NCBI GenBank assembly: GCA_023823795.1
Contig: CP085710.1
Coordinates: 4,180,001 to 4,244,000, forward strand
Direction of reading: 5' to 3'
Origin: Bacillus sp. F19
Lineage (GTDB): Bacteria; Bacillota; Bacilli; Bacillales; Bacillaceae
Length of the DNA stretch: 64,000 nucleotides
Made by a program: the position numbers and the translations under genes. The notes beneath the pieces were generated by a model. It worked only from the letters and a program-made list of their open reading frames with translations. It had not been told where the DNA came from and did no database searches. Below, piece after piece: positions 1-64,000 of the stretch (position 1 is the first letter of the stretch; every line of letters starts with the position of its first letter).

Positions 1-1091
1 TCTGTAAATACCTTAAGGTTGATTGAAGGGATTGATTCTACCCATAGGGATTCTGCCTCCTGATAAGCTGGAATGGAAAAACCAGATTCACCCATGTATT
101 GACCTGCTTCTTTACCAGAAAGCTTTTTTAATAGTTCCCAAGCTAATTCTTCATGTTTGGTCTTGTCATTCATTGACCAGCTTAAGCCATGAACAATTGT
201 TGCTTTTTGTTTGCCTTTAGGCAGAGGCGCTATGCCAAGATCTTCTCCCAGCATCTCATAATAGGTTGGAGCGATAACAGAAATGGCCGGTGCCATGGCT
301 GCTTTACCTGAACCAAAAATCTGATCACCTTTTGTTTCAACCTGCGTTTTTGCGGAAGGAGAAATCCCTTTATCCATTAACCTTTTCGTGAATTCAAATG
401 CTTCTTTTGTTTCTGGCAGGTTATATCCAGATTTTGTTTTGTCCTCGTTAATAACATAACCGCCAGCCTGGTGAATTAAGTTGTAGTAACCTTGCTGACT
501 GAGGTTTGAAGCAATATATCCATAGATTTTCTTATCTTTGTCCGTTAATTTCTCTCCTACTTCTTCAATTGTCTCCCAGGTCCATGTTTCATCGGGATAC
601 GGAAGACCTGCATCATCAAACATTTTTTTGTTATAGTAAAGTCCTACTGAGTCTAAAAAGTATGGCATTCCATATAAGTGGTCTTCATACGTATATAAGT
701 CCACTAATGCCGGTGTATAGACACTTGTATCAATCTTGTCTTTTTCAATAAGAGGCTGCAGATCTTTAATCAAACCGTTTGAAGCATATTGATGAAAGTT
801 TGGTCCATTCATCCAAAAAATATCTGGTCCGCTGCCGCCCGCTGCACTTGTTTTTATCTTTGCCCAATAATCAGCAAAAGGCGTATAGGTAATGTTCACT
901 TTTACATTTGGATGTTCTTTCTCGAATAATGCAACTGATTTATCCACAACTTCACTCACATTTTCGTCCCAGAGAGCAACATTTAAGGTTGCTTTTTCAT
1001 CACCTGAAGATTTTTCATTTCCGCTGCAGCCTGCTAAAACCACTCCAAATATCAATATAATGCTCAATATGAACGAATAAGACTTTTTCAT
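1..1091 (-). CDS. ABC transporter sugar-binding lipoprotein, 3' end outside window
   Basis: Extracellular solute-binding protein (family 1) that would capture a sugar or glycoside for an ABC importer. The N-terminus is a lipoprotein signal: KKSYSF, a hydrophobic stretch, then the lipobox VLAGC. The mature part has typical family features, including LNVALWDENV, DIFWMNGPN and a PYFLDSVGLYYNKK segment. The ATG at 1091 follows a GGGGGAT ribosome site. The ORF stays open to base 1, so the C-terminus and the permease genes expected next lie outside the window. It is last in the visible part of the ROK/TIM-barrel/Gfo-Idh operon, 10 bp after the previous stop, so its ligand is probably the substrate of those enzymes. 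The exact sugar cannot be read from sequence. Confidence 0.9.
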   Translation of the reverse strand, partial: MKKSYSFILSIILIFGVVLAGCSGNEKSSGDEKATLNVALWDENVSEVVDKSVALFEKEHPNVKVNITYTPFADYWAKIKTSAAGGSGPDIFWMNGPNFHQYASNGLIKDLQPLIEKDKIDTSVYTPALVDLYTYEDHLYGMPYFLDSVGLYYNKKMFDDAGLPYPDETWTWETIEEVGEKLTDKDKKIYGYIASNLSQQGYYNLIHQAGGYVINEDKTKSGYNLPETKEAFEFTKRLMDKGISPSAKTQVETKGDQIFGSGKAAMAPAISVIAPTYYEMLGEDLGIAPLPKGKQKATIVHGLSWSMNDKTKHEELAWELLKKLSGKEAGQYMGESGFSIPAYQEAESLWVESIPSINLKVFT

Positions 1092-1101
1092 GTTCATCCC
1101 C

Positions 1102-2085
1102 CTATTCTCTTATTAATGTGATTACTGATTTTTCTTTTGCAGATTGGTAAGCGGCTTGAACCACCTCTAATGTACGAAGACCGTCTTCTCCTGAAATCGA
1201 TGGAGTCCGCATTCCTTGTACACAATCAATGAAGTCATTTACAAGTCCAGAATCCATGTCGTCTCCCCATCCAATATGCTGTACCTTTTTCAGTTGGTCA
1301 TTAAATAACACAAGATGCTGTTTAAAGGCATCGAGTGAGATTGTCCCTTTCGTTCCGACAATTTCCATCGTCACATCTCCCCATGTCGGGAATGTTTTCG
1401 GACGGGACCAGCTAGGATCGATCGTCACAATCGCACCTGACTCTAGTTCTAATGTGACAATTCCGCAATCCTCGACATCGATATCATAAAATCGGGTATC
1501 AAGTTCGGCATACGCTTTCTTCGCTTCTTCGTCTAACATCCACCTGATAAGATCCATCACATGAACAATATGGTCAACAGCTGCTCCTCCGCCTGATAGA
1601 TCCTTTTGAACAAACCATCCCCCTGGCATTTGCCCATGATTTGTTGCATCAATTGCTACAATTTCTCCCAGTCCTCCACTGCGAATCACTTCTCTTACCT
1701 TTTGAACAGCAGGAACAAAACGAACGGGAAAGGCCACTTGCAGGATTACGCCGTGATCTTTGCATATGCCGATCATTTCTTTTGCATCCTTGACTTCTGT
1801 TGAAATTGGTTTTTCACACAAAATATGTTTTTTAGCCTTTGCCGCTTCAATTACATGGTTTTTATGGTTCGCGTTTTCTGAACAAATGACAACGGCTATA
1901 AGATCTGTTTGGAGGAAGCTAGTGAGATTCGAATAGTACTCGCAGTTAAAACGTTCAGCCATCATGCTTCCTCTTTCAATATCCTCATCCCAAATCGCTG
2001 TCAGTTCGACATCTGCATGTTCAGTTAAATGTTCGGCATAACTCACGGCATGCATATGTGCGAAACTGATGATACCTACTTTCAT
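1102..2085 (-). CDS. Gfo/Idh/MocA family oxidoreductase (third of three)
   Basis: NAD(P)-dependent sugar dehydrogenase of 327 residues. The N-terminal Rossmann fold begins VGIISFAHMHAVSYAEH; the glycine motif is unusual, with the second glycine of GxGxxG replaced. The EKP motif (CEKPIS, about residues 90-95) is present, followed by the α/β substrate domain with GGGAAVDHIVHVMDL, whose His and Asp are typical active-site positions. Its ATG overlaps the stop of the preceding dehydrogenase by 4 bp (ATGA), so the two are translationally coupled. Members of this family oxidise a sugar C3-OH or inositol. Three in one operon suggests successive or reversible oxidation of one substrate. Substrate unknown. 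Confidence 0.9.
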   Translation of the reverse strand: MKVGIISFAHMHAVSYAEHLTEHADVELTAIWDEDIERGSMMAERFNCEYYSNLTSFLQTDLIAVVICSENANHKNHVIEAAKAKKHILCEKPISTEVKDAKEMIGICKDHGVILQVAFPVRFVPAVQKVREVIRSGGLGEIVAIDATNHGQMPGGWFVQKDLSGGGAAVDHIVHVMDLIRWMLDEEAKKAYAELDTRFYDIDVEDCGIVTLELESGAIVTIDPSWSRPKTFPTWGDVTMEIVGTKGTISLDAFKQHLVLFNDQLKKVQHIGWGDDMDSGLVNDFIDCVQGMRTPSISGEDGLRTLEVVQAAYQSAKEKSVITLIRE

Positions 2086-3080
2086 TTCAACACTCCCCCT
2101 TTCTTGAGTTGGATTGGCTGGCCAATTTTCACTGATTCTAATGCAGCTTCAACCATTTCAATCGCTTTAACGGCATCTGCTGCAGTTACAACGGCACTTC
2201 TCTTATTTTCAAGACAATCTGCGAAATGCTGAAGCTGATTTTCCAGAGGTGTTCGTTCAACAAGATAGCTCGGAACCGTAACTCTTTCTTGCTTTCTATC
2301 AATCTCGTGAAAAAGTTCTACTTCAACAGGGTCATGATCAGAACTTTTATACGTAATCATTCCTTCACTTCCAGCCAGCTCTAAGGAAGCTGAAAATTTA
2401 GTAATGCCCCAGGATAACGTTACATGGGCAATTGCGCCTGATGCAAAACGTAATGTGACAAGAGCATATTCAAGGTCTTCTCGTTTGACCTTTTTCGCCA
2501 TTACACGTTCAACCTCACCGAATGTCCAATGGAGCCAATCAAAATCATGAATACCTAAATCTAATAGAACGCCACCGCTCTTGGATTCATCCCGATACCA
2601 TTCATCACGGCCTTTTGGATAGGGACAGCCCCTTGATAATCTCATAACACCAGGCTTTCCAATTGCTCCATTTATGACTTGTTGTCTTGCTGCTTTGTAT
2701 TCAGGAGAGAATCGCAGGACATGTCCTACGAATAGAGGTACATCGTATTTTTCACATAGATCCACAATTCTTCTTGCCGTTTTCGTATCAGCCGCTAATG
2801 GCTTTTCACAGATGACCGCTTTTCCAGCTTGCGCCGCAATCTTAATGACTTCCTCATGAAGGTGCGTTGGAACACAAACGTCAACAATATCAATAAGAAG
2901 CTGTTCAAGCGCTGCTTGTAAATCCTGGAAACCTTTTACGTTAAATTGTTCAGCAAGCTGAATGATGTTTTGTTCAGTCCGTCCGATAACGGCAACTACT
3001 TCGCAACTGCCTGCATTTTTCCAAGCTTCCAAATGCAAAGTTCCCATTGTACCTGTACCAACCACAGCCACTCTCCTCAT
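2082..3080 (-). CDS. Gfo/Idh/MocA family oxidoreductase (second of three)
   Basis: 332-residue dehydrogenase with a canonical N-terminal nucleotide fold (VAVVGTGTMGTLHLE, residues 4-18). The catalytic-lysine motif EKPLA is near residue 93, and GGVLLDLGIHDFDWLHW in the C-terminal domain carries the conserved Asp/His pair. It sits 27 bp after the preceding dehydrogenase gene and overlaps the following one by 4 bp. The three paralogues in the operon are clearly divergent rather than recent duplicates, which argues for different steps or substrates. Family membership is certain; the specific reaction is not. Confidence 0.92.
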   Translation of the reverse strand: MRRVAVVGTGTMGTLHLEAWKNAGSCEVVAVIGRTEQNIIQLAEQFNVKGFQDLQAALEQLLIDIVDVCVPTHLHEEVIKIAAQAGKAVICEKPLAADTKTARRIVDLCEKYDVPLFVGHVLRFSPEYKAARQQVINGAIGKPGVMRLSRGCPYPKGRDEWYRDESKSGGVLLDLGIHDFDWLHWTFGEVERVMAKKVKREDLEYALVTLRFASGAIAHVTLSWGITKFSASLELAGSEGMITYKSSDHDPVEVELFHEIDRKQERVTVPSYLVERTPLENQLQHFADCLENKRSAVVTAADAVKAIEMVEAALESVKIGQPIQLKKGGVLK

Positions 3081-3107
3081 TATTACACCTCATTTCTCAT
3101 TTTATTG

Positions 3108-4100
3108 TTAACACACGGAAGAAGCTGACATAAATTCTGATAAATGAATGGCCTTGCCTGTTATACTGGATGCATTTGCAGCCAAAGTGACAGCTAACGT
3201 TTTCAGCCCTTCTCCGTATGGGGCCAACACTAACTCTTGATTGTTTAGGCGCACCGCATCAATAAAAGCACGATCCTGCTCTCCATAAAAATCATGGCTT
3301 GATTTATATGAAATCGTTTTGTCTTTATCAATGATGTGTAATGTTGAATTATCCAGCACTACTCTAAAGTCACGCCCTAATAGTTCAATGCCGGTATAAT
3401 GATCTGCTTGTGTAAAGGAACTGGCAAGATGTCCGATCGCACCTGACTCTAACGTCATGCTAACAGATGTTACATCCGGTATATCGATATCTGGAATATC
3501 TCCCATCAGCTGCAATGCCATATTTGCATAAACAGTGTTCACATCACCCGCTAAATAACGGATTAAATCAAGTGTGTGTGTAGATTGTTCCACTAATTGC
3601 CCCCCTGACTTACTCATCAGGCGATACCAAGGGGTTTGAACAAATGATGTAATATAATGCCCTCGAACCATTGCAATTTCTTTACCCCGTAAATAATCTT
3701 TTGCCTTTGAGACTGTATCCAAATAGCGTAAGCAATAACCGGTTGCACAAATAATTCCTGCTTCCTCGATTACTTTGGCTTTTGCTGTAACAATTTCCAA
3801 ATCAAGTCCCAGTGGTTTTTCAACCATCATATGAATACCACGTGCAGCAGCTTTTTCTTCAATATCTCCGTGTGCAAAAGGCGGTACGCAAACAAAAAGA
3901 GCATCAAGTGATTCGTTATCAAGCATCTCATCTACATTGGTGTAGCCATTTGCTCTATATTGATCTCCTGCTTGCTTAACCCGTTCGGCAGAAATATCAC
4001 AGACTGCAGTGATTGTTGCATGTTCAATGCTGCTGATATTTTTCAAGTGGACGGAAGCAATTCCGCCAACTCCAATAAATCCAACTTTTACGTTTGCCAT
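3108..4100 (-). CDS. Gfo/Idh/MocA family oxidoreductase (first of three)
   Basis: 330 residues. GFIGVGGIASVHL (residues 8-20) is the Rossmann GxGxxA/G motif, EKPLGL is the family EKP motif, and GGQLVEQSTHTLDLIRYL carries the conserved His-Asp region of the substrate domain. The gene begins 12 bp after the TIM-barrel isomerase stop, so it is co-transcribed. A TIM-barrel isomerase/epimerase plus Gfo/Idh enzymes is the known arrangement in inositol catabolism and in 3-keto-glycoside routes; which applies here is inference. Confidence 0.92.
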   Translation of the reverse strand: MANVKVGFIGVGGIASVHLKNISSIEHATITAVCDISAERVKQAGDQYRANGYTNVDEMLDNESLDALFVCVPPFAHGDIEEKAAARGIHMMVEKPLGLDLEIVTAKAKVIEEAGIICATGYCLRYLDTVSKAKDYLRGKEIAMVRGHYITSFVQTPWYRLMSKSGGQLVEQSTHTLDLIRYLAGDVNTVYANMALQLMGDIPDIDIPDVTSVSMTLESGAIGHLASSFTQADHYTGIELLGRDFRVVLDNSTLHIIDKDKTISYKSSHDFYGEQDRAFIDAVRLNNQELVLAPYGEGLKTLAVTLAANASSITGKAIHLSEFMSASSVC

Positions 4101-4112
4101 CTTTTTCTCCCC

Positions 4113-4955
4113 CTATACTCTTTGTGCCGCTGTTCCGCTTGCTAAAATCACATCCATATGCCGCGCCGTATCGTTTGCTAATTCATTTGGTGAAATATGA
4201 TAAGGCGTTAATTCGGCTGTAATCACGTCGTGATAGCCAATCTCGCGAAGTGCTTCCATTACCGACGTCCAATTCACATCTCCAGATAAAAGCGGTACAA
4301 ATCCTGTAATATTCCCCACTTTCGTTGAAAAATCTTTGACGTGGACTTTACGTATACGGTCCTTGAGTATTCGGATCCATTGTTCAGGATATCCGAATTG
4401 CAGGACGTTCCCGACATCAAAATAGGCACCTACATAGTCTGAATCAATCTCATCGATGTAACGGGCCATCTCAAGCGGTGACATTAAAAAGTGGTTCCAA
4501 ACATTTTCAACACCAATATGTACCTCCTTCGTTTCTGCAACAGCTGACAGGTTCCGAAGCTCATTTTGACTAAGCTCATAACAAGCTCCATAGGATGTTT
4601 CTGCATTCACGAGTCCTGGAACAACTAAAATCGTATCGATTCCCATTACACTGGCTAGCTCTAATTGCTTCTTTACAATGTTCCTTCCGTGCTCCCGAAC
4701 CCTTTCATCCGATGATGAAAGAGGTGCTTTCCACTGGAGAGCTGTCGATAAGCTAGGAAGTTTTAGACCATGCTTTTCTGCCTGCTTTACAATTATTTCT
4801 GCTTCCCGAGCGGTTGTATCTAATGTTAAGCCAATCCCATTTTTCTCATAAACATTCAGCTCCACCGCATCAAATCCAGCATTGGAACTATATTCAAAAA
4901 CCTTCTCTAATGGCGTCCCCTCTGGGTAACACCATTGGTTAATTCCCTTCAACAT
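4113..4955 (-). CDS. sugar phosphate isomerase/epimerase-type TIM-barrel protein
   Basis: Xylose-isomerase-like TIM barrel of 280 residues. The expected metal-ligand pattern is visible: VEN (Glu), YFDVGN (Asp), VHVKDF (His/Asp) and a late AELTP (Glu). Family members are inosose or keto-sugar isomerases, epimerases and 3-keto-glycoside hydratases/lyases acting in the cytosol. The ATG follows a GGGGTGAGG ribosome site. It directly follows the ROK regulator (45 bp) and precedes three Gfo/Idh dehydrogenases, so it probably converts the keto product of one of them. Confidence 0.88.
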   Translation of the reverse strand: MLKGINQWCYPEGTPLEKVFEYSSNAGFDAVELNVYEKNGIGLTLDTTAREAEIIVKQAEKHGLKLPSLSTALQWKAPLSSSDERVREHGRNIVKKQLELASVMGIDTILVVPGLVNAETSYGACYELSQNELRNLSAVAETKEVHIGVENVWNHFLMSPLEMARYIDEIDSDYVGAYFDVGNVLQFGYPEQWIRILKDRIRKVHVKDFSTKVGNITGFVPLLSGDVNWTSVMEALREIGYHDVITAELTPYHISPNELANDTARHMDVILASGTAAQRV

Positions 4956-5000
4956 ATAAACCTCACCCCAATTTCCAATATTCAGATTTTTTAATGTGCA

Positions 5001-6212
5001 CTAGATTACAGGCGATTGAAATTTTTCTTGTAAAAGAACAGCAGCGGCACCCAACATTTCAAATTCCGTACCAAGAGTCGTTGGACGAATCGTTATGTCT
5101 TCTCTTAAAACCGGAATGACATGCCTTGAAACATGCTGATGGATCGCCTCTAAAAAGATTGGATTCCCTTGAACAATCTCACCGCCAAGAATAATGACTT
5201 CCGGATTAAATAAATGGATATAATTAATGATTCCTGCAGCTAAATACGATACGACTTCATCTAAAATTTTCAGACATAGCTCGTCCCCCATATTTAAAGC
5301 TTTGATAAAAATAGCTGGAGTAATTTGGCTAATATCTTCCGGTACGAGTTCTTGGATCTTCGTTTGCTGTCCCCTTGTCATAATCGCGGATAAGATCTTC
5401 GAATAGATAGCCGGCCAGCGTACATAGCTCTCAAGGCAGCCTACATTTCCACACTCACATCTCACTCCGCTCCCCCGGTCAACCGTCGTATGACCCAATT
5501 CTCCAGAACTGCCTTTATGTCCCCGGTAAATTGAGCCGTTAATCATAAGTCCTGATCCTAGGCCGTCACCAACTGTAATATAAAGCAAATCTTTAAACTG
5601 ACCATAAGGCCCAAAATGTTTCTCTGCTAAAACGAAAGCATTCGTATCATTATCCAAATAAGTCCGTAAACCAAATTGCTGCTCAACTAATTGTTTTAAA
5701 GGAACATCACGCAGATCCAATTTTGTATTATAAGAAATTATCCCTTTCTTTGCATCGACAATCCCTGGAGTAATAATAGTAATACCGACACATCTATTCA
5801 TATATTCTATTTTTTCAAGAAACTGCCTGATCAGTTCCAATACATGATCAATGACCGATTGTCCGAAAAGAAGATTGGTTGAATAGATTTCCTTTCGGCG
5901 TATTTCAGCCTCTAAATTCATTTCCGCAATCTTTATAAAAGAATTAGTAATGGAGACTCCAATTATAAAATGACTATTTGGATCAAAGCGCAGCAACACC
6001 GGTTTCCTGCCCCCATTTGATACACCAATCCCATCTTCACGAACGTAACCTTCATTCATCAGTTCATTAACAGCTGAAGTAACTGTAGTAGGACTAATAT
6101 TAATCCGTTTCGCAATTTCGCTTCTAGAAATAGGGGCTTGTTTTCGAATTATATCTAAGATAATAGAACGGTTTATCTCTTGTATTAGTTTTAAGTCCCC
6201 AGTTCTTCTCAT
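5001..6212 (-). CDS. ROK family transcriptional repressor (XylR/NagC type)
   Basis: Sugar-responsive repressor. The N-terminal winged helix is seen in ISRSEIAKRINISPTTVTSA. It is followed by the ROK kinase-like fold with the DGLGSGLMING glycine loop, GELGH, and the zinc-binding CECGNVGCLES motif. An upstream ATG exists at 6239, but the ATG at 6212 (MRRTGDLK) is preferred because AGGGGTG lies nine bases before it. The gene is first in the operon and points the same way as the isomerase, dehydrogenases and sugar-binding protein. It most likely represses the whole unit and is relieved by the transported sugar or its product. No clear operator dyad was recognised upstream. Confidence 0.88.
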   Translation of the reverse strand: MRRTGDLKLIQEINRSIILDIIRKQAPISRSEIAKRINISPTTVTSAVNELMNEGYVREDGIGVSNGGRKPVLLRFDPNSHFIIGVSITNSFIKIAEMNLEAEIRRKEIYSTNLLFGQSVIDHVLELIRQFLEKIEYMNRCVGITIITPGIVDAKKGIISYNTKLDLRDVPLKQLVEQQFGLRTYLDNDTNAFVLAEKHFGPYGQFKDLLYITVGDGLGSGLMINGSIYRGHKGSSGELGHTTVDRGSGVRCECGNVGCLESYVRWPAIYSKILSAIMTRGQQTKIQELVPEDISQITPAIFIKALNMGDELCLKILDEVVSYLAAGIINYIHLFNPEVIILGGEIVQGNPIFLEAIHQHVSRHVIPVLREDITIRPTTLGTEFEMLGAAAVLLQEKFQSPVI

Positions 6213-7368
6213 TAAGGTATACACCCCTAACATATTCATTTTTCAATACATACTTTTTCCATTGGCTTTATTAAGATAGGATGATTAGGACTTATCATTC
6301 GTGATAGTAGAAGTAAATCTTTGTGATTTGAAGTGTGGTTTATTCTTTAGGTAATGTTTTTCTAGTAGTATTTGTATAATCATGATGGGGAGAAGGATTT
6401 ATTGATTCCATTTGTGGTATATCTTTTGATGAAGGATGAAACACTTTCTTTTTCCAATGAGTTTATTAAGTGGAATTTCTCCTTCATTATAAACAGCATG
6501 CGCTCTACTAATAAATGGATAAATATATCTATTTTCTTAATTTTCTAAAAAAATATAAAAATAAGCATTATAGTTCATCAGCCATGTATCTCCTTCGTAT
6601 TCTTTCTCTAATTCTCATCCCCCTTTCGACCTTAACTAGGGTAAAAACCGAATTAATAAATTTGTGGATACCTAGTTACATATGGAATTGATTTCACAAA
6701 AGCTCAATTTCATCTTTTATCTCTGTGAGTGCAATATCTGTAAATAAATAACCTAGTGCATTAGTTTGCTGTTATTCTCTCAAACTTATTGTTTTATTTT
6801 AATAGCTCTGAAAAATACCTGACTTAAATTACAAGCAATGCAATAATTAAGGCGCTAATAGAATCGTTTCTGAATAAAACGAATTACATGAATGTCTAAA
6901 TGCCTGTTTTTTCAAAAAAAACGAAATCCTAAATGATTTCTAGTATTTTAGCATCATAAAATTATTTAGACCATTTTTTAAAAGATTGTTCAACCGATTC
7001 AGAAATGTAAACACAATTACGATCCCGATGGACTCCTAACGTGTTATCTCAAATGCAACGTACTGTTTATATTCTAAAAATGCACTTCCGAGTGACTAAA
7101 GGTTACGAATCTATAGAAGAGTTTATTGCACAAAAACGAACGTTATGAACGGATCAAAGTATTAAGCTTTCTTTATACATCTACATGCTTTTAGAGGGAT
7201 GTCTCTTATTGGAAGGCAATAATCACACCTATCTGCGGAGGTTTATACTAAAGTTTCCTATCGATAAATCACTTAAATTTATTACCCTTCTTACAATTAC
7301 CCTCATAAAAATACATTTTCCAAGAAAATATATGATATATTGTCTTTTTTAACCGAAGGAGTGTTTTT
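6213..7368. other. AT-rich stretch without a recognised gene
   Basis: Over 1.1 kb with no convincing gene. The only protein-like pieces are a 42-codon open frame on the plus strand ending at 7148 (RSRWTPNVLSQMQRTVY and on) with no start codon or ribosome site, and a minus-strand AAGGAG-ATACATG near 6585 that opens only MADEL before a stop. Both look like decayed genes. An A-rich promoter-like zone immediately precedes the glycosyltransferase. Confidence 0.4.
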
Positions 7369-8727
7369 TTGGATATTTACAGTTTATTGCTCTTTTCTTT
7401 ATGTATCATATTTCCAGTGATACATCTGATTCATAGTTTGCCTTGTTTCAAAAGGCAGACTGAGAAGTTAAAGTCTCCTGCAAAAGAGGATAAGGGCATC
7501 AGCATTTTAATTCCCTGCTACAATGAACAGGGAATTATCGCCACTTCTATTTTTAGTATGAAATCTCTGTCCTACTCAGCGTATGATGTCATTTACATTA
7601 ATGATGGGTCTACTGATGACACTATGCTTCTGATGAACAAATTCCTGCAGCTGAAGCCAAGCTCTAAGCAGCCGCTTAGAAAAATAGCCCACCAAAAGAT
7701 TCTGGGATTCTATCAATCTGAGCTTTACCCGAATATTTATGTAATTGATAAAGTGAATGGGGGGAAGGCAGACTCTTTAAACGCCGGAATTGAGTTTGCA
7801 CAAAAAGAGCTGGTGATTACTCTTGATGCAGACACGATTTTGACAGATAAGGCGCTTCCTGTGGTGAATGATGCTTTTGAGGATGAGAACGTTGTTGCTG
7901 CAGGGGGAATGGTTCATGTGCTTCAGACGAAAACTGCTGAACCGTTGAAATCTTTATCTCTGCTTCGTGCAAATCTCCTTGTCAGCGTGCAAGCGCTCGA
8001 CTTTCTTAAAGCCTTTTATATTACCAAAATGTCGCTTGCCCGCTTCCATGCTTTAGCGATCATTTCAGGTGCTTTTGGCATATTTAAAAAGCAAGTGCTG
8101 ATCGAAGTCGGAGGATTTAGAACGACGATAGGAGAGGATATTGATATTACCTTGCGTATCCATAGACATATTTCCAATCATAAAAAGAAGAAAATTATCT
8201 TCATACCTGAAGCGGTCTGCTATACGGAGCTTCCGGAAAATTGGAAGGATTTATTTAAGCAGCGGATCCGCTGGCAAAAAGCCTTTATCGATTGCGTCAT
8301 TCATTTCAGGGGATTTCTGGGAAAAACCCTGTTTAAGAAACCTGTTTCTTTCTTTTATTTGATCGAATCCTTCCTGGCGGGAACGATTGCAGCTTATGTA
8401 ATGACTGGATTAATTGTTGTAAACGGAATGATTCATCCCCCATCTTCCTATTTGGACTACTTTTTGTTTTTTTCCATTTACATTGTGATATTCGGTTTGA
8501 TATATGATCTAGCTGCTGTTCGAATGAGCAGACATTATGGCATTTCTTTTAAAAAGAGAGAAATTCCGAAATTGCTGGCGGCGATTCTTTTTGACGTACT
8601 GATCTACCGACTCGCCACGATGATATTCATTATGTACGGCAGCATTGCCTATTTCTTCAATCAGAATTGGAATAAGGTTGAGAGAACAGGCAGGGATTAT
8701 CAGACTGATTCAGAAACAGCAGCTTAA
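7369..8727 (+). CDS. membrane glycosyltransferase family 2 (YdaM/IcaA-like)
   Basis: Processive inverting glycosyltransferase of 452 residues, probably making an exopolysaccharide at the membrane. There is an N-terminal TM helix (about 3-22). The GT-A catalytic domain has ILIPCYNEQ (47-54), NDGST (78-82), DAD (153-155), GED (255-257) and the processivity motif as QRIRW (298-302). Three or four C-terminal TM helices follow. The start is TTG, 8 bases after GAAGGAG; no ATG fits. It is similar to Bacillus YdaM and to the IcaA/PgaC class, but no partner deacetylase or cyclic-di-GMP receptor gene is adjacent, so the polymer is unknown. A hairpin terminator follows within 10 bp. Confidence 0.9.
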   Translation: MDIYSLLLFSLCIIFPVIHLIHSLPCFKRQTEKLKSPAKEDKGISILIPCYNEQGIIATSIFSMKSLSYSAYDVIYINDGSTDDTMLLMNKFLQLKPSSKQPLRKIAHQKILGFYQSELYPNIYVIDKVNGGKADSLNAGIEFAQKELVITLDADTILTDKALPVVNDAFEDENVVAAGGMVHVLQTKTAEPLKSLSLLRANLLVSVQALDFLKAFYITKMSLARFHALAIISGAFGIFKKQVLIEVGGFRTTIGEDIDITLRIHRHISNHKKKKIIFIPEAVCYTELPENWKDLFKQRIRWQKAFIDCVIHFRGFLGKTLFKKPVSFFYLIESFLAGTIAAYVMTGLIVVNGMIHPPSSYLDYFLFFSIYIVIFGLIYDLAAVRMSRHYGISFKKREIPKLLAAILFDVLIYRLATMIFIMYGSIAYFFNQNWNKVERTGRDYQTDSETAA

Positions 8728-8735
8728 TAACAAAA

Positions 8736-8758
8736 AAAGGTGTCAAACCGGCACCTTT
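8736..8758. terminator. Rho-independent terminator, bidirectional
   Basis: AAAGGTG and CACCTTT pair around a nine-base loop immediately after the glycosyltransferase stop, with A-runs and T-runs at the two sides. It can serve that gene and the broken NHL gene arriving from the other strand. Confidence 0.75.
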
Positions 8759-8760
8759 AT

Positions 8761-8977
8761 TTCAGTTTAAATTCCTGCAGCCTCTTATTCTCAAGCTCTG
8801 CGACATACAAGTTCCACTCTGATCTACCGCTATATCATGCGGAATCTTCAATTCGCCTTCTACTTCCAAAACGCTACAGGATATTGCCTTTTTTATCAAG
8901 GACATGACTCTGCTTGTGAGGTTTTCCTTCGCTCCGTTCAAGAAATCTCCGCCGTTCACTACATATACTTTTTGCTA
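8761..8977 (-). pseudogene. NHL-repeat (six-bladed β-propeller) protein, 3' remnant
   Basis: Reading the minus strand in three frames restores two NHL blades: YVVNGGDFLNGAKENLTSRV, then VLDKKGNIL, then GELKIPHDIAVDQSG, then LYVAELENKRLQEFKLK and stop. Each step needs a frameshift, so the gene is dead. The 5' part is missing. Its upstream edge abuts a truncated histidine kinase, which indicates a deletion joining two formerly separate genes. NHL proteins of this kind are secreted β-propellers. Confidence 0.7.
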
Positions 8978-8988
8978 CTCCTCTTGCT

Positions 8989-9255
8989 TCACCGGACAGC
9001 CGGATCACTTTCTGCATGCAGCCAGTCCTGAGTTGCCTGATTGACCAGCACCTGCTTTCCCAAATCCTCTGCCTGTGAGGTGACGGAGTTAATATAGATG
9101 GAGTATTGCTCCATCATTTCGACTGTTGAATCTTTTGTCTGATCTTCAATAACGGATGTAAACCATGCCGGAATTAGAAACGATAAAACAAGAAATGGAA
9201 CGGTCAGGAGAATGGTAAAAATGATGAACAAGCGATTTCTCAGAGAATAAAACAT
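8989..9255 (-). pseudogene. YesM-type sensor histidine kinase, 5' remnant
   Basis: The ATG at 9255 follows GGGAGG. It encodes MFYSLRNRLFIIFTILLTVP, a signal-anchor TM helix, then about 65 residues of an extracellular sensor region (FTSVIEDQTKDSTVEMMEQY, SQAEDLGKQV, QDWLHAESDP) typical of YesM-class kinases. The frame stops after 88 residues. The second TM, HAMP, His-kinase and ATPase domains are missing, and the sequence runs straight into the NHL remnant. Confidence 0.75.
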
Positions 9256-9404
9256 GGAGCCTCCCGGGAACTTTTCAAAAGTTTCTGCTAGTTCTATTTC
9301 CTTAAAGTATAATACAAACCGGGGATGCCTGATTTGTATTTTTATAAACAATCCGTTTGGTAAAAAACGTCGGAAGTTAGACATCATTCCGTAAAAAAAG
9401 AAAA

Positions 9405-9434
9405 AAAAGCAGCTTAAAAGCAAGCTGCCTTTTT
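9405..9434. terminator. Rho-independent terminator downstream of inhA
   Basis: GCAGCTT (9409-9415) pairs with AAGCTGC (9422-9428). It is flanked by an A-run on the left and CTTTTT on the right, so it can act on either strand. It lies just beyond the InhA stop. Confidence 0.8.
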
Positions 9435-9438
9435 CCTC

Positions 9439-11826
9439 TTATTTCCGAATCCAAACCGCTCCAGCAGAGTTATCCTTCGCTTCGCCTACAACCTGGAATT
9501 TCAAGCCGTAGTTTGGAACTTTGCGTCCTGCGTCTGGAATGACTTCATTCATGTATGATCTTGAGTCATCGAAGAATGTAACTCCCTTTAAACCGTTGTA
9601 GCTGTATTCGCCGCGTGTTGGGCTGTTTACGTACCATGATGCAGATTTGTCATATGAGAATGCTGCGTCTGCGATTTGGTAGCGTGTTGATTGTGTTGTT
9701 GTCAGTTTTCCGTCTAGCAATCCGTATAATGGCTGCGGATGAGAGTCAACGACTCCAAGGAATCCTTCACCAGGATGCTTGCCAACCCAGTTGTCTGTGT
9801 AGCTGTCATCTGCATACCAGACAACCATGCCAGTATTGTATTTAGGTCCGCGGGAGAACGCTAATGCATTGTCAGATCCTGAGTAGTTTCTCCACTCAAG
9901 GTAGTAATGGTGCTTTGCAAGGTATGTTCCGTCGAATGCTTTGAAGCCATCTAATGTAAATTTAGACGTTCCTTCTGCATCGTCGCTGAAAACTTGCTCG
10001 CCATCAGCTGTAAGGACTGCGTTGTCTAAAGCAAACCCTTCAGGTGCAAGGCCGCCGTCTGTTAAGTAATCAAATACTAACTTTACTTTTTTGCCGGCAA
10101 ATTCACTAAGGTCATAGGATTTGTCAATCCATTTTCCTTTTGTTGTTCCTTTAGTAGCGTCGCCATCTGTTACATCGCCGCCTAAGATTTCAAGAACTTT
10201 GGTGCCATCTGCTGTCTCTGCTTTTACGGTTAATGAGTCGCATGCGCAGCCGTATTCAATGTTATAGTTTGTTTTGTAAGTGAATGTAGCGCTTGTTTTT
10301 CCTGTTAAATCAAATTCAGGTGTTTCCATCACAGTGTGAACGTTATCGCCCTTTGTACTGTGATAGTATTTTTCCCCAAATTCAGGCTGAATTGTACTTT
10401 TCACTTGTTTCTCAGGAAGGTTTACTTTAACGATTCCTGGATTGTTTGATTTTGTGACACTTTGGTCGAGGAAAGTTGCTGTTCCTTCAGCTGTCACATC
10501 TTTGTAGTCAATTTCCTGGATGTTCGCCCAGTTTCCGCCCATAACTGTCTGGAAGTATTCTTTGTTTTGCGGGGAGAAGCTTGTCGGTTCTGTCCCTGCC
10601 GTTTGTCCATTCCAGCTTCCTCCGCTCATGATTGACCATGAAGCAACAGGCTCGCCGTTACCGCTGTACTGCGTGTCATATTCGTCAGGAAGACCTAAAT
10701 CGTGACCGAATTCATGTGCGAATACACCGACTGCACCATCTTCTGGCTGGATCGTGTAGTCAAATGCAGCCATTTGTCCACCCCAATAAGGTACTTCTGC
10801 TTTTGTACCTTCAACTTTGTATACCCCGTCCAATGTCCAGCGGTGAGACCAGATTGCATTATTGCCCAATTTACCGCCGCCGGCTTCTTGTCCAGTTCCT
10901 GCATGTACAATCATAAGATGGTCAACAAGTCCGTCCGGCTCATTTTGATTGCTGTCTCCATCTAAATCATATAAATCGAACTTGTCATATTCAGCGAGGT
11001 CCATTCCAGATGCAGCTGCCGCATCCAGTGTATCTTTTACAAGGTCGCGAGGTCCAAGCGGTGCCAGGTTGTCATGGCCTCCAGCCGCATTGTCATCTCC
11101 ATAATCAGCGGCTTTGCCCGCAACAGTCAGCCATTCAGAGACTGTGCCGTCAACTGTATAGCTTCCGCCTGATTGCTCTTCATAATATTGCTTGAATGTA
11201 GGTACTTTTTTACCGTCTAAAAGCTGAAACGGCTTGTCTCCGAAAAGCATTTTTTCATAATGTTCTTTGCTGAAATCATTCGAATACATGTAGCCATCTT
11301 CTTTGACAATATTGTTATGTTTGAAATCTTCAAACTCGACAAGCAAAATTAGGACTTTGTCTTCTCTTACAGTCCCATTGTATTCAGACTGCTTTGCCGG
11401 CTTTACATTTACAAAGTCGTCTTTTTTGCTTTTATCCAGCTTTTCATGACCTTTACTTAATTCCTTTGTCAGCTGTTCTTTCTGCTTTGTTAAGAAATCC
11501 TTTGATTTCATATCCATGTCCACTTTTGCCTCTTGATCATCTTCATGGAGATTTACTGTCGGTTTTTCGCCTTGCTTTTCCTCAATATATTTTTTCACGG
11601 CTGCAGCGACTTCCTTGTCACTTGCTTTTTGCGGAATGAGTCCTTGTTTTTTTAATGCATTTGCCAGGCGGTCTTCATTGATAATGTTCAGATCAATTGG
11701 TGCAGACAATGCTGTTTGAACGTCTGTTGGTACAGGTTCTTTCGCAAATGCAGCTGGCGCGAATAAGCTTGCGGCCAAACTTGTTGCCAGAAGTGATGTT
11801 CCGAATTTCTTGCTCCACTTTGTCAA
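9439..11826 (-). CDS. inhA: immune inhibitor A, secreted M6 metalloprotease
   Basis: Secreted zinc protease of about 795 residues, the usual InhA length. A Sec signal peptide ([23 protein letters not shown]) is followed by a charged propeptide rich in Lys/Glu. The catalytic motif [12 protein letters not shown] lies near residues 371-382 (HExxHxxGxxD, M6/metzincin-like). [13 protein letters not shown] looks like a calcium loop. The C-terminal half has a MAM/VEG-like β-sandwich ([27 protein letters not shown]). The start is taken as TTG at 11826, eight bases after AGGAGGGG; an upstream ATG at 11853 precedes that ribosome site. In the B. cereus group InhA degrades antibacterial peptides and host matrix proteins. 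Here it is monocistronic. Confidence 0.93.
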
Positions 11827-11851
11827 TACTACCCCTCCTATTTGTAAGAAC

Positions 11852-11879
11852 ATGTAGAATTTTCTGTTTTTTTCTACAT
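11852..11879 (-). promoter_or_regulatory. hairpin in the inhA 5' leader
   Basis: ATGTAGAA and TTCTACAT pair across a 12-base loop directly upstream of the InhA ribosome site. It may stabilise the mRNA or bind a regulator; no T-run follows, so it is not a terminator. Function is inferred only from position and symmetry. Confidence 0.35.
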
Positions 11880-12117
11880 ATTTAAAGATAGCACAATCCG
11901 AATTAGATAGAATTGACCTTTTTTCCTATAATCGGAAAAATTTCACTAGAACAATAGATCAATAGGGATAAGCAGAACCTATTCCATTTAGCCTATAATC
12001 CTATTGCGAAAGCAGGGAAGAAGGACGATAATCCCCGGATTACCCCCAAAAAATAGTCATAGATTATAAATAGTGTATTGAGATACATAGGCGAATAAGC
12101 TGCTTAGGAGGGGAAAG

Positions 12118-12435
12118 ATGGAATCATATGTGAAAGATTCTCTGCATCAATGGAAAGAGGACATGCTGAAGCAAAAGAATGAAATAGACACTGAATATGA
12201 CAAAGTCAAAAGCGAACTTCAGTTATATTCCTATAAATTTGGCATTACAAAGCAAGTCATTCAATCTACTATAAACGATGAAATTATCAACAATATCAAA
12301 ACAACCTATCAAAAACCATTCGAAGAAAAATTCAATGAGCTGAAGCTTTATATAAAAGAGCTGGAAGAGAAGCGCAGAGTTTATCAGATGTTTGTAGAGA
12401 AGATTGAGAAGGTTAGTGAGTCGGAGGAGAATTAA
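12118..12435 (+). CDS. hypothetical α-helical protein, 105 aa
   Basis: No recognised family. The start is good: AGGAGGGG lies 8 bases before ATG. The protein is strongly charged and predicted helical from heptad-like spacing (HQWKEDMLKQKNEIDTEY, then FNELKLYIKELEEKRRVYQ), suggesting a coiled-coil cytosolic protein. It is free-standing between inhA and IS fragments. Confidence 0.65.
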   Translation: MESYVKDSLHQWKEDMLKQKNEIDTEYDKVKSELQLYSYKFGITKQVIQSTINDEIINNIKTTYQKPFEEKFNELKLYIKELEEKRRVYQMFVEKIEKVSESEEN

Positions 12436-12527
12436 CGGATTGAAATCATCTTTTTTAAGTGGCTCTGATCACCCAAAGAAAAGGACCATCAACGAAGTGA
12501 ACCCAAAAAGTTAGACACTTTATTTAC

Positions 12528-12687
12528 TTAGGTAGCCTTGAGGGCATGAATCCGGTAATCAACCGGGCTCATGCCTTTTAATTTTACCTTGATTCGTTGA
12601 TGATTGTAGTAATGGATATATTCTTCTAGTTCTTGTTTGAAATGCTCCATGCTTTCAAATTCTTGAAGATAGAGTAATTCGGATTTT
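12528..12687 (-). mobile_element. IS3-family transposase, C-terminal fragment
   Basis: The minus strand encodes [20 protein letters not shown], then [20 protein letters not shown] and [11 protein letters not shown] with stop at 12528. This is the end of an IS150-type integrase-core transposase (YNxxRIxxKLxGMSPVxYR). The downstream TGTCTAACTTTTTGGGTTCACT at about 12498-12520 resembles the IS outer end. The upstream 80% is missing and is replaced by a nucleosidase fragment. Confidence 0.8.
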
Positions 12688-12915
12688 ATGGTGATAAGGG
12701 TTTACTTGCAGCAGCTAATGCGGTCAAAGATACATACACAAAGGGCAAAATTGTAGAAGGTACAATAGGATCTGCGGATGTTTGGAATAATGAAGTGGAT
12801 CGCATTAAATGGTTTTATACTAAGTATGGTTCGTCTGTAGAAGAAATGGAAGATGCCTCCGCTGCACAAATGGCTGAAGCTTACGATGTAGCATTCCTCA
12901 GTATCCGTGTCAACG
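12686..12915 (+). pseudogene. MTA/SAH nucleosidase-like fragment
   Basis: About 75 codons without start or natural stop: [59 protein letters not shown]. This matches the purine-nucleoside phosphorylase/5'-methylthioadenosine nucleosidase family, in which the VEEMExASxAQ glutamates bind the ribose. Both ends are cut by insertion-sequence fragments. The right junction falls at about 12912-12918, within FLSIRV. Confidence 0.65.
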
Positions 12916-13010
12916 TGTAGTTGTTGAGCGATATCCACACCAACAATAAGATGTGTATCGGAAATTCTTTCTATTAGTTGATTTTGTTTGTCTTGCATTT
13001 TAAAATTCAT
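12916..13010 (-). mobile_element. IS110-family transposase, N-terminal fragment
   Basis: Start MNFKMQDKQNQLIERISD followed by THLIVGVDIAQQLHV, the DEDD-transposase opening VGVDIA with the first catalytic Asp. GGAGGAAG lies upstream of the ATG. The frame leaves the IS110 sequence after HV, where it meets the nucleosidase fragment, so only about 30 codons survive. Confidence 0.72.
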
Positions 13011-13375
13011 AGTAGGGCTTCCTCCTTAAGACTCTGAGTTAGATTGGACTCTATACTCGTATCTTACTGAGGGGCTCTATTTTTTTCAAACCTGATATTT
13101 AACGATCTACAGGAATGCTAAACTGCAAAGTGAACGGAACAACAAAAAAAGTTGCTTAAGCAACATGTTCACTGACCTTTTAGTTATCAGCTTGCTGTTT
13201 AATTAAAACCTTTAAAGTGATTTATTTTGGGAGTTTTAAGATTTTTTCTTTGATTTCATTAAAATTATTTCTCGGTTACTTCTACAATCTATGGAAATAT
13301 CCCTCCCGAGCTGCAGAATTAGCGGATAATCTATACTATAAGGATCGCTGCCGGCTAAAAAATTGCAGCATAAAA

Positions 13376-13406
13376 AAACAGCCGGAGTAATCTTTTCCGG
13401 CTGTTT
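13376..13406. terminator. Rho-independent terminator after the MBL hydrolase
   Basis: AAACAGCCGGA and TCCGGCTGTTT form an 11-bp stem with a nine-base loop, starting 2 bp after the MBL gene stop on the minus strand. The left flank supplies a T-run in that direction. Confidence 0.85.
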
Positions 13407-13407
13407 C

Positions 13408-14247
13408 CTATTGAAGATATTTCCCATGTTCAGGCACCGCAAGCTTTTCGAAATCCCTGCTTAATTCGGCCAGTCCTTTTCTCAAGACTTCGCCTGACAT
13501 TGGCAGTCCATGGCCTGTAATAGCAGTTGATGGCTTAAGTGCTTCCAAGGTTTTCACTGAGTTCCAGGCAGCTTGCCAGTCTGTTGTGAAGTACCTTGGA
13601 GGACCTGAAATTTCCTGCTTTTGAGTAAACACCTTATAGAGTGAATCCTGTCTTACAGTTACAAACGCATCTCCTGCGATCAAAGTCCGGTCTTCTTCGC
13701 GATAGAAGGAAACATGGCCAGGTGTGTGACCAGGCGTATGGATCCATTTCCATTCTGTTAATCCTGGAATTTGTCCATTTTCTCCAAATGCCTGAACATG
13801 ATCAGTTAGATTGATGGCATCATTCGGAAAAAGCGGTGACATCTTGGCGATCAAGCCGCCTTCAACGCTTCCATCCGGTTCCGGATAATCTTTTTGACCG
13901 GTCAGGTAAGGCAGTTCGAGTTCATGAGCATAGACTGGAACCTGCCACTGTTCAATGAGTTCAATGATGCCCCCCACATGATCAAAGTGCCCGTGTGTCA
14001 GCAATATTGCTTTTGGTGCAACTTCTACGCCAGCATGCGCTTCAAAAGCCGATTTAATCGTGTCTGCAGAGTGCGGCATGCCCGCATCAATCAAATACCA
14101 GTCATTGCCGCTTCTTAAAAAAACTACATTTACAATTTGATTGGTGTAGCAGTAGACCCCTGGCAGGACATCGAATTCCAGTCCGCTAGCAACAGATGTC
14201 ATCGGCATCCATTTGTTCTCAAAGGAGCTCTCCATTTGGTCACTCAT
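13408..14247 (-). CDS. MBL-fold metallo-hydrolase
   Basis: Cytosolic metallo-β-lactamase-fold hydrolase of 279 residues. The dinuclear metal motif THGHFDHVGG is at about 84-93. The second histidine lies in HTPGHTPGHVS, the bridging Asp in IAGDAF, and the last His in ITGHGLP. AGGAGG is 8 bases before the ATG. Its relatives are broad (lactonase, glyoxalase II-like, thioesterase), so the substrate is not assigned. It is probably monocistronic because a strong hairpin follows directly. Confidence 0.88.
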   Translation of the reverse strand: MSDQMESSFENKWMPMTSVASGLEFDVLPGVYCYTNQIVNVVFLRSGNDWYLIDAGMPHSADTIKSAFEAHAGVEVAPKAILLTHGHFDHVGGIIELIEQWQVPVYAHELELPYLTGQKDYPEPDGSVEGGLIAKMSPLFPNDAINLTDHVQAFGENGQIPGLTEWKWIHTPGHTPGHVSFYREEDRTLIAGDAFVTVRQDSLYKVFTQKQEISGPPRYFTTDWQAAWNSVKTLEALKPSTAITGHGLPMSGEVLRKGLAELSRDFEKLAVPEHGKYLQ

Positions 14248-14303
14248 AGCTAATACCTCCTATGTATGGTTCAAAGGGTTAGTATCCTCAGGTCTGCCAT
14301 TCT

Positions 14304-15257
14304 TTATTCACAAACTAGTATCTGCCTTGAAAACATCTGCTTCCTCACTGTACAGCGGTCTGCAATATGAAACCCTGCTTCTTCAACCATGTGATCCATC
14401 GTTTCACTTGTCACAATCACCGTTTTATTCGAAATTCGGCGGGCATGTTTTAAGATAGACATCTGCTCCTCAGGTGTGGCGTGGGTATAAAGGTTATAGG
14501 GCATATCAATAATGGCGACATCATACTTGCCTGTGACTTCTGAAATCGGTGCTGTCCTGACGTCGCATTCATAGCCGAAATGTGCGATGTTTTCTCTCGA
14601 TCCATCTGTTACAAGCGGATTGATATCGCGTCCGATAATATCTATGCCCATGGATAATGCTTCTACAAGAACGGTTCCAATTCCGCAGCACGGATCGATC
14701 GCTTTTACACCAAAAGGATTTGGAACAGCAATATTGGCAACTGCCCTTGCAACCCTTGTACTTAGTGCAGTTGAATATTCACGCGGCTTTTTTAAATGAT
14801 GCAGCCAGACCGGTTCGCTCCTGCGGTACTTTCCGAAATACCAGCGCCCTTCATGAGTTGTAATGCCAAACGTCTGATCTGGATTCCGGACATCTGCCTC
14901 TGCTTTAAAGGGCCAGCCAACCTGCCGCTCAATGTTTCTGCGCTCTTGATAACTAATTTGTTCATAATCTTCAAGATCATTGATTTTCAGAAAAATAATC
15001 TTAAACGTATCCGTTCCAATATCAATCTGCTCAACCTGCTTTACAATCTCAGAAAGCTCGTTTCCTTCATAGATGACTTCCAATCTCTCTTTCATAAAAG
15101 GACTTCTGCTTGGATCAATGTCAACATCACTTTTCAAACTGAATCCATCGGGCTGAAAGCCAAAAAATGAACGCATCTCCAAGTGACACAATAAAAGCTC
15201 CTCTTCTGTACACGCAAATGTATATATAAATGCCGGTTTTCGGCTAAGTTTATTCAA
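14304..15257 (-). CDS. TRM11-like SAM-dependent RNA methyltransferase
   Basis: 317 residues. The C-terminal Rossmann-like methyltransferase domain has IDPCCGIGTVLVEAL (motif I) and GRDINP (motif II). The catalytic DMPYNLY is a D-P-P-Y variant typical of N2-guanosine or N6-adenosine methylation. The N-terminal third is a divergent THUMP-like region (YTFACTEEELLLCHLEMRSF). In archaea and eukaryotes Trm11 makes m2G10 in tRNA; the Bacillus homologues are mostly uncharacterised. Upstream of the MBL gene on the same strand with a 56-bp gap, possibly co-transcribed. Confidence 0.82.
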   Translation of the reverse strand: MNKLSRKPAFIYTFACTEEELLLCHLEMRSFFGFQPDGFSLKSDVDIDPSRSPFMKERLEVIYEGNELSEIVKQVEQIDIGTDTFKIIFLKINDLEDYEQISYQERRNIERQVGWPFKAEADVRNPDQTFGITTHEGRWYFGKYRRSEPVWLHHLKKPREYSTALSTRVARAVANIAVPNPFGVKAIDPCCGIGTVLVEALSMGIDIIGRDINPLVTDGSRENIAHFGYECDVRTAPISEVTGKYDVAIIDMPYNLYTHATPEEQMSILKHARRISNKTVIVTSETMDHMVEEAGFHIADRCTVRKQMFSRQILVCE

Positions 15258-15393
15258 TCTATTCCCATCCTTTAGCGCTTTAAAATATTCTTCCTTTCAA
15301 AACCATATCTGTATTTGCAGAGAAATGCAATTGTCCAGATGGGTAATTTCTTCTTTTTGAGCAAATGCTACGTATAAAAGGAGGCTGAGTGTC

Positions 15394-15606
15394 TTGAAAG
15401 AGAGAGAACCAATTAAAAGTCAAGAAGCTGATCAAACTTCAGAGGGTCTGAATCAGATTTTCGAGATCATAAATGCTAAAGGCGATGAAGGAGAATTAAA
15501 AGAGATCGTACAGACACCAGATGAACATTTGTTATGCAGCGACGATTTATTTGACCGCCAGCTTTTTGCGATTGTGGATGATACTGTACGTGAAGATGAA
15601 GAATAA
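15394..15606 (+). CDS. small acidic hypothetical protein, 70 aa
   Basis: TTG start eight bases after AAGGAGG. It is highly acidic (EADQTSEGLNQIFEI, VREDEE at the end). No family recognised. It is divergent from the methyltransferase gene and followed closely by a terminator, which supports a real short transcription unit. Confidence 0.6.
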   Translation: MKEREPIKSQEADQTSEGLNQIFEIINAKGDEGELKEIVQTPDEHLLCSDDLFDRQLFAIVDDTVREDEE

Positions 15607-15615
15607 ATAGAAAAA

Positions 15616-15645
15616 AAGCGCACCTTCAAGTGAAAGTGCGTATTT
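15616..15645. terminator. Rho-independent terminator
   Basis: GCGCACCTT pairs imperfectly with AAAGTGCG and is followed by ATTTTTATT. It begins 10 bp after the small acidic gene and also faces the end of the frameshifted minus-strand gene. Confidence 0.75.
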
Positions 15646-15911
15646 TTATTCTAAAGGTATTAACTTAACCGGTGCCATCGTTTCAATGATATTGCCGTCA
15701 TCGCAGAAAAACACATATTCCGGCACTGAGAATGAATCATTCCCAAGGATCGTGTTGACCGCTGCCATTCCGCTTGAATCATAGACGAAAAAATTGCTTC
15801 CACTGCTTTATACCTTCCTGCCGGCAAATCTTTTCCTGCACTTAACGTTTTGGGAGCTTCTTTACAAAAATTATATGGTTTAGACTGAACTTCTACCTTC
15901 TCGTTAGACAA
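15646..15911 (-). pseudogene. frameshifted small β-sandwich protein
   Basis: The ATG at 15911 opens MSNEKVEVQSKPYNFCKEAP, then TLSAGKDLPAGRYK. One frameshift near 15800 restores the rest: SGSNFFVYDSSGMAAVNTIL, then SVPEYVFFCDDGNIIETMAP and VKLIPLE with stop at 15646. The pattern AGKDLPAGRYK, GSNFFVYDSSG and vNtILGND is a domain often found alone or fused to lipoproteins in Firmicutes, of unknown function. Unspliced, the frame instead ends in unrelated residues. A sequencing error cannot be excluded. Confidence 0.6.
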
Positions 15912-15949
15912 AAAAATTGATTAAGGAAGCAGACTGAGTAAATTGAGGG

Positions 15950-16543
15950 CTATTTTTCATCAGCACCACTAGTATTTTGATTGTTTTCCTGAATAATCGT
16001 TTCCTGAATTTCCAACTCATCTTGGGGTTTTTCGTCAGCTCCAGCAGCCTTTTCCTGGCTTTTTAACATCTCTTCAGCTTTTATTGCAGCATCAGCAGCC
16101 AGTTGCAGGAGTGCCTGTTCTTCCAAAGCTTTATTTTCTGCGGCAGCCTGTTCCTGGCTTTTTAACATCTCTTTAGCTTTTATTTCAGCATCAGCTGCCA
16201 GTTGCAGGAGTACTTGTTCTTCTAAAGTTTTATTTTCTGCGGCAGCCTTTTTATTTGGTTCATTGCTTTTTTCATCTCGTTTTCGTTGTTTTAATTCTTC
16301 TTCCTTGAGCTTTTCAGCTTTTTCCTTCTCCTTTTTTTGTTGCTTGTTTAGTTCTTCATTTTTTAGTTTTTCAGCTTTTTTCTGCTCCTTTTTTTGTTGC
16401 TTGTTCAGTTCTTCATTTTTTAGTTTTTCAGCTTTCTTCCCATCTTGTTTTTGTTGTTTTTTTAGTTCTTTTTTCTTTAGTTTTTTGGCTTTCTTCTCAT
16501 CTTGTCCGTCCTGGTTTTTCAGTTCTTCTTCCGGATTTTTCAT
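15950..16543 (-). CDS. Lys/Glu-rich coiled-coil repeat protein
   Basis: 197 residues with two kinds of internal repeats. Residues about 20-85 hold four copies of an 18-residue unit resembling KKAEKLKNEELNKQQKKE. Residues about 105-165 hold two nearly identical 32-residue units containing LEEQ(V/A)LLQLAADAxIKA. The tail is Glu/Gln/Asn-rich. No signal peptide or TM helix is seen. GGGAGG precedes the ATG. The protein would be a long charged coiled coil and may expand or contract by slippage. Function unknown. Confidence 0.7.
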   Translation of the reverse strand: MKNPEEELKNQDGQDEKKAKKLKKKELKKQQKQDGKKAEKLKNEELNKQQKKEQKKAEKLKNEELNKQQKKEKEKAEKLKEEELKQRKRDEKSNEPNKKAAAENKTLEEQVLLQLAADAEIKAKEMLKSQEQAAAENKALEEQALLQLAADAAIKAEEMLKSQEKAAGADEKPQDELEIQETIIQENNQNTSGADEK

Positions 16544-16637
16544 GCTATTCCTCCCGTGTTATATTTACGGATTTTTGTTTGCAATTTATCTAATATTGAT
16601 ACCTTTTTCATTTTAGAAGTTAATTAGCTCAGATATT

Positions 16638-16688
16638 TTATGCTGGACTATTTTATATGTGATTCACATATAAAATAGTCCAGCATAA
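16638..16688. repeat. perfect 24-bp inverted repeat with 3-nt loop
   Basis: The arms 16638-16661 and 16665-16688 are exact reverse complements (beginning TTATGCTGGACTATTTTATA) around ATT. No T-run follows on either strand, which is atypical for a terminator. It may be a solo miniature-element or IS200-like end, or a cruciform-type site. Confidence 0.8.
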
Positions 16689-16799
16689 TATAAATAAAGA
16701 GCAACTATATTAAGATATTCTGTTATTAGTCAATAATTAATAATTTTCAAATATAAAATAATTTTTAACCTTATCTTTTGTAATGATGTATCAGAAGCA

Positions 16800-16937
16800 A
16801 TGGATAGTGATTTTACTCAAAGGGACCTCATTAGTATTCTTTTAGACGATTTTCTTTATCAAGCTAAAAGAAGAAGTAATCCTTACTACTTGTATCACTC
16901 ACTAAATGAAAAAGGTGGACAAGAAATACATTACTAG
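16800..16937 (+). CDS. possible 45-aa ORF or gene remnant
   Basis: Frame MDSDFTQRDLISILLDDF then YQAKRRSNPYYLYHSLNEKG and stop has protein-like composition. It lacks a ribosome site, and the frame stays open upstream without a start. It is therefore either the 3' end of a lost gene or a small gene with an unrecognised start. The family is not recognised. Confidence 0.3.
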   Translation: MDSDFTQRDLISILLDDFLYQAKRRSNPYYLYHSLNEKGGQEIHY

Positions 16938-16957
16938 GAAAAATGAATTAGAACAGC

Positions 16958-16988
16958 AAAAAACTCCGCCCACGATGAACGGAGTTTT
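16958..16988. terminator. Rho-independent terminator of dbpA
   Basis: AAAACTCCG pairs with CGGAGTTTT across an 11-base loop, seven bases beyond the DbpA stop; the minus-strand side continues into T residues. Confidence 0.85.
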
Positions 16989-16994
16989 CTTACT

Positions 16995-18440
16995 TTATTT
17001 ATTCGCTTCATGAACTTTCAAAAGCTTGCCTTTAATCGTTGTATTCTTCATTGCTTTCAAAACGATTGGTCCTTTTCCATTTAGAATCTCTACATAAGAA
17101 ACGTTTTCCTGAATGGTAATGATGCCAATGTCACCCGCTGTCATTCCGGGAATCTTGGCGATCGTTCCGACGAAATCAACTGCACGGATTTTCTTTTTCT
17201 TGCCTCCGTTGAAATAGATCTTCATAATTCCTTTATTCAGCTGGGCACTTTTGTCTTTTTTAATTTCAGGACGGGATGTTATTTTTTCTTCGAATGCACC
17301 TTTTGCTTTAGAAATATCTTCGCTCGAAGGGGGAAGTGTTCTAGGAATTTCAAAGCCAATATAATCTTCAATTTCGGTAAGGAATTTTTCCTCATATGGC
17401 GTAATGAAAGTAATCGCTTTTCCTGTTTTGCCTGCCCGGCCCGTTCTGCCAGTTCGGTGAACATAACTTTCTTTTTCAAGCGGCAGGTCATAGTTAATCA
17501 CGTGTGTAATATTATCAATATCGATTCCTCTGGCGGCGACATCTGTCGCAACTAAATAGCGGAATTTCCCCCTTTTGAAATCATTCATGACAGCAAAGCG
17601 ATCTTCCTGATAAAGGCCTCCATGAATTTTATCACAAGGATAATTGGCTCGGTCTAATTGCTTAAATACGGCATCAACCTGCTCTTGTGTTCTGCAGAAG
17701 ATGATGCAGCTGTCAGGGTTTTCAACGACAGTCACAGCTTTAAGAAGCGGGAACTTCTCCTCTTCTCTCACCACAATTAATGAATGTTCAATTGATGCAG
17801 TCGTCAGTCCTGCAGCTTTTATCTCAATTTCAACCGGTTTTTTCATATATTTATGGCAGAGATTTTCTACATCCTTTGGTAAAGTAGCTGAAAAGAGCAT
17901 TGTAACTCTGTCCGTCGGAAGCTCATCAATAATCGCTTCTACCTGGTCGATGAAGCCCATATTCAGCATTTCGTCCGCTTCGTCAATAATCAGATATTGC
18001 AGCTTTTCTAACGCAAGCGTTCCTTTTTCAATATGATCAAGGACTCTTCCGGGTGTTCCGACTACAACATGAGTCTTTTGCTTCAGCTCAATTTTCTGCC
18101 TGTCAAATGGCTGTTTGCCATATACGGCTGCCGCTTTTATCCGTTTGAACCTGCCGATGTTTGTTATATCCTCTTTTACCTGTGCAGCGAGCTCCCTTGT
18201 TGGAGTCAGAATTAAAGCCTGAGGCCTGTTTTCCTCCCACTCAACCATTTCACAGAGCGGAATGCCAAACGACGCCGTCTTCCCGCTCCCTGTTTGTGAT
18301 TTCACGACAAGATCCTTCTTTTCTAAAGCGACAGGAATGACTTTATTCTGAACTTCTGTCGGTTCCGTATAATTTAAGCTATCCAGCGCTCTCACAATTT
18401 CCGCGCTTAATTTATAATCAATAAACCCTTTATTACTCAT
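16995..18440 (-). CDS. dbpA: ATP-dependent RNA helicase DbpA
   Basis: DEAD-box helicase of 481 residues that remodels 23S rRNA during large-subunit assembly. Motifs in order: Q motif near 24-31, SQTGSGKT (48-55), PTREL (80-84), TPGR (129-132), DEAD (153-156), SAT (184-186) and HRTGRTGR (328-335). The C-terminal 75 residues ([20 protein letters not shown] and on) form the RRM-like domain that binds hairpin 92 of 23S rRNA and defines DbpA/YxiN rather than CshA-type helicases. It has its own terminator and looks monocistronic. Confidence 0.95.
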
Positions 18441-18610
18441 TTAGCATCCTCATTTTTTCTTGTGTTTTTTCAAGTATTTAACTCATGAATCATCATTATA
18501 CTTGAAATAAGCTAATAGAGCGTGATAAATATTGGTTTTTGATTCATTTCACCTGCGGATGAAAAAACAAGAAAGTATAACCCTGCTTGCTTTTCCTGAG
18601 TTATCTTTAA

Positions 18611-19720
18611 TTAATTATGATAAAAACGGCTGTATGACGTGATATTCTCGATTTGTTCCAGGTCCGGTTCATACCCGATTCCAGGACTTTCCGGAATATA
18701 AATGTATCCTTCTTTCATTTCCACTTCCGGAGTAATAATATCCTGCTTCCAATAATGAGAAGAAGGGGCTGTATCTCCAGGCAGAGTGAAGTTGTTCAGT
18801 GAAGTTATGGCAACATTATGAGCTCTGCCGATTCCCGCTTCAAGCATTCCGCCGCACCACATCGGAACATTGTGCAGCTCACATAAGTCATGAATTTTTT
18901 TTGATTCTGTGAGCCCGCCGACACGTCCGATTTTAAGATTGATAATCCTGCAGCTCCCAAGCTCAATCGCTTTTCTCGCATCTTCTGCACTATGTATGCT
19001 TTCGTCCAGACAAATAGGCGTTTTGAGATGAGCCTGCAGCCTTGCATGGTCAACGATGTCATTATGAGCCAGCGGCTGTTCAATCATTGTTAATCCGAAT
19101 TCATCGAGTGCTTTTAGGTGATCTATATCATTCAGCGTATAGGCGCAGTTTGCGTCGGCCATTAGCTGAATATGCGGAAATTCCTGACGAATTAATCTAA
19201 TGATATCAACATCCCAGCCCGGCATAATTTTCACTTTAATCCGCTTATATCCGGCCTTCAAATAACCATCGATTTGTTTTAGCATTTTCGCCTGAGATTG
19301 CTGGATGCCGACACTTACACCCACTTCGATTTTGTCTCTTGCACCGCCGAGCGCTTTCGCCAAAGTCATGTTTTTCTCTTTTGCATAGAGATCCCAAACA
19401 GCCATTTCAATCGCGGCTTTGGCATTGTAGTTACCGCGTATCTTTATAAATCGCTCTGACACCTCATCTGGATGAGTGACAGGCTCTTGATAAAGAAGCG
19501 GAATCAAGTGATCGCTCATCATATGCCAATTCGTTTTGACCGTTTCTTCATTATAGATTGGCTGCGTAATGGAAACAGATTCTCCCCAGCCTGATAACCC
19601 TGATCTCGATTTCACTTCAACTAAAATAATGTCTTTATCTTCTTCTGTTCCGACACTTGTGGTAAAAGGATGCAGCAGATCCATCTTGATTTGCCTTAGG
19701 ATAATGCTTTTAATTTCCAT
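18611..19720 (-). CDS. N-succinylamino-acid racemase (enolase superfamily, MenC-like)
   Basis: 369 residues of the OSBS/NSAR family. Catalytic acid/base lysines lie in IKVKIMPG (Lys162, Lys164) and in NLKIGRVGG (Lys263). Metal ligands are ADANCAY (Asp189), IEQPL (Glu214) and CLDES (Asp239). It is not part of a menaquinone cluster. Its neighbours are a GNAT acyltransferase and an M20 hydrolase, the operon described in Geobacillus for converting D-amino acids to L-amino acids through N-succinyl intermediates, so NSAR is preferred over o-succinylbenzoate synthase. The ATG at 19720 has GGGGGA upstream; an in-frame ATG at 19735 lacks a ribosome site. It overlaps the GNAT 3' end. Confidence 0.88.
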
Positions 19721-20570
19721 TTCCTTGTCCCCCATTCTCTAATAGGTATAGATACTGGCCAATGTGACGCTTATCTTTCACTAAATCGGATACCACCCAC
19801 CCCTGACTTAAATAATGGGAGAACACTTCGCCAGTTTTCTCTCTCCATTTTTTAGCAAGCTGAAAATCAGCCCTTTTGATTTCCTGAAACTGTGCCGGCA
19901 CGGGAACGAAAATATGCGGACTATGCAGGGACAGGTCTGTTTTTTCCGGAAAAGGAAAATTGTCTATTTCATTTGTATAAAGAGCATATGGAATGTTTGC
20001 TTCTTTCACATCTACTTGTTTCACATTTACTTTGTTTTGCTTATTCAAATGCCATTCGACTAAAAAACGGTCTGTCGGTATACCGGCATTTAAATTGTCC
20101 GCCATTTCTCCGTAAACATTAGGGATATATTCCTTGGCAATTGCCCCCAGCTTATGTATGTTAAGATTTCCATTGACGGTTTCCAGCGGGTCGTATGTCC
20201 AGGTGATCCGGTCATATCCCATCTCAAGTGCTGTGTCTTTTTGTGCGATTTTCAGTTTTTCTCCGATTCCAAATTTGCGGTAATCTGGATGGATGCCTAA
20301 GCTGTGTGAAACGAGATACACTTTATTCCCGTCATATCCCGCAAAACTGTATTGAAAGCCGATGAGCTCATTTTTATAAAATGCGCCCAAAATAAATCCG
20401 CCGTTTTTCACCGCAGCCGCACTTTGATTAACAGGAACAGAATCCTCCATACTCCAGATTATTGCCTCAAGGCGCCTGACTTCTTCCAGCGCTTTTACCG
20501 TTTGAAGATTGCGGATAATCATTGATTCCTGCACTTCTTTTTTCAAGATACTATCACCCCTGTTTACCAT
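19710..20570 (-). CDS. GNAT-family N-acyltransferase, probable D-amino-acid N-succinyltransferase
   Basis: GNAT fold with the acetyl-CoA loop region visible at [20 protein letters not shown]. Pairing with NSAR and an M20 hydrolase indicates it acylates D-amino acids with succinyl-CoA, as its Geobacillus counterpart does; this is inference from context. The longest frame starts inside the M20 stop (ATG at 20570). A TTG a few codons later (AGGGGTGATA upstream) or the ATG at 20522 (MIIRNLQ) may be the true start. It overlaps the racemase gene by 11 bp, so the three genes are translationally coupled. Confidence 0.8.
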
Positions 20571-21709
20571 CGCTGCTGATCTGCTTCCAGCAGCATTTGT
20601 GTTAAAATCTTCGTGCCATAAACTAAAGCCTCTTGATTAAATTGCATCTTTGGGTGATGCAAACCAGGCTTTAGGTCACAGCCGAGCCCAATCATCGTGG
20701 CAGCAATCGCCGGATTTTCCGCCGTATAAAAATGAAAGTCCTCTGCCCCGGGAGAAACACAGGCCTCTTCGGTATTCTCTTCGCCCAGTATTGAGACGAT
20801 CGCTTTTCTTGCTATCTCAATCGCATGAAGATTCTTTACCGCTGCGGGTGAGTATTCCTCTACCTTTGAAGTAATTTCCGTCTCGGTTAACTCTTCAATT
20901 TTTGTAATCGTATGTTTCGCTTTTTCCAGAAGCATCTCCATCGTGTCATTCGATTCTGCTCTCAAATCAAGTGTAAAGCGAGCGTTCTCAGGAATCGAAT
21001 TAGAGGCTTCTCCCCCATGCAGTTCCGTTATTTTAATTGAATAATGATCAGCTGCATTCAATTGAATTTGGCGTATCGCCCCGATTAACAGAGCGGCGGC
21101 TTCAAGCGGATTATTGCCCAGTTCTGGTCTGGCAGCGTGAGCGGGCACCCCCTTTATTACTCCTTTAATGCTTGCCGTTGAACTATGCAGAATAACTGGC
21201 GCGGCCTTTCCAAACGGAATTTCCATCACTGGACGCAAATGGATGCCGAAAAGAAACTTCACTTTCTGAAGGACGTTTTCCTCCATCATCTTAAGGGCAC
21301 CCGCTGCCTTTTCTTCCGCCGGCTGGAAGATAAAACGGACCGTATGCTTCATCTTCTGTTTTGAGAGAGTGAGTGCGGTATACAGGACCATTGTGCTATG
21401 AGCATCGTGGCCGCAGGAGTGGTTGGGCACGACCGCCCCGTCCACTTCCTGAACCAGTGCATCCATATCTGCGCGGAGAGCAATAACATCTGACTGCTCC
21501 CCCTCAAGCTCTGCGATAAAACCGAAATGCCCTTCATAGGTTTGAATAATAAAGCCTGCATTTACTAGTTTTTCTTTTATATATTGTGAGGTTTTTTCCT
21601 CCTCCCAGCTCGGCTCTGCAAGCATATGCAGCTCATGATACGTTTTTATTATTTCTTCCTTGTGTTCGTCTGCAAAGTGCATTCCATGTAATTTCGGCAC
21701 TCCATTCAT
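20564..21709 (-). CDS. M20-family amidohydrolase, probable N-succinyl/N-acyl-L-amino-acid hydrolase
   Basis: 381-residue dizinc or dimanganese amidohydrolase. Metal motifs are IALRADMDAL (residues 77-85), NHSCGHDAH (96-104), and PAEEKAAG with its catalytic glutamates. A late histidine occurs in GLHHPKMQF. In this operon it would remove the succinyl group from the L-epimer and so make the D-to-L conversion irreversible. Related enzymes (carboxypeptidase, hippurate hydrolase) share the fold. The gene starts 25 bp after the RpiR regulator and overlaps GNAT. Confidence 0.88.
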   Translation of the reverse strand: MNGVPKLHGMHFADEHKEEIIKTYHELHMLAEPSWEEEKTSQYIKEKLVNAGFIIQTYEGHFGFIAELEGEQSDVIALRADMDALVQEVDGAVVPNHSCGHDAHSTMVLYTALTLSKQKMKHTVRFIFQPAEEKAAGALKMMEENVLQKVKFLFGIHLRPVMEIPFGKAAPVILHSSTASIKGVIKGVPAHAARPELGNNPLEAAALLIGAIRQIQLNAADHYSIKITELHGGEASNSIPENARFTLDLRAESNDTMEMLLEKAKHTITKIEELTETEITSKVEEYSPAAVKNLHAIEIARKAIVSILGEENTEEACVSPGAEDFHFYTAENPAIAATMIGLGCDLKPGLHHPKMQFNQEALVYGTKILTQMLLEADQQRW

Positions 21710-21734
21710 TCAAATCCCACCCCTATGTTTGGTT

Positions 21735-22592
21735 TTACTCTAAAAATAATTCCTGATCCGTATAAAGCTTTTCTAATTTTTGCTGACGAAGGCTGATTCT
21801 GTCCCGATCCCGATGCTTAACACCTTCCATGATGACTTCCAGTAAACTGACAACAGAAGCAATCGAATGATCCCCCGAGTCCAGCTTCTCCTCCGTTGTT
21901 AACGTAATTTCAGCAAGCTGTCCAACAGGAGAAAACTGTCTGTTTGTAATGGCTATCACTTTTGCCCCTTGAGCTTGTGAGCATTTTGCAAGTTCTATGG
22001 ATTCTTGCCGGTACCTTGGAAACGAGAAAATAATCACCGCAGAATTTTGATTCAGATCAAGAATATCTTCAAGTGAAAAGCCTGCTGGACTTGAAATTGC
22101 TACATTATCCCTATATTGCTTGAGGGTATAATGCAGCCAATAGGCAGCTCCGTAGGAACTTCCAAATCCGCCTATATAAATGCGGTCAGACTGTATAAAG
22201 TGATCAACCGTCTTCCAAATCTCACCCTCCTCGACCTGCATTAATAATTGCTGTAATACAGATATTTCTTTCTCGATGACCGTACTGAAAATGCTCATTT
22301 CATTAGGCTGTTTCAATTCTGCAGGCAATCCTTCAAGGCCTGCACCCTGTTTCATTTCCAGCCAATTCCTGCGCAGCGCCTCCTGCATGTCTGAATAACC
22401 TTTAAAACCTAGTGCATAGGCCAGACGAATAACGGTCGTCTCACTTACGCCTGCTCTTTTCCCTAATTGAAAAGCAGTGAGCAATACCCCTTCTTCCTTG
22501 TGCAGAGTAAGGAATTCAGCAGCTTTTTTCTGACCTTGCGATAAAGAAGAATAATTCTCCTTAATAATTTGAGAGATTGATTTTGGTTTCAT
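21735..22592 (-). CDS. MurR/RpiR family transcriptional regulator
   Basis: 285 residues. The N-terminal HTH_6 domain (QGQKKAAEFLTLHK, AGVSETTVIRLAYALGFKGY) is followed by a SIS domain (YIGGFGSSYGAAYWLHYTLK, IIFSFPRYRQESI). SIS domains bind sugar phosphates, but in NSAR operons RpiR proteins are common, so the ligand may be an acyl-amino acid or a cell-wall sugar. First gene of the M20-GNAT-NSAR operon and presumably its regulator. Confidence 0.88.
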   Translation of the reverse strand: MKPKSISQIIKENYSSLSQGQKKAAEFLTLHKEEGVLLTAFQLGKRAGVSETTVIRLAYALGFKGYSDMQEALRRNWLEMKQGAGLEGLPAELKQPNEMSIFSTVIEKEISVLQQLLMQVEEGEIWKTVDHFIQSDRIYIGGFGSSYGAAYWLHYTLKQYRDNVAISSPAGFSLEDILDLNQNSAVIIFSFPRYRQESIELAKCSQAQGAKVIAITNRQFSPVGQLAEITLTTEEKLDSGDHSIASVVSLLEVIMEGVKHRDRDRISLRQQKLEKLYTDQELFLE

Positions 22593-22694
22593 GTCTGCTC
22601 CTTTTCATTCAGGTGAAGGAAAAACTTCATTTATTTTATTATATTAAATCCTATCCTTCATATTCAATCATTATTTTATTATTCAGAAATTAAC

Positions 22695-22741
22695 CAATAA
22701 AAAATACGGCAAATTTCCATTTTTCGGAATATCTGCCGCAT
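22695..22741 (-). terminator. terminator of the LysM-3D gene
   Basis: On the minus strand a stem built from CGGCA/TGCCG plus TTCCG/GGAA segments is followed by TATTTTTTATT. It lies about 20 bp beyond the stop of the LysM-3D gene. Confidence 0.7.
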
Positions 22742-22761
22742 CTTATCAATCTGCTAATCTA

Positions 22762-23541
22762 TTAATTTAATACCTTCACATTAACTTCTCTCTTACCGAA
22801 TGCAACTGCAGAATCTTGTGTCGGGATGAAAACATCAATGCGGTTCCCATTAATTGCACCGCCAGTATCTTCTGCTGTTGCATAGCCGTAGCCTTCAACA
22901 TATACCTTAGATCCAAGCGGAATGACGTTAGGGTCTACCGCGATTACTTTTTTATCAGGGTTCGCTTTTAAATCAACGCCTGTAGCAGTTGTTCCTGAGC
23001 AGCCTTCACAGCTTGCCGTGTATGCAGTAGCTATTACGGTTAATTCTTTTGCTACGTCTTCTTCACTGACGTCGTTTTCTGCCACTGCACTTGCAGAAGC
23101 TTCATTTACAGAAGGGTTTTGATCCTTCGGTTCTGGCTTAGCTTCCGGCTTTGGTTCTGGAGCGGGAGCTGGACTTGCATTGTCAGCATCACTGAAGATC
23201 ACAAGCTCTTGACCAGGGTGGATGACATCTCCTGATAACTCGTTTTTCTCAGAAATATGCTCTACACTAGCGTCAAATTTCTCTGCGATGCTCCAAAGCG
23301 TATCGCCTGCAACAACTGTGTATACTTCTTCATCTGATATCTTTAATGTATTGTCTGCAATAATTATGTCTGATGTTAAATTGTTCCAGTTTTTAATATC
23401 ATCTACTGAAACTTTGTGCTCCTGTGATAGGCTCCACAGAGTGTCTCCTTTATCTACTACGACTTCTTCTGCCTGCGCGCTAATTCCTGCTGTAGTTGTT
23501 AGAGCGGCTACAGCCGCTAATGAAAAGATAGTTTTTTTCAT
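22762..23541 (-). CDS. yocH: LysM-3D cell-wall protein, YocH-like
   Basis: Secreted cell-wall hydrolase of about 259 residues. Signal peptide KKTIFSLAAVAALTTTAGIS-AQA. Two LysM peptidoglycan-binding repeats (VVDKGDTLWSLSQEHKVS and YTVVAGDTLWSIAEKFDAS). A Pro/Glu linker (APAPEPKPEAKPEPK) is followed by a 3D domain with the aspartates in VIAVDPNVIPLGS, ATAEDTGGAI and RIDVFIP (MltA-like fold). The start at 23541 has AAGGAGG nine bases upstream; a longer frame to 23589 includes that ribosome site. A WalR box lies upstream. In B. subtilis, YocH belongs to the WalRK regulon and helps recycle muropeptides. Confidence 0.9.
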   Translation of the reverse strand: MKKTIFSLAAVAALTTTAGISAQAEEVVVDKGDTLWSLSQEHKVSVDDIKNWNNLTSDIIIADNTLKISDEEVYTVVAGDTLWSIAEKFDASVEHISEKNELSGDVIHPGQELVIFSDADNASPAPAPEPKPEAKPEPKDQNPSVNEASASAVAENDVSEEDVAKELTVIATAYTASCEGCSGTTATGVDLKANPDKKVIAVDPNVIPLGSKVYVEGYGYATAEDTGGAINGNRIDVFIPTQDSAVAFGKREVNVKVLN

Positions 23542-23637
23542 AATTTTTCTTCCTCCTTCAGCAATTTCGAATGTTTCCCATGTTATCACAAAAAAGAGGC
23601 TTATAAAAAACAGAGAGATAATAAATCTATTACAATT

Positions 23638-23654
23638 GTAACATCGCTATAACA
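23638..23654 (-). promoter_or_regulatory. WalR binding site
   Basis: On the minus strand the sequence TGTTAT-AGCGA-TGTTAC matches the WalR consensus TGTWAH-N5-TGTWAH exactly. It is about 100 bp upstream of the YocH-like start, a usual activation distance. The family link (yocH is a known WalR target) supports the call. Confidence 0.8.
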
Positions 23655-23933
23655 ATAACCTTACTAACAAACTGGAAATTTCCACTTTATTCCTTGTTTT
23701 CCTTCAAAAATCTCTTGCAATCTAGTTAATTAATCACCTTTTCACTATAATATTTCATTATATTAGCCCAGTTTGGTTTTCTGTCGTTTAGGGAAATTAA
23801 AAGGTACATTTGATAACATTTTCTGGCCTTTAAGATTAATAAAAGCTAATTAGATCATTTATTTAGTTTAGATTGAAACAATTTAAAAATGAAAATCGTC
23901 TTATTTATAAAAAGCACAAAGGGGTAATCAATA

Positions 23934-24035
23934 ATGGGGAAATTCTTAAAGAAGATGGATATAACGAAACAAGACCTTATTTTTGGAATGGCAGGCTCTT
24001 TACTAATTGCATCATTTGTACAGTTTATTTCTTAG
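23934..24035 (+). CDS. small membrane protein or truncated membrane gene, 33 aa
   Basis: ATG nine bases after AAAGGGG. It encodes MGKFLKKMDITKQDLIFGMA then a hydrophobic segment (GSLLIASFVQFIS) and a TAG stop. The same frame beyond the stop encodes a second hydrophobic helix (VFLLFFFSVLLDSLSKLF) and runs on into the HTH gene start, so the TAG may be a nonsense mutation in a two-TM protein. Function unknown. Confidence 0.4.
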   Translation: MGKFLKKMDITKQDLIFGMAGSLLIASFVQFIS

Positions 24036-24152
24036 ACGTCTTTCCTCAAGCAGGAAGATGTTTTTTTATTATTCTTTTTTTCTGTCCTGCTAGATTCACT
24101 CTCAAAACTTTTCTATAATAGCAGAAAAGTACAAGCAGCCGGGGTGAAACAG

Positions 24153-24540
24153 ATGTTAGAGGGGAAACTGATTAAATTTTACCGCGAAAAAGAAGGATTC
24201 ACACAAGGTGAACTCGTACAGGGCATTTGTTCTGTCACCCATTTAAGTAAAATTGAACGGGGCATTACGGAGTATTCGGGAGAGATCACTTTTTTACTAT
24301 CAAAAGATTAAAAATTGATTTGGAAACAGAAGTGCCGCTATAACAAACTCGATGAAAAACTGACGGAATGGCACGAAGTGATGATCATGCAGATAACACA
24401 GGAAGTGGAAATTCTTAAAAATGAAATCGAACAGGAAACGCTAAAGGACTTGCCGGATTATTTAATTCTATACCGCTTATTGCTTTCTAAATATTATCTT
24501 TTTACGAATCAGCTGGAAAAAGCGAAACAGCTCATATTCA
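24153..24540 (+). pseudogene. XRE-type HTH/TPR regulator (Rgg/PlcR-like), broken
   Basis: The frame opens MLEGKLIKFYREKEGFTQGE, CSVTHLSKIERG and TEYSGEITFLL, an XRE helix-turn-helix. A stop follows after 52 codons. Two frameshifts restore RLKIDLETE and then KLDEKLTEWHEV, LKNEIEQETLKDLPDYLILY and NQLEKAKQLI, a TPR-like helical repeat. The gene then breaks at about 24540 into a glycosidase fragment. RRNPP-type regulators (PlcR, NprR, Rap relatives) have this HTH plus TPR order and bind signalling peptides; here only a relic remains. Confidence 0.6.
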
Positions 24541-24912
24541 CGCTTGGAAATCCGTTATTATCAATACATAGATTCAACTGCCCTAAACCACGCTTGTGTT
24601 GAAGTACCTTGCTTAGTCAATAAACGCGGAATCCAGCCAATTCATATTGGAGATTTGCCGCCTCATTTAGCAGCGATGAATATGACAAATATTAATGTCC
24701 AGCAGTTAGTTGTTGAAGCTGTTCTTACAGGAAATATAGACTGCGTTTATCAAGCGGTTATGCTTGATCCTCATACCTCGTCTGTTTTGTCACTGGACGA
24801 AATCTGGGATATGACTGCTGAGTTAATAGAAGCGCACGGTGATCGATTGCCAAAGTTTACAAAAGGAAGAAATCTTGCTAAGAAAGAAAAGGCAGTTTCT
24901 AAATCGCTGTAA
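24541..24912 (+). pseudogene. GH4 α-glucosidase/α-galactosidase, C-terminal remnant
   Basis: About 120 codons: RYYQYIDSTALNHACVEVPC, GIQPIHIGDLPPHLAAMN, TNINVQQLVVEAVLTGNID, YQAVMLDPHTSSVLSLDEIW, then EAHGDRLPKFTKGRN and stop. This is the conserved C-terminus of NAD/Mn-dependent glycoside hydrolase family 4 (MelA/AglB type). The N-terminal NAD-binding and catalytic parts are gone, replaced by the HTH relic. Confidence 0.75.
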
Positions 24913-24925
24913 ACAAGAATTTGAA

Positions 24926-24950
24926 AAAGGAGGAGCCTAAGCCCTCCTTT
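24926..24950. terminator. bidirectional terminator
   Basis: AAAGGAGG (24926-24933) pairs with CCTCCTTT (24943-24950) and is flanked by A- and T-runs. The stop codon of the TSUP gene lies in its loop, so it ends that transcript as well as the GH4 relic. Confidence 0.82.
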
Positions 24951-25833
24951 TTTCTATTCTGATTGCTTCCTCCGCCTTTACCCGGTTTCTCCTGACCGCA
25001 TATCCAACCGCAAGTGCCCAACCAATCAATATGAAGCCGTAAACAAATGGCACTACAGAAGCATCAACAGCCCAAGTAGTTAGAAGAGTTCTTGAATTTG
25101 TCAGAACAATAAATCCTCCAACCAGGACACCCAGAAGATAAGCCGGCAATTTTTTAACAAGCCATGCTGCAATCGGAGCTGCTACGATTCCTCCGATCAT
25201 AAGAGCAAAAACCCAGTACCAGTTTACTTGCTCCCAGCCAAGTGCTATGAAAAATCCAAGGGTAGCAGAAACAGCGATGGCAAATTCGCTTGTGTCGACC
25301 GTTCCGACAACCTTTCGTGCAGATGACCCTTTTTGCGATAAAAGGACAGGAGTTGCAATCGGTCCCCACCCCCCGCCGCCTGTTGCATCTGCAAAGCCGG
25401 CAATTAACCCAAGGGGTATCGATTTTTTCCGTGTTAGTGGAAGGGATTCACTTTGCTCACGTGCTTCAAAATGAAATAAGAACCGCAGCATGACATAAAG
25501 ACCCAATACCAAAAGAAAGATGGCTATAAAGGGTTTTGCCAAATCACCAGGCAAATTGCTCAAAAAGGCTGCTCCTGCAAAGGCCCCAATAGAACCTGGG
25601 ATAATCAGTTTGTATACTGCCTGCTTATCAACATTCCCAAATTTTATATGTGAAGCACCTGAAGCGGCCGTTGTAACTACTTCTGCTAAATGAACGGAAG
25701 CAGAGGCAACTGCCGGGGCTATCCCAAACGTAAGCAGCATTGTTGTGGATGTAACACCATAGGCCATTCCTAAAGAACCATCAATAAGCTGTGCCAAAAA
25801 ACCGATAAAAGCAAAAATAATTAATTTCCTCAA
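24937..25833 (-). CDS. TSUP family (TauE/SafE) membrane transporter
   Basis: 298 residues with eight or so TM helices in two halves. Each half begins with the family motif: FIGFLAQLIDGSLGMAYG (near residues 7-24) and GLIAGFADATGGGGWGP (middle). Members export or import sulfite, sulfoacetate or other small organosulfur and organic anions. TTG at 25833 is preferred because GGAGG lies eight bases upstream; an in-frame ATG at 25875 lies inside the leader hairpin. A sigma-A promoter and a terminator-like leader precede it, so it may be regulated by attenuation. Confidence 0.87.
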   Translation of the reverse strand: MRKLIIFAFIGFLAQLIDGSLGMAYGVTSTTMLLTFGIAPAVASASVHLAEVVTTAASGASHIKFGNVDKQAVYKLIIPGSIGAFAGAAFLSNLPGDLAKPFIAIFLLVLGLYVMLRFLFHFEAREQSESLPLTRKKSIPLGLIAGFADATGGGGWGPIATPVLLSQKGSSARKVVGTVDTSEFAIAVSATLGFFIALGWEQVNWYWVFALMIGGIVAAPIAAWLVKKLPAYLLGVLVGGFIVLTNSRTLLTTWAVDASVVPFVYGFILIGWALAVGYAVRRNRVKAEEAIRIEKRRA

Positions 25834-25964
25834 AGCAATTCCTCCCCACTTGGAAACGAAAAAGGCCCTTAACAAAATGTTAAGGACCTTTGGTTATCCA
25901 ATCAGTCTGATTATTATAAATTTTTAATGTAATTTTATTATATATAATTCCTATGAGTTTACAA
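25834..25964 (-). promoter_or_regulatory. promoter and structured leader of the TSUP gene
   Basis: On the minus strand, -35 TTGTAA (25964-25959), a 16-bp spacer and -10 TATAAT (25942-25937) form a good sigma-A promoter. About 100 nt of leader follow. They hold AATCAG-A-CTGATT (25912-25900), TTGG-ATAA-CCAA, and a long hairpin (25891-25861: AAAGGTCCTTAACA / TGTTAAGGGCCTTT with one mismatch) followed by TTTTTC. The last hairpin looks like a transcription terminator placed just before the ribosome site. It matches no riboswitch class I recognise. Confidence 0.6.
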
Positions 25965-26073
25965 GGATTAATTTTCTGTTTTTTATTTCGGCCGCTCTTT
26001 TACATTTGCGATGTGTCTTATACTCCATCTCCATTTTTGGTCAAAATCCATTCAGCCTCTCATAGCCAGTTTC

Positions 26074-26170
26074 TGCGCGTTCACTTTATATATGTGCACG
26101 CTCGGGGAAATTTGTGCGCGTTCACCTTATATATGTGCACGCTCGGGGAAAGTTGTGCGCGTTCAGCCTG
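26074..26170. repeat. tandem 41-bp repeat, 2.3 copies
   Basis: TGCGCGTTCAC starts at 26074 and 26115, and TGCGCGTTCA at 26156, giving an exact 41-bp period with few substitutions. Each unit contains TTATATATGTGCACGCTCGG. There is no spacer diversity, so it is not CRISPR. It lies between convergent and divergent promoters upstream of the ArAE-type gene. Its role is unknown. Confidence 0.75.
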
Positions 26171-26335
26171 AATTTATACGCGATCTGCCAATTACATCCC
26201 AAATTAGCACGACTAAAAGCTTGATCAGATCCTTCACCGGTTGGGTCAGCACTCTACAAATTCATTTTTTTCTTAAATTTGAAAATCTGATAAACTAAGT
26301 GGAACACAAGATATAAGAAACGGAGTGTCTCCCCT

Positions 26336-27358
26336 TTGATACTAGGACCAAGAGTTTTAAAGACTGGATTATCAGTTACACTTGCTTTATTTATCTGCTC
26401 TATCTTTCAGCTTGAGCCGTCAGTATTTGCAGGAGTCGCAGCTATTTTTACGATTCAGCCCTCCATTTACCGCACATGGAAACAAGTACTTGATCAAGTA
26501 CAGGCGAATACACTTGGAGCCTTGCTTGCTCTGTTTGCCATTTTCTTTTTCGGCAGCAATCCAATTGTGATCGGGGTTGTTGTAATTTCTGTTATTTTAA
26601 TCAGCTTAAAGCTCAAAATGGAAGCGACCATTTCACTGACTTTAGTAACGGTCTTGGCGATTATGAGTGCTGCCGGCAATGAAGACTTCTTATTCGTCTG
26701 GAACCGATTCTTGATTATATTAATAGGCATTGCCTCTGCTTTTCTTGTTAATCTGCTGATTCTTCCGCCAAAGTATAAAGAAAATTACTTCGCAAAAGTT
26801 CAATCTGTTTTTGAAACCATGTCCCTGTTAATGAGGACAGCCATCTCAGATGAATTAACGGAGAAATATTTTCAGGAAAAACAAAAGGAATTTAGAACCG
26901 AGCTTCAAAAACTGGAGGATTTATACGAAATCTTTGACGAAGAACGGGAAAAGATGGCGAAGGTAAATCCGGTGAATGTCAGGGAACTGGTCGTTTTTAA
27001 ACAAATGCTGAAAACCATTCAGCAGGCTGCAGACGTCTTAAAAGTCATTGAAGAACATTATTTTCAGAGCCGCAGCACAATGGTTGACGATCAGTTATTT
27101 GATTCCCAGATTGAACAATTAATAAAGTGGCATGAATATCTTCTCTTTAAGTATGAGGGGAAAATTAAGGTTAATGATCAGTTTGAAGATGACACCTTGA
27201 TCCGCGAAAGCAGGATATTCCTTATTCAATTGATGGAGTCTGATTCTGATAAGCTTGAAAATCAGCGTTTGACTGTTGTTGCTTCAGCTATTTATGAATA
27301 TGCGTTCCAATTGCACCGTCTTGATCAGCTTGTCGACCGGCTGGTAAAAAGAACATAA
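26336..27358 (+). CDS. FUSC/aromatic acid exporter-type membrane protein
   Basis: 340 residues. About six N-terminal TM helices (VTLALFICSIFQLEPSVFAG, FGSNPIVIGVVVISVILISL) carry the family motif around PSIYRTWKQVLDQVQANTLG. A long cytosolic helical domain follows (FETMSLLMRTAISDEL to the end). This is the ArAE/FUSC architecture, similar to Bacillus YgaE/YqjA proteins. It starts at TTG with GGAG upstream. Substrate unknown; relatives export aromatic carboxylates. Confidence 0.85.
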   Translation: MILGPRVLKTGLSVTLALFICSIFQLEPSVFAGVAAIFTIQPSIYRTWKQVLDQVQANTLGALLALFAIFFFGSNPIVIGVVVISVILISLKLKMEATISLTLVTVLAIMSAAGNEDFLFVWNRFLIILIGIASAFLVNLLILPPKYKENYFAKVQSVFETMSLLMRTAISDELTEKYFQEKQKEFRTELQKLEDLYEIFDEEREKMAKVNPVNVRELVVFKQMLKTIQQAADVLKVIEEHYFQSRSTMVDDQLFDSQIEQLIKWHEYLLFKYEGKIKVNDQFEDDTLIRESRIFLIQLMESDSDKLENQRLTVVASAIYEYAFQLHRLDQLVDRLVKRT

Positions 27359-27371
27359 AATGAGGAAATAA

Positions 27372-27396
27372 AAATGCCCTTTATTGGGCTTTTTTT
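27372..27396 (+). terminator. Rho-independent terminator
   Basis: GCCC-TTTATT-GGGC followed by seven T residues, 16 bp after the ArAE-type gene. Confidence 0.85.
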
Positions 27397-27465
27397 CATA
27401 AATCAAAGGATATCTCCGACTTTATGTCTAATTTAATAGGTATCAAAAGTTGTGAGGGATGAGAA

Positions 27466-28944
27466 ATGGAAACCCTTAGCGAAAAAATCAAAGCTTCTGG
27501 CGGAGACCTTGCGGCTAGAACCATTGAGCTCTCTCCAAGTCTAAGAGAATATGAATCGATACTGAAGACTTTTTATCAAATTATCGGGGACTTTTTGCAC
27601 AGTGAACAAGAAGAGCTTGAGCATATCTTCAGGTCCTACGCTAAATTATTTGCAGGAAGATTGATTAGCACACCCTCCACAGCAGATGGATCCATGAAAA
27701 GCGTCTCTGTTGTCCGGAAAGTTCTATTGGATTTTCTTGAAAGACAATCAGCAGACGTTCCCATTTCTGCGATTTTTAAGGTTCTGAAGAAACTTGATCC
27801 TCTGCTGCAGATGATGTCCGCTTCTATTTTGACCCACTATCATGAAAATCTTCTATTGGCAAAATTTGAACTGGATGAATCGAATAAAGATCTGCAGATT
27901 ACTTTAAAGGAGCTTGCTGATCTCAAAAAAGCGCTGAATGAAGCCACTATTTTTGCCATTACAGATAAAAATGATGTGATTACATATGTTAATGATAAAT
28001 TTTGCACAATCTCAAAATATGATAAGGAAGAGCTTATCGGTCAAAGTCATCATATCTTAAACTCATCCTTTCACCCAGCGGCATTTTTCGATGAAATCCT
28101 GACGACGATAAAGCATGGTCATGTATGGAAAGGCGAAATTCTTAACAGAGCAAAAGATGGTTCTGAATATTGGGTTGATACGACAGTCGTTCCCTTTTTA
28201 GATGATCATGGAAAAATCTATCAGCATATTTCCATTCAATACGATATTACAGATACGAAAAGAACGGAGGATATGCTTCGCAAAGCTGAAAAATTATCAA
28301 TGGTAGGAGAGCTCGCTGCCGGCATCGCCCATGAAATCCGTAATCCAATGACCGCAATAAAAGGCTTTGTCCAATTATTGGACGAGTCATATGACGGAAT
28401 GAAATATGCTGATACCATTTTAGCTGAAATTGAGCGGATCAATTTTATTGTCAGTGAATTTATGGTTTTTGCAAAACCTCATGCGACTTATTTCAGCAAG
28501 TGCAGCCTGCCTGAAATCGTTAATAGTGTGATAAAGCTATTAGAGCCTGAAGCGCTTTTGAAGAATGTTGTCATTTCCTTATCGGTTCCGTCTGATGAAG
28601 TTTCCATTTTCGGGGAAAGCAATCAATTAAAACAAGTCTTTTTAAATATGCTGAAAAATGCAATTGAATCCATGTCAGCAGGCGGAAACATTTATGTTTC
28701 CATTGAAAAAGATTCAAAACAAATCAAGGTTTCCATTCAAGATACAGGAATTGGACTGTCAGATGAAGAAATCCAAAAACTCGGCATACCCTTTTACACA
28801 ACAAAGTCCAATGGAAATGGCCTCGGACTGATGGTAAGCTATAAAATTGTTCAAAATCATGGAGGGCAAATTGAGGTAACCAGCGCGGTAAATAAAGGAA
28901 CATGCTTCACGCTTTTATTTCCTGTCAAATCAGATGGAGTTTAA
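27466..28944 (+). CDS. PAS-containing sensor histidine kinase (sporulation-kinase type)
   Basis: 492-residue soluble kinase. The N-terminal 145 residues form an all-helical module with no TM, resembling the non-heme globin/RsbR-N sensors. A PAS domain covers about 155-265 (FAITDKNDVITYVNDKFC, GSEYWVDTTVVPF, ISIQYDITDTK). The HisKA phosphoacceptor is His289 in AAGIAHEIRNPMTAIKGF. The HATPase domain has NMLKNAIESM, DTGIGLSDEE and GNGLGLMVSYK. Orphan kinases with this H-box usually phosphorylate Spo0F in Bacillus, so a role in sporulation or phosphorelay is plausible but not shown. No response regulator is adjacent. Confidence 0.9.
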   Translation: METLSEKIKASGGDLAARTIELSPSLREYESILKTFYQIIGDFLHSEQEELEHIFRSYAKLFAGRLISTPSTADGSMKSVSVVRKVLLDFLERQSADVPISAIFKVLKKLDPLLQMMSASILTHYHENLLLAKFELDESNKDLQITLKELADLKKALNEATIFAITDKNDVITYVNDKFCTISKYDKEELIGQSHHILNSSFHPAAFFDEILTTIKHGHVWKGEILNRAKDGSEYWVDTTVVPFLDDHGKIYQHISIQYDITDTKRTEDMLRKAEKLSMVGELAAGIAHEIRNPMTAIKGFVQLLDESYDGMKYADTILAEIERINFIVSEFMVFAKPHATYFSKCSLPEIVNSVIKLLEPEALLKNVVISLSVPSDEVSIFGESNQLKQVFLNMLKNAIESMSAGGNIYVSIEKDSKQIKVSIQDTGIGLSDEEIQKLGIPFYTTKSNGNGLGLMVSYKIVQNHGGQIEVTSAVNKGTCFTLLFPVKSDGV

Positions 28945-29061
28945 AAGGGAAATAAAATGATCAGAATCAAAACGCTCTTCCTGGTAAACATCCCGTGAAG
29001 GATTCAATTTAGGTGTATAAATTTGATAATTTAATATTCTAACCCATTTTTTTTGCATCAT
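28930..29061 (-). CDS. small conserved-looking protein, 43 aa
   Basis: Too short for most callers but convincing: AGGAGA lies five to eight bases before tandem ATGs. The frame reads MMQKKWVRILNYQIYTPKLN then PSRDVYQEERFDSDHFISLL NSI. It has mixed aromatic, charged and polar composition, with no low-complexity stretch. Its last five codons overlap the 3' end of the convergent histidine kinase gene. Family not recognised. Confidence 0.6.
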   Translation of the reverse strand: MMQKKWVRILNYQIYTPKLNPSRDVYQEERFDSDHFISLLNSI

Positions 29062-29538
29062 ATTCTCTCCTGTAAGTGAAATCCATGTAATGATTTTATT
29101 TTAAATGGTAGCCTCTTTTAAAAGTACAGAGTTCCTTAATTATTCTTTAATTTAATGTATGGTAATTAGTACTAAGTTACTATTATGATAGATGAAAGAA
29201 AATAATTTTTTATGTATTTCTTCCAAAAAAGATTTTTCACGTTTTAAATCGTAAGCATTATATACAACACTGATACAGTGTCACAGCAGAAAAGCGCTGT
29301 TCGGTATGTTATCTGTCTTTTATAAATCGAAATTGGATATTATTTACGAAAGGAATAAGCCAGGTTGAAAATCAGCATTTGCTAACAAAAAATTGTCGGT
29401 CAAGGAGATAAAAGGAAAGAATAATTTATCAGTCTCGACTCTATATTGCACTTCAAAAGAGAGGTAAGGGAAAAAGAGCATCTCATTTAAATGGGAAGCC
29501 CTTTCATTTTGCTATTTATTAAGATTCATAACTGTATC
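29062..29538. other. AT-rich intergenic stretch, nothing recognised
   Basis: About 480 bp with no supported ORF, no strong hairpin and no clear promoter on either strand beyond the start of the 43-aa gene. Confidence 0.4.
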
Positions 29539-29757
29539 TTACAGTGAATACGGATCGTATTGCATGTGGTATTGAAGAATGTTTCTGTCATGGGTTCTTT
29601 GATCAAATACCAATACAGGATCTGGAACGCCTTCAGGACTAATAGCCTGAGTGCTTAGAAGGGTCGCTCCTTTTGGTAAAAGAATCATAACAGACATTTG
29701 AAATGGTCCTTGATTGACGCTGAAGCTTGGGCTTTCCTCATGTTGAAATATGCATTT
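29539..29757 (-). pseudogene. 3' fragment of an unidentified gene
   Basis: The minus strand reads ESPSFSVNQGPFQMSVMILL, PKGATLLSTQAISPEGVPDP, then VLVFDQRTHDRNILQYHMQY DPYSL and stop. The composition is fully protein-like, but no start fits and the upstream edge meets an IS231-type transposase fragment at about 29758. It is probably the C-terminus of a gene cut by a rearrangement. Family not recognised. Confidence 0.55.
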
Positions 29758-29769
29758 CGTATGTTTTCT

Positions 29770-29858
29770 CTACTCTTGGGTGCTTTTTTGTATAGCCCTA
29801 AATAAAAGAGGAAAGTAATCCTTGATGATATAAATGGCTTTATACTCACTTAGTTCCC
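29770..29858 (-). mobile_element. IS231-type transposase, C-terminal fragment
   Basis: The minus strand encodes [20 protein letters not shown] then RAIQKSTQE and stop. This is nearly the same as [20 protein letters not shown] in the IS231-type element at 39.6-41.3 kb, so it is a fragment of a sister copy. It abuts a serine-recombinase fragment on the other strand. Confidence 0.75.
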
Positions 29859-30089
29859 TTATTCGCAGCGTTTGCAGAATTTGAACGTAATCTGATCGAG
29901 GAACGCTCAGTTGCAGGACGAGCAGCTGCAAGAGCGCGTGGGCGTCTTGGTGGGCGACCGGAGAAGTTTGGACCAAAAGATATTGAAATGATGAAATCTT
30001 TAATTGAAAGTGGTACACCGATTAAAGATGTTGCGGAAAAGTGGAGCGTGTCTCGCACGACGATTTATCGCTATTTAGAAAAACAGTAA
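29859..30089 (+). pseudogene. serine recombinase/resolvase, C-terminal fragment
   Basis: 76 codons without a start: FAAFAEFERNLIEERSVAGR, AAARARGRLGGRPEKFGPKD, then SGTPIKDVAEKWSVSRTTIY RYLEKQ and stop. FAEFERNLIxER, the GRxGGRPxK linker and the C-terminal HTH are the end of a Tn3-type resolvase/invertase. The catalytic N-terminus is lost at the IS junction. Confidence 0.8.
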
Positions 30090-30140
30090 ATCGGATGTGC
30101 AAATTAACACTTAAAACACACGCAAAATATCTCCAAAAGT

Positions 30141-30170
30141 TCCTCAACAATCGGGCCATTTAATTGAATA
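30141..30170. repeat. dispersed GGGCGC/GGGCCA repeat, one of at least eight copies
   Basis: Core CAACAATCGGGCCATTTAAT followed by TGAATAA. Related copies: 32434-32460, 32500-32530, 33404-33432, 34004-34030, 36820-36850 and 38795-38822, plus 41396-41425 in reverse orientation. All share (A/T)(C/A)GGGC(GC/CA), usually preceded by ATT or CAACAA and followed by TTGAATAA or TTGAGTAA. All lie in non-coding DNA, close to gene ends or mobile elements. Confidence 0.65.
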
Positions 30171-30265
30171 AGAATCTTAAACCAAATTGTATATTTATAT
30201 TAACATTAGTATGGGATGGAGAGTTTGTGAAGGATTGTACTTAAACCAAAGTGGCAGAATAGTTT

Positions 30266-30294
30266 TAAAGACCTCCTTTTTAAAAGAGGTCTCT
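30266..30294 (-). terminator. Rho-independent terminator
   Basis: AAGACCTC pairs with GAGGTCT around a T/A-rich loop, immediately after the stop of the 46-aa gene on the minus strand, with TTAAAAC following. Confidence 0.7.
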
Positions 30295-30434
30295 TAATTT
30301 TGGGGTTCCCATTGTTTATTATGAAGTAATTTAATAACTGGGTAACTATCAATTTCATTAAGGCCGAATAGATTCGGATTGATGTCAAAAGTTAAAGTAT
30401 CAGTTCCCATGTATTTTGTGGTCTTTCCTGTCAT
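30294..30434 (-). CDS. small hypothetical protein, 46 aa
   Basis: ATG five bases after the stop of the second YibE/F gene, with TAGG just upstream. It encodes MTGKTTKYMGTDTLTFDINP then NLFGLNEIDSYPVIKLLHNK QWEPQN. The composition is protein-like and a terminator follows directly. It may be the last gene of the YibE/F operon or a remnant of a longer gene. No family recognised. Confidence 0.45.
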   Translation of the reverse strand: MTGKTTKYMGTDTLTFDINPNLFGLNEIDSYPVIKLLHNKQWEPQN

Positions 30435-30439
30435 AAAAC

Positions 30440-31216
30440 CTATTTAAATGTCTCGTTATTTTCTCTTGTTTTCACTAAAAAATAGGCAGTAATCCAGGAA
30501 GTAATTGGAATAATCAGGGCTATGCCAATTCCAGCACAAAATATAGTGATCATTTCTGCACTAAATACTTTTGAATTTACGATATCGCCAACAGAATAAG
30601 ATAAATCTTTAAACCAGATGAGCAATCCGAGATAGCCTCCAAAGAAGGCAAAAAATAACGTATTCGTATTGGTTCCTAAGATATCCTTCCCAATACTTAT
30701 TCCAGATCTATATAAAGCTTTCCTACTAATTAGTGGATTATGATTCAATATTTCGCGCATTGGAGAGGCAATGGAAATCGCAACATCCGTAATCGCACCT
30801 ATTGTACTCATAATAATCACGGCAGCTCCAATTTTAGCAAAATCCACTCCGATATAAAGGGAAAACATGCCAAGCTCCTCCGTTTCTTCCTCGCCAAATC
30901 CCTGAATCATTGCATTTTCTGTCACGAAGAGAATAAAAAAGAGTAAAATCACAATTGTGATAATAGTAGAAAAGAATGCTGTTGCTGTTTTACGATTCAC
31001 TTCATTAATAAAAAAGAGAGTAATACAACTAATCAATGTAGATGCAATCACTGTTAAGATAATCGGATTAAGATATGGATCTGCCATAAAAATGATTGTT
31101 AGAAACAACACAGCAAAGTTTAAAAAGAGAGCAATAAAAGACCTAGCTCCTTTTTTTCCACCAATAAGTATCATCAATATAAATAAAATAGTTGCTAGCA
31201 ACACTAATACATTCAT
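30440..31216 (-). CDS. YibE/F family membrane protein
   Basis: 258 residues with seven or so TM helices and the family segments LGMFSLYIGVDFAKIGAAVI, STIGAITDVAISIASPMREI and GRDILGTNTNTLFFAFFGGY-like (here GKDILGTNTNTLFFAFFGGY). Adjacent to and overlapping by one base the larger paralogue. YibE/F proteins occur in tandem pairs or fusions in Firmicutes; their function is unknown, though export roles have been suggested. Confidence 0.87.
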   Translation of the reverse strand: MNVLVLLATILFILMILIGGKKGARSFIALFLNFAVLFLTIIFMADPYLNPIILTVIASTLISCITLFFINEVNRKTATAFFSTIITIVILLFFILFVTENAMIQGFGEEETEELGMFSLYIGVDFAKIGAAVIIMSTIGAITDVAISIASPMREILNHNPLISRKALYRSGISIGKDILGTNTNTLFFAFFGGYLGLLIWFKDLSYSVGDIVNSKVFSAEMITIFCAGIGIALIIPITSWITAYFLVKTRENNETFK

Positions 31217-32349
31217 TATCTTGCCCTCTTTCGATTAATGAAAAAAATAGAGGTATATAGACCGATTGGAATAGTTAACACGATTCCAATACCACCAGCT
31301 AGAGCTCTAGCCAATTCCAATGAAAGGTTCATGGAAAGGGTAAATCCCAATGGAGAAGCATTCTTCAAATACAAAATAAGCATTGGAATCGAACCACTTA
31401 TATATGCAAAAAACAAAATATTTGTCATGGTTCCCATAATATCTTTCCCAATTTCCATTCCTGAAGTTTTAAGTGCTTTTATTGGTATGTTGTTATTCTT
31501 TTCATACAACCCATATATAGACGAAGACATTGTAATGGCTACATCCATTACAGCTCCTAAAGATCCTACTAATACCCCCGCCATAAACACCATTAGTGGA
31601 GGACGAGTTATAAATTGCATTTCTTCAAATCGAAGGCCATTTCCTGAAGTTAACCACATAACAAGATAGGTAATTAACAGCGATATAAACGTTCCTAGCA
31701 GAGTCGCAATAATAGCTGCATATGTTTTTCCATTAAAACCGTTAACGAGTAATAAAGAAATAAAAGTAAAGAAAATAGCACTTATACTGCAAATCAATAC
31801 CAAACTGATGCCTGATGTATTCAGATAAATATCTAATGCATACGATAATAATGCAGCATTGACTGCCAAACTTATAATTGAAAACAGTCCTTGCTTTTTT
31901 CCAACGATAAGTAATGTCAAGATAAAAATCCAAGCTATAATCAAAACGTATTTATCACGTTTTACATCTTTTATGGTTCCAGTTAAACCTGTATTTTCTT
32001 CTGTGTTCGTATTAATCGAAACAAACAATTCATTTCCAACATGGTATTCTTGATCAAACGCTCTAGAGGATGAATACTCATTCGTTAAATGGATAAGCTG
32101 CCCTTTATTTTCTCCATTTTTTAACTCTGCTATTATACTCTGTGTGAATAGCTTATCTTCATTATTGTGTAAATCAACCATTTCAGAGGTATTTTCTAGT
32201 TTGGTATCAATAACTTCGGCTATTGGACGTTCATAGAATGAATAATTGTGATTAACAAAAAAAACAGAGGCGACAAAACAAAGTCCTATTATGGTGTACA
32301 TAATAATTTGTTTATAATCCATTTTTTTAAATTTGTTTACTTTTAACAT
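31216..32349 (-). CDS. YibE/F family membrane protein with N-terminal extracytoplasmic domain
   Basis: 377 residues. There is an N-terminal TM (IIMYTIIGLCFVASVFFV) and a roughly 110-residue extracytoplasmic β-rich domain (NGENKGQLIHLTNEYSSSRA, VGNELFVSINTNTEE). About seven TM helices follow with the same core as the downstream paralogue (GSLGAVMDVAITMSSSIYGL, IGKDIMGTMTNILFFAYISG). GGAGGG precedes the ATG. The ATG of the next gene overlaps its stop. Confidence 0.87.
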   Translation of the reverse strand: MLKVNKFKKMDYKQIIMYTIIGLCFVASVFFVNHNYSFYERPIAEVIDTKLENTSEMVDLHNNEDKLFTQSIIAELKNGENKGQLIHLTNEYSSSRAFDQEYHVGNELFVSINTNTEENTGLTGTIKDVKRDKYVLIIAWIFILTLLIVGKKQGLFSIISLAVNAALLSYALDIYLNTSGISLVLICSISAIFFTFISLLLVNGFNGKTYAAIIATLLGTFISLLITYLVMWLTSGNGLRFEEMQFITRPPLMVFMAGVLVGSLGAVMDVAITMSSSIYGLYEKNNNIPIKALKTSGMEIGKDIMGTMTNILFFAYISGSIPMLILYLKNASPLGFTLSMNLSLELARALAGGIGIVLTIPIGLYTSIFFINRKRAR

Positions 32350-32616
32350 TCAAAAAAAACCCTCCAAGTATCAGGATAGAACAAAGTGTATAAAATTTAA
32401 GATTTATTGGTTTGATTATGTATGATTTTTTCTTATTAAGCAAACGGGCCATATTCTGAAGTAAAAAAAGGCAATTAGTTGGTTCATCTCGAAATGTATG
32501 TTATTCCGATTAAAGGGCCATTTTAATGGAATAAATCTTATTGAGCCGCGGGGAGTTTAGTTCAAAATAAAAACCATTCACAGATTCCACCATTTAATCA
32601 TATTAAATTATGTTAA

Positions 32617-33314
32617 ATGCTTATGTGGGCTGATGGTTTAATGAGTATTTGGGGAGCCGTTGTTTCAGGAACGATAGCATTTGCATCAACCAACTTAGAC
32701 GATATTTTTGTTTTGATGACACTGTTTTCGCAACGTAATTCTAAATTTCGAGATCATCATATTGTTGTTGGTCAGTATCTTGGTATAGCTATTCTTACTA
32801 CGCTTAGTATATAGCTGCTTATGGTGTTTTGCTTTTCCCAAAGGTTTGGATTGGATTACTCGGTCTAGTACCTATGTATTTCGGAATTAAGATGCTTGTC
32901 GAACAATGGAGAAATACAGGTTCTGCTTCAGATGAAGCTAAGGAACAGGATATACAGCTAAATGAAGATGAGAAAAACAATACAAAGAGATTATCATTTC
33001 TTTATGGTTTCCTTAGTCCATATAGTGTGAAAGTCGCAAGTATTACTGTCGCAAATGGAGGAGATAACATTGGAATTTATGTCCCTTTTTTTGCGACGAG
33101 TAGTTCCACTCAAATTTTAATTATTATCATTGTTTTTGCGGTTCTCGTTGCAGTTTGGTGTTACGCTGGATACAAAATAGCTCAAAATCCTTTGGTCAGT
33201 AATGTATTAGAAAGATACGGTCATATTTTTATTCCATTTGTTTTCATTAGTTTAGGGGTACACATCATTACTTCTAGTACATTAAGTTATTTCTATGAAA
33301 AGTTATTTCTTTAA
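32617..33314 (+). pseudogene. cadmium-resistance transporter CadD-like, frameshifted
   Basis: The first part, MSIWGAVVSGTIAFASTNLD then DIFVLMTLFSQRN, VGQYLGIAIL, stops at 32816. Shifting one frame continues AAYGVLLFPKVWIGLLGLVP, KRLSFLYGFLSPYSVKVASI, TVANGGDNIGIYVPFFA to 33314. Together they give a complete CadD-type membrane protein (TNLDDIFVL and NGGDNIxIYVP are family signatures). One frameshift near 32812 therefore disrupts an otherwise intact gene. A sequencing error or phase variation cannot be excluded. Confidence 0.8.
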
Positions 33315-33603
33315 TGGAGGTAGAACGTGTCAGAAACACACTAATTCTTGTTCCACGGAGGGTTAATGTTCAATAAGTGTGTACCCTTTTCAACGGCCTG
33401 AGTAATTCCAGAATCGGGCGCGATTATTTAATATTAGGAGCCAGGCTCTTTTTCTTTTTCTGCTAACAGGGCAGGTTAGAAGTCTAATTCTCTAAGGCGT
33501 TTAAGTAAATGTTAAGGGTCTCACGGTTTTTAAAAAAAGAACACTTTCCTGTAATCATTTTATATTATAACTTTAGATAATACCTGTAGTTTTACTAAAC
33601 AGG

Positions 33604-33753
33604 CTATTGAACATTTTTACTATTTGGCTGCTGAATAGATACATGTTGTGGTTTTTCTGGATAGGGTCGCTTACCTGGATCGTCAGGACCGGTAAGGTTA
33701 TTTCTTTGATCCAAAACTTTCCCTGTATACTCAATAGGATTTATGTCTGCCAT
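33604..33753 (-). CDS. small hydrophilic protein, 49 aa
   Basis: A textbook ribosome site (GGAGGTGAAAACAATG) precedes MADINPIEYTGKVLDQRNNL then TGPDDPGKRPYPEKPQHVSI QQPNSKNVQ and stop. It is Pro- and Asn-rich, probably disordered, with no TM. Not recognised. The strong translation signal makes it a likely real gene. Confidence 0.65.
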   Translation of the reverse strand: MADINPIEYTGKVLDQRNNLTGPDDPGKRPYPEKPQHVSIQQPNSKNVQ

Positions 33754-34069
33754 TGTTTTCACCTCCATTAATAGGATGGTTGAAAAATAAATTCACATGA
33801 CAGGTAATTTTTCCTTTATCAATAAATGAGTTTTTATCTAGAGCATAATAATTAGTAAGCAGGTTGTGCTAAAGGGGAAGTACCCAAAATCTTATCGTGA
33901 AGGGCAACGATCTTTTATCAAACACTGTGAATTGCTTGATACACAATCGGGGGCTTTTCTGCAATTTCTAAAGCTTCTTTTATCTCGGATTATTGTTGAA
34001 CGATCTTCCATTAAAGGGCGCGATTGCGGAACTGAACTGGCCCACAGAAATGAGACATGAAAAAAGCAC

Positions 34070-34930
34070 CTATGCTGCCTGTTCCCGAAATTCTATCGGG
34101 GACAGGTAGTTTAATTTTGCCTGAAGTCGTATTGTATTGTAATAATAGATGAATTTTCTTACTTTTTCCACTACAATAGGGTTTGTAAGATCCTCTCGTG
34201 GCTGAGAGTAGAATTCTTCCGACTTTATCGTAGAGTGGAAGGATTCAATAACGGCGTTATCGAAGCAGTTGCCTTTCCGAGACATGCTTGTGATAATGCC
34301 GTTTTCTTTTGCTAAATTCTGAAAAGCATAGGAGGTATATTGCGATCCTTGATCACTATGAAGAATAACTCCCTTCACTTCAGATTGATTATCTAATGCA
34401 TCCTTCAATGTGTCTAACACAAGGGTTACGTCTAGGCTTAGACCTATTCGATAGGCAATGATTTCATTATTATAAAGGTCCATGATACTAGATAAGTACA
34501 TCATGGATTGACCAAATGGAAGATAAGTAATATCCGTAACCCACTTTTCATTAGGTTTTGATGCCTTAAAGTTTTGATCCAAGTTATTAGACACAACGAT
34601 TCTGCTTTCCCCTAAAATCTTTCCTTTCCTTTTCGGTTTCACTCTACATTGCCAATTGTGCTTTTGCATAATTCGTTGAACCGTTTTTCTGTTAACCTTA
34701 ATGTTATATTCTCTTAAAAGCCAAGCTTTCACCGTTCGGTGACCAATGAGATACTTATGTTTGATACAAATTTCTTTTATCTTGTTTTCCAACTTCGTTA
34801 TTAACTTAATACCTTTCTTTAACCAACGATAGTAGCTAGACCTAGCAACTCCCATACATTCACATATTAATTGAATGGGATATTTCTCCTTCAAAATTTT
34901 TACGAGTTCTAGAATAACTTTTGGTACCAA
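34070..34930 (-). CDS. IS3-family transposase OrfB (rve integrase core)
   Basis: 286 residues. An N-terminal HTH_21 region (MGVARSSYYRWLKKG) is followed by the DDE catalytic domain: WVTDITYLPF (first Asp), LHSDQGSQYTSYAF (second Asp), NCFDNAVIESFHSTIKSE (Glu). It is read in the -1 frame relative to orfA and is probably made mainly as the OrfAB fusion. Confidence 0.92.
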   Translation of the reverse strand: MVPKVILELVKILKEKYPIQLICECMGVARSSYYRWLKKGIKLITKLENKIKEICIKHKYLIGHRTVKAWLLREYNIKVNRKTVQRIMQKHNWQCRVKPKRKGKILGESRIVVSNNLDQNFKASKPNEKWVTDITYLPFGQSMMYLSSIMDLYNNEIIAYRIGLSLDVTLVLDTLKDALDNQSEVKGVILHSDQGSQYTSYAFQNLAKENGIITSMSRKGNCFDNAVIESFHSTIKSEEFYSQPREDLTNPIVVEKVRKFIYYYNTIRLQAKLNYLSPIEFREQAA

Positions 34931-35232
34931 CTCCTTTCGATTTCTTGGTACTTTTTTAGAATTTCTACTTGGATACTTAATTGTTTATTTCTCTTTTTTA
35001 ACTGCTCCACTTCACTTAATTCTTCCATTCCTTTACCATAGGAATATTGTTTTCTCACCCCTTGAGAAAACCGATAAGTTTCTCCATTTTCATACCATTT
35101 CATCCAGTTTTGAATTTGTCTTTTATTTTTTATATTTAACTTTTCTTGAATGATTTTATAAGTTAATCCTTTTTGTCTTAATTGAACTGCTTCCCACTTT
35201 ATTTCTTCAGGGTAATGAACTATTTTCCCCAT
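34909..35232 (-). CDS. IS3-family OrfA (helix-turn-helix)
   Basis: 107 residues: HTH (EEIKWEAVQLRQKGLTYKII) and a C-terminal leucine-zipper-like coiled coil (VEQLKKRNKQLSIQVEILKK). Near its end the slippery heptamer A-AAA-AAG (34951-34957 on the opposite strand) lies in the right phase; a -1 shift there continues VPRNRKELVPKV directly into OrfB. Confidence 0.9.
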   Translation of the reverse strand: MGKIVHYPEEIKWEAVQLRQKGLTYKIIQEKLNIKNKRQIQNWMKWYENGETYRFSQGVRKQYSYGKGMEELSEVEQLKKRNKQLSIQVEILKKYQEIERSWYQKLF

Positions 35233-35473
35233 AAGAAAAACACCTCCAAAATCGTTTAGTTTACTAATACGTTTCAGGGGGTGCTTTTTCCTTGTCTCAC
35301 TTAACTGGGTCTCTCCAACTGAAAGCTAGGTGTTTTTTGATTTAATGTATAAAAAAAATGATTGCTATTAAGGTAATCTCTTTTGTTTGTAAGGGAGCGT
35401 TAGCTTCCTCTGATGTAGTTACCATAACTGGGATTATCGGTAGTTAACGGATCGTAATTTAGGCTGCGAATAA

Positions 35474-35920
35474 GCTTCACATAAGGACCTATTACAAGCG
35501 ATAAATATAGACTTAGATAAGCCTGGGAAGTCAATTGGGAGCAATGGTAAAAGAAAATATTGGAATATTGATTTTGGAGTGCCAGAAACTAATAAGATAT
35601 TTTTAGTCACTATCCATGAGGGAAAAATTGATCAAGCACAGGATTTAACCGGGAAAGGTGATTCTCCTTATTCCAAAAAACAATTTACAAAATCGGAAGA
35701 TATTAACTACGATTCGCCTGAATTACTTAAAAAATCACTAAAAATGGGCAGTATTTATCCAGGTAAAGATTGGGCAAAAGGTTATAATTTTTTGCTTAGA
35801 AAAGACACAGAGACAAATATTACCCTAATGTTAGTACTAGGTTGGAATAGCGACCAGACAAAAATGAAAGCAGCTGGCTTTAATGTAACAACAGGAGAAT
35901 ATATTCCGCCGCAGAATTGA
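35474..35920 (+). pseudogene. C-terminal fragment of a conserved Bacillus hypothetical protein
   Basis: The frame is open from a stop at 35471 to 35920 with no good start; the GTG at 35579 has no ribosome site and the protein-like sequence begins before it (LLQAINIDLDKPGKSIGSNG, KRKYWNIDFGVPETNKIFLV). The rest includes SPELLKKSLKMGSIYPGKDW, AKGYNFLLRKDTETNITLML and MKAAGFNVTTGEYIPP. The start is probably lost, perhaps in the rearrangement that brought the neighbouring IS. Function unknown. Confidence 0.55.
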
Positions 35921-36007
35921 ATTTGTTTTGCTATTCGCCTTTGTTCAAACTTTATTTTGTAGTGCAAAACCCTACAATGGTGTAGGGCTTCTTATTAAAA
36001 TACTTTA

Positions 36008-36652
36008 TTATTTCGTTTCAGTCTCTGTACTCATAATTACTCCGCATGCTTGTCTGTCACCTGCATCCCCAGTTTTCATCGTTGTTTCATCAGGACCAGG
36101 TTTTCCGTCTGTTTGATAACGATCAGGTATATTGCCGAAGTTATCAGGATTTGAATGGACGATTACAGCCAGTTCTTCCTCTTTCAATTGGTTAATGGTT
36201 AGACGATCGAATGTTGCAGAATATGCAGCACTTCCATCCTCGTTGACATATAGGGAAGGCATGTCTCCGGCATGTCCGGAGTGCATTTTCTCATCCGGAT
36301 TAAAGTGTCCGCCTGCTGTCGTGAAAGGACCTTCCTCGGCATCAGGTTCACAAACACCTTTTTCATGGATATGAAAACCATGGTGACCCTGCTCTAGACC
36401 TTCTATACTAGCAATTATCTGAATTTTACCGTCTTGTTCAAGAAAGCTTACAGTGCCAACAGTTTTATTCTCTACATCTTTAAGTTCTGCTTTAGCTTGA
36501 GGTTCCATCTGTTCTTCTAGGCTCTCGCTCGACTCAGCTATATTTTCCGTATTTGTCGTTTCTTTACCATTTGAATTATCTCCGCTGGCACATCCATTTA
36601 GCAACATAGCCATAGACATTGTTAACATTAGCTTCGTCCAATTTTTGCTCAT
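36008..36652 (-). CDS. sodC: superoxide dismutase-like Cu-Zn lipoprotein
   Basis: 214 residues with a lipobox (LLNGC, Cys21) that anchors it outside the membrane. The Cu,Zn-SOD fold ligands are all visible: FHIH (His94, His96), GGHFNP (bridging His116), MHSGHAGD (His124, His127, Asp130) and VIVHS (His166). Cys101 and Cys203 (GVCEPD, QACGVI) can form the conserved disulfide. Unlike B. subtilis YojM, which lacks copper ligands, this copy seems to have the full set, so it may be an active enzyme. Confidence 0.88.
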   Translation of the reverse strand: MSKNWTKLMLTMSMAMLLNGCASGDNSNGKETTNTENIAESSESLEEQMEPQAKAELKDVENKTVGTVSFLEQDGKIQIIASIEGLEQGHHGFHIHEKGVCEPDAEEGPFTTAGGHFNPDEKMHSGHAGDMPSLYVNEDGSAAYSATFDRLTINQLKEEELAVIVHSNPDNFGNIPDRYQTDGKPGPDETTMKTGDAGDRQACGVIMSTETETK

Positions 36653-37010
36653 TTGGCATCTCCTTTCCGTTTTTAGGTTTTATAACCATTTTATCAAGGG
36701 TAAACGATTAAATAAAGTTATATAACTGGTGAATTTCTGAACATATATGTTGGTGATAATCCTTCTAAAGAAATATATATATAAGTATAATTTTAAGGAG
36801 AGATTAGGTTCTTATTCACTATTCAACAAACGGGCGCTTTTCTTGAGTAAAGATAGTGTACTTTTTCTTGTATTTCAAGGGTTCTCACTGTTCGATAATT
36901 TGTTAATGTCTGCGATTAAAAAAATGTTCTTAGATTTATTTTCAATGGGTAAAGGATTTTTGTACGGCTTTGTATTTGTTAGGTTTTAATTTAGTTGAAG
37001 AATTAAATAA
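36653..37010. other. intergenic stretch with one GGGCGC repeat copy
   Basis: No supported gene in about 360 bp. It contains a copy of the dispersed repeat (CAACAAACGGGCGCTTTTCT at about 36821) and AT-rich sequence. Confidence 0.4.
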
Positions 37011-37019
37011 CTTTATTAT

Positions 37020-37044
37020 GGGGTCACGCCATTGGTGGGACCCC
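37020..37044 (-). terminator. terminator-like hairpin after the Lrp-type gene
   Basis: GGGGTC and GACCCC pair across a 13-base loop (37020-37044), about 50 bp past the Lrp/AsnC stop. Confidence 0.6.
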
Positions 37045-37092
37045 TTCTTCGTCTGAAAATGTCGTTTTAAATGCGACTGCCTATCCGGAGGT

Positions 37093-37506
37093 TCATTTAT
37101 ACTGCCCGATAGAAATATTGATTTTATAATGGCCGTAGACCAGAATCTCATCCTGCAGCTTGGACAGCTGATTTTGGTCAGGTACCTGGGCTTTTAAAAT
37201 AAAACACGGCTCCCCGCTGACACGGTGAGCTTCTTTAATTTCATCTCGCTCCTGAATAAATTCCTGGAACTTCTTATGCCTGTAATCCTTCATCTTAACG
37301 ATAATAAAAATGCAGTAAATGTTCCCCAGCAATTTTCCGTTCAGCCGGACCGTATACCCCTCTATGACCCCGATCTCCTCCAAACGCTGAATTCGATTTG
37401 ATACGGCCACACCAGACAGATGGACAAGCTGCCCGATCTGTTTCCATTGCATTCTTGAGTTGCTTTGTAAACAGCGAATGATCTCCATATCGATGTGATC
37501 AATCAT
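37093..37506 (-). CDS. Lrp/AsnC family transcriptional regulator
   Basis: 137 residues: HTH (MQWKQIGQLVHLSGVAVSNR, IQRLEEIGVIEGYT) and an AsnC-type ligand/dimerisation domain ending VYGHYKINISIGQ. The start at 37506 is preferred: AAAGGATGA lies seven bases upstream, while longer starts fall in a 21-bp tandem duplication. It is probably a feast/famine or amino-acid sensor; its targets are not evident, although the divergent secreted protein gene is a candidate. Confidence 0.85.
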   Translation of the reverse strand: MIDHIDMEIIRCLQSNSRMQWKQIGQLVHLSGVAVSNRIQRLEEIGVIEGYTVRLNGKLLGNIYCIFIIVKMKDYRHKKFQEFIQERDEIKEAHRVSGEPCFILKAQVPDQNQLSKLQDEILVYGHYKINISIGQYK

Positions 37507-37512
37507 GTCAAT

Positions 37513-37554
37513 CATCCTTTCATCGCTAAAGTACATCCTTTCATCACTAAAGTA
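37513..37554. repeat. 21-bp tandem duplication over the Lrp-type ribosome site
   Basis: CATCCTTTCATCGCTAAAGT-A occurs twice in a row with one substitution (G to A). Each unit carries, on the minus strand, an AAAGGATG ribosome-site-like sequence, so the gene has two potential initiation signals. Confidence 0.8.
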
Positions 37555-37716
37555 AATGGGAGCAAACTCTTTCACCGATGTATGTAAAAGAAAAGGTACA
37601 CATATTAGAATAATGATTAACCGGTTGTAGCTTTAGCGTACGTTTTTTCCGAAATGTTGTCTGTACCCCTTTTTACGGTCAAAGTATCTAAATCTAAATA
37701 ATAGGGAGTGAAGAAT

Positions 37717-38337
37717 TTGGTAGTAAAAAAACTTTGTCTTTCCGCAATATGTTTTCTTTTCGTTTTGATGGTAATGGTACCAGCGACATATGCAGCAGAA
37801 AAAGATTATACAATTGAATCGTTCCACTATTTAACTGTAGATGGAAAAGATATGAATTCCTTGGCCACAGTAAATAACAAGTCCAACAAAGACATAAAAA
37901 TAACCATGGTTCTGCCTAAACAGAATAAAAAAGGCGATTGGTTAGCGTATGGATTTACGAGCAGAGAAACTTTGCAGGCATTTATCGAAAAAGATAAACA
38001 AAGACAGAAACTTCAAAACAGAGTCGCGCAAAACGAAATCGGGATCATGGCCAGCGGTCCTTGTTGTACCGATTTCTATGAGTATAAATATAAAGGTGGA
38101 CAATATATTTATTGGAGATACGGGTTTACAAACTTGCCTTCCAGCTGGAATGACAGAATTTCCTCCTTAAGTACAGCGTCACCTTCTTATAGCTATTCGA
38201 CGACGCTATGGGAGCATACTTCATATCATGGGTATGGAAGAGGAGTTTTGTTTAGACACTCTGATTGGTATGGTAAAACTGCTAATATGGCTTCGGATTG
38301 GGACAACAAAGCTTCGGCAATCGAAATCAAATATTAA
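37717..38337 (+). CDS. secreted β/γ-crystallin-like (peptidase inhibitor I36-type) protein
   Basis: A signal peptide (VKKLCLSAICFLFVLMVMVP ATYA) precedes about 180 residues. The N-terminal part is β-rich and includes MNSLATVNNKSNKDIKITMV. The C-terminal part has the crystallin-type motif: LWEHTSYHGYGRGVLFRHSD, then ANMASDWDNKASAIEI. CC at GPCCTDFYEYKY is notable. TTG at 37717 is preferred since AGGGAG lies the right distance upstream; GTG at 37708 overlaps it. Such domains are calcium-binding or protease-inhibiting in actinobacteria; the role here is unknown. Confidence 0.72.
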   Translation: MVVKKLCLSAICFLFVLMVMVPATYAAEKDYTIESFHYLTVDGKDMNSLATVNNKSNKDIKITMVLPKQNKKGDWLAYGFTSRETLQAFIEKDKQRQKLQNRVAQNEIGIMASGPCCTDFYEYKYKGGQYIYWRYGFTNLPSSWNDRISSLSTASPSYSYSTTLWEHTSYHGYGRGVLFRHSDWYGKTANMASDWDNKASAIEIKY

Positions 38338-38351
38338 CGAGAGTTTTAAAA

Positions 38352-38400
38352 CACTATTCTCTCATCGATTTAGAAGGAATGGGAGAATAGTGATTTTTTT
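38352..38400 (+). terminator. Rho-independent terminator
   Basis: CACTATTCTC (38352-38361) pairs perfectly with GAGAATAGTG (38383-38392), followed by ATTTTTTT. It ends the crystallin-like gene. Confidence 0.88.
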
Positions 38401-38576
38401 GTAAGTTTCGTCGCAACTTTCACCCTGGCACAAGCCGCCTTTGACTTTAGGTGAATAAAAGGATCTTCGATTGAATATCCTTTTTCAATACCGATAACAT
38501 CGCTTATAAGTATAATGGAATTAGAAAAAAATGGAATGGTTAAATATTCCTTGTTTTTAGGAGGATATATTTAAAT

Positions 38577-38768
38577 ATGCTTATATTTCTCATGTACATA
38601 TTAACATCATATTTGATCGTACAATTTTTCTTTAGCATAGGTTATGCTGTTCTAATTATGTTTAAAGTAGCAGATGTAAACGAAAGAGATAATAAAATGT
38701 TAAGACATATAGGTATAGCAACGTTATCTGGTGCAATATCTCTTTACCTTCTGTTCGACCTTTTATGA
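38577..38768 (+). CDS. small two-TM membrane protein, 63 aa
   Basis: AGGAGG precedes ATG by about 12 bases. Two hydrophobic helices (YLIVQFFFSIGYAVLIMF and GIATLSGAISLYLLFDLL) flank a charged loop (KVADVNERDNKMLRH). No family recognised. Confidence 0.55.
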   Translation: MLIFLMYILTSYLIVQFFFSIGYAVLIMFKVADVNERDNKMLRHIGIATLSGAISLYLLFDLL

Positions 38769-38843
38769 GATTTATTGTTAACTCTATTCTACTAACTAAC
38801 TGGGCGCATTAATTCAACAAGCACCATAAAAGGATCTTCCAAG

Positions 38844-38943
38844 TGAACTGCACCCCAATTGTTAGACACAACTAACAATTGGAGGTGCAGTTTTTTTATG
38901 ACCAAATATTCTTTAGAAACAAAATTAACAGCTGTTAATGCTT
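38844..38943 (+). mobile_element. IS3-family left-end remnant
   Basis: TGAACTGCACCCCAATTGTT begins a typical IS150-type end with an internal 11-bp inverted repeat (CCAATTGTTAG/CTAACAATTGG) and GGAGGTG. The first codons of orfA follow (ATG at 38898, MTKYSLETKLTAVNA), then a stop. The rest of the IS is missing. A second copy is at 56233. Confidence 0.75.
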
Positions 38944-38945
38944 AA

Positions 38946-38992
38946 AAAACGCCCCGTTCGAAAAAAAGTACACTTTTTCGAACGGGGTGTTT
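38946..38992. terminator. strong bidirectional hairpin terminator
   Basis: CCCCGTTCGAAAAA pairs perfectly with TTTTTCGAACGGGG, with flanking A- and T-runs. It lies between the IS3 remnant and the acyl-CoA dehydrogenase relic. Confidence 0.8.
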
Positions 38993-38997
38993 TTAAG

Positions 38998-39069
38998 GTC
39001 ACGCAAATTTATGAAGGAACAAATGAAATTCAAAGAATCGTAATCTCCAAACATCTTTTGAACACATAA
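38998..39069 (+). pseudogene. acyl-CoA dehydrogenase, last 23 codons
   Basis: VTQIYEGTNEIQRIVISKHL LNT and stop is the signature C-terminus of acyl-CoA dehydrogenases (QIYEGTNEIQR holds the FAD/substrate contact). The rest of the gene is absent; a hairpin and IS remnant precede it. Confidence 0.85.
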
Positions 39070-39121
39070 AAAAGCATGAAATTTCAATAATTGCCGAGAA
39101 AATTTTCTTCATAAAAGTCTG

Positions 39122-39157
39122 GCCGGCTGTTCCACTACGTAGGAAAACCGGCTTTTT
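39122..39157 (+). terminator. Rho-independent terminator
   Basis: GCCGG...TTCC pairs with GGAA...CCGGC and is followed by TTTTT, about 50 bp after the acyl-CoA dehydrogenase stop. Confidence 0.75.
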
Positions 39158-39164
39158 ACAATCC

Positions 39165-39200
39165 CTTATCGTTGTAAATTTGCGTTTGCTTGTAGTATCC
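39165..39200 (-). repeat. degenerate Tn3-type terminal inverted repeat
   Basis: CTTATCGTTGTAAATTTGCG and the bases after it align, with a few mismatches and one gap, to the reverse complement of the 38-bp end at 41293-41330. Orientation means that its element body would lie to the left. Confidence 0.55.
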
Positions 39201-39220
39201 TGAAAAAGAGTTTGCTTTTT

Positions 39221-39400
39221 TTAACTAATCTGATTCCAAACTCTTTCCATATTTAATGGGACATATACTTTATCCCCATGTATCTCCCTATGTATGATGG
39301 GGTTTTCAAAGCTGTTCTCTGAATAATAAGTTTCATTTTTACGCCTTCCTTTACGGTGTACTCCTAATATAATTTCAAAGCTTTCTCCTGAAGTCTTCAT
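39221..39400 (-). CDS. small hypothetical protein, 59 aa
   Basis: GGAGAAAGGTACAATG gives a good start. The protein reads MKTSGESFEIILGVHRKGRR then KNETYYSENSFENPIIHREI and HGDKVYVPLNMERVWNQIS. Basic centre, mixed composition, no TM. Family not recognised. It lies between a degenerate Tn3 end and the IS231 insertion. Confidence 0.6.
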   Translation of the reverse strand: MKTSGESFEIILGVHRKGRRKNETYYSENSFENPIIHREIHGDKVYVPLNMERVWNQIS

Positions 39401-39639
39401 TGTACCTTTCTCCTTATACCTATGTTGTAAATTTCTGATTTTAGGATATGGTGTCCAATATATTCTATTTTTATCAAATAGATGTCAAATATCAAGACGG
39501 ACTTTTGTTGTAAAACCCTTCGTTATTAATTTTATATTGTCCCTTTTCCTTTGGCTACGTTTGAATGTTGGAAAAAGACTGACCACATTTGGAAAGTACA
39601 TGTAATCTCTATTTAATACTTGGGGTAGGGGTACCGCCA

Positions 39640-41293
39640 CATCGTTATCAAGCTAAGCTCATGTAACGTCAATGATAAGCAAGATTGTTTCTTTTTTTCG
39701 AAAGTCTATATGTAGATGCTTTAAAGATTTGCATACGAAATAAACCCTAACGGGTTTCCTTTTTTGAATTAAGCCGCTTGATTATCAGACATGGTACAAT
39801 TGTAAACGACACCTAATATATCAAAGACTGTTTTCTTCTCATATCGATGAGATTTTCGCCCGTTTTGCTGTAGGAGGTTGAACAGGCGAAGTAAAACCTT
39901 TGATAGCTCTTGGGTGTCTTTCTGTATAGCTTGGAAAAGAAGAAGAAAATAATCTTTAATCATATATATGGCCTTATACTCACTCAGTTCTCGTTTCTTT
40001 TTCATAAGAAGTAATTGCCGCATTTGAAACATGATAGAAGAACAGAGTAGAATGGCAATCAATTGTCCATACAAATGGCACTCCCATCTTTCTGGTTATA
40101 TCTTTTTACACTGATCAATTTGAAAGAATGATTTCCACGTTTTAAATAAAATTTCGATTTGCCAACGTAAAGAGTACCAATCATGTACTTGTCCCATCGG
40201 GACAATATCTGTAGGAGTGTTTGTCATATATACATTGATACCACTGAGTCGTTTACTACGAGGAGAATACTTCATTCCTTTCTTTTTTTCTCTTACAGTT
40301 TGATCTTGTAATCGTTTTTGTTGTTGTTCTTTTGTTAGCCGATGAACAATCACACGAGTTGGTACTTTATCAGTCATTCCTACATAAGCGTCGGATATTT
40401 CGCATGTTTGTCCTGGTTGAAGTGAGTTCATTAAGACCTCCATATCTATCTGTATATACTCTGTACCTTTCTTGATTCTTCCATCTTGAAAATAATCAGG
40501 GTTGGGATTTTTTTGATAAATACGTGTATTTGATTTAATACGAGAGATATAGTAAGCCTTTTTATCTTGTATATGTTGAAGATCTTTCAAGTGAAAATAA
40601 CCTAAATCACGGATACATAAATCATTCGCTGTCACAGTTGGGACACACAGAGAACCATAGGTTCGATCATGTTGTTTACCTGGACCTGTATGAATATGTA
40701 GGAACTGTCCACTTAATAGATCATACTCAAGCTGAATCTTCACCCCCGCTGTATGACTGCATCCTCCTGCACCTGGATAAACAGATGAAAATACATCGTG
40801 AAGTTGAAATGCAGTTGAATCTAGGATACGAATACGCTTGAAAATAGAAGTGTATGGAGAAGTGAGCAGCTTAGTTGAAGATAACTTTTGGTTGAGAAGT
40901 TCGGCTAACACTTGTTGTAGAAATTGCACGGATGTGGCATTAAATCGTTGATTCAGTCCCTCAGGACTGATGAGCACTTCTGTTGATGCCTCTAAACAGC
41001 TACATAACTGAGTTAAAGAGGTTTTAGCGACATTTTGACTCATCCATACACATAAAGCGACTAAATCTTTTGCTTGGTACTTACTGGTTCGTTGTACAAA
41101 ACCAACATCTCTAGCAAGATCTCGTAAGAAATTTGGAGATAAGAAGTTTTGAATTTCTTGAGCAAATAGTTGTAATTCATCAGATACAGAAATAGACATA
41201 CAAAAACGCCATCCTTTCCTATGAGTCTACAGAAAGAATAGCGTATTTTTTTCATTTTAGGGGGTATTTTGTTTTGTTAGCTTGATAGCGATG
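39640..41293 (-). mobile_element. IS231-type (IS4 family) insertion sequence
   Basis: 1654 bp with terminal inverted repeats CATCGTTATCAAGCTAA and, at the other end, CATCGCTATCAAGCTAA. It is flanked by a perfect 11-bp direct repeat GGGTACCGCCA (39629-39639 and 41294-41304), the 10-12 bp duplication expected for IS231. The target is the start of a Tn3-type terminal repeat. The element carries one transposase gene interrupted by an in-frame stop. Confidence 0.92.
39769..41199 (-). pseudogene. IS231-type transposase with internal stop
   Basis: About 476 codons in one frame. The first 367 hold the DDE domain: RILDSTAFQL, IRDLGYFHL, and the IS4 signature Y-x2-R-x3-E-x6-K as YSLRWQIEILFKTWK. A single TAA at 40096-40098 follows DQCKKI. 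The same frame then continues [20 protein letters not shown] to [13 protein letters not shown] and the end. Some IS231 variants are naturally split, but this is a simple in-frame nonsense codon, so the copy is probably inactive or needs readthrough. Confidence 0.85.
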
Positions 41294-41330
41294 GGGTACC
41301 GCCAGCAAAACGCGGATTTACAACGTTAAG
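41293..41330 (+). repeat. 38-bp Tn3-type terminal inverted repeat
   Basis: Begins GGGGTACCGCCAGCAAAACG and ends ACGTTAAG, exactly 38 bp, the length and ends typical of Tn4430/Tn3-family transposons. The first 12 bases are repeated at 39628-39639 because the IS231-type element inserted inside it. No Tn3 transposase lies nearby. Confidence 0.75.
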
Positions 41331-41347
41331 GACACTCCAGTATTAAA

Positions 41348-41389
41348 AAATCCCAATCTCTCAGTGATATAAATGAGAAATTGGGATTT
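41348..41389. terminator. hairpin terminator
   Basis: AAATCCCAAT pairs with ATTGGGATTT (plus TCTCA/TGAGA inside). It stands alone between the Tn3 end and a GNAT relic. Confidence 0.7.
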
Positions 41390-41518
41390 AATTATTCAAT
41401 TGCGCCCGATGATGGAAGATCGATTAACTTATATTAGTGAAAAGAGTTTAAAAAGATTATCGGCTCTTGTATATACATAGAATACGTTCAAAGTCTGGAT
41501 ACTTTTCATTTAATCTCG

Positions 41519-41835
41519 TTATCTTAAAACATTCATTGATCGATAAAAATCTACTGCACCTTTATCGATCAATGAATGTTTTTCACAGCCGAACTTAATC
41601 ATTTTGCTACCTATCCCTTTTACTCTTCGCACTGGGGAGACTACAATATGTTTTATCTCACAACCATTTGAATTATTAAGTTCAATACCTATACAACCAA
41701 CTATTTCCCCTTTAAGCTCAAATCCATATAATCTTCGCTTTAATGATTGTATGTATTTTTCATATTCTTGGTCAACTTTATGTTCTGAAGTCGCATAAGA
41801 AAGAAGTCTTCTTATGGTAGCTAGTTCTCCCCCAT
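41519..41835 (-). pseudogene. GNAT acetyltransferase, frameshifted and shortened
   Basis: The coding frame reads LATIRRLLSYATSEHKVDQE, LKRRLYGFELKGEIVGCIG, then CEIKHIVVSPVRRVKGIGSK (acetyl-CoA loop). The only good ATG (41835, MGE) is out of frame by one base. The end is abnormal: CEKHSLIDKGAVDFYRSMNV LR, which lacks the usual last 20 residues and coincides with a 22-bp inverted repeat. Confidence 0.6.
41526..41582. repeat. perfect 22-bp inverted repeat
   Basis: Arms 41526-41547 (AAAACATTCATTGATCGATA AA) and 41561-41582 are exact complements with a 13-base loop. It lies in the 3' end of the GNAT relic, so part of the gene end seems to be an inverted copy of itself. It may also terminate transcription. 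Confidence 0.75.
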
Positions 41836-41847
41836 GTAGAGCTGTGG

Positions 41848-42390
41848 CTAAACCTCCAAATCTCTTGCTTTTTTTTTCGCCATTAGACGCTTATAAAAAG
41901 GAAAGCCAAACATATAATACCCTGAAAATGACAGCAGTATTAAGGATAAACCTGTCATAGTAAGGATACTGTATCTATACCAATTACCAAAGAAGGATCC
42001 ATCATGCAAAGTAATGAGAAAAGTTGAGTAATCTGGATTTGTAGATAAAACTTTTCCCGTACTTGCATCGATTTGAACACCTTGACTGTTATTAAAGCGA
42101 ACCTGGTAAACATTTGCACTTGGTCTATATTCAATTCTAAATATATCTTCAACCGATGCTACACTCGGAAGTCCCTGAGACGTGGCAATGGACACGACCT
42201 TATCCATAGGTATCGATTGACTTGGACTCGCCTCTTTCCCCGTCCTTAACTCATCAGCCACTCCGAGTGGTATCATATAAACAAGCAAGAGGCCTGTGAC
42301 TGCTATAAACATAAAAACAACAGATAAAATTAATCCTGCCCATTTATGTACTTTTCGGCTTAATTGATACAACTTTACAGATTTGGACAT
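41848..42390 (-). CDS. PepSY-associated TM protein (paralogue 2)
   Basis: 180 residues. TM1 (KWAGLILSVVFMFIAVTGLL), an extracytoplasmic PepSY-like domain (VYQVRFNNSQGVQIDASTGK VL), then TM2 (YSILTMTGLSLILLSFSGYY). The tail is basic. It is highly similar to the next upstream gene and clearly a tandem duplicate. PepSY_TM proteins of this size are often associated with redox or iron uptake functions, but none is proven here. Confidence 0.85.
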   Translation of the reverse strand: MSKSVKLYQLSRKVHKWAGLILSVVFMFIAVTGLLLVYMIPLGVADELRTGKEASPSQSIPMDKVVSIATSQGLPSVASVEDIFRIEYRPSANVYQVRFNNSQGVQIDASTGKVLSTNPDYSTFLITLHDGSFFGNWYRYSILTMTGLSLILLSFSGYYMFGFPFYKRLMAKKKARDLEV

Positions 42391-42444
42391 TGTTCCATCA
42401 CACTCCTTGACTTCTTTTTAATTAAACAATACAAAGGCCTATTA

Positions 42445-42984
42445 CTAAATTTCTAAATTTTTCGCTTTTTTTCTTACCATTAGACGTTTATAAAGAGGAA
42501 AGCCAACCATGTAATATCCAGAGAATGAAAGTAAGATTAAGGATAAACCTGCCATCGCTACAGCACTGAATTTATACCAATTACCAAAGAAGCTTCCATC
42601 ATGCATAGTAATGAGTAAGGTTGTGTAATCTGGTTTTTTAGATAAAATTTTCCCCGTGCTCGCATCCATTACAACTTCTTGATCGTTTGCTAGAACCCTG
42701 TAAACATGTGGACTTGCAGTCAATTCAATTCTTGAGATATCTTTGAACGACTTTACACTAGAAAACTCCTGAGAAGTAATGGATAGAACCTTATCAATAG
42801 GTATCGTTTGGCTTGGCTTGGCATTCCCCTCCACAGTATTAACACCCGAACCCAATCCAAGTTGTGTTGAAAAAACAATTAAAAGTCCTGTTACAGCTAA
42901 AAACATAAAAACAACAGATAAAATTAATCCTGCCCATTTATGTACTTTTCGACTTAATTGATATAACTTTACAGCATTTGACAC
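42445..42984 (-). CDS. PepSY-associated TM protein (paralogue 1)
   Basis: 179 residues with the same architecture as its neighbour: KVHKWAGLILSVVFMFLAVT (TM1), VYRVLANDQEVVMDASTGKI (PepSY core), HDGSFFGNWYKFSAVAMAGL (TM2 start). The TM regions are nearly identical between the two copies, whereas the extracytoplasmic loops differ, suggesting diversified sensing or binding parts. Confidence 0.85.
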   Translation of the reverse strand: MSNAVKLYQLSRKVHKWAGLILSVVFMFLAVTGLLIVFSTQLGLGSGVNTVEGNAKPSQTIPIDKVLSITSQEFSSVKSFKDISRIELTASPHVYRVLANDQEVVMDASTGKILSKKPDYTTLLITMHDGSFFGNWYKFSAVAMAGLSLILLSFSGYYMVGFPLYKRLMVRKKAKNLEI

Positions 42985-43130
42985 TGTTCCTTCACCCCCT
43001 TTCTTGAAATTGTTTAAACCCTTTATAAATGCTCAAAAGAAAATAGGTGTGGACTAAATAATAGCAACATTTTTATGTCTTTTTTGTAAATCAGAGCATT
43101 TCTGAATTTTCCAAATCCGATCGTAATACC

Positions 43131-43328
43131 TTAATCGATTTTTTCAACCGCCCCACGAATTTCTTCAACTATCTCCTAATTATCAGTAGAAGCTTCTACT
43201 TTTTTTCCATCGTAAAGGACTATTTTAATTTGTATTTAGCGTAAGTCTAATACCTGTCAAAGTCCCATCAGATCTACCCTCTTTCTGTAAATTTGGCCAA
43301 CCGTCTGAAACGTTAGTAATCTAAAGTG
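43131..43328 (-). pseudogene. degraded small hypothetical gene
   Basis: Minus-strand pieces read ITNVSDGWPNLQKEGRSDGT LTGIRLTL, then one frame away KIVLYDGKKVEASTDN, a stop, and EIVEEIRGAVEKID with stop at 43131. One frameshift and one nonsense codon therefore break a gene of about 65 codons. Family not recognised. Confidence 0.5.
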
Positions 43329-43335
43329 TAAAGGG

Positions 43336-43381
43336 GACTGAACCAGTTGAAACAATTACTGTTTCAGTGATACAGCCCCCT
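43336..43381. promoter_or_regulatory. long imperfect hairpin
   Basis: GGGGACTG...GAAACAATTACTGTTTC...CAGCCCC folds as a nested stem directly upstream of the degraded gene on the minus strand. It could be a leader structure or terminator; there is no clear T-run. Confidence 0.35.
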
Positions 43382-43708
43382 AAATTCCAATATACTATGG
43401 GCTCAATTCTAAAAGATTAATTCAACATATATATAAAATTAAAGTGGATTTGGATATGTTATTCAACTTTTCTCTTTGGTGAAGTGAACACTTTATCTCT
43501 TTTATATTCTTCCTCCCATTAATCGGCATTCTTAATCCCCAAAGCTTTGGGATAAATACTGGGTCTAGTATCCCTTGCTTTTTCTGATTTTCATAATCAT
43601 TAGTAATTAATGTTGATTTATCTGAATATTCATTCAATTGATTAATCTCTACTACTAAAGCAAACTATTACAGATGGTGGCAAGGAGAAACTTTCATTAT
43701 CTCGTGTG

Positions 43709-44539
43709 TTATTTTGTATTCTCCATTACTGGCACCCATACCCATGTTGAACCTTCCCTTTTAACACGCCCCACTCCTGGAAAAGGATAGTGGCACACAA
43801 ACAATAAAGCTTCCTTCTCTATTGCATCCTGCAAAAAACGTTTTCGTGTTTTTAACCCTAGATCAGGTGACATTTCCGCACGAATATGAGAAGGAAGATG
43901 GTGCAACGATAACGGATCGTTTAAAATATCCGAAGCCACCAATAAATAGTTCCCTTCCGAATAGAGAGTGAGGGAAAGATGACCTGTTGTATGTCCAGGT
44001 GCAATAAGAAGATGAACACCAGGAACTATCTCGATATCTGATGCAATTACGGTCTTCTGGTTCCTTAAAGGCTCTAATTTTTTGAATTCCTTTGATTGAG
44101 GATTGCTTTCCCATAGGTCCCACTCATCTTTTCGTATGATATATTCTGCATTTGGAAAAGTCGGTGATCCGTCATACGAGAGGCCTCCAACATGGTCCAT
44201 ATGCCCATGAGTAATAATAACAATGTCGATATCCTCTGGATAGATCCCTTGTGTTTCTAACTGGCCAAGTAACTTCCCTGCTGTTGGTAGATGATCCTTT
44301 CCAAATCCTGCATCAATTAAAATGTTTTTGTCACCCGTATCTATAAACATGAAATTTAGTGGAACATGAAAATCAGTCGGAATGTGATGAATGATGTCCT
44401 CCGGCGTATTCGCGAAAAAGAAGTCCTTGGTAACTGGGAAGGCTCCATCTGATAGTACCATTAACCTAAATGTTCCTAGTTGAAAAGGGAATATTGTAGA
44501 GCTCATGTTATATTCTTTGAAACCATTTATAGTCCACAT
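43709..44539 (-). CDS. MBL-fold hydrolase of the Zur-linked operon
   Basis: 276 residues; lactonase-like metallo-β-lactamase fold. Metal motif HGHMDHVGG at about 111-119, IAPGHTTGHLS (His), LLVASDILND (bridging Asp) and the late His in VCHYPFPG. The ATG at 44506 (MSSTIFPF) may be the real start, since the extra 11 residues are not typical. Last gene of the minus-strand operon, 18 bp after SufU. As a zinc enzyme in a zinc-starvation operon its presence is surprising; it may use another metal. Confidence 0.82.
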   Translation of the reverse strand: MWTINGFKEYNMSSTIFPFQLGTFRLMVLSDGAFPVTKDFFFANTPEDIIHHIPTDFHVPLNFMFIDTGDKNILIDAGFGKDHLPTAGKLLGQLETQGIYPEDIDIVIITHGHMDHVGGLSYDGSPTFPNAEYIIRKDEWDLWESNPQSKEFKKLEPLRNQKTVIASDIEIVPGVHLLIAPGHTTGHLSLTLYSEGNYLLVASDILNDPLSLHHLPSHIRAEMSPDLGLKTRKRFLQDAIEKEALLFVCHYPFPGVGRVKREGSTWVWVPVMENTK

Positions 44540-44557
44540 TAAAATGTTTTTTATGAA

Positions 44558-45004
44558 CTATAAGGTATCGTATGCCTCCTCATCGTTTAAAATTTTGTCT
44601 AGTGCTTGCCAAGTCATTAACGCGCAATTGTGTCTTGCTTTTAATTGATGGACACCTTGAAGCGATAGACTATCACCTAGATCTACTCCGTCCACTACTT
44701 CTCCATGGACTAATAACTGCTCAAATGCTTTTCTAAAGGTATAAATCTCTTTAAGAGTCCTGTTTTGTATAAGCTCAGTCATCATAGATGCAGATGCCAT
44801 ACTTATGCTGCACCCCTCACCCAAGAACGTTGCTTTTTTGACCAGATCACAATCAAGATCTAAATATAACGTCATGACATCCCCACACGTAGGATTCTTA
44901 TAATGGATACTCCGCACATTTTTTCCTGTTAACTCTTCGAAGTTTCTTTTATATCGATAATGATCCATGATAACTTGGCGGTACAGGTTATCTAGCATAA
45001 TCAT
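44558..45004 (-). CDS. SufU-like Fe-S scaffold/sulfurtransferase paralogue
   Basis: 148 residues, IscU/NifU fold. The motifs NPTCGD (Cys40, Asp42), GEGCSIS (Cys65) and HNCALMTW (Cys127) preserve all the ligands that bind zinc and accept sulfur in Bacillus SufU. It is not in a suf operon but between a COG0523 GTPase and an MBL hydrolase downstream of a Zur box, so it is probably a second, zinc-limitation-induced copy. AAAGGAG precedes the ATG. Possible roles: taking over sulfur transfer when the housekeeping SufU lacks zinc, or a zinc donor partner. Confidence 0.85.
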   Translation of the reverse strand: MIMLDNLYRQVIMDHYRYKRNFEELTGKNVRSIHYKNPTCGDVMTLYLDLDCDLVKKATFLGEGCSISMASASMMTELIQNRTLKEIYTFRKAFEQLLVHGEVVDGVDLGDSLSLQGVHQLKARHNCALMTWQALDKILNDEEAYDTL

Positions 45005-45082
45005 AAATCTCCTTTAACGAAATTAAATGGCTCTTCTGTTAGGATAGTATCGTTTTCGTTCTTCCAGGATATAGAGGTTAGT

Positions 45083-46072
45083 TTAGGTTGCTATGCAATG
45101 TTTAAATTGCTGCTCAAGCGCCTCTTTGTCTAAATTTTTCCCGATAAAGACAAGTTCACTGATCCTCGTTTCATTATCTTTCCACTTACGATCTGGACTC
45201 CCTGAAAACAACATATGCAGACCTTGGAAAACCAATCGCTCTTCTCTGTCCTGGATATATAAAATCCCCTTATAACGCAAGAGATCTTCTCCTTTCTCTC
45301 GAACAAGGTAACTCATCCATCGATTTACTTTTTCAAAGTCTAGTGGTTTCTCTTCCCTAAAGGCAATCGATGACACCTTATCATCATGATGGTGTTGGTG
45401 ATGATCTTCCAAAAAATGAGGATCAATTTCAAGTTTACGGTTGAGATCGAATGTATGAATCCCGAGGATATCTTTTAGATTTATATTGCAATTTTGAGCA
45501 TGCATTCTCTTAGCTGCTGGATTCATCTTGGAAATTCTTCGCTCTAAAAAGGTTTGATTATCTTCTGTTACTAAGTCTGTTTTATTTAAAATAATCACAT
45601 CGGCAAATGCAATCTGCTCTTGTGCTTCATCATGACCATCTAAGTGCTTGGTGATGTGCTTACTGTCAACTACGGTGATTATACTATCTACTTCAAATTT
45701 TTCAGATAGTAATTCATCCATAAAAAAGGTTTGAGCAACAGGTGCTGGGTCAGCTAAACCCGTTGTTTCGATTAAAACTCGATTAAATTTTACGCTTCCT
45801 TGGTCCATTGAAAAAACTAGAGTCCTTAAGATTCGAATTAAATCTCCTCGTACTGTACAACAGATGCAGCCATTATTCATTTCTAAGATTTCTTCATCGG
45901 CATCAACGACTAGTTGATTGTCTATCCCTACTTCTCCATACTCATTAACAATAACGGCGATTTTTTGATTATGCTTTTCAGTAAGGATCCGATTTAAAAG
46001 AGTTGTTTTCCCTGCACCTAAATATCCCGTTAATATAGTAACAGGTATTTTATTTGATTTGATCAACGTCAT
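45083..46072 (-). CDS. COG0523 (CobW/ZagA-type) GTPase metallochaperone
   Basis: About 329 residues. GYLGAGKT (16-23, Walker A), the metal-binding CxCC as GCICCTV (68-74), NKTD (GTP specificity), and a histidine-rich loop (DHHQHHHDD) before the C-terminal CobW_C domain. This is the Zn-related COG0523 subfamily. The likely start is ATG 46072 after AAGGAA. It lies 10 bp after the ferredoxin gene in the divergent Zur operon. Such GTPases deliver Zn to client enzymes under starvation. Confidence 0.9.
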
Positions 46073-46084
46073 CACTTCCTTTAT

Positions 46085-46477
46085 CTACAATATTTTCGAT
46101 ACTTTTTTAACTTTTTCTGTGTCTTTTGGAATCCCAGTGACAACTTCCTCTTCGCGATTAAAACCATGTCCATGAAATGTATGGCTTACTTTCTCTAGAT
46201 AATCTTCATTGGCAAGAAGAGAATCAACAAATGGAGAGGCATCTTCAGGTTTCAAATCCTTATACCATGTTCCTTTTGGATAATCGATGACAACGCATTT
46301 ATCATGGCATCTTCCATTGCAACGGGTCCGCGTTGTGTGGATGGTATCATCCATCTCTCGTTCTGAGATTTCCTTTCGAATAGCTTGTGTTAGTTCTTCT
46401 GCTCCGACCTGATTACAACTGCTGCCATTGCAAATAAGGATATGATGCTTTGTATTGCTTAAATCCCATGTCGCCAT
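46085..46477 (-). CDS. thioredoxin-like [2Fe-2S] ferredoxin
   Basis: 130 residues. The N-terminal thioredoxin-like fold has ICNGSSCNQVG (Cys16, Cys21) and TRCNGRCHDKCVV (Cys53, Cys57, Cys61), the cysteine pattern of (2Fe-2S) ferredoxin-domain proteins; there is one cysteine more than the minimal four. GGAGGG lies upstream of the ATG. First gene of the minus-strand operon, about 100 bp from a Zur box. Probably an electron donor or Fe-S carrier for a downstream protein. Confidence 0.82.
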   Translation of the reverse strand: MATWDLSNTKHHILICNGSSCNQVGAEELTQAIRKEISEREMDDTIHTTRTRCNGRCHDKCVVIDYPKGTWYKDLKPEDASPFVDSLLANEDYLEKVSHTFHGHGFNREEEVVTGIPKDTEKVKKVSKIL

Positions 46478-46577
46478 ATATGACTTCCCTCCATTAATAG
46501 GCCTCTTTTATTTTCGAAATGAAGACCTTTAATAAACTCATCTTGTTAAAGTTCAGATTAACATGTATCATTACTTC

Positions 46578-46598
46578 AAATCGTAATAATTACGATTT
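46578..46598. promoter_or_regulatory. Zur box 1
   Basis: The palindrome TCGTAATAATTACGA with AAA/TTT flanks is a near-perfect match to the Bacillus Zur consensus (TCGTAATnATTACGA). It lies between the divergent ferredoxin and COG0523 genes, closer to the former. Confidence 0.9.
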
Positions 46599-46769
46599 AC
46601 AATGTTATTTTATCTCTTCTTTTCTTTATTAGCAAATGCAAAAACATTCCCATGGAATAAAAAGCTATCCAATCTATAAGGTTATGTTAGGTCAAATAAC
46701 GATAAATGGTTCACGCGAAAAATTGAAGAATAGTCATCTTTTTTAAACATAGACATAAATCATTGGGTT

Positions 46770-46790
46770 AAATCGTATTCATTACGAATT
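46770..46790. promoter_or_regulatory. Zur box 2
   Basis: TCGTATTCATTACGA, one mismatch from the palindrome, about 10 bp before the ribosome site of the plus-strand COG0523 gene. Zur would block initiation there when zinc is sufficient. Confidence 0.88.
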
Positions 46791-46810
46791 ATTTGTGAGG
46801 AGGAATGGAA

Positions 46811-47767
46811 ATGAAAAAGGTATCCGTTTACGTGATAAATGGTTTTTTAGGCAGTGGGAAAACAACCATGTTGCTAAAGTTGGTAGAACAATATAAAAAA
46901 GAAAACAAGAAAGTGGCTATTATCTTAAATGAATTAGGGGCAGTTCATGTTGAAGGTCATTTGTTTAAGGGCCAGCAATTAATTGAGCTTTTAAATGGAT
47001 GCATTTGCTGCACCATTCAAAATGATTTACACCTAACACTCCAATCTTTAATAATTCAGCATGAAAGTGAGCCCATTGATGTTTTGTTGATAGAAGGAAC
47101 GGGAGTCGCCCATCCTCTTGAAATAGCAGAGGTCTTTACGCCTGCTTCTATGAAAAAAGTGTTTGATTTGAAATCAATCATCGGCATAGTGGATGCCAGC
47201 CACTTTTTAAATTACCTAAGTATTTTTTCAAGTTCAAAAGAAATTCGAACTCTAATGAAGGAGCAAGTACTACATTCATCTATTGTTCTACTAAATAAAA
47301 TAGACTGTGTGGATGACGTGCTCCTCCCTAAAATTCACAAAAAAGTTGATTCGTTAAAAAAGAATGAGGTTCCCGTATTGATGACTTCCTACGGTGCCAC
47401 CGATTTTAGTGAAATCCGAAAGGATCGCTTTGAACCTAAAAATTCAAGGCCCCCAACAACAGCCAATGATCATCACCATGAGCATGAGTCGCATCACAGT
47501 ACCATAAAGACAATAAAAATGGAAAAAGTGCCCATGATGGACAAGCAGCTATTAACCAAGTGGCTAAACAATCTACCGAAAGACGTAATTCGTGTCAAAG
47601 GCCTCGTACAATTCAAGGGGGATTCACATCTTACACACATCCAGTATGCAGATAAGCTGGTACGTTATACATCAACAGAAAAAAGTGATCAGAGACAACC
47701 TATTTTAGTATTGATTGGAAAAGATTTGACCAAAGATCTGTTTCTTTCATTCCCCAATGATTTCTAA
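46811..47767 (+). CDS. second COG0523 GTPase metallochaperone
   Basis: About 318 residues. GFLGSGKT (11-18), LNGCICCTI (CxCC at 64-67), NKID, a His-rich insertion (NDHHHEHESHH near 220) and a C-terminal CobW_C domain ending LVLIGKDL. It is only distantly similar to its divergent neighbour, and the effector motif is ELGAVHVEG in place of [11 protein letters not shown] 46811 is preferred over 46805 because AGGAGGA directly touches the latter. Zur box 2 controls it; a terminator separates it from znuA. Confidence 0.9.
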   Translation: MKKVSVYVINGFLGSGKTTMLLKLVEQYKKENKKVAIILNELGAVHVEGHLFKGQQLIELLNGCICCTIQNDLHLTLQSLIIQHESEPIDVLLIEGTGVAHPLEIAEVFTPASMKKVFDLKSIIGIVDASHFLNYLSIFSSSKEIRTLMKEQVLHSSIVLLNKIDCVDDVLLPKIHKKVDSLKKNEVPVLMTSYGATDFSEIRKDRFEPKNSRPPTTANDHHHEHESHHSTIKTIKMEKVPMMDKQLLTKWLNNLPKDVIRVKGLVQFKGDSHLTHIQYADKLVRYTSTEKSDQRQPILVLIGKDLTKDLFLSFPNDF

Positions 47768-47831
47768 CGTGAAGAGTAACAATCTAGTTTTATAAAAAGA
47801 TTTTATAAAAAGAATGTTACCATTTTAGCCG

Positions 47832-47860
47832 ATCTATCGTTCTAAACGATGGATTTTTTT
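47832..47860 (+). terminator. Rho-independent terminator
   Basis: TATCGTT pairs with AACGATG (with GAT/ATC extension) and is followed by ATTTTTTTATT, about 65 bp after the COG0523 stop. Confidence 0.8.
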
Positions 47861-47928
47861 ATTACCCTATGCCAAGATTTCCCTTGTTCTTTTTAAAATT
47901 AAGTGGTAAATTATCAATGGTTAGCCTT

Positions 47929-47949
47929 AAATCGTAATTATTACGATTT
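47929..47949. promoter_or_regulatory. Zur box 3
   Basis: TCGTAATTATTACGA with AAA and TTT flanks, a perfect palindrome, 52 bp before the ZnuA start. It should control znuA-znuC-znuB and probably the dCTP deaminase gene. Confidence 0.92.
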
Positions 47950-48001
47950 GTAAAATATCAGAGAGTACACATATTTAAATGGATAGAAATGAGGAGAAAC
48001 T

Positions 48002-49033
48002 ATGAATCGATTAAACGTAAAAACAATGTTAGTAGCCATGGTTTGTTTTACAGTCATGGTGGGATGTAGCAATAAAGAGGATGTTACGTCAGGCCAAAAT
48101 GAAGAAGCCACAAAATCAGAGGAGAAGCTACATGTCGTCACGACCTTTTATCCTATGTATGAGTTTACTAAAAACATTACTAAAGATAAGGCTCAAGTGG
48201 ACCTCTTAATCCCTTCCAATATTGAACCACATGATTGGGAACCTACTCCGAAAGATATGGCTACCATTCAAAAGGCCGATCTACTCGTTTATAACAGTCC
48301 TTTTATGGAAACCTGGATTTCCTCTATCCAAGAAAGTTTGGATGAAGAACAACCCCTGTTTATCGAAGCGAGTGAGGGAATCAATTTAATGGAAGATACC
48401 GAACACGATCACCATGATGAAGAAGGCCATCATCATGACGAGGAGTCAGAGCACGATGATCAGGAGGCTGACCATCATGACGAGGATGAAAATCATCAAG
48501 AAGACAGTGAACAAATGGATCCACACGTCTGGTTAAGCCCTGTCCTTGCTCAAAAAGAGGTACAAACGATTACAGAATCTATAGTAAAACAAGACCCAAA
48601 AAATAAGGAATTTTATGAAAGAAATAGTAAAGAGTATATTCAACAATTGAAAGAACTAGATGAACTTTACCGAACAACACTGCAAAATGCTTCTAGCAAG
48701 GAAATGATTACCCAACATGCTGCCTTCGGGTATTTAGCAAAAGAGTATGGCCTAGCACAGGTACCAATTGCTGGATTATCTCCATCAGAAGAGCCAAGTC
48801 CATCTAAACTTGCTGAACTCAAGGAATTTGCTAAGAAGCATCAAATAAACGTGATTTACTTTGAAGAAACAACTTCTCCTAAAGTAGCTCAAACATTAGC
48901 TGGGGAATTAGGAGCTGAAACCGAGGTGTTAAATACATTAGAGGGTTTAAGCAAAGAAGATCAGGAGAAAGGGCTCAGTTATATTGAAGTAATGAAGAAT
49001 AACTTAAAGTCCCTTGAAAAGTCGTTTAAATAA
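48002..49033 (+). CDS. znuA: zinc ABC transporter substrate-binding lipoprotein ZnuA/AdcA
   Basis: 343 residues. Lipobox VMVGC (Cys22). Cluster A-I metal-binding protein with ligands His77 (EPHDWEPTP), His175 (MDPHVWLSP), a His in ITQHAAFGYLA and a late acidic residue in YFEETTSP. The very His/Asp-rich loop at 134-172 (EHDHHDEEGHHH and on) is the mark of zinc rather than manganese carriers. GAGGAG precedes ATG. First gene of the Zur-controlled importer operon. Confidence 0.95.
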   Translation: MNRLNVKTMLVAMVCFTVMVGCSNKEDVTSGQNEEATKSEEKLHVVTTFYPMYEFTKNITKDKAQVDLLIPSNIEPHDWEPTPKDMATIQKADLLVYNSPFMETWISSIQESLDEEQPLFIEASEGINLMEDTEHDHHDEEGHHHDEESEHDDQEADHHDEDENHQEDSEQMDPHVWLSPVLAQKEVQTITESIVKQDPKNKEFYERNSKEYIQQLKELDELYRTTLQNASSKEMITQHAAFGYLAKEYGLAQVPIAGLSPSEEPSPSKLAELKEFAKKHQINVIYFEETTSPKVAQTLAGELGAETEVLNTLEGLSKEDQEKGLSYIEVMKNNLKSLEKSFK

Positions 49034-49087
49034 ATTGAAGTAGATTAATGAATTTTAAAAAGTGTGCGTCAGAGAGGAATAGAAAAA

Positions 49088-49795
49088 GTGAAACTTGTTT
49101 CTTTGTCTAATGTCGTTTTTGGATATTCCCATACTCCATCATTAAACGGAGTGTCCTTTGAAATTCAAAGTGGTGAATTTGTTGGCGTTACCGGTCCTAA
49201 TGGAGCGTCCAAATCAACATTGCTACGAGTCATGCTAGGTTTACTAAAACCTTGGGAAGGAACGGTAACACTAAGTAAAAATAATGCCGAAGGAAAACGC
49301 CTTACTATTGGGTACGTCCCCCAACAAATTGCCTCTTTTAACACGGGTTTTCCAAGTACAGTTTTGGAACTTGTGTGTTCTGGAAGATTTACTAAGTACA
49401 AATGGTTTAAAAGGTTAAACCGTGAAGATGAAGAAAAGATAGAAAATGCCTTAAAAATGGTGGGGATGTGGGAATTTCGTCATCATAAAATTGGTGCTTT
49501 ATCTGGAGGCCAAAAGCAAAAAATAATTATTGCCAGAGTCCTTGCTGCCGATCCTGATTTATTGGTATTAGATGAACCGACAACTGGAATGGATGCAGAG
49601 AGCAGAAAAGGATTTTATGACTTTATGTCCCACCAGGTGAAAACACATAGTAGGACCATTGTGATTGTCACACATGAACAGAATGAAGCACAGAAATATT
49701 TAGATAAAATGATTCGTTTAGAGAGGGGTGAAAAAGGTGGATGGAAATGTTTAACTTGGAATTCATGCAGCGAGCATTTTGGGCAGGCGGATTAA
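49088..49795 (+). CDS. znuC: zinc ABC transporter ATP-binding protein ZnuC
   Basis: 235 residues. The Walker A is GPNGASKST, with Ser in place of the usual second-last Gly, a variant I recall from other Bacillus ZnuC/AdcC proteins. Q-loop in VPQQIASF, signature LSGGQKQK, Walker [13 protein letters not shown], switch His in VTHEQ. GTG at 49088 (VKLVSLSN) is preferred, with GAGAGGAA upstream. Its 3' end overlaps the permease gene by about 50 bp in another frame. Confidence 0.93.
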
Positions 49796-50589
49796 TAGCC
49801 ATTCTTGCGCCTATATTAGGCGTATACCTCGTATTAAGAAGACAAGCCTTAATGGCAGATACGTTGTCCCATATATCTCTGGCTGGCGTAGCCATTGGTT
49901 TTTTTATTCATACAGATATTACCCTATCAAGCATTCTTGTTGTAATAGCAGGAGCAATAGGTATTGAATACATGAGGCGTGCCTATCAAAGCTATTCAGA
50001 GGTTTCAATTGCGATTTTAATGGCAGCAGGTCTATCCTTCGCCTTATTCTTAATTAGTATAAGTGAAGGTGGAATGACACCCAGCATTGAGCAGTATTTA
50101 TTTGGATCGATTGTCACAATCAGCTGGGAACAACTTTATGTAATGGGTGGAGTCACCGCACTAACACTCCTTTACTTCTTTATGTTAAAGAGGCCACTAT
50201 ACTTAATGACATTCGATGAAGATACGGCTTTTACAAGTGGCATCAATACAAATCTATTGTCCCTATCCTTTAGTATTTTAGTTGGTTTAGCTATTTCAGT
50301 CATTATACCAACGATTGGCGTACTTTTAGTTTCAGCTCTATTGATTTTGCCGGCTGCTTTTGCAATCAGATTCGCAAAAGGGCTTAAAGTAGTTATTTTG
50401 ACCGCTATTCTAATTGCCATTTTTAGCATCTTTTCAGGGTTAGCCTCTTCCTATACCTTAGGCACTCCCCCAGGTGCTACCATTACTTTATTATTGGTCA
50501 TCATCTTATTCATTGGGTTTCTCAGTCAGAAGATAATACTAACTTTCAATAGAAAAATGAAGCGCAGAACACGCCAGCAAAGCTTGTAA
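49747..50589 (+). CDS. znuB: zinc ABC transporter permease ZnuB
   Basis: About 280 residues, eight or more TM helices of the ABC-3 family: [40 protein letters not shown] (the cytosolic EAA-like loop), [14 protein letters not shown] near the end. ATG 49747 has AAGGTGG six bases upstream; 49741 is an alternative. Translationally coupled to znuC. Confidence 0.93.
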
Positions 50590-50639
50590 GTATCCGTTAC
50601 AGATAATTGTAGAAAATAGTGATCCGGAGGTACACGGTT

Positions 50640-51215
50640 ATGATCCTGTCTAGTAAAACGATCTTAAAGAAAATAAAAGAAAAAGAGATTATTATTGAAC
50701 CACTTATATCATCCCAGCTTCAACCGGCTTCTATTGATTTACGTATAGGAGGTCACTTTTTGGCCATCGATGAGCATTCTACCCCTCTCATTTCGCTGGA
50801 CAAACCAGCTATGTATAAAGAAATTTGCAAAGAGCAGATTATTATACCGCCTAAAGCCTTCGTGTTAGGAACAACCATTGAATATATTCGCTTACCTGCT
50901 AATATGACAGCCTTTGTAGAAGGAAGAAGTTCGATTGGAAGATTAGGGTTGTTTATTCAAAACGCTGGATGGATTGATCCTGGTTTTGAAGGACACATCA
51001 CTTTAGAACTTTACAACGCGAACTGTGTGCCCATTGAGTTAAAGGCAGGAAGGCGCTTGTGCCAATTAGTATTAGCTTGCTTGGATCAAGAAAGTACCCC
51101 CTATAAGGGCAAATACAATGGGCAAAATAAAGCAACGGAAAGCAGAATTTATCTTGATGAGGACACAGAAGAATTGAGTCAAAAGAGGAACAAGAAATTT
51201 AAAGAATTCGATTAA
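50640..51215 (+). CDS. dcd: dCTP deaminase (Dcd-like)
   Basis: About 191 residues, trimeric dUTPase/dCTP-deaminase fold. Signature motifs: QPASIDLRIG (28-37), VEGRSSIGRLG (93-103), NAGWIDPGFEG (108-118) and ITLEL (120-124, catalytic Glu region). GGAGG before ATG 50640. It lies 50 bp after znuB and has no promoter or terminator of its own visible. Dcd makes dUTP (or dUMP in bifunctional forms) from dCTP without zinc, unlike the Zn-dependent dCMP deaminase used by most Bacillus, so Zur control would make it a zinc-sparing backup. That role is inference. Confidence 0.88.
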   Translation: MILSSKTILKKIKEKEIIIEPLISSQLQPASIDLRIGGHFLAIDEHSTPLISLDKPAMYKEICKEQIIIPPKAFVLGTTIEYIRLPANMTAFVEGRSSIGRLGLFIQNAGWIDPGFEGHITLELYNANCVPIELKAGRRLCQLVLACLDQESTPYKGKYNGQNKATESRIYLDEDTEELSQKRNKKFKEFD

Positions 51216-51273
51216 TTGAATAGCTAATAATTCCACTCCTACTGTGTTAAACATTGTTTGGCAAATTATATCT

Positions 51274-51468
51274 CTAAAGAAAAGAGGAACTAAAATAAAC
51301 CGCTCCACCGCGCACCCTTCTTATATACTCTTCTTTCTCGAGATATTCAAAATCCCTGCGGACTGTTTCGGTAGACACACCAAACATTTTTGTGATCGAA
51401 GACACCTTGACTGATTTATTTTTTCGCAAGCATTCCATTATATTTTCATGACGCTTATGAGCTAACAA
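51274..51468 (-). pseudogene. DeoR-family regulator, N-terminal HTH only
   Basis: TTG after GCAGGTGA opens LLAHKRHENIMECLRKNKSV, then VSSITKMFGVSTETVRRDFE and YLEKEEYIRRVRGGAV, a complete DeoR winged helix. It then ends after a few Ser/Phe residues, so the 180-residue sugar-phosphate-sensing domain is lost. Confidence 0.7.
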
Positions 51469-51477
51469 TATTTTCAC

Positions 51478-51982
51478 CTGCTTTAGTTATTAGGCAAATT
51501 TGGTATTTCTTAATTTTTTTACTTATTCTATAAATAACACAAATTCGCATAAGTTCACAACCTAACTCATGTGAGATTTTTGTAAAGTTTTTACATGCAG
51601 ATACGTACATACAAGCTTTCTCAGTATTTTTCTACAAAAATCCAATATAAATAAGATATGTTTGAATGAACATAATTTTTGGGAAAATAAAGAAATAACT
51701 AAAAGGGTGGTTGTTGGTTTGGAATAAAGTTTGATTAAAACTCACTTAAAAAAAATTCTTTAATCGAAAAATGCCCAAACATCCTAGCTTTTTTCAAAAC
51801 TTCGCGTCTTTTTTATACACATCGTGACTTTATTTCAAATCCACACCCTTTACAGTAGGTCAAATAATGAAAAGCAAATCGAACCCCCTATTAAGGCTAC
51901 CAAACGACTTGGAAACGAAGAGATAGTCGATTTGTTGAGTACGAATATGTGAGAATAGAAATTTCATTTCCAACATCTCCTA
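51478..51982. other. AT-rich stretch, no gene seen
   Basis: About 500 bp with no supported ORF or strong hairpin. It ends at the ArsR promoter. Confidence 0.4.
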
Positions 51983-52018
51983 TTTACAAATCTATAAAAG
52001 TAGATATAATTGTAGTTA
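51983..52018 (+). promoter_or_regulatory. promoter giving a leaderless ArsR mRNA
   Basis: -35 TTTACA (51983-51988), 16-bp spacer, -10 TATAAT (52005-52010). The expected start site falls at 52017-52018, the A of the ATG. No ribosome site precedes the ATG, consistent with leaderless translation. Confidence 0.6.
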
Positions 52019-52329
52019 TGGAACCTTCATTAATTTATAAAGCATTATCAAATGATACTAGACGTCAAATCTTATTATGGCTAAAGAATCCAGAAAAGTT
52101 TTTTGACGAAAAGCCTTATTTAGAACAAGGAATTAGTTTTCAAGTTGGAGTATGTGTAGGAGATATCCAGCTCAAAACTGGCTTAGCCCAATCTGTTGTT
52201 TCTAGTTATTTATTAACGATGAAAAATGCAGGATTATTAGAATCCGAACGAATTGGGAAATGGACGTATTATCGGCGAAATGAAAAAAAAATACAAGAAT
52301 TTTCCGATTATGTCCAAAACGAATTATAA
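52018..52329 (+). CDS. ArsR/SmtB-family transcriptional regulator
   Basis: 103 residues. Winged helix: LIYKALSNDTRRQILLWLKN, then GDIQLKTGLAQSVVSSYLLT (recognition helix), MKNAGLLESERIGKWTYYRR (wing). It lacks the CxC metal site of classical ArsR, having only a single Cys in VGVCVGD. It therefore probably senses something other than a metal, as do ArsR partners of MFS exporters. The longer frame starting at 51949 includes promoter DNA and is rejected. Confidence 0.85.
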   Translation: MEPSLIYKALSNDTRRQILLWLKNPEKFFDEKPYLEQGISFQVGVCVGDIQLKTGLAQSVVSSYLLTMKNAGLLESERIGKWTYYRRNEKKIQEFSDYVQNEL

Positions 52330-52339
52330 AGTGAAACTT

Positions 52340-52373
52340 GAATCAGTGGGAGTTTTCTTCACCTCACTGATTC
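52340..52373 (+). terminator. hairpin after arsR
   Basis: GAATCAGTG pairs with CACTGATTC (extended by GAG/CTC), 10 bp after the ArsR stop, followed by a T-rich run. The 300 bp up to the MFS gene hold no supported ORF. Confidence 0.7.
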
Positions 52374-52679
52374 TTAGTCTTCTCGAATTCTGCTTTTACA
52401 GGAAGCCGGTTCTCCACCTCACCATTTTGCGAAAGGAACCTCCCTGCTCGTTCATGCAAGACAAATAGAAAGGAGGATTTTTTTAAAGATTTCATATCTA
52501 ATTATACAGATATCTGTTATTGTGTGTTTAAATAAACAAGAGAACGATGACATTTTTAGCGATATCCCCTTGTAACAATACCCAACTATTTTTTACGTTA
52601 ATGAATTGGATTCCTATAAATTTTAAGCATTTATGTATACATACTTTTTAAATCAATATAAGAATGGAGAATTTTATAA

Positions 52680-53858
52680 ATGAAAAAAGTAGACCATCTA
52701 CTTATTATTATGCTAGCAGTAGGTGTATTTGGAATTATTACAACAGAGATGAGTATTGTCGGCGTATTACCACAAATCACTCAAAAATTTGGAATTTCAA
52801 CTGCACAAGCCGGATTATTAGTAAGTATATTTGCTCTAGTTGTTGCGATTTCTGGACCATTTTTAATACTGCTCGTATCTGGGATTAATCGTAAAATACT
52901 TTTATTAACAGCAATATCTATTTTTGCTATCTCTAATATGATTTACGCTTATACAACACAATTTGAAGTTATGCTCATTTTTCGTATTCTTCCAGCAGCA
53001 CTTCACCCACTCTTCTTTTCAATCGCTCTTGTAACTGCTGCTAAACTTGTCCCTCCAGAAAAAAGCGGTCAAGCAGTTACAAAAGTTTTTACGGGAATTA
53101 CTGTTGGATTTGCTTTAGGTGTACCATTGACTTCTTACCTTGCAGAACAGTTTTCATTAGAAATTGCGTTCATATTTGGAGCATTTGTAAATGCTCTCGC
53201 ATTTATCGGAATATTGATTTTGCTTCCTTCTATGCCCGTTGAAGAAAAAATGTCTTTTGGCAAGCAAATTCGTATATTGCGTAAATCAGCATTATGGTTA
53301 AATATCGCAACTGTTACCTTTCTTTTTGCAGCCATGTTTTCAGTTTACAGTTACTTTGCCGAGTACCTTGCAAAAGTAACAGACATGAATAGCTCTCTCA
53401 TCAGTATCATGCTATTCATATTTGGTGTCACTATGATTTTAGGTAATCATTTATTTGGAGTTTTTCTGCAAAAAAGTATAGTAAATACCGTAATATTTTT
53501 TCCGATTTTATATTCAGTCGTTTATTTATTGGTTAATTATTTAGGGTCTTATCTTGTTCCAATGATTTTTATGGTATTCATTTGGGGAATCGTACATTCC
53601 GGCGGTTTAATTGTTGGTCAAACATGGTTAATAAGTGAGGCAAAAGAAGCTCCGGAATTTGGCAATAGCTTATTCGTCTCGTTTTCCAACCTTGGAATTG
53701 CTTTAGGAACCTCTATTGGTGGCTCGTTCATTTCTCAATTAGGCATTCACCAGCTTATCTGGAGCGGATTCACATTTACACTGCTTTCGTTTTTATTGAT
53801 CATCATAAAACTAAAATTTTTCAACTCTAGTAACCAAGTGGTGCTACCCCTTAATTAA
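52680..53858 (+). CDS. MFS transporter (DHA1 drug-efflux type)
   Basis: 392 residues, 12 TM helices. Motif A-like region and GVFGIITTEMSIVGVLPQIT in TM1, GITVGFALGVPLTSYLAEQF (motif C, antiporter) in TM5. It resembles YdhP/AraJ and Bacillus YtbD-type exporters. Preceded by GGAG. Probably controlled by the ArsR protein upstream. Substrate unknown. Confidence 0.87.
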   Translation: MKKVDHLLIIMLAVGVFGIITTEMSIVGVLPQITQKFGISTAQAGLLVSIFALVVAISGPFLILLVSGINRKILLLTAISIFAISNMIYAYTTQFEVMLIFRILPAALHPLFFSIALVTAAKLVPPEKSGQAVTKVFTGITVGFALGVPLTSYLAEQFSLEIAFIFGAFVNALAFIGILILLPSMPVEEKMSFGKQIRILRKSALWLNIATVTFLFAAMFSVYSYFAEYLAKVTDMNSSLISIMLFIFGVTMILGNHLFGVFLQKSIVNTVIFFPILYSVVYLLVNYLGSYLVPMIFMVFIWGIVHSGGLIVGQTWLISEAKEAPEFGNSLFVSFSNLGIALGTSIGGSFISQLGIHQLIWSGFTFTLLSFLLIIIKLKFFNSSNQVVLPLN

Positions 53859-53909
53859 CAAATGCCTGAGTTACTTCATACAATATTCAAAAAAATGGAG
53901 TTGATCTTC

Positions 53910-54245
53910 ATGGCGAGACGGATTGACGTATCTACATCAAAACATCAATTAAAACTTTTTGATGGAAACAGGCTTATAAAAGCTTACCCAATTGCAGTTG
54001 GGAAAATATTGTCACCAACACCTTCTGGGACATACACGATTATCAATAAACAACTCCATCCACCCGCACGATTTGGAGTGCTTTGGATGGGATTGTCAAA
54101 ACCTCATTACGGTATACACGGAACAAATAACCCAGCTTCAATCGGTAAGAATGTCTCACATGGATGTATTAGAATGTTTAATCATGATGTTCTAGAATTA
54201 TCATCTAGAGTTCCAATTGGTACTAGGGTTTCTATTCATAAATGA
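53910..54245 (+). CDS. short L,D-transpeptidase (YkuD domain only)
   Basis: 111 residues. YkuD catalytic motif: [12 protein letters not shown] (His70) and SHGCIRM (His84, Cys86). B. subtilis YkuD has an N-terminal LysM domain that is absent here, and there is no signal peptide; related short forms are spore-associated or cytosolic. ATG 53910 follows TGGAG. Confidence 0.82.
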
Positions 54246-54299
54246 CTCTGTTAATCTTGTACCCTTTACTACATAGTTTGTGTCTAATGTGTAGCTTCA

Positions 54300-54377
54300 T
54301 CAGCTTTTACCGAAAAAACGAGAGAAAAATCCCTTGTTCTCCTTTTTCGGCTCTTGCTCTTGAGTTGCAGCGATCAT
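54300..54377 (-). CDS. possible 25-aa peptide gene
   Basis: AGGAGGGT lies about 10 bases before ATG. The frame reads MIAATQEQEPKKENKGFFSR FFGKS and stop. A charged N-terminus and an aromatic-basic end GFFSRFFGKS suggest a membrane-associated peptide or the end of a longer gene cut by the Tn3-type end 40 bp upstream. Confidence 0.35.
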   Translation of the reverse strand: MIAATQEQEPKKENKGFFSRFFGKS

Positions 54378-54414
54378 TTTTTGATTACCCTCCTCTTGGT
54401 CAATAAACCAATTA

Positions 54415-54444
54415 GGGGTCCAGACACATGCCCATCAAGCTAAG
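54415..54444 (+). repeat. Tn3-type end broken by an IS231-type end
   Basis: GGGGTCCAGACA (54415-54426) is the first 12 bases of the second Tn3-end flavour seen at 59237 and 61116. CATGCCCATCAAGCTAAG (54427-54444), the terminus of an IS231-type element, follows directly. No IS body follows. The whole segment with its CCAATTA flank recurs inverted at 61512-61548. Confidence 0.7.
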
Positions 54445-54545
54445 AAACTCTAACACCTCAAAACGATAAAAATAAGGCCTGGTTTTTGTGAATTATTACA
54501 TAAGGAATGGTTTTTTTCTGTTTGGTGATATTAGAAAATTTGCAT

Positions 54546-56063
54546 TTACTGCTTAAGAATTTGCGTTAAATCTTCCTCGATAAAAAGAGTCCTCTGTAAG
54601 TCATTAACTTCATCTGCAACCCGTATACCTGATTCAATTGCACCTTGGATCCAACCGTGAACTGTTGAAGCGTGTTCACCGGCAAAGTGAACCCGACCTT
54701 CCGGAGAAGCAATATAGGGAGATAGTTCTGTTATCTGTTCCGGTTTAAACATAGCAAAAGCTCCACCGGAATACGGATTTCGAACCCAACTAAAGCCCGT
54801 TCCTGTTATAAACTCACGATACACCTGTTCCCCATGAATGGTGGCCAAATTTTTCAATGCATATTCCAGTCGATTTTCAGTATTCAAACTATCCCAAGGT
54901 AACGCATCATCTTCCCATGTATAACTAGCCAAAATGACACCTGGCCCGGATGATGTACCCACCCCATGGCTTGGATATTGAGTGTATGTAATAGGGAGGT
55001 CAGAAGCTGTGTTTCCCCCAAACATACCTTCTCTTTCCCAGAACCTGCTTTTAAACTGGATACCGGTTTTAGTGGAGCCAACATAATGTAGGTCACGGAT
55101 CGCTTTCCATTTGTTTTCGGAAAAGGAATTCCGGGGTTCAACCTCGACAAATTGCAATATCGAAAAGGGAATGGTCACGATGGCAAGATCACCGGTGATT
55201 TGAAATGGTCTCAAGATTTTGGTATGGATAGAGTCAATCGTTACTTGGTTATGATGCTGTGTAATTTTCGTCACCTTATGCCCAAACATAATGTTATCCT
55301 TCAATTGTGGGAGAAATGCTTTAGGAAGTTGGTCGTTTCCACCCGGGATCTCATAGAAGCGAACATCAGGGGTAAATAAAATCATCAGTTCACGCAATAA
55401 TTCCAGGAAAGAGAGCTCCGGGAATCCTCCCAGTGAAAGAAGTACTTTAATCATTTCGATAGCAGCCGGTGATAAAGTGACACCAAACGGGTTATATCTC
55501 AAAAATGCATCCATCGAGTATTTATCAAGTTCTTTTATGACCAAAGGCCAATTTCTCTGCGGGTTTTGGTTGATAAAATCTGTGATGGGTTTTATTGCTA
55601 ATGTAAGCAATTCTGAAGCCGTTTTACCTCTTTCATGTGGAGCTACCGGAAACCTTAGAATATCAGGGTTCTGTTTATAAAACTTCAATCGGGTCTTAAT
55701 TCCTCTAGCATAGATGATGTCGTTAGGAGTACTGTTAATAAACCGATTAACTGATAGGTGAAATTTTTTTATGTATTCCAATGTTAAATAATGAGTATGA
55801 GGAATACGCATTGCGCCTGCTTCAAGATATAATCCATCAGTAAAATCAGATTTCAACGTGTAGACACGACCTCCCATTCTTTCGTCTGCTTCAAGGATTG
55901 TAACATTGTGTCCGGCGTCCTTTAATAATGAAGCAGCGACAAGTCCTGACATCCCTGCGCCGACAATGATGATCTTTTTGGGGTTTTGTGTTTTGTTAAG
56001 TCCATTTCTGATGAACGAAACCATTTGATCGGGTGGTAATTGAGGAAATACGTAATTTAACAT
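54546..56063 (-). CDS. flavin monoamine oxidase/L-amino-acid oxidase
   Basis: About 505 residues. FAD-binding IIIVGAGMSGLVAASLL (31-47), ILEADERMGGRVYT with the adenine-ribose Glu, and C-terminal GRVHFAGEHASTVHGWIQGA IESG, the FAD motif of amine oxidases. It produces keto acid, NH3 and H2O2. The ATG at 56063 is preferred because AAAGGAGA lies upstream; MQRRQS would be translated ribosome-site DNA. Specificity unknown. No signal peptide seen. Confidence 0.87.
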   Translation of the reverse strand: MLNYVFPQLPPDQMVSFIRNGLNKTQNPKKIIIVGAGMSGLVAASLLKDAGHNVTILEADERMGGRVYTLKSDFTDGLYLEAGAMRIPHTHYLTLEYIKKFHLSVNRFINSTPNDIIYARGIKTRLKFYKQNPDILRFPVAPHERGKTASELLTLAIKPITDFINQNPQRNWPLVIKELDKYSMDAFLRYNPFGVTLSPAAIEMIKVLLSLGGFPELSFLELLRELMILFTPDVRFYEIPGGNDQLPKAFLPQLKDNIMFGHKVTKITQHHNQVTIDSIHTKILRPFQITGDLAIVTIPFSILQFVEVEPRNSFSENKWKAIRDLHYVGSTKTGIQFKSRFWEREGMFGGNTASDLPITYTQYPSHGVGTSSGPGVILASYTWEDDALPWDSLNTENRLEYALKNLATIHGEQVYREFITGTGFSWVRNPYSGGAFAMFKPEQITELSPYIASPEGRVHFAGEHASTVHGWIQGAIESGIRVADEVNDLQRTLFIEEDLTQILKQ

Positions 56064-56232
56064 ACTTTGTCTCCTTTGCAATTACTCAGCACACCCGATA
56101 GATGATAGTTATAAACCATTCTTTAAGGATGCTTACTATCATCCTATTCAACTCCCTCAACAGCATTCCACTGAAAACCAAAAAGATAAAACAGGCTTCA
56201 TGAAGGTTTAATAAAATAAAGAGACCGTCGGT

Positions 56233-56357
56233 TGAACTGCACCCCAATTGTTAGACACCATCTAACAATTGGAGGTGCTGTTTTTTATGACAAAATATTC
56301 ATTAGAGTTAAAAGTAAAAGCTGTTTTTGCTTATTTAGAAGGAAAGGATTATTTTTA
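56233..56357 (+). mobile_element. IS3-family left-end remnant (second copy)
   Basis: TGAACTGCACCCCAATTGTT, the same end and inner inverted repeat as at 38844, then MTKYSLELKVKAVFAYLEGK DYF and stop. The orfA is longer than in the other remnant, and the IS body is missing. Confidence 0.72.
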
Positions 56358-56528
56358 ATACGGTCGCCAATAGATATAATCATAATGGTTCCTATGAATA
56401 GAATAGCCATACAGTTTTGATCATTTTTCGTCGTTTCTAATGTCCGCTAATACTTATTGCGTGATTTGGTTCCATTGCTACACAGACCCCACAATAGTCG
56501 ATCTTCCCTTCCGATTCCATTTTAGGTT

Positions 56529-57212
56529 TTATACGTTTTTAGGTCGCCTAAGAATTGTGCTCTCGCAAAATTTAGAGAATTGCTCCTTAGTTAGTACATC
56601 TCCGGCTTCTTTATACATAAGATTTCCTGGGTTTTTGTTGTGGTTAGGATTTTCTGGATCAGGATCTGGATCCTGTTTATTGTTATTACGATTGGAATAA
56701 TTGAGAACATGTCCTATTTCATGAGAAAGAACTTGGGCTGGGGCGCCTTCACATATCAAAATTATATATGGTGCTCCACCCAGATCATATGCATATCCAA
56801 CTGTGTTTGATTCTTGACCTCCATTGTTGAAAAAATTCCCTGGAATATAGATGATAATTACGTCGTAAGGGCAAAGGGAATTAGAAGATGTAGCTCTCCA
56901 TTCATTCCATTTTATATAATATTCGTGTATTTTTTTTATAGTGGCAGGAGCTTCTTTACTCACATCTATTTCCTCCGAATTTGTGATTCCCACTGAAAAT
57001 TCAGGCACCAAAGGGTTTCCCATAGGAGTAAGAGGAAATAGTACACAACGTGGCCAACATCCATCACACACCGTTGTTATTTTTTCAAAGTAATTCATAT
57101 CTTCGTTAATTCTTTGGCGTAGCTTTTCAAAATCAATTTTTTCTCTATTAACATCGTGTAGCAATACGGTTATGTAGGGAACTTCGGGTTCTTCACCACG
57201 ACAATCCACCAT
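56529..57212 (-). CDS. unrecognised HExxH protein, putative metalloprotease
   Basis: 227 residues. VLSHEIGHVLNYSN (HEIGH at 164-168) is a zinc-protease motif, preceded by YIILICEGAPAQ and followed by a DPDPDPENPNHNKNPGNLMY stretch, where GNLM may be a Met-turn and His191 a third ligand. This does not fit the exact metzincin spacing HExxHxxGxxH. Cysteines cluster at CDGCWPRC (49-56). No signal peptide. Family not recognised; could be a phage- or toxin-associated protease. Confidence 0.6.
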   Translation of the reverse strand: MVDCRGEEPEVPYITVLLHDVNREKIDFEKLRQRINEDMNYFEKITTVCDGCWPRCVLFPLTPMGNPLVPEFSVGITNSEEIDVSKEAPATIKKIHEYYIKWNEWRATSSNSLCPYDVIIIYIPGNFFNNGGQESNTVGYAYDLGGAPYIILICEGAPAQVLSHEIGHVLNYSNRNNNKQDPDPDPENPNHNKNPGNLMYKEAGDVLTKEQFSKFCESTILRRPKNV

Positions 57213-57322
57213 AATTAATCAACTCCTATAATTTTATCCACAGAATGTTGGTACTACGCTGTAAAGATGTATGTAAATATGGGTGAGCACTGGTTGCTCG
57301 TTCTTATATTATGGGGCGTTAG

Positions 57323-57652
57323 CCTATTAGGCCTAGTCACAGGGTTGCTGCTGTAGTCCGTCAGATGTTTTACATAAAATGTATATCTTACTCTGGATAT
57401 TTGTTATCTGCTTCCTAAATGTAGTACCAAAAACGATGTTCAATAGTAAAAATGTTACCTTGTTTTAGGGAATGAGTTTTGGTACTGTAAATTAGCATTA
57501 ATAGACTATTTGTTGATTAAGTAATGGTAATGCCCATAAACGGTCATTTATGTTACCAAATCACTTGTTTTGGTAACAATAAAACAGCCATTTCATAGCT
57601 TTAGACTCATGTGACGGATAAGAGCAGTAACCCTGTGATCAAGCCAATAAGG
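57323..57652. mobile_element. miniature inverted-repeat element (MITE), about 330 bp
   Basis: The left end CCTATTAGGCCTAGTCACAG and the bases to 57363 match the reverse complement of 57611-57652 (CCTTATTGGCTTGATCACAG and on) over about 41 bp with around ten differences. The interior is non-coding and rich in nested GGTACC-, TTTTGGTA- and TTACCAAA-type inverted motifs. No transposase is present. I see no clear target-site duplication. Confidence 0.65.
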
Positions 57653-57773
57653 ATTGAATATTATTTTTATAAATAAGATTGTGAAGTAATGTACAACTGT
57701 GCAATAAATAGTAAACCATGAGAATAGAAAAATGATATTTAAATCTAATTATTGGGTTTTTATGGTAAAATAA

Positions 57774-57893
57774 GATAACTTTAAATCATATGTAGAAGAA
57801 ATGGAACAATTCCTTATAAACATTGAAAAACAATATGAGAATGATGAGTATCAAGACGAGGATAGTCATTTTATGCAAAGTATAGCTGTGTGA
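57774..57893 (+). other. small ORF remnant
   Basis: DNFKSYVEEMEQFLINIEKQ then YENDEYQDEDSHFMQSIAV and stop reads as protein, but there is no start codon with a ribosome site. An internal ATG at 57805 lacks one too. Probably a gene end. Not recognised. Confidence 0.3.
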
Positions 57894-57947
57894 TTAATAT
57901 GGAACAACAAGCAACCACCTAATATTAATAGAGGAGAGGAATGCCTT

Positions 57948-59117
57948 ATGAAAATACGTAGTCAAATTACATTTGCAAGTCTGGCCCTATTAATAACTGG
58001 AAGTTCCCTGCTATACACATCGCCAACCTCAATTGTAAAAGTAGAGCCCACTCAAAATGTATCTAGTTCGTTACAAACAAGCACTCAACGAGATCATAAT
58101 TCCGTCAAGCAAGCAATGCGGGATACATTGCAACTTGGATTCCCAGGGATACTTGCTAAAACTTCTGAGGATGGAAAAACGTGGGGTTATGCCGCTGGGG
58201 TAGCGAATCTGAGCACCAAGAAACCAATGAAAACAGATTTTCGCTTTCGCATTGGCAGCGTGACGAAGACGTTCACCGCAACGGTTGTACTTCAATTAGC
58301 TGGAGAGAACCGCTTGAATCTAGACGACTCCATCGAAAAGTGGTTGCCTGGTGTCATTCAAGGAAACGGATATAATGGTAAACAGATTACCATCCGGCAG
58401 ATATTGAACCATACAAGTGGTATCGCTGAATACTCAAGGTCAAAAGACGCTGATTTTATGGATACAAAAAAATCGTATTCGGCTGAAGAACTAGTGAAGA
58501 TGGGGATTTCTCTGCCCCCAGACTTTGTCCCAGGAAAGGGCTGGTCTTATTCAAACACAGGATACGTATTACTGGGTATTCTTATTGAAAAAGTAACCGG
58601 AAACAGCTACGCGGAAGAGATTGAAAATCGGATTATTGAACCGCTTGAATTGTCGGATACATTCCTACCTGGCAATTCAAGCGTTATTCCAGGCACCAAG
58701 CATGCTCGGGGATATTCCCAACCAGACGAAGCAAGTGAGATAAAAGACGTTACTTATTATAACCCAAGTGCAGGTAGCTCGGCTGGAGATATGATTTCTA
58801 CTGCTGACGACTTAAATAAATTCTTCTCTTCCTTGCTCGGTGGCAAATTACTGAAGGAACAGCAACTAAAACAAATGCTTACTACAGTTCCTACAGGAAG
58901 AGCAGGAATTGATGGATATGGTCTTGGAATCTTTGAAACTAAGCTTTCAAACGGTGTCTCGATATGGGGACACACAGGTGGCATTCTAGGGTTTTCTACT
59001 ATTGCTGGAGGTACACTTGGAGGCAAGCATACGCTGGTCGTCAGTTTGAACAGTTTGGGTAGAGATAACAGTCCTAATCCTTTTAAAAATATTTTACTTG
59101 CTGAATTTAGCAAGTAG
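57948..59117 (+). CDS. secreted serine hydrolase, β-lactamase class C/D,D-peptidase fold
   Basis: 389 residues. Signal peptide ITFASLALLITGSSLLYT. Catalytic SxxK as SVTK (104-107), YSN (201-203) and HTG (343-345), the serine-β-lactamase/D-aminopeptidase triad. GAGGAG before ATG. Family members are penicillin-recognising carboxypeptidases, esterases or β-lactamases; the HTG variant of KTG is common in the esterase/D-peptidase branch. Free-standing. Confidence 0.88.
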   Translation: MKIRSQITFASLALLITGSSLLYTSPTSIVKVEPTQNVSSSLQTSTQRDHNSVKQAMRDTLQLGFPGILAKTSEDGKTWGYAAGVANLSTKKPMKTDFRFRIGSVTKTFTATVVLQLAGENRLNLDDSIEKWLPGVIQGNGYNGKQITIRQILNHTSGIAEYSRSKDADFMDTKKSYSAEELVKMGISLPPDFVPGKGWSYSNTGYVLLGILIEKVTGNSYAEEIENRIIEPLELSDTFLPGNSSVIPGTKHARGYSQPDEASEIKDVTYYNPSAGSSAGDMISTADDLNKFFSSLLGGKLLKEQQLKQMLTTVPTGRAGIDGYGLGIFETKLSNGVSIWGHTGGILGFSTIAGGTLGGKHTLVVSLNSLGRDNSPNPFKNILLAEFSK

Positions 59118-59236
59118 GCAAAAAGGGAAAATTTTGTCATAGTTTTTATAGTTAAAAATATACCTTTCTGGTTCAAAAGCCCCAACTTACTTTTAAAAAC
59201 AGTTAGCTATTAAGCAAGAAAAAGTTAACTCCTTCT

Positions 59237-59385
59237 GGGGTCCAGACAACATTTTAACCTTTTTATACGTTAAGACATTTTATTTCATTTCATGATACAT
59301 AATAGTCCTAATCTATACATTAAGTATCATTTAAAAATTATGAAGTGCTACTAAATAAACTTAACTGCCAAAAAACCTTAGTGTG
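59237..59385 (+). repeat. 149-bp repeat, copy 1: Tn3-type end plus res-like region
   Basis: Identical to 61116-61264. It starts GGGGTCCAGACAACATTTTA, with a 38-bp Tn3-type end closing on ACGTTAAG. A TGATAC...GTATCA dyad follows, like a resolvase subsite. The right part of the element is missing here. Confidence 0.85.
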
Positions 59386-59541
59386 GAGTGATAGAACCAG
59401 TTAAGAGATTTATAAAGTACTTGGATAACATGGATATTGTGAAGAAGTACACTTAAACTAAAGGAGGTTAGTTTAATAATAGATAGCATTATTACTTATG
59501 CAAAGTTTAATCTGCTTCCTTGTTAGTTTGATTTTTTCTCT

Positions 59542-59570
59542 TGACTTGAAATGCATTTCATAAATTAGAT
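59542..59570 (+). promoter_or_regulatory. promoter with LacI-type operator
   Basis: -35 TTGACT (59542-59547), then a perfect 14-bp palindrome TGAAATGCATTTCA (59548-59561) in the spacer, and a weak -10 (ATTAGA/TTAGAT). It precedes the two-gene unit ending in a LacI-family regulator, so it is probably its autoregulatory operator. Confidence 0.65.
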
Positions 59571-59608
59571 TGAAAGCAAGCTAATTTTTCAACGAAGGGA
59601 GAAGAAAG

Positions 59609-59914
59609 ATGAACAGAAAAATTAACCTTCAACAGGATGAACGTATACTATCTACCCTTACGGGTTTATTGGAAATCTTTGATGGGATACAAAATATCTA
59701 CTTTGGAGATTTGTTTTTAACCAATAAAAGATTATATTTAGTAACCGCTAAACTAATAAATATCGAAAAATCCTTCTGGTTTCAAGGAGAAATGAAAGAT
59801 ATTGAACATTCTACACTCATAATAGGAGAACATAGGATTACGGTAAAATGGGCATACAATGGAAACCTCCTTTACTTTATAAAAGCTTTTCAGAAATTGA
59901 ATGTAAAAGGGTAG
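59609..59914 (+). CDS. small PH/GRAM-like protein, 101 aa
   Basis: GAAGGGAG before ATG. LQQDERILSTLTGLLE, FGDLFLTNKRLYLVTAK and HRITVKWAYNG resemble bacterial PH-like/GRAM domains (the LTNKRLYL motif). No TM. First gene behind the LacI operator; the regulator starts 37 bp later. Confidence 0.6.
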   Translation: MNRKINLQQDERILSTLTGLLEIFDGIQNIYFGDLFLTNKRLYLVTAKLINIEKSFWFQGEMKDIEHSTLIIGEHRITVKWAYNGNLLYFIKAFQKLNVKG

Positions 59915-59950
59915 GATTCCTTGGATACTGATAAATGTGGGAGGTATGTG

Positions 59951-60898
59951 ATGACAAATATTAACGATATCGCAAGATTAGCAGGTGTATCCGTCTCCAC
60001 TGTGTCTAGAGTCCTTAACAATTATAAGTATGTTGCTAGTGATAAAAGAGAATCTGTTCTTAAAGTTATTGAAGAAATGAACTATACACCAAATAAAAAT
60101 GCAATTGATTTAATTCGAGGAGAAACAAGAACAATAGGTGTTATTCTCCCATATAACAACAATCCAGCATTTGATCAAATATTAAACGGTATACTGAACA
60201 AGGCATTAGAGAATGATTTTTTGATTACGGTACTTCCTTCAAATTATAGTAAAGAAAAAGAATTGGAGTATTTGCAAAAATTAAAAAGCAAGCTGTATGA
60301 TGGCATCATCATCACTTCAAGAGCAAATGATTGGGAAACGATCATTCCGTATAGCGATTATGGTTCAATCGTATCTTGTGAATATACGCAGCACAAGGAA
60401 ATTGGATGTTCCTATATGGACCGCTATTCTTCTTATCTAGATGCCTTTCAATTATTAAAAAACAAAGGGCATAATGCGATAGCTTTTACAACTGCTAGAC
60501 TAGAAAGTAATAGCACGAAGCAAATGATTGATGCTTATACTGAGATTTTTGGTGAACTTCAACCTGAATATCATATTTCAGCATGTCACTGCTTAGAAGA
60601 CGGATATGAAGCAGCAAGGCAATTCCTGCATTTACCGAAAAGACCAACAGCTATCTATGCGAATGGAGATGAAGTGGCTGGTGGTATGTATTTATTTGCT
60701 AAGTCTCAACAATTGAAAATCCCTACTGATTTAGCAATCATTGGTCAAGAAAATCAACCAATTGGTATGGGTATGGGTATTTCTACAGTGGATCACCAGT
60801 TAACGAAAATCGGTGAACAAGCTTGTAGCCTAGTGATAAAAAAATCAAGAGAAAAAATTAAAATACCTTATCGCATTGTGGAAAGAGATTCTGTTTAA
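59951..60898 (+). CDS. LacI-family transcriptional regulator
   Basis: 315 residues. HTH NINDIARLAGVSVSTVSRVL NNYKYV, then a periplasmic-binding-protein-type sensor (TIGVILPYNNNPAFDQILNG, PTAIYANGDEVAGGMYLF, ISTVDHQLTKIGEQA). GGGAGG before ATG 59951. It probably represses the upstream small gene and the HAD gene downstream, both now disturbed by mobile DNA. Confidence 0.9.
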   Translation: MTNINDIARLAGVSVSTVSRVLNNYKYVASDKRESVLKVIEEMNYTPNKNAIDLIRGETRTIGVILPYNNNPAFDQILNGILNKALENDFLITVLPSNYSKEKELEYLQKLKSKLYDGIIITSRANDWETIIPYSDYGSIVSCEYTQHKEIGCSYMDRYSSYLDAFQLLKNKGHNAIAFTTARLESNSTKQMIDAYTEIFGELQPEYHISACHCLEDGYEAARQFLHLPKRPTAIYANGDEVAGGMYLFAKSQQLKIPTDLAIIGQENQPIGMGMGISTVDHQLTKIGEQACSLVIKKSREKIKIPYRIVERDSV

Positions 60899-61017
60899 AG
60901 CCCCATCTTCTGGGGTAGAGGTAAGGCCCCAATATAATAAATGGCATCTCTATGTACACTTGGTATATATAATAATCAAAGATCAAAAAAATAGTAGCTT
61001 AAAGTGGTGAAAGAAAA

Positions 61018-61115
61018 TGAGTAAAAAATTTATTGTTTTTGACATTGATGGAACATTACTAACGACAGAAATGAAGTTTCTCGACAGTACAAAACAAGCT
61101 TTGGTTTCTCTTAAA
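61018..61115 (+). pseudogene. HAD-family hydrolase, 5' fragment
   Basis: MSKKFIVFDIDGTLLTTEMK then FLDSTKQALVSLK, with motif I DIDGTLL (nucleophile Asp). It is cut by the Tn3-type element whose GGGG begins at 61116; translation would end in element DNA (GVQTTF). The rest of the gene is not seen to the right. Cof-type sugar phosphatase by similarity. Confidence 0.8.
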
Positions 61116-61411
61116 GGGGTCCAGACAACATTTTAACCTTTTTATACGTTAAGACATTTTATTTCATTTCATGATACATAATAGTCCTAATCTATACATT
61201 AAGTATCATTTAAAAATTATGAAGTGCTACTAAATAAACTTAACTGCCAAAAAACCTTAGTGTGCCAAGGGTTAGCAATATTTAGTCAATGATACATAAA
61301 AATACAATGAGTATCATTGACACGAAAGGAAGCTTAGCGTAATAAAAACTGACTTTCAACTTCCATAAATTGTCTCAACGTATATTTCCGTTAAAATGTT
61401 GGCGGTACCCC
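61116..61411. mobile_element. Tn3-derived miniature element (TIME-like), 296 bp
   Basis: Left end 61116-61153 (GGGGTCCAGACAACATTTTA to ACGTTAAG) and right end 61374-61411, reverse-complemented GGGGTACCGCCAACATTTTA to ACGTTGAG, are 38-bp Tn3-type repeats that agree at most positions after the first dozen. The interior has no ORF but two dyads: TGATAC...GTATCA near 61183-61207 and GTCAATGATAC/GTATCATTGAC (61285-61295, 61311-61321), resembling resolvase-binding res subsites. It would depend on a Tn3 transposase in trans. Confidence 0.75.
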
Positions 61412-61529
61412 ATCGCCATCAAGCTAATATTCCATATTTACCCCAAAACGAAAATTCTGAGCAATTTAGTAAAGAAGCTATGAAATTTTCATTTTGGGGG
61501 TAGTCCTTTCTCTTAGCTTGATAGGTATG
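61411..61529. mobile_element. IS231-derived miniature element, 119 bp
   Basis: Ends CATCGCCATCAAGCTAA and (reverse-complemented) CATACCTATCAAGCTAAGAG are IS231-type termini. Inner ACCCCAAAA/TTTTGGGGGT-like segments pair too. It contains no ORF. The 11-bp flanks TGGCGGTACCC (61400-61410) and TGTCTGGACCC (61530-61540) are both Tn3-end sequence but of different flavours, so a recombination followed the insertion. Confidence 0.7.
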
Positions 61530-61612
61530 TGTCTGGACCCCTAATTGGCGCTTTTTTTATCATTAAGGCCTATATTGGAAGTTTGAAAAAACCATGGACT
61601 CTGTCCAAACCT

Positions 61613-61715
61613 GCTGGGGAACTCTTCCCCAGCCCCCCCTTTAATTCAACTCCCCAACCCCTCGATCCTTGAGGGGCTCCCTCACCGGTAGGCAGGAACA
61701 AACGGTTGTTTGTTC
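61613..61715. other. hairpin-rich non-coding stretch
   Basis: Three strong inverted repeats in 100 bp: GCTGGGGAA/TTCCCCAGC (61613-61633), CCCCTC/GAGGGG (61658-61676) and GAACAAAC/GTTTGTTC (61696-61715). The GC content is higher than its surroundings. It could be a decayed IS200-like or conjugative/replicative site, or structured RNA. No function assigned. Confidence 0.5.
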
Positions 61716-61844
61716 AATGCCAAGAGGGTGTTTTTGCACATCCCCCCGAAAAGGTGGAATAACGAAATCAGTAACCTTTGTTAAGTTAGATTAAAACAAA
61801 GGTTGCTGATTTCAACCTTAATTCGTATTCCTTTACCCTTCTGT

Positions 61845-62005
61845 AGAATTTTCATACCTACTCTTTTCATGGCTCCCACAGCTGTTATCTTATTTTGTTT
61901 CCAATCGTGATAGGCGATTTAAATTTTTTATCAATTTCGAATTTCTTTCTGCCGAATTTGACTCCGTTTCGAATAGCTGCTCGAATCCCTTTTATCGTTA
62001 AGTCT
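61845..62005 (-). pseudogene. Tn3-type resolvase, C-terminal remnant
   Basis: The minus strand reads RDLTIKGIRAAIRNGVKFGR then KKFEIDKKFKSPIT, and after a frameshift KITAVGAMKRVGMK. This is the end of a serine resolvase (EGIxxAKxxGVKFGRPK linker, then the HTH ITAVEAMKxxGMK). The catalytic domain is absent. It supports a Tn3-family origin of the nearby repeats. Confidence 0.65.
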
Positions 62006-62261
62006 CTTTATATAAATTTTACGTTAATCCTAGGATTTTTTTCTCTTTTCAATGAAAATTACGAACCGCATCGGCTGTTTTCTGGGAATAAGGGACTGTG
62101 ATAATCACCCTTTCCTCGTTGAGATAATCCAATCATCATGCATCCAAAAATATATTCTGAAACTTTAGGACTGATTTCTTAACTTTACAAGATCATTAAA
62201 ATGATTGTACTCTTACTTAACACTTCGTCTTTAATATTAGGGAGAAGGAGATGAAACAAAC

Positions 62262-63902
62262 ATGGATCAAGAAAAACTCAATATTTTGCAACGCATGATG
62301 AATCTAGACCACCTGAAATCTGGTGAGATGGACCGCCGGAGTTTTCTCAGTACTACAAGCAGGTTAGCCGTTCTATCCTTAGGATTGACGATCTCGAGTT
62401 CCCTTGTAGGAAACCGTTCAGTAGAAGCTGCGCCCCAATTTAAAGATTATCCGTTCACCTTAGGAGTCGCATCCGGTGAACCGCTTCCGGACGGAATCGT
62501 ACTATGGACCCGATTGGCCCCTGACCCGCTTAATGGCGGTGGAATGAAGTCCCATGACGTTCCTGTAAGATGGGAAGTCGCTCTTGATGAAAGCTTTAAG
62601 CATGTTGTCAAGCATGGTGTGGAATATGCTAGACCGGAACTAGGTCACTCTATTCATGTGGAAGTGGAAGGCTTGGAGTCGAACCATGTGTACTATTACC
62701 GCTTTAAATCCGGTCCGGATATTAGCCCTATCGGCCGCACCAAGACCACACCGGCCTTTGGGGAAGATGTGGCGAAAATGACATTTGCTTTCGCCTCCTG
62801 CCAGCATTACCAAGAAGGCTACTTTACCGCTTATCGCCATATGGCAAAAGAAGACTTAGACTTAGTCGTTCATTTGGGAGACTATATTTACGAGGCTGGT
62901 CCTATGGACAATGCAATCCGAAAGCATAACGGACCGGAGATTATCACGCTGGACGATTACCGCAACAGGTATGCGCTTTACAAGAGCGATGCCGATTTAA
63001 GGGCAGCCCATGAGGCATTCCCTTGGCTGGTTTCGATGGACGATCATGAAGTGGAAAATAACTGGGCCGGCGGTATTCCTGAACAAGGCCAGTCCGTAGA
63101 AGACTTTGTTCTCCGTCGGGCCGCTGCTTTCCAAGCCTTCTATGAGCACATGCCCCTGCGGCGCAGCGCTCTTCCGAATGGGGCAAGCATGCAACTGTAT
63201 AGGCGGCTCTCCTACGGCAAGTTAATCGATTTTCATGCCCTCGACACCCGCCAATACCGGGATGATCAGGCCAACGGAGACGGTTTCAAGCCGCCTTCAT
63301 CCGAGTCCATGGATCCGAAACGGACGATGATCGGTGCTGAACAAGAGCGATGGCTGCTGAAAGGGCTGGGCAGCTCGAAAGCGGCATGGAATGTTCTGGC
63401 GCAGCAGGTCTACTTTTCCTATCGGGATTATAGTCCGGCGGAAGATGAACTTTTCAACATGGATACTTGGGACGGCTATCCCGCTTCCCGCGAACGCATC
63501 CTCGATTTTGTGCAAAAGAAGGGGATTTTCAATTTTGTCGTGCTCACCGGGGATGTCCATCAACACTGGGCCAGCGAAATTAAAGCGTCCAAGGATCCAG
63601 AGTCGGAAACAATCGGCGTGGAATTTGTCGGCTCATCCATCACCTCCGGCTTTGACGGCACCGATGAAGCTACAGGAATCTTCAAACGAATTTTAGCTGC
63701 CAATCCGCAGATTAAATTTTTTAATAACCAGCGCGGTTATGTACGTTGTACCGTAACCCCCGATAACTGGCAGAGCGACTACATGGTGCTTCCTTACGTA
63801 AGCAGACCGGATGCGCCGATTTCAACACGGGTTTCCTTCTTGGCGGAAAACGGAAAGCCGGGCTTAACGAAGATTTATGATGCCCTGGTTACAACTCCGT
63901 AA
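62262..63902 (+). CDS. phoD: PhoD-type alkaline phosphatase/phosphodiesterase
   Basis: 546 residues. Twin-arginine signal MDRRSFLSTTSRLAVLSLGL (Arg25-Arg26), unusual in having about 20 residues before it. PhoD N-domain (FTLGVASGEPLPDGIVLWTR LAP), then the calcineurin-like catalytic domain: FASCQHYQEGYF, HLGDYIYEAG, SMDDHEVENNW, TGDVHQHW. Uses Ca/Fe. Exported folded through TatAd-TatCd; tatA follows 27 bp later. GC content is higher than in the surrounding genes. AAGGAG lies 11 bases before ATG. Confidence 0.95.
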   Translation: MDQEKLNILQRMMNLDHLKSGEMDRRSFLSTTSRLAVLSLGLTISSSLVGNRSVEAAPQFKDYPFTLGVASGEPLPDGIVLWTRLAPDPLNGGGMKSHDVPVRWEVALDESFKHVVKHGVEYARPELGHSIHVEVEGLESNHVYYYRFKSGPDISPIGRTKTTPAFGEDVAKMTFAFASCQHYQEGYFTAYRHMAKEDLDLVVHLGDYIYEAGPMDNAIRKHNGPEIITLDDYRNRYALYKSDADLRAAHEAFPWLVSMDDHEVENNWAGGIPEQGQSVEDFVLRRAAAFQAFYEHMPLRRSALPNGASMQLYRRLSYGKLIDFHALDTRQYRDDQANGDGFKPPSSESMDPKRTMIGAEQERWLLKGLGSSKAAWNVLAQQVYFSYRDYSPAEDELFNMDTWDGYPASRERILDFVQKKGIFNFVVLTGDVHQHWASEIKASKDPESETIGVEFVGSSITSGFDGTDEATGIFKRILAANPQIKFFNNQRGYVRCTVTPDNWQSDYMVLPYVSRPDAPISTRVSFLAENGKPGLTKIYDALVTTP

Positions 63903-63929
63903 CCTAAAATTCGATGGGAGTGAAGTGCT

Positions 63930-64000
63930 ATGTTCACAAATATTGGGATCCCCGGTTTGATCTTAATTTTGGTCATTGCCTTAATCATTTTTGGCCCTTC
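63930..64000 (+). CDS. tatA: Tat translocase subunit TatA (partial)
   Basis: ATG 63930 after GGGAGTGAAG opens MFTNIGIPGLILILVIALII FGP, the N-terminal TM and FGP hinge of TatA. Cut by the window end. phoD-tatA-tatC is the order in B. subtilis (tatAd). Confidence 0.88.
   Translation, partial: MFTNIGIPGLILILVIALIIFGP

Follow-up and report, generated by a model that had tools for sequence, protein, structure and literature searches.

The locus analysed here lies in a 64,000-nucleotide stretch of Bacillus sp. F19 DNA (the window), in which genes for a zinc importer are found together with genes for a ferredoxin, a SufU paralogue, an MBL-fold hydrolase and a dCTP deaminase. The question that it raises is whether these additional genes belong to a response to zinc starvation and, if so, what they might contribute to it. 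The reading that we favour, and hold to be reasonably probable as a whole, is that of a zinc-starvation locus composed of three putatively Zur-repressed units, in which zinc import is combined with metal routing by COG0523 GTPases and with backups in the form of Dcd and SufU2.

Three Zur boxes head three transcription units

The features of the island are as follows:

43709..44506, minus strand: MBL-fold hydrolase (PF00753, 61.2 bits)
44558..45004, minus strand: SufU2, a SufU paralogue (TIGR01994, 148.7 bits, cut-off 92.5)
45083..46075, minus strand: COG0523 GTPase A, 9 bp behind the ferredoxin gene (PF02492 and PF07683; NNGCICC motif read in the translation)
46085..46477, minus strand: [2Fe-2S] ferredoxin of the thioredoxin-like type (FDX), which opens the minus-strand operon (PF01257, 28.5 bits, cut-off 24.8)
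46578..46598: Zur box 1, without mismatches, 100 bp ahead of the start of FDX, heading the minus-strand operon
46770..46790: Zur box 2, with 2 mismatches, 14 bp ahead of the gene for COG0523 GTPase B
46805..47767, plus strand: COG0523 GTPase B (PF02492 and PF07683; LNGCICC motif read in the translation)
47831..47855, plus strand: terminator-like hairpin with a T tail behind COG0523 B (sequence scan)
47929..47949: Zur box 3, without mismatches, 52 bp ahead of znuA
48002..49033, plus strand: ZnuA-type zinc-binding lipoprotein (PF01297, 277.6 bits; His/Asp-rich loop read in the translation)
49064..49795, plus strand: ZnuC-type ATPase, later start possible (PF00005, 106.6 bits)
49741..50589, plus strand: ZnuB-type permease, ABC-3 (PF00950, 256.8 bits)
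50640..51215, plus strand: dcd, dCTP deaminase, last gene of the znuACB unit (TIGR02274, 188.6 bits, cut-off 92.8)

The palindrome AAATCGTAATNATTACGATTT, which we take to be the Bacillus-type Zur consensus, matched the window at 46578, 46770 and 47929, three matches where 100 dinucleotide shuffles gave 0.00 on average. The preliminary description had reported three near-perfect palindromes; all three positions hold, yet the adjective suits only two of them, because the box at 46770 is the weakest with its 2 mismatches. It had also arranged the genes in two divergent sets, whose content agrees with the Pfam and NCBIfam matches (as do the gene calls on both strands), but the boxes head three transcription units, one box each: ferredoxin–COG0523–SufU2–MBL on the minus strand, the second COG0523 gene on the plus strand, and znuACB–dcd, also on the plus strand. 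The hairpin at 47831-47855 stands between the plus-strand COG0523 gene and the znuA box; taken alone it is weak, because 7 such sites were found versus 4.8 expected. A sigma-70 scan of the sequence gave 21 sites versus 24.8 in shuffles, and as such sites are rarer here than in shuffled sequence the -35/-10-like pair at 46635-46607, next to box 1, was disregarded as evidence. Fewer sites than expected (6 versus 10.15) matched TGATAATNATTATCA, a pattern of the Fur/E. coli-like kind, which was abandoned for the Bacillus box. In the genome as a whole there are 15 Zur sites at up to 3 mismatches, versus 2 for a reversed control pattern, and three FUR-family genes; the copy at 3659018 resembles Zur in sequence and is presumably zur.

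A SufU paralogue, a ferredoxin and an MBL-fold hydrolase behind Zur boxes

Boxes in related genomes were counted at up to 4 mismatches, from 400 bp upstream to 100 bp beyond the start of the gene itself or of the ORFs ahead of it (up to 8, co-directional, with gaps below 200 bp), and a second set of loci that overlapped the tested ones (e.g. L222 with L055) was excluded from the counts. SufU2 is present in 29 of 397 genomes. Across the order, our own locus included, a box with no more than 3 mismatches lies upstream in 27 of the 29 loci; 60 shuffled palindromes, allowed up to 4 mismatches, reached 0.10 of 29 on average. Of the 9 loci of ordinary SufU (SufU1) none has a box, two of the ten SufU1 matches having been left out of that test. 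The two misses are G172, whose boxes sit 512 and 566 bp upstream, and G284, which lies on a contig of 3.5 kb. Boxed SufU2 genes recur across families and in differing gene orders.

The four cluster cysteines of FDX are present in all 57 distinct sequences, the window's among them. Within the family each of the 12 loci other than our own is boxed at up to 4 mismatches (11 of them at up to 3), and across the order, own locus counted, the figure is 16 of 24; three of the eight box-less loci (L128, L129 and L135) adjoin a gene that by eye resembles methionine aminopeptidase. The test covered FDX matches of at least 128 bits in one search and of at least 200 bits in the other, with the own-genome match at 2690848 admitted as an exception to the 200-bit limit. 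At 128-153 bits a box was found in 4 of 13, and the matches below 200 bits in the second search, where read, mostly have CbiW- or CopA-type neighbours. Of the 19 FDX genomes, 11 have SufU2 as well, versus 1.4 expected with kinship ignored (overlap counted by hand), and the two genes are also found apart.

The MBL-fold protein, whose start is more likely at 44506 than at 44539 (homologues have 262-271 aa), has in its translation the sequence HGHMDH, which by eye is a metal-binding motif. Its closest PDB chain is 7y7u (E 7.4e-32), and its nearest solved chains are an MBL-fold hydrolase, organophosphorus and methyl parathion hydrolases, and lactonases. An assignment as an AHL lactonase of the AidB/AiiA type was rejected, the best model, AidB, scoring 96.1 bits against a cut-off of 360, so that the MBL fold is all that we assign. 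With at most 8 candidates scored per genome, homologues at E 1e-70 or better were found in 3 of 318 genomes, our own counted, and in all three they lie directly behind SufU2; the SufU2–MBL order is the one read in loci L053, L062, L230 and L244. The preliminary description had placed ferredoxin, SufU paralogue and MBL hydrolase in a single Zur regulon and had made this depend on their staying near Zur boxes in relatives. They do stay there, and the conservation strongly supports a predicted regulon to which all three belong.

What the three proteins do together can be approached through SufU2. It shares 44% identity with the SufU of the genome's own sufCDSUB operon and aligns with B. subtilis SufU over residues 4 to 143 of 148, and its sequences form a clade separate from SufU1. 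SufU binds zinc through Cys41, Asp43, Cys66 and Cys128 (B. subtilis numbering), and these Cys-Asp-Cys-Cys ligands are kept in 43 of 43 distinct SufU2 sequences, including the window's; SufU2 also keeps the sulfur-accepting cysteine. A zinc-free SufU2 that arose through ligand loss is thereby ruled out; SufU2 is no ligand-less replacement and may itself need zinc. The residue before the third cysteine is Asn in 42 of 43 SufU2 sequences and His in the remaining one, versus Lys in 7 of 7 distinct SufU1 sequences, and PMC10216065 gives this Lys, in place of the IscU His, as a hallmark of SufU. The last cysteine of SufU2 follows an Asn that is usually itself preceded by His (an Arg-His-Asn-Cys site). 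SufU2 lies in no suf operon, either here or in the loci read. The ordinary sufCDSUB operon, with SufU1 inside, is retained in this genome and has no Zur box upstream.

According to the same source, the SufU of M. tuberculosis requires zinc for its activity and sulfur transfer (PMC10216065). Together with the box-less normal suf operon, this makes plausible what the preliminary description had suggested, namely that the SufU2 module could be a sulfur-transfer or Fe-S backup in low zinc. Two other readings compete for what SufU2, the ferredoxin and the MBL protein would do.

The first, which we rate as possible though somewhat doubtful, is that SufU2, FDX and the MBL protein form a separate module with no role in Fe-S backup, in which SufU2 would carry metal or sulfur to a specific client (e.g. 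the MBL protein or COG0523 A) during zinc starvation only. The position of the close MBL homologues directly behind SufU2, the absence of the SufU lysine, the location outside suf operons and the separate occurrence of SufU2 and FDX all agree with such a module. However, most SufU2 genomes are without such an MBL gene (29 of 397 versus 3 of 318, in draws of unequal size), and a protein that retains the sulfur-accepting cysteine, the ligands and an almost complete alignment with B. subtilis SufU would sit less easily with it. An unlikely reading is that SufU2 carries no sulfur and acts mainly as a very tight zinc binder, a buffer or shuttle that COG0523 A would load or unload. PMC10216065 gives a Ka for zinc of 4.23e16 per M for M. 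tuberculosis SufU, every zinc ligand is kept in SufU2, and COG0523 A adjoins it in a number of loci; yet making more of a zinc-binding protein in starvation would cost zinc, and SufU2 occurs without COG0523 A alongside in L061, L063, L124 and L230.

A dCTP deaminase at the end of the znuACB unit

The best-supported and clearest candidate for an enzyme replacement in the island is dcd. dCTP deaminases are not known to need zinc and have a GRSS..R-type catalytic motif, which reads GRSSIGR in the window and is shared by 64 of the 67 distinct sequences that are at least 150 aa long. The closest solved relative is 4xjc, presumably the bifunctional DCD:DUT of B. halodurans (phmmer E 1.6e-62, residues 8-180 of 198), and because this alignment begins at residue 8 the start is more likely at 50640. 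The genome possesses ComEB and one dcd. The preliminary description had named dcd in its gene list without comment.

In genomes with a ComEB match below E 1e-60, 27 of 38 dcd loci are boxed when 4 mismatches are allowed, versus 0.05 on average with shuffled palindromes and versus 4 of 19 among the remaining dcd loci (Fisher p 6e-4). No box was found at the 11 dcd loci of genomes without any ComEB match, a contrast that is not phylogenetically independent because all 11 genomes belong to one family. Four boxed loci lie in genomes with weak ComEB scores only, and two of the 27 boxed loci are 78-aa dcd fragments under the family cut-off. Boxed dcd recurs in several families, adjoining FolE2-like and ZagA-like genes.

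It could be argued that dcd serves to control the dCTP/dUTP pool or to respond to thymidine and that its association with Zur is coincidental. In B. halodurans, nucleosides reportedly repress dcdB, and 11 of the 38 loci in ComEB genomes are box-less, seven of the ordinary type and four diverged (25-35% identity). Set against the 27 boxed loci, their near-zero control, their spread over several families and their FolE2-like and ZagA-like neighbours, we regard this as quite improbable. That the ferredoxin, SufU2 and the MBL protein are passengers, brought near a zinc locus by chance and standing outside the Zur response, is hardly credible: the eight box-less FDX loci would suit it, but 27 of 29 SufU2 loci are boxed, in varied orders and families and with a control near zero.

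A predicted response to zinc starvation

For the zinc-starvation reading, we infer regulation by Zur, as well as every biochemical step, as follows. With zinc present, Zn-Zur would occupy the boxes and block transcription, as their sequence and position suggest. When zinc is low, ZnuABC would import it, and the two COG0523 GTPases, by analogy with known members, would direct scarce metal to selected clients, COG0523 A possibly favouring SufU2. Dcd would convert dCTP to dUMP/dUTP and so stand in, on the way to dTMP, for the zinc-dependent dCMP deaminase ComEB, while SufU2 and the [2Fe-2S] ferredoxin may sustain sulfur transfer for Fe-S assembly when the zinc-dependent SufU is short of metal. 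More tentatively, and with less than even confidence, we propose that Bacillaceae possess a dedicated low-zinc Fe-S/sulfur branch, consisting of a distinct SufU2 subfamily whose Arg-His-Asn-Cys site could let it function on little zinc or else on iron or a cluster, its own ferredoxin and sometimes the MBL protein, in addition to Dcd for ComEB.

If true, Fe-S assembly and thymidylate synthesis would be two zinc-sensitive points protected by Zur that are absent from the B. subtilis model. The suggested failure points of zinc-short Bacillus-type bacteria are the ComEB thymidylate route and SufU sulfur transfer, both essential, with a candidate bypass for each, and the island supplies candidate Zur targets that are missing from that model. 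It would also explain why dCMP and dCTP deaminase routes stand side by side in some Bacillus relatives.

Comparison with known systems

The SufU of sufCDSUB is a zinc-dependent sulfurtransferase (PDB 1xjs, 5xt5), which SufU2 resembles in its 44% identity, its Cys/Asp/Cys/Cys ligands and a near full-length alignment, and from which it differs in its separate clade, the change of Lys to Asn, the Zur box and, in the loci read, a gene position away from the suf operon. The ferredoxin of cobalamin operons, which we take to be CbiW, belongs to the same Trx-like [2Fe-2S] family, with roughly 50-57% identity to FDX, and the four cysteines also occur in 30 of 30 CbiW/CopA-type sequences; unlike FDX, the cobalamin-type operons read had no Zur box that we could see. 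Both COG0523 proteins possess cobW and CobW_C domains and a CxCC motif, and they share CobW domains, the GCICC motif and a Zur box with the zinc chaperones ZagA/YciC and ZigA, although A (205 bits) and B (113 bits) fall far under the ZigA equivalog cut-off of 600 bits. The Bacillus dCTP deaminase 4xjc is like the window's Dcd in sequence; the gene here ends a Zur-boxed znuACB unit. Both routes to dUMP reportedly coexist in Bacillus, and what the island may add to this double route is a zinc rationale.

The main texts of the Zur and COG0523 papers searched, the ZigA paper included, contain none of the words ferredoxin, SufU and deaminase; in PMC5007448 the terms looked for were deaminase and Fe-S, and neither is present. 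A literature search found no work treating the Zur regulon jointly with dCTP deaminase; combining Zur, dCTP deaminase and zinc returned an unrelated review only, and neither SufU, zinc and Zur (among the matches listed) nor comEB, dCTP deaminase and B. halodurans gave a title on the subject.

The Zur regulon of B. subtilis comprises znuACB, yciC/zagA, folE2, rpsNB, rpmEB, rpmGC and zinT. It has in common with the island the kind of palindrome and the way in which import, a COG0523 chaperone and zinc-free substitutes are combined. When neighbours of FDX, SufU2 or dcd in relatives were compared by BLAST with proteins of our own genome that had been named by eye, they received the labels FolE2, C-minus S14, ZagA-like and Znu, which are classes of the known Zur response (PMC5007448); S14, FolE2 and ZagA-like genes of the B. 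subtilis-type response adjoin the genes described here. Beyond that regulon the island has genes for a SufU paralogue, for a [2Fe-2S] ferredoxin and for an MBL hydrolase, as well as dcd, and we judge it to be an enlarged version of the zinc-sparing response already known for Zur, new in the genes that it adds.

Zur boxes in the window and in the Bacillus sp. F19 genome

A scan with what we take to be the Bacillus-type Zur palindrome consensus returned three sites in the window at up to 3 mismatches (0 at 46578, 2 at 46770 and 0 at 47929; shuffled mean 0.00).

Operon and Zur boxes of the island
Minus strand: operon of ferredoxin (thioredoxin-like, [2Fe-2S]), COG0523 GTPase A, SufU paralogue (SufU2) and MBL-fold hydrolase (MBL); gaps 9, 78 and 51 bp, with the MBL start taken as 44506
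46578: box 1, 100 bp before the ferredoxin gene
46770: box 2, 14 bp before the plus-strand COG0523 GTPase B gene
47929: box 3, 52 bp before znuA, preceding znuA-znuC-znuB-dcd

The preliminary description had these boxes organising two divergent gene sets. Their positions stand, but these and a terminator-like hairpin behind COG0523 B argue for three units with one box at each head. Elsewhere in the window, two adjacent and closely alike genes for membrane-type proteins of ~180 aa (41848-42984), likely a tandem duplication, adjoin a transposase-like gene (40096-41199).

The whole genome (5.59 Mb, two contigs) holds 15 Zur-type sites at up to 3 mismatches versus 2 for the reversed pattern, in four groups of 4, 4, 4 and 3, the last being the window. 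Naming neighbours by eye, we found most sites at 3.105-3.134 Mb to lie around opine metallophore-like operon genes, and those at 3.454-3.477 Mb near genes for C-minus S14, a ZagA-like COG0523 protein and a FAD protein (site 3477293 adjoins other genes). The group at 4.071-4.078 Mb neighbours carbonic anhydrase, COG0523, ZnuA and C-minus L31 genes; site 4071501 follows a FolE2-like gene instead of preceding it. Among three FUR-family genes the copy at 3659018 is zur-like and comes after a zinc-type permease gene. Regulation of the island by Zur is predicted from sequence, and the prediction is well supported.

Two of these regions deserve separate mention. Judged by eye, the metallophore-like operon (contig C1:3122860-3134138) comprises biosynthesis genes, a peptide-type ABC transporter and an MFS exporter. 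Its Zur-type boxes are at 3124552, 3131008 and 3134118, and recombinase-like and transposase-like genes are found nearby. At C1:4073920-4075792 a box (4074570) lies between a divergent beta-carbonic anhydrase-like gene and a COG0523 gene.

A conserved SufU2, ferredoxin and MBL module

In relatives a box was scored as a Zur palindrome with up to 4 mismatches, from 400 bp upstream to 100 bp inside the start of the gene or of up to eight co-directional upstream ORFs (gaps below 200 bp). Conservation near Zur boxes in relatives, the check proposed in the preliminary description, was borne out. SufU2 was found at 130 bits or more in 29 loci, one per genome, among 397 genomes of the order (the next hits being ordinary SufU, SufU1, at 125 bits or less), and 27 of the 29, own locus included, carry a box, always at up to 3 mismatches. 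One of the two misses has its boxes farther out, at 512 and 566 bp before the gene, and the other sits on a 3.5 kb contig. Ordinary SufU loci had none (0/9: 8 of the 10 low-scoring rows plus the own sufCDSUB copy), and 60 shuffled palindromes gave a mean of 0.10 matches across the 29 loci.

Some ferredoxin match occurs in 26 of 81 family genomes, with a close group (200 bits or more) of 13 loci in 12 genomes, own included; leaving out the latter, a box precedes the gene or operon in 12/12 (11 at up to 3 mismatches). At 153 bits or more the 397 order genomes yield 24 rows, spread over 19 genomes, 16 with a box and 8 without, and at 128-153 bits the split is 4 and 9 of 13. More remote relatives include what is presumably a cobalamin-operon ferredoxin, in some cases fused to other domains, and one copy beside a presumed CopA-type ATPase gene. 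Next to four box-less copies (L125, L128, L129, L135) there is a large gene of ~922 aa, joined in all but L125 by a methionine aminopeptidase-like gene (both by eye). That neighbour is of interest because ZNG1-type COG0523 proteins, according to PMC13339975, serve methionine aminopeptidase.

An MBL homologue at E 1e-70 or better was present in 3 of 318 order genomes (G000, G172, G188), each time directly behind SufU2, and the order ferredoxin-(COG0523 A)-SufU2-MBL recurs in L053, in L062, in L230 (Rossellomorea), in L231 (B. ectoiniformans) and in L244 (Domibacillus). SufU2, ferredoxin and MBL therefore form a conserved module with Zur boxes. As a side observation, a FUR-like gene that is not the counterpart of the zur-like gene closes the island in three relatives (L053:4556-4984, on which alone Pfam was run, L216:11362-11790 and L244:10808-11221), directly downstream of SufU2 or SufU2-MBL; none was seen at that place in the window.

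In a midpoint-rooted FastTree tree, SufU1 and SufU2 each fall into a clade of their own (support 1.0 and 0.86). Among 43 distinct SufU2 sequences, no random sample since their loci were chosen for ferredoxin, dcd or SufU2, the ligands Cys, Asp, Cys and Cys are invariant. The last Cys is preceded by Asn (42) or His (1), where 7/7 distinct SufU1 sequences have Lys, and one residue further before stands His (39), Tyr (3) or Pro (1).

dcd and zinc-dependent ComEB

The dCTP deaminase model TIGR02274 matched 57 loci in 56 of the 397 genomes (54 genomes above cut-off), and the dCMP deaminase ComEB (TIGR02571) was found in 385 at E 1e-20, 337 of them above its cut-off. Eleven of the 12 genomes with no ComEB match belong to one family, and all 11 have dcd. 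When all 57 dcd loci were scored, a box was present in 27/38 where ComEB matched below E 1e-60 versus 4/19 where it was weak or missing (Fisher p 6e-4, kinship ignored), and in 0/11 where the match was absent altogether. Without four diverged dcd genes (25-35% identity) the first figure becomes 27/34; two of the 27 boxed genes are 78-aa fragments below cut-off. Boxed dcd is often preceded by genes for ZagA-like or FolE2-like proteins, SufU2, COG0523 A or Znu.

Bacillus sp. F19 itself carries a single dcd together with a full ComEB and a dUTPase of the dimeric type; for the trimeric dUTPase type, nothing but dcd matches. The nearest solved structure to this Dcd is 4xjc, which we take to be the bifunctional B. 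halodurans enzyme; work on the latter reportedly found both routes in several Bacillus species. As zinc is required by dCMP deaminase but not by Dcd, the Zur pattern gives a rationale for keeping both, and the dcd pattern is best fitted by a model in which Dcd replaces ComEB.

Further genes near Zur boxes

A protein of 116-127 aa turns up repeatedly close to Zur boxes, often with the C-minus S14 gene in the vicinity, and is possibly another Zur target (own copy C1:3454638-3455003, 0 Pfam matches, by eye alike 3105131-3105502; relatives L063, L121, L219, L244, L156). A FAD/NAD(P)-binding oxidoreductase of ~385 aa (Pfam; C1:3456580-3457737) lies between or near boxes in several genomes (L053, L061, L156, L219, L244). 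A MoaB-like gene (PF00994; L053:12676-13233, also L054, L062, L228, L238, L142) adjoins dcd, ferredoxin or COG0523 genes near boxes. Also near boxes are a protein with a MxxWYE(E/Q)-type start, behind COG0523 A or beside ferredoxin (L126, L131, L133, L142; the L131 copy has methyltransferase domains), and a small His/Cys-rich protein of 113-114 aa (L141, without Pfam match, L220, L278, L279).

Comparison with known systems

The words ferredoxin, deaminase and SufU were absent from the main texts of the Zur/COG0523 papers examined by word search, and a literature search on Zur and dCTP deaminase, with subscription papers and regulon databases outside its scope, found nothing relevant.

An Fe-S or sulfur-transfer backup had been suggested for the ferredoxin-SufU-MBL trio. 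Its footing as a Zur-box module held up, and family membership together with the zinc need of SufU, stated for the M. tuberculosis enzyme in PMC10216065, suggests that it may maintain sulfur transfer or Fe-S assembly. With its ligands retained, SufU2 may need less zinc, have first call on zinc via COG0523 A, or use another metal. If COG0523 A and SufU2 act as chaperone and client, they would have a precedent in B. subtilis, where ZagA sustains FolE (PMC13339975).
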